From contig JAEMRJ010000068.1 in NCBI GenBank assembly GCA_016463365.1, positions 1-12,237 on the forward strand: 12,237 bases of DNA. Reading direction: 5' to 3'. The stretch's first letter is position 1. Each line of letters starts with the position of its first letter. Both the position numbers and the translations under genes were made by a program. The notes under the pieces were generated by a model that did not search any database, was not told the origin of the DNA, and worked only from the letters and a program-made list of their open reading frames with translations. This document shows, piece after piece, positions 1-12,237 of the stretch. Origin of the DNA: Thermoleophilaceae bacterium. GTDB taxonomy: Bacteria > Actinomycetota > Thermoleophilia > Solirubrobacterales > JACPNS01.

Positions 1-449
1 TGCGCGTCTTCCTGCGCGCGCATGCGCAGCGACTGGATCGCGCCGGGGCTGTCGACCGGAGGATTGGTGTTGGCCATCGCGATGATCGCGGTAAACCCGC
101 CGGCCGCTGCCGAGCGCGTACCGGATTCAAGGTTCTCCTTGTATTCGAAGCCGGGCGTGCGCAGGTGCACGTGAGGATCGACGAATCCCGGGAAGAGGTG
201 CTTTCCGGCAGCGTCAATCGTCTCTGCGCCGTCGGGGGCCTTGAGCGCCTTGCCGAGCTCGGCGATCCTGCCGTCGCGCACCAGTACATCGAGCACGTCG
301 TCGTGGCCTGCGCGGGGATCAACGACATGCGCGCCCTTGACCAGAAGGTCGGCGGGCGCGCCGCCGCGGAAACTCAGGCAATCTTCTGCCGGGGGTCCGA
401 TCGGTTCGGGCGGGAGTGGGTCCATCAGTTTCAGTTCCGGGCGACTCAT
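1..449 (-). CDS. pyrC: Dihydroorotase, N-terminal part (runs off left edge)
   Basis: Third step of de novo pyrimidine synthesis: reversible cyclisation of N-carbamoyl-aspartate to dihydroorotate, in the cytosol. 149 codons are present and the C-terminus lies outside the window. The amidohydrolase signature DPHVHLRTPG (residues 91-100) supplies the two metal-binding histidines H93 and H95 plus substrate-contacting R97; NTNPP follows at 128-132, as is usual in type I dihydroorotases. The start ATG overlaps the pyrB stop as ATGA, and GGAGGA lies 8 nt upstream, which fixes the start. The first ~34 residues are a proline-rich extension before the usual 'LLVKGAHVVDP' beginning; an internal ATG (codon 9) is an alternative start without as good a ribosome site. 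It is translationally coupled to pyrB and belongs to the pyrR-led operon. Confidence 0.95.
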   Translation of the reverse strand, partial: MSRPELKLMDPLPPEPIGPPAEDCLSFRGGAPADLLVKGAHVVDPRAGHDDVLDVLVRDGRIAELGKALKAPDGAETIDAAGKHLFPGFVDPHVHLRTPGFEYKENLESGTRSAAAGGFTAIIAMANTNPPVDSPGAIQSLRMRAQEDA

Positions 450-1429
450 CGGGCGATTCCTCCGGGTCCGGGCATGCGCGCCTCCTGAACCTGGGCGGTC
501 TGCTCTTTGGCAGCGCCACCATCGGGCCCGCGACCAGCGAGCAGTTCGTAGAAGACGGCCATGCGCACCGCGACTCCCGCGGCCACCTGCTCGGTGATCA
601 GGGACTGCGGCGCGTCGACCACATCCGGTGACAGTTCGACGCCGCGGTTGACCGGGCCGGGGTGCATCAGCAGCTGGCTCGCGCCCAGCCGCCTGCCGTT
701 GATCTGGAAGTAGCGCGCGTACTCGCGCACCGACGGGATGAAACTCTGCTCGTCGGACATGCGCTCGTTCTGCATCCGCAGGACGTAGAGCACGTCAGCC
801 TGGTCGGACCCGTCAAGCGTGAATGAGACGGTGCAGCCGAGTTCTTCGATCTGACGCGGGATGAGCGTTGGTGGCCCGCAGACCGTGACCGACGCCCCCA
901 GCGCGGTGAGGGCAAGAATGTTCGAGCGCGCGACGCGGCTGTGCAGCACGTCGCCGATGATCCAGATGTTGCGCCCGTCGAGCTCCCCGAGCCTGCGACG
1001 CAGCGTGTAGGCGTCCAGCAGAGCCTGCGTGGGGTGCTCGTGCTTGCCGTCGCCGGCATTGATCACCGAGGCGTCGGTCCAGCGCGTGATCATCCCCGGA
1101 GCTCCGACGTGCGGACTGCGCACGACGATCGCGGAGGGGTTGTAAGCAGAGAGCGTCTGGACGGTGTCGCGCAGAGATTCGCCCTTTTCGACGCTGGAGC
1201 TGCTGGCCTGAATCGTGACCGTGTCGGCTGAAAGCCGCTTGGCGGCAAGGTCAAATGATGAGCGCGTGCGCGTCGAGTTCTCGAAGAAGAGGTTGACGAT
1301 CGTGCGGCCCGAGAGCGTCGGGAGCTTCTTGTTCTCGCGTTCCATGATCGCCGAGAGTGACTCGGCCCGATCGAGCAGCCGCTCGATCTCTTCACGCTGA
1401 AGCCCTGCGATTCCGATCAAGTTGTGCAT
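446..1429 (-). CDS. pyrB: Aspartate carbamoyltransferase catalytic subunit
   Basis: Condenses carbamoyl phosphate and aspartate to N-carbamoyl-aspartate, the committed step of pyrimidine synthesis. The 327-residue protein shows the carbamoyl-phosphate loop STRTR (52-56), the mobile SSVEKGES loop with K82 (78-85), HPTQ (132-135) and the aspartate-binding segment MHPGPVNRG (255-263). The family core ends near residue 300 (YELLAG); the last ~27 residues are a Gly/Ala-rich tail that I cannot match to a function. The start ATG overlaps the pyrR stop by one base (TGATG), with AGAGGTGG about 8 nt upstream inside pyrR, so translation is coupled in both directions along the operon. No pyrI regulatory subunit is visible, as expected for a PyrR-controlled operon. 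Confidence 0.97.
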   Translation of the reverse strand: MHNLIGIAGLQREEIERLLDRAESLSAIMERENKKLPTLSGRTIVNLFFENSTRTRSSFDLAAKRLSADTVTIQASSSSVEKGESLRDTVQTLSAYNPSAIVVRSPHVGAPGMITRWTDASVINAGDGKHEHPTQALLDAYTLRRRLGELDGRNIWIIGDVLHSRVARSNILALTALGASVTVCGPPTLIPRQIEELGCTVSFTLDGSDQADVLYVLRMQNERMSDEQSFIPSVREYARYFQINGRRLGASQLLMHPGPVNRGVELSPDVVDAPQSLITEQVAAGVAVRMAVFYELLAGRGPDGGAAKEQTAQVQEARMPGPGGIAR

Positions 1430-2004
1430 CAGCCGGCCACCTCTTTGGATTTGGGAACAATCGCGATTTCGTCCAACCCGTCGAGCTCCTCCACGCGCAC
1501 GTTGACGCGCTCATCGCTGCTGGTCGGAAGGTTTTTCCCGACAAAATCCGGGCGGATCGGGAGCTCACGGTGCCCGCGGTCAGCCAGCACCGCAAGCTGC
1601 ACGGCGGGCGGGCGACCGAAGTCGAAGAGCGCATCGATCGCGGCGCGCACGGTGCGGCCGGTGTAGAGGACGTCGTCGACCAGGACGATCACGTGCTCGT
1701 CAATCGAGAAGTCGATGCTTGAGGAATGGACAACCGGCGCACTCTCGCGCAGCTGCCCGATGTCGTCGCGGTAGAAGGAGATGTCGATCTCGCCCACCGG
1801 GATCTCGCGACCGTCGAAATCAGCGATCTGGGCGGCAAGCCGGGCGGCGACGGGAACGCCGCGGCGATGAATACCGATCAGAGCGAACGGGCGATCACCG
1901 TTCTTCTCGACGATTTCATGAGCGATGCGCACGATTGTGCGCGAAAGATCGGCGCGGTCGAAGACGACCTTGGGCGCGGATGCCTGCTGGGCATCGTCGG
2001 ACAT
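1429..2004 (-). CDS. pyrR: PyrR, pyrimidine operon regulator / uracil phosphoribosyltransferase
   Basis: RNA-binding repressor of pyr genes that senses UMP/UTP against PRPP; many members also have weak uracil phosphoribosyltransferase activity. The 191-residue protein has the type I PRTase PRPP loop VLVDDVLYTGRT (107-118) and the PyrR-specific region RGHRELPIRPDFVGKN (143-158). The short N-terminal extension (about 12 residues) is polar. Start: ATG at 2004 with AAGGAG only 4 nt upstream; that Shine-Dalgarno sequence is the 3' arm of a PyrR-type hairpin (see 2011-2041), so the protein probably represses its own translation and, by coupling, that of pyrB and pyrC. First gene of the operon, 95 nt downstream of rnz on the same strand. 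Confidence 0.96.
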   Translation of the reverse strand: MSDDAQQASAPKVVFDRADLSRTIVRIAHEIVEKNGDRPFALIGIHRRGVPVAARLAAQIADFDGREIPVGEIDISFYRDDIGQLRESAPVVHSSSIDFSIDEHVIVLVDDVLYTGRTVRAAIDALFDFGRPPAVQLAVLADRGHRELPIRPDFVGKNLPTSSDERVNVRVEELDGLDEIAIVPKSKEVAG

Positions 2005-2010
2005 TTGGCT

Positions 2011-2041
2011 CCTTCTTGGCCTCTCGGACCAGAGTTAAAGG
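2011..2041 (-). promoter_or_regulatory. PyrR-binding RNA hairpin (PYR element) that sequesters the pyrR Shine-Dalgarno
   Basis: Read on the minus strand the leader contains CTTTAAC, then GGTCCGAGAGGCC, then AAGAAGG. This matches the known PyrR recognition loop pattern (CUUUAA, GUCC, GAGAGGC, GAAGG). It folds as a lower stem CCUU (2041-2038) with AAGG (2014-2011), an asymmetric internal bulge, and an upper stem UGGUC (2031-2027) with GGCCA (2021-2017), closed by the loop CGAGA. The ribosome site AAGGAG (2014-2009) shares the lower stem, so PyrR-UMP binding should block initiation. Translational repression by such a hairpin is known for mycobacterial pyrR. No terminator is visible between it and pyrR, which argues against the Bacillus attenuation mode. 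Confidence 0.88.
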
Positions 2042-2061
2042 GCAGTGACCTGCTTGGCGGC

Positions 2062-2091
2062 AGACTAACACGAGAGCAGGCGGCGTGCCAG
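2062..2091 (-). promoter_or_regulatory. Possible promoter of the pyr operon
   Basis: In the 95-nt gap between rnz and pyrR the minus strand has TAGTCT (2067-2062), a TANNNT-type -10, with CTGGCA (2091-2086) 18 nt upstream as a weak -35. A start about 7 nt downstream would place the PyrR hairpin some 15 nt into the transcript. The -35 match is poor, and read-through from rnz is an alternative. Confidence 0.35.
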
Positions 2092-2099
2092 CCCTCTGT

Positions 2100-3038
2100 T
2101 CACTCGTGTTTGACCAGGATCGGCGTTCCGCGCTCCGGGAACGGAAGCTCCACGACATCGAAGTCACGAGGAAGCTCCGTGTTGGCGAACACCTCTCGTG
2201 CCTCGGCGCGCAACTCCTTGCCGAAGTAGCGCCCGGAGACGTGGGTGAGGCAGAGCATTTCCACGCCGGCATCACGCGCGACCTCTGCCGCCTGGCGGGC
2301 GGTGCTGTGACTGGTCTCGCGCGCCCGGGCGACTTCTTCATCACCGAAGGTCGATTCGTGCACGAGCAGGTCAGCCCCGCGCGCGGCGTCAACGGTGGCT
2401 TCGCACGGCGCGGTGTCACCGCTGTAGACGATTGTCCGTCCGCGCCGCTGCTCGCCCACTACCTGCTCGGCTTTGACGATCTTGCCGCCGGCCACGGTGA
2501 TTTCCCCGCCTCGCTGCAGGACTCCGAAGTCCGGGCCCGGCGGGACGCCCAGCCTGCGGGCAGCCGACTCGTCGAAATGCCCGGGGCGATCAATCTCGCT
2601 CAGTTTGAAGCCGAAGGCCCGGCCGCGATGATCAACATCGAATCCGCTCACGGAGTAGCCCTTGAAACCCAGTTGCTCGCCCGGCTCGAGTTCGTAGATG
2701 TCGACATCGAACGGAAGCCGTCCAATCAGCGTGTCCATGTCGTCGATGACCTCCTGAAGGCCCGGCGGACCGTAGATCGTCATCGGGACTTCGCGCCCGC
2801 GGAGTCCGAACGTCTTGAGCATGCCTGGAATTCCGAGGATGTGGTCGGCGTGAAAGTGCGTCAGAAAGAGATGTTCAATGTCACCAAGGCCGACCGACTG
2901 GATCAGCTGCCGCTGAGTTCCCTCGCCGCAGTCGAAGAGCAGCTGGTCGCCACCGCGCCGCAGAAGCAGCGACGCAAGGCCCCGGCGCGCCGTCGGAGTT
3001 GACCCGGCAGTGCCGACAAAAACTGCAGAAAGATTCAC
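2100..3038 (-). CDS. rnz: Ribonuclease Z (tRNA 3' endonuclease)
   Basis: Zinc-dependent endonuclease of the metallo-beta-lactamase fold that cuts tRNA precursors after the discriminator base. The 312-residue protein has FDCGEGTQRQ (35-44), typical of tRNase Z, the metal motif THFHADH (60-66), further ligands H137, D208 (YSGDT) and H266 (LTH), and the HEST segment (227-230). Length matches the short bacterial form. The best start is GTG at 3038: the protein begins at the normal family position (NLSAVFVGTAGSTP), there is no Shine-Dalgarno, and a TANNNT box lies 6 nt upstream, which suggests a leaderless mRNA. It fits that the nearby tRNA-Arg lacks an encoded CCA, since RNase Z acts on CCA-less precursors. 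It is divergent from the HD-GYP gene. Confidence 0.96.
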   Translation of the reverse strand: MNLSAVFVGTAGSTPTARRGLASLLLRRGGDQLLFDCGEGTQRQLIQSVGLGDIEHLFLTHFHADHILGIPGMLKTFGLRGREVPMTIYGPPGLQEVIDDMDTLIGRLPFDVDIYELEPGEQLGFKGYSVSGFDVDHRGRAFGFKLSEIDRPGHFDESAARRLGVPPGPDFGVLQRGGEITVAGGKIVKAEQVVGEQRRGRTIVYSGDTAPCEATVDAARGADLLVHESTFGDEEVARARETSHSTARQAAEVARDAGVEMLCLTHVSGRYFGKELRAEAREVFANTELPRDFDVVELPFPERGTPILVKHE

Positions 3039-3044
3039 GGGCGG

Positions 3045-3050
3045 ACTCTA
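3045..3050 (-). promoter_or_regulatory. Candidate -10 box for leaderless rnz
   Basis: TAGAGT on the minus strand ends 6 nt before the GTG start of rnz, the spacing expected if transcription begins at or next to the start codon. No convincing -35 is seen 16-18 nt upstream. Confidence 0.4.
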
Positions 3051-3094
3051 CCCAGCTTGCAATTACCCGGTTTTATGTGGTCATTTCGCTCAAG

Positions 3095-4669
3095 ATGCCC
3101 GGCTCATCACCCGAAATCACTGACATGCAATCGCAAGGACGCGACTCGCTGCGCGCGCCCAATGGAAGACTCGATCTGAAGTTGACGGGCACGGATGCCC
3201 GGCCACCGCGTGTGATGCGTGCGTTTGCGGTCTACATGGGACTCGCGCTGATCCTCGCTGCGCTGATCATCCTGTTCTTCGTGAGGCACAACGTCGAGGC
3301 CAACTCGAAGCAGCGGATCGCTGATCACGCGACTTTTGTTTCTTCGACTGTGATTCCGAAACTCCTCCCCCCCGAGAGTTGGGACAAACCACTCAGCGGC
3401 GCGCTGCTTGACAAAGTCGACGTCGCAGTCAGAACGGACCTGCTTGAGAACGGCGGCATCATGGCTGAGTTCTTCAGTCCTGACGGCGTCGTGATCTATT
3501 CGTCTGACCGCGCGAGGATCGGCACCAGATCCGAACAGAGCGGGCGCATCAAGGAGGCGTTTTCGGGTGACGAAGTCACCGACGTCACCACGCTCAGTGA
3601 CCGGTCCGGCGCGGACAAGGAGACCAGAGCGATCGCGGCGTACTCAGGCGTCACCTACCCGGGCGCGCCCGAAGCCGCCGGTGTCTTCATGCTCTACAAC
3701 GACTACGGACAGGCGGCCGGATCAATCCGCCAACAGGCCCTCCCGCTCGCCGGTGCGGTGCTGCTGATCCTGCTGCTGCTCTATCTGGCGCTCTTCCCGG
3801 TACTGCGCCGGCTGACCCGGCAACTGTCCTATTCCAACGACGAGCTGCGCCGCCAGGCGGCCGACCTGAATGACAATCTCGTGGAGCGCGCCGCAATCGA
3901 ACAGCGGCTGCGCGAAACCATCGACGACCTTGAGAAGTCCGAGAACTCACTTGAGCACGCCCAGGAAGAGACGATCATGCGCCTCTCGATGGCCGTGGAG
4001 CGCCGCGATCAGGAAACCGGCGATCACATCGAGCGCATGGGCCGCTACTGCTCGCTGCTCGCCTCGAAGCTCGGATGGAACGATCAGCGCTGTGAACTAC
4101 TGCGCATCGCCGCCCCGTTGCACGACGTGGGCAAAATCGCGATTCCCGATTCAATTCTTCTGAAGCCGGGCGCCCTCACGCCGGAAGAGCGCGTCGAGAT
4201 CGAAAAGCACGCTGAAGTCGGCCACGAAATCCTCGCCGGTTCGGACTCCCCGCTACTTGATCTGGCAGCCCGCATCGCACTCAGTCATCACGAGCACTGG
4301 GACGGCAACGGTTACCCCAACGGTCTCGCCGGCGAAGAAATTCCGATCGAGGGCCGGATGGCTGCGATCGCGGACGTCTTTGACGCGCTGACCAGCGATC
4401 GCGTCTACCGCCCGGCCATGACCGTCGAGCGCTCATTGGCGATCATGTCGGAAGGTCGCGGCTCGCACTTTGACCCGAACCTGCTGGACACCTTCTTCGA
4501 TTCGATCGTCGAGGTGCTGCTGATCCGCGACGGTCACGTCGAAGAGAAACAGCAACAGCGCCAGAAGAACCTCGGCCACCGCCGGCGCCAGCGCCGCGCA
4601 GTACCTGTCGCGAGCAGTTTTGGGACCGCCGATGAAGACGGTGGCCAGGCCCGCTCGATGGTAGGGTGA
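3095..4669 (+). CDS. Membrane-anchored HD-GYP domain protein (predicted cyclic-di-GMP phosphodiesterase)
   Basis: Predicted to hydrolyse the second messenger c-di-GMP in response to an extracytoplasmic signal. Numbering from the ATG at 3095 (524 aa): a cytosolic tail, TM1 about 44-63, an extracytoplasmic sensor of about 150 residues (Cache/CHASE-like by layout only), TM2 about 217-238, a coiled coil about 245-300, then the HD-GYP domain. All expected metal ligands are visible: H311, H343-D344, K347, H372, H398-H399, and the sequence HHEHWDGNGYPNGL. The C-terminal ~40 residues are Gln/Arg-rich and low complexity. The frame is open to a TTG at 2999, but that would overlap rnz; GTG 3077 and ATG 3125 are other candidates. 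None has a clear ribosome site, so the exact start is uncertain. Its signal is unknown. Confidence 0.9.
   Translation: MPGSSPEITDMQSQGRDSLRAPNGRLDLKLTGTDARPPRVMRAFAVYMGLALILAALIILFFVRHNVEANSKQRIADHATFVSSTVIPKLLPPESWDKPLSGALLDKVDVAVRTDLLENGGIMAEFFSPDGVVIYSSDRARIGTRSEQSGRIKEAFSGDEVTDVTTLSDRSGADKETRAIAAYSGVTYPGAPEAAGVFMLYNDYGQAAGSIRQQALPLAGAVLLILLLLYLALFPVLRRLTRQLSYSNDELRRQAADLNDNLVERAAIEQRLRETIDDLEKSENSLEHAQEETIMRLSMAVERRDQETGDHIERMGRYCSLLASKLGWNDQRCELLRIAAPLHDVGKIAIPDSILLKPGALTPEERVEIEKHAEVGHEILAGSDSPLLDLAARIALSHHEHWDGNGYPNGLAGEEIPIEGRMAAIADVFDALTSDRVYRPAMTVERSLAIMSEGRGSHFDPNLLDTFFDSIVEVLLIRDGHVEEKQQQRQKNLGHRRRQRRAVPVASSFGTADEDGGQARSMVG
4662..4667 (+). promoter_or_regulatory. Possible -10 box for tRNA-Arg
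   Basis: TAGGGT lies inside the last codons of the HD-GYP gene, 12 nt before the mature tRNA 5' end, which would give a short 5' leader for RNase P. No good -35 is present at 16-18 nt, so co-transcription with the upstream gene is equally possible. Confidence 0.3.
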
Positions 4670-4679
4670 GCCGCGTCTC

Positions 4680-4752
4680 GCGCCCGTAGCTCAGTGGATA
4701 GAGCGCTGCCCTCCGAAGGCAGAAGTCGCAGGTTCGAATCCCGCCGGGCGCA
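4680..4752 (+). tRNA. tRNA-Arg, anticodon CCG (reads CGG)
   Basis: A 73-nt cloverleaf: acceptor GCGCCCG/CGGGCGC (7 bp), D stem GCTC/GAGC with loop AGTGGATA, anticodon stem CTGCC/GGCAG with loop CTCCGAA, 5-nt variable loop, and T arm with loop TTCGAAT. The anticodon is CCG. A20 in the D loop is an arginine identity element. Discriminator base A is at 4752; CCA is not encoded. The T stem has an A-C mismatch at its middle pair (4730 against 4742). The gene starts 10 nt after the HD-GYP stop codon. Confidence 0.96.
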
Positions 4753-4769
4753 CCTTCACGCGTAAGCTC

Positions 4770-4808
4770 GGCGCTGTATCGAGACTCAAACTCTCTCGAT
4801 ACCGCGCC
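4770..4808 (+). repeat. Long near-perfect hairpin downstream of tRNA-Arg
   Basis: Arms at 4770-4784 and 4794-4808 pair over 15 positions with one T-C mismatch: GGCGC, then GTATCGAGA against TCTCGATAC, then GCGCC. The 9-nt loop is CTCAAACTC. No T tract follows directly. It may take part in tRNA transcript 3' processing or termination, or, as DNA, be a protein-binding palindrome. Its last three bases are shared with the next hairpin. Confidence 0.75.
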
Positions 4809-4843
4809 CCCGGGTGTCTTTTCAACATCGCGGGGGCATTTCT
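4806..4843 (+). terminator. Probable intrinsic terminator after tRNA-Arg
   Basis: GCCCCCG (4806-4812) pairs with CGGGGGC (4831-4837). With one bulged G the stem continues as GGTGT with ACATC, around the loop CTTTTCA. The tail ATTTCT is only moderately T-rich, so termination strength is uncertain. From 4844 to the next gene at 4979 I see only a weak promoter. Confidence 0.6.
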
Positions 4844-4939
4844 GCCTCTTCGCACGAGCGAGACTCACGGAATCGACCACTTTGCGGCTTCCTCGGCCGT
4901 CGCCGGTCCCGCAGGTGTGAAATCGTCCGTGGCGCGTCC

Positions 4940-4945
4940 TAGTCT
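4940..4945 (+). promoter_or_regulatory. Possible -10 box for the four-cysteine protein gene
   Basis: TAGTCT, a TANNNT box, lies 33 nt before the ATG at 4979. The best -35 candidate (TGTGAA, 18 nt upstream) is poor. Confidence 0.3.
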
Positions 4946-4978
4946 CGCGTTACTCGTTCGCGAGGGGGATCGCAACAC

Positions 4979-5368
4979 ATGCACCGCATCCACAGCACCC
5001 GCAGTATCCGAGCCGCTGCGCTCAAGTCATTTGTCGGCCGCGAGGCCCCGCGCAGCATCCCGCCGGAAGTCTGCGAGGCCTGTTACTCGGATCTGGTCCA
5101 GCCGGTCGACGCCCAGGCGAATTCTGCCGGCACCGTGCGCATGACGCTTCGGTGCCCGGAGTGCGATCACGTGCGCGTCGGCGAGTGCAGCTGGGATGAA
5201 GCGCGCGCCTACGGGCGCCACTTCGCCGAGGGCAAGGCTCAGCTGCGTGGTCACTACGAGCAGCTGGCCGACGAGAATCTCCGCGCCGAGGTTGACTGCC
5301 TGGTTGTCGCGCTCCACACGGACCTGATCGGTCCGGACGACTTCGCGCCGTACCGCTACTCGGACTGA
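4979..5368 (+). CDS. Small four-cysteine protein, putative zinc ribbon, function unknown
   Basis: A 129-residue soluble protein that I do not recognise. It carries two Cys pairs, CEAC (32-35) and CPEC (59-62), spaced as in a zinc ribbon, plus a lone C70. The N-terminal ~25 residues are basic; the C-terminal half is helical-looking and acidic, with no membrane segment or signal peptide. The ATG at 4979 is supported by GAGGGGG about 10 nt upstream. It is a single gene behind the tRNA terminator, and its last 13 nt overlap the 3' end of the convergent DUF4349 gene, with no terminator between them. A regulatory or metal-binding role is possible but not shown. Confidence 0.75.
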   Translation: MHRIHSTRSIRAAALKSFVGREAPRSIPPEVCEACYSDLVQPVDAQANSAGTVRMTLRCPECDHVRVGECSWDEARAYGRHFAEGKAQLRGHYEQLADENLRAEVDCLVVALHTDLIGPDDFAPYRYSD

Positions 5369-6540
5369 GCAGCGGCGGAGGCGTCAATCGTGCGCTCGGA
5401 ACGGCCACGATTCCAGCGGCGCATTCCGAGCAGGGCCAGGCCGACGATCAGCGCCGGCGGAATCAGCACCGCAAGCGCCACGATCACCACGGCGGCGATC
5501 GCCGTGAGAATCTCACCCGCCCTGTCAAAGGCCTTCGCGATCTCGCCCTTGTCCTTGTCTGCCGCACTCGTGTCGGCGACGATCGTGAGCGCGATCGGGA
5601 CGTAGTTCACGCGCGCGCGGTTTGCACGCACCTGACCGGTGGCCTGGCGCAGGGCGGCCTTGGCGCTTGAGAGCTGCCTGCGCAGGATGATGCGCTGCGC
5701 GTCGGTCTGCGCGGCGGCGAGCTGGTCCTCGAGCCGGTTCACACGCGCCGTCCAGCGCCTGAGTTCACGCTCTGCGGAATTCACGGTGGTCGTGATGTCC
5801 TCGCTCGACTGAGAGCGTGAGCGGACGTGGGCGAGCTTTGACAGCGACGCGAGGGTCACCTTGTACTGCGCGGCGGGGATCATCAGTTGAAAACTCGCCC
5901 GTCCGCGGTTGCCTTCGCCCGCGCGCACGCTTGACTGCGCGACGTATCCGCCGTACTTGTCGACGATCGCGTTCACGCGGTCAGCGAGACGCTCGATCTC
6001 GTCGCCGTCGGCGGCGAGCGTGAGGCGGGTTTCGCGGGCGACATCGCGGGGCTGACCCGCTGACGTGACGCCGGGAGGGTTGGGCGCGACGCTCTGGAGT
6101 GATTCGACAGAATCGGCTGCGCCCGACTGGTCGCCGGCCACGGACTTCTGGACCGTTGAAGGCGCTTCGGCCGCGCCGAGTGAATTGTTGGTGGATGCGT
6201 CGGGCATCGGCCGGCCTGCGTCGTCTCCAGAGTTGTAGTCCCCCGTTCCGAGCCCTACCGCAACCACCGCGCCGCAGAGCACGATGAGGCCACACACCCC
6301 GGCGAACGCCGGCTTGAAGATCATCCGCTCGCGTGGCCGCTTCGCGCCGAGCGCTTCCTTGACCCGGGCGTCGAGCGCCGCGGCTTCGGCGTGATCGGGC
6401 AGCGGCCGCGCGTTGCGAACCAGCAGAGCGAAATCCGTCAGCGCAGCATCTTCAGGACGAACCTCTCCCCCTCCGCGAACGATCGCATCGATCACTTCAA
6501 GTTCGTGGGCACTGGCCTCGTCAATCTTCTCAGAGAACAT
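5356..6540 (-). CDS. DUF4349 membrane protein, probable anti-sigma partner
   Basis: A 394-residue protein. Residues 1-75 form a soluble, acidic N-terminal region without the HxxxCxxC zinc motif of classic anti-sigma factors. TM1 is about 77-98, followed by a Ser/Asn/Ala/Pro-rich linker (100-165). The DUF4349 region (about 168-373) starts RETRLTLAADGDEIERLADR and contains a coiled coil at 255-305; a C-terminal hydrophobic segment (344-372) ends in a basic tail. The ATG at 6540 is preferred because AGGAAG sits 8 nt upstream; a TTG two codons earlier is also in frame. The start overlaps the end of the sigma factor gene by 11 nt, indicating coupled translation. The anti-sigma role is inferred from that coupling and the layout; the biochemical role of DUF4349 is not established to my knowledge. 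Confidence 0.85.
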   Translation of the reverse strand: MFSEKIDEASAHELEVIDAIVRGGGEVRPEDAALTDFALLVRNARPLPDHAEAAALDARVKEALGAKRPRERMIFKPAFAGVCGLIVLCGAVVAVGLGTGDYNSGDDAGRPMPDASTNNSLGAAEAPSTVQKSVAGDQSGAADSVESLQSVAPNPPGVTSAGQPRDVARETRLTLAADGDEIERLADRVNAIVDKYGGYVAQSSVRAGEGNRGRASFQLMIPAAQYKVTLASLSKLAHVRSRSQSSEDITTTVNSAERELRRWTARVNRLEDQLAAAQTDAQRIILRRQLSSAKAALRQATGQVRANRARVNYVPIALTIVADTSAADKDKGEIAKAFDRAGEILTAIAAVVIVALAVLIPPALIVGLALLGMRRWNRGRSERTIDASAAAQSE

Positions 6541-7072
6541 TTTCAATGCTTCCTATCTCTGCACGCAAACGCGAGATCGCGCGGTGCAGCTGGGTTCCGA
6601 CGTTTGAGCTCGAGATCCCGAGAACGCGACCGATCTGGGCATTCTCGAGCCCGGCGAAGAACTTCAGGGCCACCAGTTCGCGCTCGCGAGCCTGGAGGCG
6701 ACGCATCGCGTCCGCGACGAGCAGCCGGTCGTCGCTTGCCCGGTCAACGCTGAAGGCACCGACAGATTCGGGCACGAGTTCGAGCGCAGACTCTCGTCCG
6801 CCCCTTCTCAGTTCATCGACCGCTGCGTTACGCGCAATCGAGAAGAGCCAGCCGCGCAGGTCTCCGCGACCGGGCTTGAACAGCGAGCGTTTGCGAAATG
6901 CCCGCTCGAACGCCTGTGCCGTGATCTCCTCGGCGAGTGACCGGTCTCCCACCAGGTAGGTGAGATACGCAAAAAGGTCGTCGCGCGAATCTCTGTAGAG
7001 CGCGTCGAAGGCCTGGGGCTCTGGTGGTGCGGTCGCGACCGGCACCGTGGCTGTCTGGTCCGTTTCTGGCAT
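6530..7072 (-). CDS. ECF-type RNA polymerase sigma factor
   Basis: A 180-residue sigma-70 family protein of ECF size. Region 2 spans about 22-91 (FDALYRDSRDDLFAYLTYLV, later LRGWLFSIARNAAVDELRR), which binds core polymerase and the -10 element. Region 4 spans about 117-172, with the helix-turn-helix QIGRVLGISSSNVGTQLHRA. There is a short Thr/Ala/Pro-rich N-terminal tail. The ATG at 7072 has no obvious Shine-Dalgarno and no convincing TANNNT box or ECF-type promoter upstream, so how it is expressed is unclear. It is followed by an overlapping DUF4349 membrane gene, which suggests membrane-signal control of the sigma factor. The target genes cannot be told from the window. Confidence 0.93.
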   Translation of the reverse strand: MPETDQTATVPVATAPPEPQAFDALYRDSRDDLFAYLTYLVGDRSLAEEITAQAFERAFRKRSLFKPGRGDLRGWLFSIARNAAVDELRRGGRESALELVPESVGAFSVDRASDDRLLVADAMRRLQARERELVALKFFAGLENAQIGRVLGISSSNVGTQLHRAISRLRAEIGSIENVL

Positions 7073-7112
7073 CTGCGGGTACTACGAGGAAACCGGGTCA
7101 GCGTCACAGGAA

Positions 7113-7145
7113 TTGTTCGCGGGTTGATTGTCAGAGTCCGAACAA
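7113..7145. repeat. Inverted repeat upstream of the sigma factor gene
   Basis: TTGTTCG (7113-7119) and CGAACAA (7139-7145) are perfect 7-bp inverted arms 19 bp apart, in the 99-bp gap between the dehydratase-like gene and the sigma factor. It could be an operator or a weak RNA hairpin; with no T tract it is not a convincing terminator. Nothing else is apparent in the gap. Confidence 0.4.
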
Positions 7146-7171
7146 GCGACCCGCCGGCCGACGAGCGTCGT

Positions 7172-8164
7172 TCAGCCGGCGTGCGCCGCGAGCACCTCGG
7201 GCAGCGCCTGCTCGTACCACTGCCAGGTGGCAGCAAGTCCATCGGTGAGCGACCACGACGGCTTCCATCCCAGTCGCTCCTCGATCAGGGTCGAGTCGAG
7301 GTACTGGCGGTCGATCTCGCCTGCAGGAACGCCGTCGCCCTGCACGTCCGGCTCGACAGAACTTCCGGCGACTTCAACCATCGTGCGCACTATGTCGAGC
7401 ACCGACCACGGGCGGCCGGCGCCGGCGTTGAAAGCCACCCCGATGTTGACTGGATCGTTGAGTCCGTCGGCGATCGTGAGGTAGGCGTCGACCGCATCGG
7501 CCGCATAGATGAAGTCGCGCTCGGGCGAGCCGTCCGAGCGGATCACGGGGGCTTCGCCGGCGTTGATCGCGCGAGCGGTCTCTGGAACCAGTCGCGAGAA
7601 ATTGAAGTCGCCGCCGCCGTAGACGTTTGCCAGGCGCGTGACTGCGACAGGCAGGCCGTAGGTCTCGGCATATGAGCGCGAGACAAGATCGGCCGCGGCC
7701 TTCGATGTGTCGTAAGGATATGTCGGCTGCAGCTTCGCGTCCTCGCGGTACGGCAGTTCTTCGTGCTGCCCGTAGGCCTTGTCGCTGGATGCGACGACGA
7801 CGCGCTCGACGGTCGGCGCCAGGCGCGCCGCCTCAAGCAGGTTGTAGGTGCCGCGGATGTTGGTCTCGAAGGTCGAGAGCGGCGACCTGTTCGCGACCGC
7901 GACTATCGCCTGCGCCGCGAGGTGAAAAACCGTGGTCACGCCGTACTCGTTGAGCACGCGCAGCAGCGACTGGTGATCCGAGAGGTCGCCTTGGGCGACG
8001 CTGCACGAGGCCTCGTTGCCTTCGAGCACGATCAACGAATGCGCCGGGCGGTCGCGGCGCAGAATCACGACCTCAGCGCCCTCTGCAAGCAGTCGCTGCG
8101 TCAGGTGACCGCCGATGAATCCGTAGGCGCCGGTTACGAACGCGACCTCTCCCCTGCGGCTCAT
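7172..8164 (-). CDS. rfbG: NAD-dependent sugar dehydratase, CDP-glucose 4,6-dehydratase-like
   Basis: Extended short-chain dehydrogenase of 330 residues. The Rossmann motif is GAYGFIG (12-18), the segment ASSDKAYG (125-132) resembles that of CDP-glucose dehydratases, and the catalytic pair is Y151-xxx-K155 (PYDTSK). Predicted reaction: CDP-glucose to CDP-4-keto-6-deoxyglucose, the entry point to 6-deoxy and 3,6-dideoxy sugars of cell-surface glycans. The assignment rests on the motifs plus the adjacent cytidylyltransferase; another NDP-sugar epimerase/dehydratase specificity is possible. The ATG at 8164 overlaps the previous stop as ATGA, with GGGGG about 7 nt upstream; the frame stays open further upstream but that region is the end of rfbF. 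No later pathway genes are in the window. Confidence 0.85.
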   Translation of the reverse strand: MSRRGEVAFVTGAYGFIGGHLTQRLLAEGAEVVILRRDRPAHSLIVLEGNEASCSVAQGDLSDHQSLLRVLNEYGVTTVFHLAAQAIVAVANRSPLSTFETNIRGTYNLLEAARLAPTVERVVVASSDKAYGQHEELPYREDAKLQPTYPYDTSKAAADLVSRSYAETYGLPVAVTRLANVYGGGDFNFSRLVPETARAINAGEAPVIRSDGSPERDFIYAADAVDAYLTIADGLNDPVNIGVAFNAGAGRPWSVLDIVRTMVEVAGSSVEPDVQGDGVPAGEIDRQYLDSTLIEERLGWKPSWSLTDGLAATWQWYEQALPEVLAAHAG

Positions 8165-8916
8165 CGCGGGCCCCCGAGTGCGGCGGCCTGCTGGGCGAGC
8201 CATGGCGGCGTGCCGGCTGCGCAGAGCCGGTTCAGTTCGAGCGCGTCCTTGAAGGTGTCCATGCAGTCCCAGAAGCCGTCGTGCTTGTAGGCGTGCAGCT
8301 CTTCTGCGGCCGCAAGATTCTCGAGCGGACGCTGCTCAAGGATGTCGTCCGCGGAGATGAACTCGAGCGCGCCGTCCTCCAGGAACATGAAGCCGCCATT
8401 GATCCAATTCTCCAGCTGCGGCTTTTCGACAAAACCGGTGACGCGATCGTCGTCGCCGAGCTGCGCCTCGCCCCAGGGGCTGCGCGGACGGGTGACGGCG
8501 ATCGTCGCAAGGCCGCCATGTTCACGGTGGAATTCGAGCTCGGCCGTGAGGTCGATGTCGGCGACGCCGTCGGCATAGGTCAGGGCGAATGTCTCGCCGC
8601 GCAACCGCTCGCGCACGGCGTGGACACGTCCGCCTGTGGGGGTGTCTTCGCCGGTGTCTACGCACTCGGCAGTCCAGGCGCCAGAGACGATCTGCGGAAA
8701 TTCGGCGACGGAACTGGCAACCTGCTCAGAGCGCCAGCCGGTCAGGAGCAGAAAGTCGTTGAAGCCCTGCGCCGCATAAAGCGCCATCACATGCCAGAGG
8801 ATCGGGCGCTCGCCAACCTGCACAAGCGGCTTGGGCGCGTCCTCATCGCCGCGCGCGATGCGCGTGCCGCGCCCCCCGCAGAGGATCGCGACGCGCGGCG
8901 CCTTGCCGTCGGACAT
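8161..8916 (-). CDS. rfbF: Glucose-1-phosphate cytidylyltransferase
   Basis: Makes CDP-glucose from CTP and glucose-1-phosphate. The 251-residue nucleotidyltransferase has GGRGTR (14-19) and KP (29-30) of the NTP-binding signature, the RfbF-type strings VDTGEDTPTGGR (86-97) and YADGVADIDL (114-123), then FVEKP (162-166), WINGGFMF (171-178) and FWDCMDT (215-221). Length is close to the family norm. The ATG at 8916 is chosen because the upstream in-frame TTG (8937) overlaps the carrier gene; GGAA about 8 nt upstream is a weak ribosome site. The gene starts 14 nt after the sulfur carrier gene and overlaps the dehydratase-like gene by 4 nt, so all are probably in one operon. Confidence 0.92.
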   Translation of the reverse strand: MSDGKAPRVAILCGGRGTRIARGDEDAPKPLVQVGERPILWHVMALYAAQGFNDFLLLTGWRSEQVASSVAEFPQIVSGAWTAECVDTGEDTPTGGRVHAVRERLRGETFALTYADGVADIDLTAELEFHREHGGLATIAVTRPRSPWGEAQLGDDDRVTGFVEKPQLENWINGGFMFLEDGALEFISADDILEQRPLENLAAAEELHAYKHDGFWDCMDTFKDALELNRLCAAGTPPWLAQQAAALGGPR

Positions 8917-8930
8917 CTTTCGTTCCGGCT

Positions 8931-9209
8931 CTAGCAACCGCCGGCAACGGCCGGCAGGATCGTGACTTCGGAGCCGTCCGCGACGCTGGTCTGGAGGCCG
9001 TCGCCGAAGCGGATGTCTTCATCGGCGACGTAGACGTTCACGAAGCGGCGGAGTTCGCCGTTCTCACTGATGCGATCCTGCAGATCAGGAAATTTGGCAT
9101 AGAGCGCATCGAGCACTTCAGAGACGGTGCCGCCGGTTTCAATCGAGACGGTTGCCTGATTGTCGACGACTGGGCGCAGCTGCGCGGGGATCTTGACGGT
9201 TACTGCCAT
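8931..9209 (-). CDS. CysO-like ubiquitin-fold sulfur carrier ending in Gly-Gly-Cys
   Basis: A 92-residue MoaD/ThiS-family beta-grasp protein. From memory it resembles mycobacterial CysO closely in its second half (RFVNVYVADEDIRF, 55-68, and EVTILPAVAGG, 81-91). Such carriers are adenylated at the terminal Gly and converted to a thiocarboxylate that donates sulfur. Here the reading frame adds one more residue, C92, before TAG, so the diglycine is not free; a JAMM/Mec-type protease would have to remove it before activation. The ATG at 9209 has AGGAGG 11 nt upstream, overlapping the stop codon of the threonine-synthase-like gene (TAGGAGG). Position second in a SAM-riboswitch operon points to methionine/cysteine sulfur transfer rather than thiamine or molybdopterin synthesis. 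Confidence 0.92.
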   Translation of the reverse strand: MAVTVKIPAQLRPVVDNQATVSIETGGTVSEVLDALYAKFPDLQDRISENGELRRFVNVYVADEDIRFGDGLQTSVADGSEVTILPAVAGGC

Positions 9210-9224
9210 GTCTGGTGCGTCCTC

Positions 9225-10457
9225 CTAGGCGGTGACGGGAGTGGGAACGAAATGGTTGAAGGCATCGACGGTCGGTTCGATCTCGTACTTCTCGAACGTA
9301 CCGCGTGCGGCGTCGAGAGTCTTGAGACCTTCGCCGGTGACGTAGACGACAACCGTCTCGTCGGGGTCGATCTCGCCGCGCTCGGCGATCTTCTTGAGGC
9401 TTGCCACGGTCACGCCGCCGGCGGTCTCGGTGAAGACTCCGGTGGTGTGGGCGAGCAGCTTGATGCCGTAGCGGATCTCGTCGTCGGTGACCTGCTCGAT
9501 GCTGCCGCCAGTCTCGCGCGCGACGTCGAGCGCGTACGGTCCGTCGGCGGGGTTGCCGATTGCCAGCGACTTTGCGATCGTGTCGGGCTTGACCGGCTTG
9601 CAGTAGTCGACGCCGGTCTCAAACGCGTTTGCGACCGGGTTGCACCCAGTTGCCTGCGCGCCATGGAAGATCGGCGTCTTGCCCTCGACAATTCCAAGGT
9701 CGATCCACTCGTTGAAGCCCTTGTAGAGCTTGGTGAACAGCGAGCCAGAGGCGATCGGCGAAACGATGCGGTCCGGCAGCTTCCAGCCGAGTTGTTCCAT
9801 CGCCTCGTAGGCCAGGGTCTTGGAGCCCTCGCTGTAGTACGGCCTCATGTTGATGTTCACGAAGGCCCAGTCGTACTCGGCCGAGAGCTCGGTGCAAAGA
9901 CGGTTGACGTCGTCGTAGTTGCCCTTGACGCCGACGAGCTCGGTGCCATACACGCCGGTCGCGAGGATCTTCTGCTCTTCGAGGTCTGTCGGGATGAAGA
10001 CGTAGCTGTCGAGGCCGGCGGCGGCGGCGTGCGCTGCCACGGCGTTGGCGAGGTTTCCGGTGGAGGCGCAGGCGATCACTTCGTAGCCGAGCTCCTGAGC
10101 CTTTGCCATCGCGACGCTGACCACGCGGTCCTTGAAGGAGTGCGTGGGGTTTGACGCCTCGTTCTTCACGTAGACGTTCTTCAGGCCGCCGAGGTACTCG
10201 CCCAGGCGCGGCGCGTGGATCAGCGGCGAGAGTCCCGTGGCCAGGCGCGACTTCGGGCGCTCGGTGAACGGGAGAAATTCGGAGTAACGCCAGATGCTCT
10301 GCGGACCAGACTGAATGGTTCGCTTCGCCTCTTCTGGGTCTATGCCTGAGTAGTCGTACTCGACTTCAAGCGGGCCGAAGCACTCGTCGCAGACAAACAG
10401 CGCCTCGAGCGGATACTTCTTGCCACATTCCTTACATTTGAGCGCATCTACAGCCAT
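9225..10457 (-). CDS. thrC: Threonine synthase family PLP enzyme (possible sulfhydrylase, see findings)
   Basis: Fold-type II PLP enzyme of 410 residues. Threonine synthase converts O-phosphohomoserine to threonine and phosphate. An N-terminal zinc ribbon (C8, C11, C23, C26: CKEC and CDEC) is followed by the PLP lysine in NPTHSFKDR (K109) and the phosphate loop STGN (132-135). The sequence agrees well with actinobacterial ThrC, including KSLAIGNPADGPY (296-308). The start ATG has AGAGG 7 nt upstream. The leader is a SAM-I riboswitch with terminator, and the next gene, 15 nt away, is a CysO-like sulfur carrier. Both are unusual for plain threonine synthesis and suggest it may instead, or also, use a thiocarboxylate as nucleophile. 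The family assignment is sure; the physiological reaction is not. Confidence 0.9.
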   Translation of the reverse strand: MAVDALKCKECGKKYPLEALFVCDECFGPLEVEYDYSGIDPEEAKRTIQSGPQSIWRYSEFLPFTERPKSRLATGLSPLIHAPRLGEYLGGLKNVYVKNEASNPTHSFKDRVVSVAMAKAQELGYEVIACASTGNLANAVAAHAAAAGLDSYVFIPTDLEEQKILATGVYGTELVGVKGNYDDVNRLCTELSAEYDWAFVNINMRPYYSEGSKTLAYEAMEQLGWKLPDRIVSPIASGSLFTKLYKGFNEWIDLGIVEGKTPIFHGAQATGCNPVANAFETGVDYCKPVKPDTIAKSLAIGNPADGPYALDVARETGGSIEQVTDDEIRYGIKLLAHTTGVFTETAGGVTVASLKKIAERGEIDPDETVVVYVTGEGLKTLDAARGTFEKYEIEPTVDAFNHFVPTPVTA

Positions 10458-10488
10458 TTGAAACCTCTATTCACTTGCGTCCTTAACG

Positions 10489-10519
10489 AAAAAACCCTCG
10501 ACCGGATGGGCCGAAGGTT
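10489..10519 (-). terminator. Riboswitch expression-platform terminator in the thrC leader
   Basis: On the minus strand AACCTTCGGCC pairs with GGTCGAGGGTT (11 bp with two G-U pairs, loop CATCC), and the run TTTTTT occupies 10494-10489. It lies between promoter and gene with no minus-strand gene upstream, so it acts as an attenuator. The alternative antiterminator pairs CGAAG (10536-10532) with CUUCG (10516-10512) and GAUG (10544-10541) with CAUC (10508-10505), thereby using up P1 of the aptamer. Confidence 0.9.
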
Positions 10520-10538
10520 CACAAGGTGAGTCTTCGTC

Positions 10539-10638
10539 CACATCTCTAGCCGACTGTCGGCTCTGGAATTGGCACCTTTTGCTTGCGCAATGGTTGCCGG
10601 AGTGTCATCGGGCCAGTCCCTCGACTCCTCTGGATGCG
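10539..10638 (-). promoter_or_regulatory. SAM-I (S-box) riboswitch aptamer
   Basis: The minus strand shows the S-box core GGGACTGGCCCGATGA, then CCGGCAACC and AAGGTGCCAATTCCAG. P1 pairs CGCAUC (10638-10633) with GAUGUG (10544-10539). P2a pairs GGAGU (10628-10624) with ACUCC (10603-10599), with the kink-turn GAUGA. P3 is UUGC/GCAA with a GCAA tetraloop. P4 pairs AGCCGA (10562-10557) with UCGGCU (10553-10548). The pseudoknot pairs CUGG in the P2 loop with CCAG at 10566-10563. It binds S-adenosylmethionine; with the downstream terminator it should turn the thrC operon off at high SAM. Confidence 0.95.
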
Positions 10639-10655
10639 TACAGCTATGTGGGGCA

Positions 10656-10661
10656 ATTGTA
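10656..10661 (-). promoter_or_regulatory. -10 box of the thrC operon promoter
   Basis: TACAAT on the minus strand, five of six matches to TATAAT, lies 17 nt before P1 of the riboswitch; transcription would start near 10649. No good -35 is seen at the normal spacing. It sits back to back with the -35 of the divergent phosphoribosyltransferase-like gene. Confidence 0.6.
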
Positions 10662-10663
10662 GC

Positions 10664-10692
10664 TTGCATCGCCGGCGAAAGGGTCCTACGTT
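10664..10692 (+). promoter_or_regulatory. Promoter of the phosphoribosyltransferase-like gene (leaderless type)
   Basis: TTGCAT (10664-10669), a 17-nt spacer, and TACGTT (10687-10692), followed by 7 nt and the GTG start at 10700. The geometry implies transcription starting at or next to the start codon. Confidence 0.5.
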
Positions 10693-10699
10693 GGATTCA

Positions 10700-11350
10700 G
10701 TGCCATTCAAGGATCGAAAGCACGCTGGGCATGAGCTTTCCGAATCAGCAGAACTACAGGACCTAGGAAACCCTGTAATCGTCGCGTTACCGCGCGGCGC
10801 AGTCTCTGTTGCGCTGGAAATCGCTCGCAAGCTCGACGCACCACTCTCCGTGATGCCGGTCGAAGAAATCGCCACGCCCGGCAGGCCTCAGTATGTGGTC
10901 GGAGCCGTTGCCGAGAACGCCATCCACGTGATCGACGCAGACGCGCTCGCAGCGCTTGGCGTCACCGAAGACTCGCTTGCAGTCCGCGTGGCCGAGGCCA
11001 CCGCGAAGATTGCGCGTCTTTCAAAGCTTTACCGGGGGGAAGATCACAACACGGCGGACGTCGCCGGCCGACCCGTCGTCGTGGTTGACGACGGGTCGGC
11101 CACGGCGCCGACGCTTGAGGCCGTGGCCGTGGCACTTGCCCGCCACAAGCCCGATTCCATCTTTCTGGTCACCCCCGCCCCGCCCGACGACACAATCCAG
11201 GGCTACTGCCGGGTGATCAGCGTCGACCGCGGACCTGATGACGCCGACGGCATGGCACTGATCGGCCCCTGGTACGACGATCGCGCCGCACCGAGCGACG
11301 AGGTGGCCGCCGAAATGGTGCACGAATACGCCGCCGAGCGCGCTCAGTGA
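10700..11350 (+). CDS. Phosphoribosyltransferase-fold protein with altered PRPP loop
   Basis: A 216-residue protein of a type I PRTase subfamily often annotated simply as phosphoribosyltransferase. Recognisable parts are the start PFKDRKHAGHEL, ALPRGAVSVALEIARKL (29-45), ATPGRPQYVVGAVAE (58-72), LYRGE (110-114), the PRPP-loop position VVVVDDGSATAPT (126-138) and GPWYDD near the end. Relatives usually read DDG-x-ATGAT at the loop; here Gly-Ala is replaced by Ala-Pro, which may weaken PRPP binding. GTG 10700 is chosen because homology begins there and a promoter lies just upstream; TTG 10691, with AAAGGG 8 nt before it, is the alternative. An open frame to 10583 crosses the riboswitch and is not believed. 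The substrate is unknown, and it is divergent from the SAM-controlled operon. Confidence 0.82.
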   Translation: MPFKDRKHAGHELSESAELQDLGNPVIVALPRGAVSVALEIARKLDAPLSVMPVEEIATPGRPQYVVGAVAENAIHVIDADALAALGVTEDSLAVRVAEATAKIARLSKLYRGEDHNTADVAGRPVVVVDDGSATAPTLEAVAVALARHKPDSIFLVTPAPPDDTIQGYCRVISVDRGPDDADGMALIGPWYDDRAAPSDEVAAEMVHEYAAERAQ

Positions 11351-11374
11351 AACCGGGCCAGACCTTGCAACCAA

Positions 11375-11403
11375 CAGGTAAGGGCTCTTCCTGCCGATAA
11401 AAT
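11375..11403 (+). promoter_or_regulatory. Hairpin and TAAAAT -10 box ahead of corA
   Basis: CAGG-T-AAG (11375-11382) pairs with CTTCCTG (11387-11393) around the loop GGCT, with one bulged T. TAAAAT (11398-11403) is a good -10 box but lacks a recognisable -35. The hairpin has no T tract. Between the phosphoribosyltransferase-like gene (ends 11350) and corA nothing else is clear. Confidence 0.35.
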
Positions 11404-11412
11404 GGCTGCATC

Positions 11413-11514
11413 ATGGCTCTTTCCACGACAATTGACGAACCTCCGAGTCCGGCATGGCGCGTATTCGCAACATGCCAGGGCGGATTCGCCGTCGTGGAAC
11501 TTCCGCGTCGGTAG
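11413..11514 (+). CDS. Possible 33-residue upstream ORF overlapping corA
   Basis: ATG at 11413 begins 10 nt after a TAAAAT box and opens a short frame with the acidic, proline-rich stretch IDEPPSPAW (7-15), ending TAG at 11512-11514. It overlaps the proposed corA start in another frame. Small open frames are frequent in such GC-rich DNA, so this may not be translated. Confidence 0.2.
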   Translation: MALSTTIDEPPSPAWRVFATCQGGFAVVELPRR

Positions 11515-12237
11515 AAGACCTCGTACCCGAGATCAACGTTGAGCCCCGCGTCGAGCTGATCGAGCACGGCGGGATCCGTTGGTACAACATCGAGAAGCCC
11601 GGCCCCGCTGAAGAAGCGTGGCTCCACGAGCACTTCGACTTTCACGAACTCGACCACGAGGACGTGCGTTCGCGCAACCAGCGGCCGAAGATCGACGAGT
11701 ACGACGACTACCTCTTCATCGTGCTCCACCTCGCGATGTTCGACAAGCGCGTCGGCCGTCTGAACGCGGCCGAGCTGGACATCTTCATCGGCCCGGACTA
11801 CGTGATCACGATTCCGAACGAGACCTTGAAGCCCGTCGAATACTTGTTTGAGCGTTGCAAGAGCCACGAGGAAACTCGTGAGCAGCGCATGGGTCAGGGA
11901 ACTGGCTTCCTTTTGTACACGATCGTCGACGACGCCTTCGCGAGCTTCTTCCCGATGCTGCGCAAGATCGGCCTGAAGCTCGACTCGATCGAGGAAGACA
12001 TCTTCATCGAAGAAGAGTCCCGCGGCGTCGTTCGCGACATCTCCAACGTCAAGCAGGAGATCATCAACTTCCGCAAGATTATTCGGCCGCAGCGTGCCGT
12101 GCTGCGTGACCTTGAGCGCGTCAAGGCGCGCTTCCTGAACGAAGAACTCGAGGTCTACTTCGAGGACATCGTCGACGCGTCTGAGCGGATGTGGGACATG
12201 CTTGAGAACTACAAGGAAGTCGTCGAGGCGCTCGAAG
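11454..12237 (+). CDS. corA: CorA-family Mg2+/divalent cation transporter, N-terminal cytosolic part (runs off right edge)
   Basis: 261 codons of the regulatory cytosolic funnel domain are present; the two membrane helices and the GMN pore motif lie beyond the window. Recognisable CorA segments are RPKIDEYDDYLFIVLHLA, ELDIFIGPDYVITIP, the helix LRKIGLKLDSIEEDIF and the long stalk helix RKIIRPQRAVLRDLERV followed by YFEDIVDASERMWDMLENY. Family function: a pentameric channel-like importer of Mg2+ (also Co2+/Ni2+) gated by cytosolic Mg2+. The frame opens at 11436; ATG 11454 is the first start and ATG 11472 the next. Neither has a Shine-Dalgarno or a leaderless-type -10, so the N-terminus is uncertain. 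Zinc export (ZntB-like) cannot be excluded without the pore sequence. Confidence 0.88.
   Translation, partial: MARIRNMPGRIRRRGTSASVEDLVPEINVEPRVELIEHGGIRWYNIEKPGPAEEAWLHEHFDFHELDHEDVRSRNQRPKIDEYDDYLFIVLHLAMFDKRVGRLNAAELDIFIGPDYVITIPNETLKPVEYLFERCKSHEETREQRMGQGTGFLLYTIVDDAFASFFPMLRKIGLKLDSIEEDIFIEEESRGVVRDISNVKQEIINFRKIIRPQRAVLRDLERVKARFLNEELEVYFEDIVDASERMWDMLENYKEVVEALE

Follow-up and report, generated by a model that had tools for sequence, protein, structure and literature searches.

Why a gene of the threonine synthase (thrC) family should follow a SAM-I riboswitch and precede a gene for a sulfur carrier is the question raised by a 12,237 nucleotide stretch of Thermoleophilaceae DNA, referred to here as the window. 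On its minus strand, a SAM-I aptamer is followed by a terminator hairpin and U tract, the thrC-family gene and, after a gap of 15 nt, the carrier gene (Table 1). An initial annotation had described this arrangement, with an OFF-type terminator and a CysO-like carrier, and matches to the Rfam SAM, TIGR00260 and Pfam ThiS models confirm it. The same annotation proposed that the enzyme may use a carrier thiocarboxylate to form homocysteine or, alternatively, cysteine. Judged from sequence, the locus is probably a metM-metO operon controlled by an OFF-type SAM-I riboswitch, encoding a predicted carrier-fed homocysteine synthase, with a probability of roughly 0.87; the comparisons below support a homocysteine route of the published MetM/MetO kind, not a new one.

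Table 1. Features of the predicted metM-metO operon, in order of transcription
Feature	Position	Strand	Basis
SAM-I (S-box) riboswitch aptamer	10537..10640	-	RF00162, 84.6 bits over the whole model (1-108)
Candidate 5' arm of an antiterminator, partly shared with the 3' strand of helix P1 of the aptamer	10532..10539	-	Pairs with 10516-10509; putative role
Intrinsic terminator hairpin, then U tract	10492..10520	-	12 pairs, loop of 5, T-rich tail
Shine-Dalgarno AGAGG of thrC-family gene	10464..10468	-	Sequence
thrC-family PLP enzyme, 410 aa, assigned as MetM-type homocysteine synthase (predicted)	9225..10457	-	TIGR00260, PF00291, tree, site residues
Shine-Dalgarno AGGAGGA of carrier gene, overlapping the enzyme-gene stop	9220..9226	-	Sequence
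MetO-type ThiS/MoaD-fold sulfur carrier, 92 aa, C terminus AVAGG-C	8931..9209	-	PF02597, 3dwg_C, tail survey

The aptamer matches the Rfam SAM model (RF00162) end to end (E 2.8e-19), above the gathering score of 44.4. A scan of 2.1 kb for terminators, which returned four terminator-like sites against 1.9 expected, located the hairpin and T-rich tail, and the 183-nt leader is more stably folded than most shuffled versions of it (z -2.36, with four of 200 matching it). Pairing is possible between the bases immediately 3' of P1 and the terminator's 5' arm (duplex -17.4 kcal/mol), which is the arrangement an OFF switch requires; the CGAAG/CUUCG part is also paired in the folded truncated transcript, in which P1 is still formed. 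With an above-threshold RF00162 match and an expression platform both present in the window, the element is a predicted SAM-I riboswitch. Of 41 Thermoleophilia leaders, including that of the window, 26 have a hairpin adjoining a run of T upstream of the start codon, and 15 lack any run of at least four T. The hairpin of many relatives takes the form CCTCCG...CGGAGG directly before the start codon, where it may also cover the Shine-Dalgarno sequence.

The enzyme scores 300.2 bits against TIGR00260, the thrC equivalog model (cut-off 167.1), and 235.5 bits against PF00291. It does not belong to the cysteine synthase family, as the cysKM model gives 40.1 bits against a cut-off of 344.15, and the carrier's partner gene is of the PF00291 type instead of a PF01053-type sulfhydrylase. 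Likeness to ThrC (TIGR00260; 1uim, 2d1f, 6cgq) extends to the fold, the PLP lysine and the expected substrate, O-phosphohomoserine; unlike ThrC, the window enzyme has an N-terminal CxxC...CxxC segment and changed site residues. The carrier matches Pfam ThiS (PF02597) at 57.9 bits, and among solved chains the nearest to it is 3dwg_C (E 5.5e-21), which is catalogued as a 9.5 kDa culture filtrate antigen and which we take to be Mycobacterium tuberculosis CysO.

A precedent for this combination comes from Streptomyces albulus, the MetM of which, according to work by Hasebe et al. in 2024, reportedly takes sulfur from thiocarboxylated MetO. A literature search on the riboswitch-thrC-carrier arrangement found one paper on MetM, from 2025, the available portion of which credits Hasebe et al. 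(2024) with identifying this homocysteine synthase of Streptomyces, describes a SAM riboswitch upstream of S. albulus metM, names the carrier gene there metO and gives O-phosphohomoserine as the substrate of MetM (PMC12172450). A SAM riboswitch, a thrC-like enzyme and a sulfur-carrier gene are likewise found together in the window. One actinobacterial locus (L200, genome G149) encodes an enzyme 55% identical to that of the window; a riboswitch precedes the enzyme match by 79 bp, and 52 nt beyond the gene comes a carrier with the C terminus AVAGG. Its best database match, at 95%, is a Streptomyces 'threonine synthase', and those of its best 120 matches that name an organism are from Streptomyces or Kitasatospora. 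This locus has the same kind of riboswitch and carrier as the window, which therefore very probably holds a MetM/MetO operon. The Streptomyces-named family also falls inside the same branch as the window enzyme, and the window itself has the upstream SAM riboswitch and the adjacent carrier with a di-glycine (plus one residue). The differences are that the window belongs to another actinobacterial lineage, that its carrier has an extra C-terminal Cys, and that its enzyme is only about 55% identical to the Streptomyces-named family, with which the comparison was made.

Since the Streptomyces-family protein also passes TIGR00260 (266.0 bits), this model cannot separate MetM-type enzymes from ThrC. 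In a tree of 81 chosen proteins, a branch supported at 100/100 splits 70 window-type enzymes, two of them identical, from nine thrB-linked ThrC, with long branches between the groups and two outgroup positions unsure. Identity between the window enzyme and the thrB-linked ThrC of ten relatives is 33-36%. In an alignment of nine ThrC with 119 window-type proteins, which include near-duplicates, the N-terminal CxxC...CxxC segment is present in 118 of the 119; the PLP lysine, assigned by motif as K109 of the window enzyme, is kept, and K163 and N201 are shared by both groups. Residues L136, N203, Y208 and S237 of the window enzyme align with T88, S155, R160 and N188 of Thermus thermophilus ThrC, which we take to be ligands of the substrate phosphate. 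All four changes occur in 118-119 of the 119 window-type proteins (N203 in 118), and the conserved phosphate ligands of ThrC, in these presumed roles, are absent from the window enzyme. These sequences suggest that window-type enzymes have a remodelled pocket where ThrC holds the phosphate and the water used to form threonine.

The initial annotation had suggested a survey of relatives, and the arrangement proves to be conserved among them. The loci compared were the best 80 of 238 from a contig scan, comprising 40 from Thermoleophilia and 40 from elsewhere. A riboswitch precedes the gene in 38 of the 40 Thermoleophilia loci (22 found through genome searches and 16 of 17 scanned directly); one further locus (L010) stops 97 nt upstream of the gene, and another (L032) was left out of the riboswitch scan. 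The carrier is downstream in 38 of the 40, with none adjacent at L020 and L028. Among the 40 other loci of these best 80, 37 have the carrier downstream, 2-4 kb away in five cases, and ten of the 40, all non-actinobacterial, have the riboswitch. A wider survey took in 198 actinobacterial genomes, drawn evenly and searched with stricter RF00162 filters: 103 contain an RF00162 match (97 above the cut-off) and 76 a window-type enzyme (E 1e-70 or better), the weakest being 40% identical (G079). RF00162 was found in 55 of the 76 genomes with the enzyme, compared with 48 of the 122 without it, and lies 6-266 bp ahead of the enzyme match in 49 of the 76, the match at a contig start in G156 scoring below the gathering score. 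The 27 genomes without a riboswitch upstream of the enzyme include contig ends and four loci of one branch (L181, L184, L186 and L187), which lack both a riboswitch and an adjacent carrier. The carrier was read within the retrieved stretch of 30 of 39 further actinobacterial loci (L159-L189 and L200-L207); no carrier was present in the stretches retrieved for the other nine, one of which is the same gene as L028.

The pathway inventory rests on relatives of the window's genome: 22 genomes, all containing a window-type gene, picked from the 40 Thermoleophilia loci. The nearest locus, from a Thermoleophilaceae MAG (L001), encodes an enzyme 96% identical to that of the window. The initial annotation would have given up its proposal had this been the sole thrC beside a complete conventional methionine route, and had called for a search for a second copy. 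Such a true thrC is also present in 21 of the 22 relatives, with two copies above the cut-off in 20 genomes, three in G020 and one in G022. A strong thrB match in 20 genomes (19 above the cut-off) is on the same contig as the other thrC, less than 300 bp from it in 19 and 1.5 kb away in G019. Among the candidates scored, which in 20 of the 22 genomes were 108 of those from a first look, exactly one RF00162 match was found in each genome, directly before the window-type gene.

These observations can be set against a biochemical report on a homologue from Microcystis that shares 51.6% identity with S. albulus MetM and is encoded beside a metO-like gene (PMC12172450). In the portion of that paper available, threonine synthase and threonine deaminase activities are reported for the protein, cell methionine was not raised, and a peak near methionine appeared both with and without added sulfide. 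No carrier thiocarboxylate was found among the assay components in that portion, so the result is compatible with MetM activity, and a mixed function, MetM plus threonine synthase, is possible. An enzyme of this sort would make homocysteine with the charged carrier and threonine without it, an account that overlaps the main reading, such that their odds are not exclusive. One substrate would serve both products, K163 and N201 are shared with ThrC, and the Microcystis enzyme was reported to make threonine in an assay with no carrier among the components described (PMC12172450); nevertheless, a separate ThrC makes the second function unnecessary and the four substrate-site positions are changed in nearly every member, leaving the bifunctional enzyme improbable. 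A genuine threonine synthase that came under SAM control by chance, next to a carrier serving another enzyme, is more improbable still: the TIGR00260 cut-off is passed, and threonine synthase activity on O-phosphohomoserine was reported for the Microcystis homologue (PMC12172450, as available), but against it stand the altered substrate site, the second thrC close to thrB in 19 of the 22 relatives, the placing here of the one SAM-I switch that each genome yielded among the candidates scored, and the report, in the same part of that paper, of a Streptomyces relative as a homocysteine synthase (PMC12172450).

The preferred assignment of the window enzyme as a MetM-type homocysteine synthase is also consistent with the gaps in the methionine pathways of some relatives. 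Of the metB, metY, metX and metZ genes for which the initial annotation had recommended a search, the results differ between genomes. A PF01053 match of at least 226 bits is present in 15 of the 22; the remaining seven (G001-G004, G008, G016 and G018) have none above 38.1 bits, and hence no full-length MetB/C/Y/Z-type enzyme. Among these seven are the four closest relatives and a complete chromosome, that of Conexibacter sp. DBS9H8 (G008, the genome of L033); G001-G004 are MAGs of unstated completeness, which bears on the absence. Partial matches of 26.8-38.1 bits, which reach the 27-bit gathering score in five of the seven (in one only with neighbours), are taken as other PLP enzymes, so that the absence of PF01053 is a reading of these scores. 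MetX-like matches of at least 313 bits occur in seven of the 22 genomes, each adjoining the PF01053 gene in a metX-metY pair, although the 500-bit cut-off of the MetX model was reached by no genome, the control genomes included. Eight further genomes have a PF01053 enzyme without MetX, and MetM is therefore not the sole route in every genome. A search for DUF39 gave no match in the 22, and seven genomes have a MetE-like match above 390 bits. Some relatives thus seem to be without any other known homocysteine route, PF01053 and DUF39 having been searched. Together with the second thrC, these gaps lend genomic support to the homocysteine half of the original proposal, which coincides with the published MetM/MetO route.

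The initial annotation had also asked for a search for an activating enzyme and a JAMM/Mec protease. A ThiF/E1 gene is present in all 22 genomes, and next to it every genome has a ThiS-family carrier distinct from MetO, here termed CysO. A JAMM-type domain scores above the Pfam cut-off in all 22 as well, although only in 16 does it lie within 6 kb of CysO; the remaining genomes have it 24 kb away (G011), on a different contig or broken by contig ends (G017). The JAMM motif was read in 16 genomes, the gene being missing from or cut in the stretch retrieved for the other six. The E1 of the nearest relative has a rhodanese domain (PRK08762, 550 bits) and is encoded near CysO and a JAMM gene. An apparent lack of CysO beside the JAMM gene, read from the AVAGG pattern, was wrong, since CysO there ends AMAGG. 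At L089, the sole CysO cluster in which an adjoining cysteine-synthase-like gene was scanned, such a gene follows CysO and scores 344.1 bits against cysKM, just under the cut-off of 344.15.

These carrier genes bear on whether the window enzyme could instead make cysteine from O-phosphoserine with the help of the carrier. Cysteine genes can be under SAM-I control, and the carrier's nearest solved relative is CysO; however, cysteine is the less likely product because a separate CysO adjoins the E1 gene in all 22 genomes, a finding that weakens the cysteine alternative of the initial annotation, and with the cysteine-synthase-like gene beside CysO at L089 and an enzyme scoring with ThrC, not CysM, there is very little to recommend it. 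Equally hard to credit is a carrier for molybdopterin or thiamin synthesis placed here by chance: such carriers are labelled MoaD family or molybdopterin factor in the sources, but the carrier is downstream in 38 of the 40 Thermoleophilia and 37 of the 40 other loci of the best 80 of 238, and further ThiS-family genes are present in the same Thermoleophilia genomes.

Under the preferred MetM/MetO assignment, the rhodanese-domain E1 encoded beside CysO elsewhere in the genome would adenylate and sulfurate the C-terminal glycine of the carrier, the extra Cys after the di-glycine having first been trimmed, perhaps by the JAMM peptidase of these genomes. ThrB would supply O-phosphohomoserine, from which MetM would remove the phosphate by means of PLP. 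The MetO thiocarboxylate would then attack the gamma carbon, in place of water at the beta carbon, and homocysteine would form first as a carrier adduct before its release. When SAM is high, the aptamer would be stabilised, freeing the terminator and turning the operon off, with threonine being supplied by the second, thrB-linked ThrC.

Elements of this scheme have counterparts in other bacteria, for instance in Wolinella, the carrier of which is presumably HcyS. There, according to the part of the source available, an O-acetylhomoserine sulfhydrylase obtains homocysteine sulfur from a carrier thiocarboxylate (PMC6271081); the predicted route of the window shares the carrier thiocarboxylate, whereas its enzyme is a thrC relative. 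Similarly, mycobacteria have a CysO/CysM/MoeZR/Mec cysteine pathway, in which Mec cleaves the CysO-cysteine adduct (PMC3227635, as available). The carrier fold, activation by an E1-rhodanese protein, a PLP enzyme acting on an O-phospho amino acid and release by Mec would all be shared, as predicted here, but the mycobacterial pathway makes cysteine, and the relatives of the window keep a CysO-type carrier and E1 as separate genes.

The C terminus of the window carrier, AVAGG-C, extends one residue beyond the di-glycine, a feature absent from the initial annotation. Among the best 120 of 7997 carrier homologues, the window included, 62 end in GG, 50 in GGC, four in GGA, three in GGS and one in GGR. 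The GG-Cys end resembles the CysO-Cys product cleaved by mycobacterial Mec, and because Mec cleaves that adduct, a Mec-like peptidase could trim the tail; by analogy, we hypothesise that the same kind of JAMM peptidase may do so here. In the 22 Thermoleophilia genomes, a tail was present on nine of the 20 MetO and 18 of the 21 CysO sequences read. The idea that both carriers have tails together through shared trimming found no support: among the 19 genomes in which both were read, eight have both tails, eight only that of CysO, one only that of MetO and two neither, with no association (Fisher p 1.0). The occurrence of other carrier tails (R, Q and A) and the missing association do not favour trimming by JAMM; the plain alternative is that an ordinary carboxypeptidase trims the residues after the di-glycine.

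Outside Actinobacteria, an 80-aa NIL-domain gene was found by tblastn in 34 of the 40 loci (with Pfam confirmation for seven). It separates the enzyme and carrier genes at 28 of these loci and follows the carrier at the other six; a search of 80 actinobacterial stretches, some of them short, gave no such gene. For example, the FCPU426 locus L041 has the order riboswitch, metM, carrier, NIL, a weak, partial match to ThiF (23.1 bits, below the cut-off of 28.1), PALP and a DsbA-like gene. A gap of about 400 nt in Chloroflexi, considered as a possible JAMM gene, instead holds the NIL-domain gene, and the notion that NIL and the riboswitch are mutually exclusive controls was dropped, both being present in eight of the 40 non-actinobacterial loci. 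NIL-domain proteins have been linked to homocysteine formation in Methanosarcina, in the part of the source available (PMC5764234). The recurrence of a NIL protein beside metM outside Actinobacteria recalls the DUF39/NIL route of methanogens and Desulfovibrio; unlike that route, DUF39 occurs in none of the 22 Thermoleophilia genomes and NIL in none of the retrieved actinobacterial stretches. A literature search gave no paper joining 'NIL domain' with 'sulfur carrier' among the matches listed. It is tempting, if rather unlikely, to combine these observations: the carrier would be a masked GG-Cys pro-form, with one JAMM and one E1 acting on both CysO and MetO, and outside Actinobacteria the NIL protein would be a third subunit, contributing to the homocysteine site or sensing methionine, kept where the SAM switch is usually absent.

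Parts of the spread of MetM/MetO may already be described in Hasebe et al. (2024; doi 10.1128/aem.01247-24); what is added here is its distribution across Thermoleophilia and further phyla, the finding of one SAM-I switch in each genome searched and the apparent lack of other routes in some relatives. A puzzling pairing of a riboswitch with a 'threonine synthase' becomes a recognisable methionine operon, and a carrier-fed route is offered for Thermoleophilia genomes apparently without another. The standard thrC model is suggested to mislabel widespread probable homocysteine synthases, those of Streptomyces included, as threonine synthases, and the residue signature STGNL, NxRPYYxEGSKT and ASGS could let databases tell MetM-type enzymes from ThrC. 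The NIL gene and the tails beyond the di-glycine are leads on the maturation and regulation of carrier-fed pathways and, were the pro-form reading true, a shared peptidase and E1 would tie methionine to cysteine synthesis.

The enzyme gene at 9225-10457 in the window, very probably a metM, belongs to a family called 'threonine synthase' by both the TIGR00260 profile and public names, and the N-terminal CxxC segment of its product is matched by the Pfam family NinF (PF05810), scoring 30.6 against a cut-off of 27.5. In the carriers of the best 80 of 238 relative loci, the tails following the C-terminal di-glycine vary, mostly consisting of one or two residues, both on MetO, the predicted sulfur carrier adjoining metM, and on CysO, the separate ThiS-family carrier; among the 120 homologues listed, the most frequent MetO tail residue is cysteine.

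The nucleotidyltransferase-family and NAD epimerase-family genes downstream of the window's carrier may be co-transcribed with the carrier operon, because the earliest start of the first of these ORFs overlaps the end of the carrier gene. Outside the Actinobacteria, metM and the carrier are joined by a gene encoding an 80-aa NIL-domain protein in 34 of 40 loci; this gene was found in none of the 80 actinobacterial stretches searched, some of which were short.

Features in the window and examples of the NIL-domain gene in non-actinobacterial relatives (L041 and L049)
Feature	Location	Strand	Remarks
Putative aspartate carbamoyltransferase (pyrB) and PyrR ORFs	window 446-2004	minus	adjoining; read by eye
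Sigma-70-family (ECF-like) factor, then DUF4349 protein	window 5356-7072		
Nucleotidyltransferase-family gene, then NAD epimerase-family gene	window 7172-8937	carrier's strand	directly after carrier
Carrier C-terminal end, tail after di-glycine	window 8931-8936		
NIL-domain gene, example	L049:6347-6586		
NIL-domain gene, example	L041:6623-6868		

One further actinobacterial locus, L189, lies on a Nonomuraea record (NZ_LT559118.1) classed as a plasmid in PLSDB, although its 11.85 Mb length makes it look like a chromosome. In two loci, from Conexibacter sp. S30A1 (L028) and a Solirubrobacterales MAG (L020), the riboswitch and metM are present and the adjoining carrier is absent; here, both pathways may be served by CysO.
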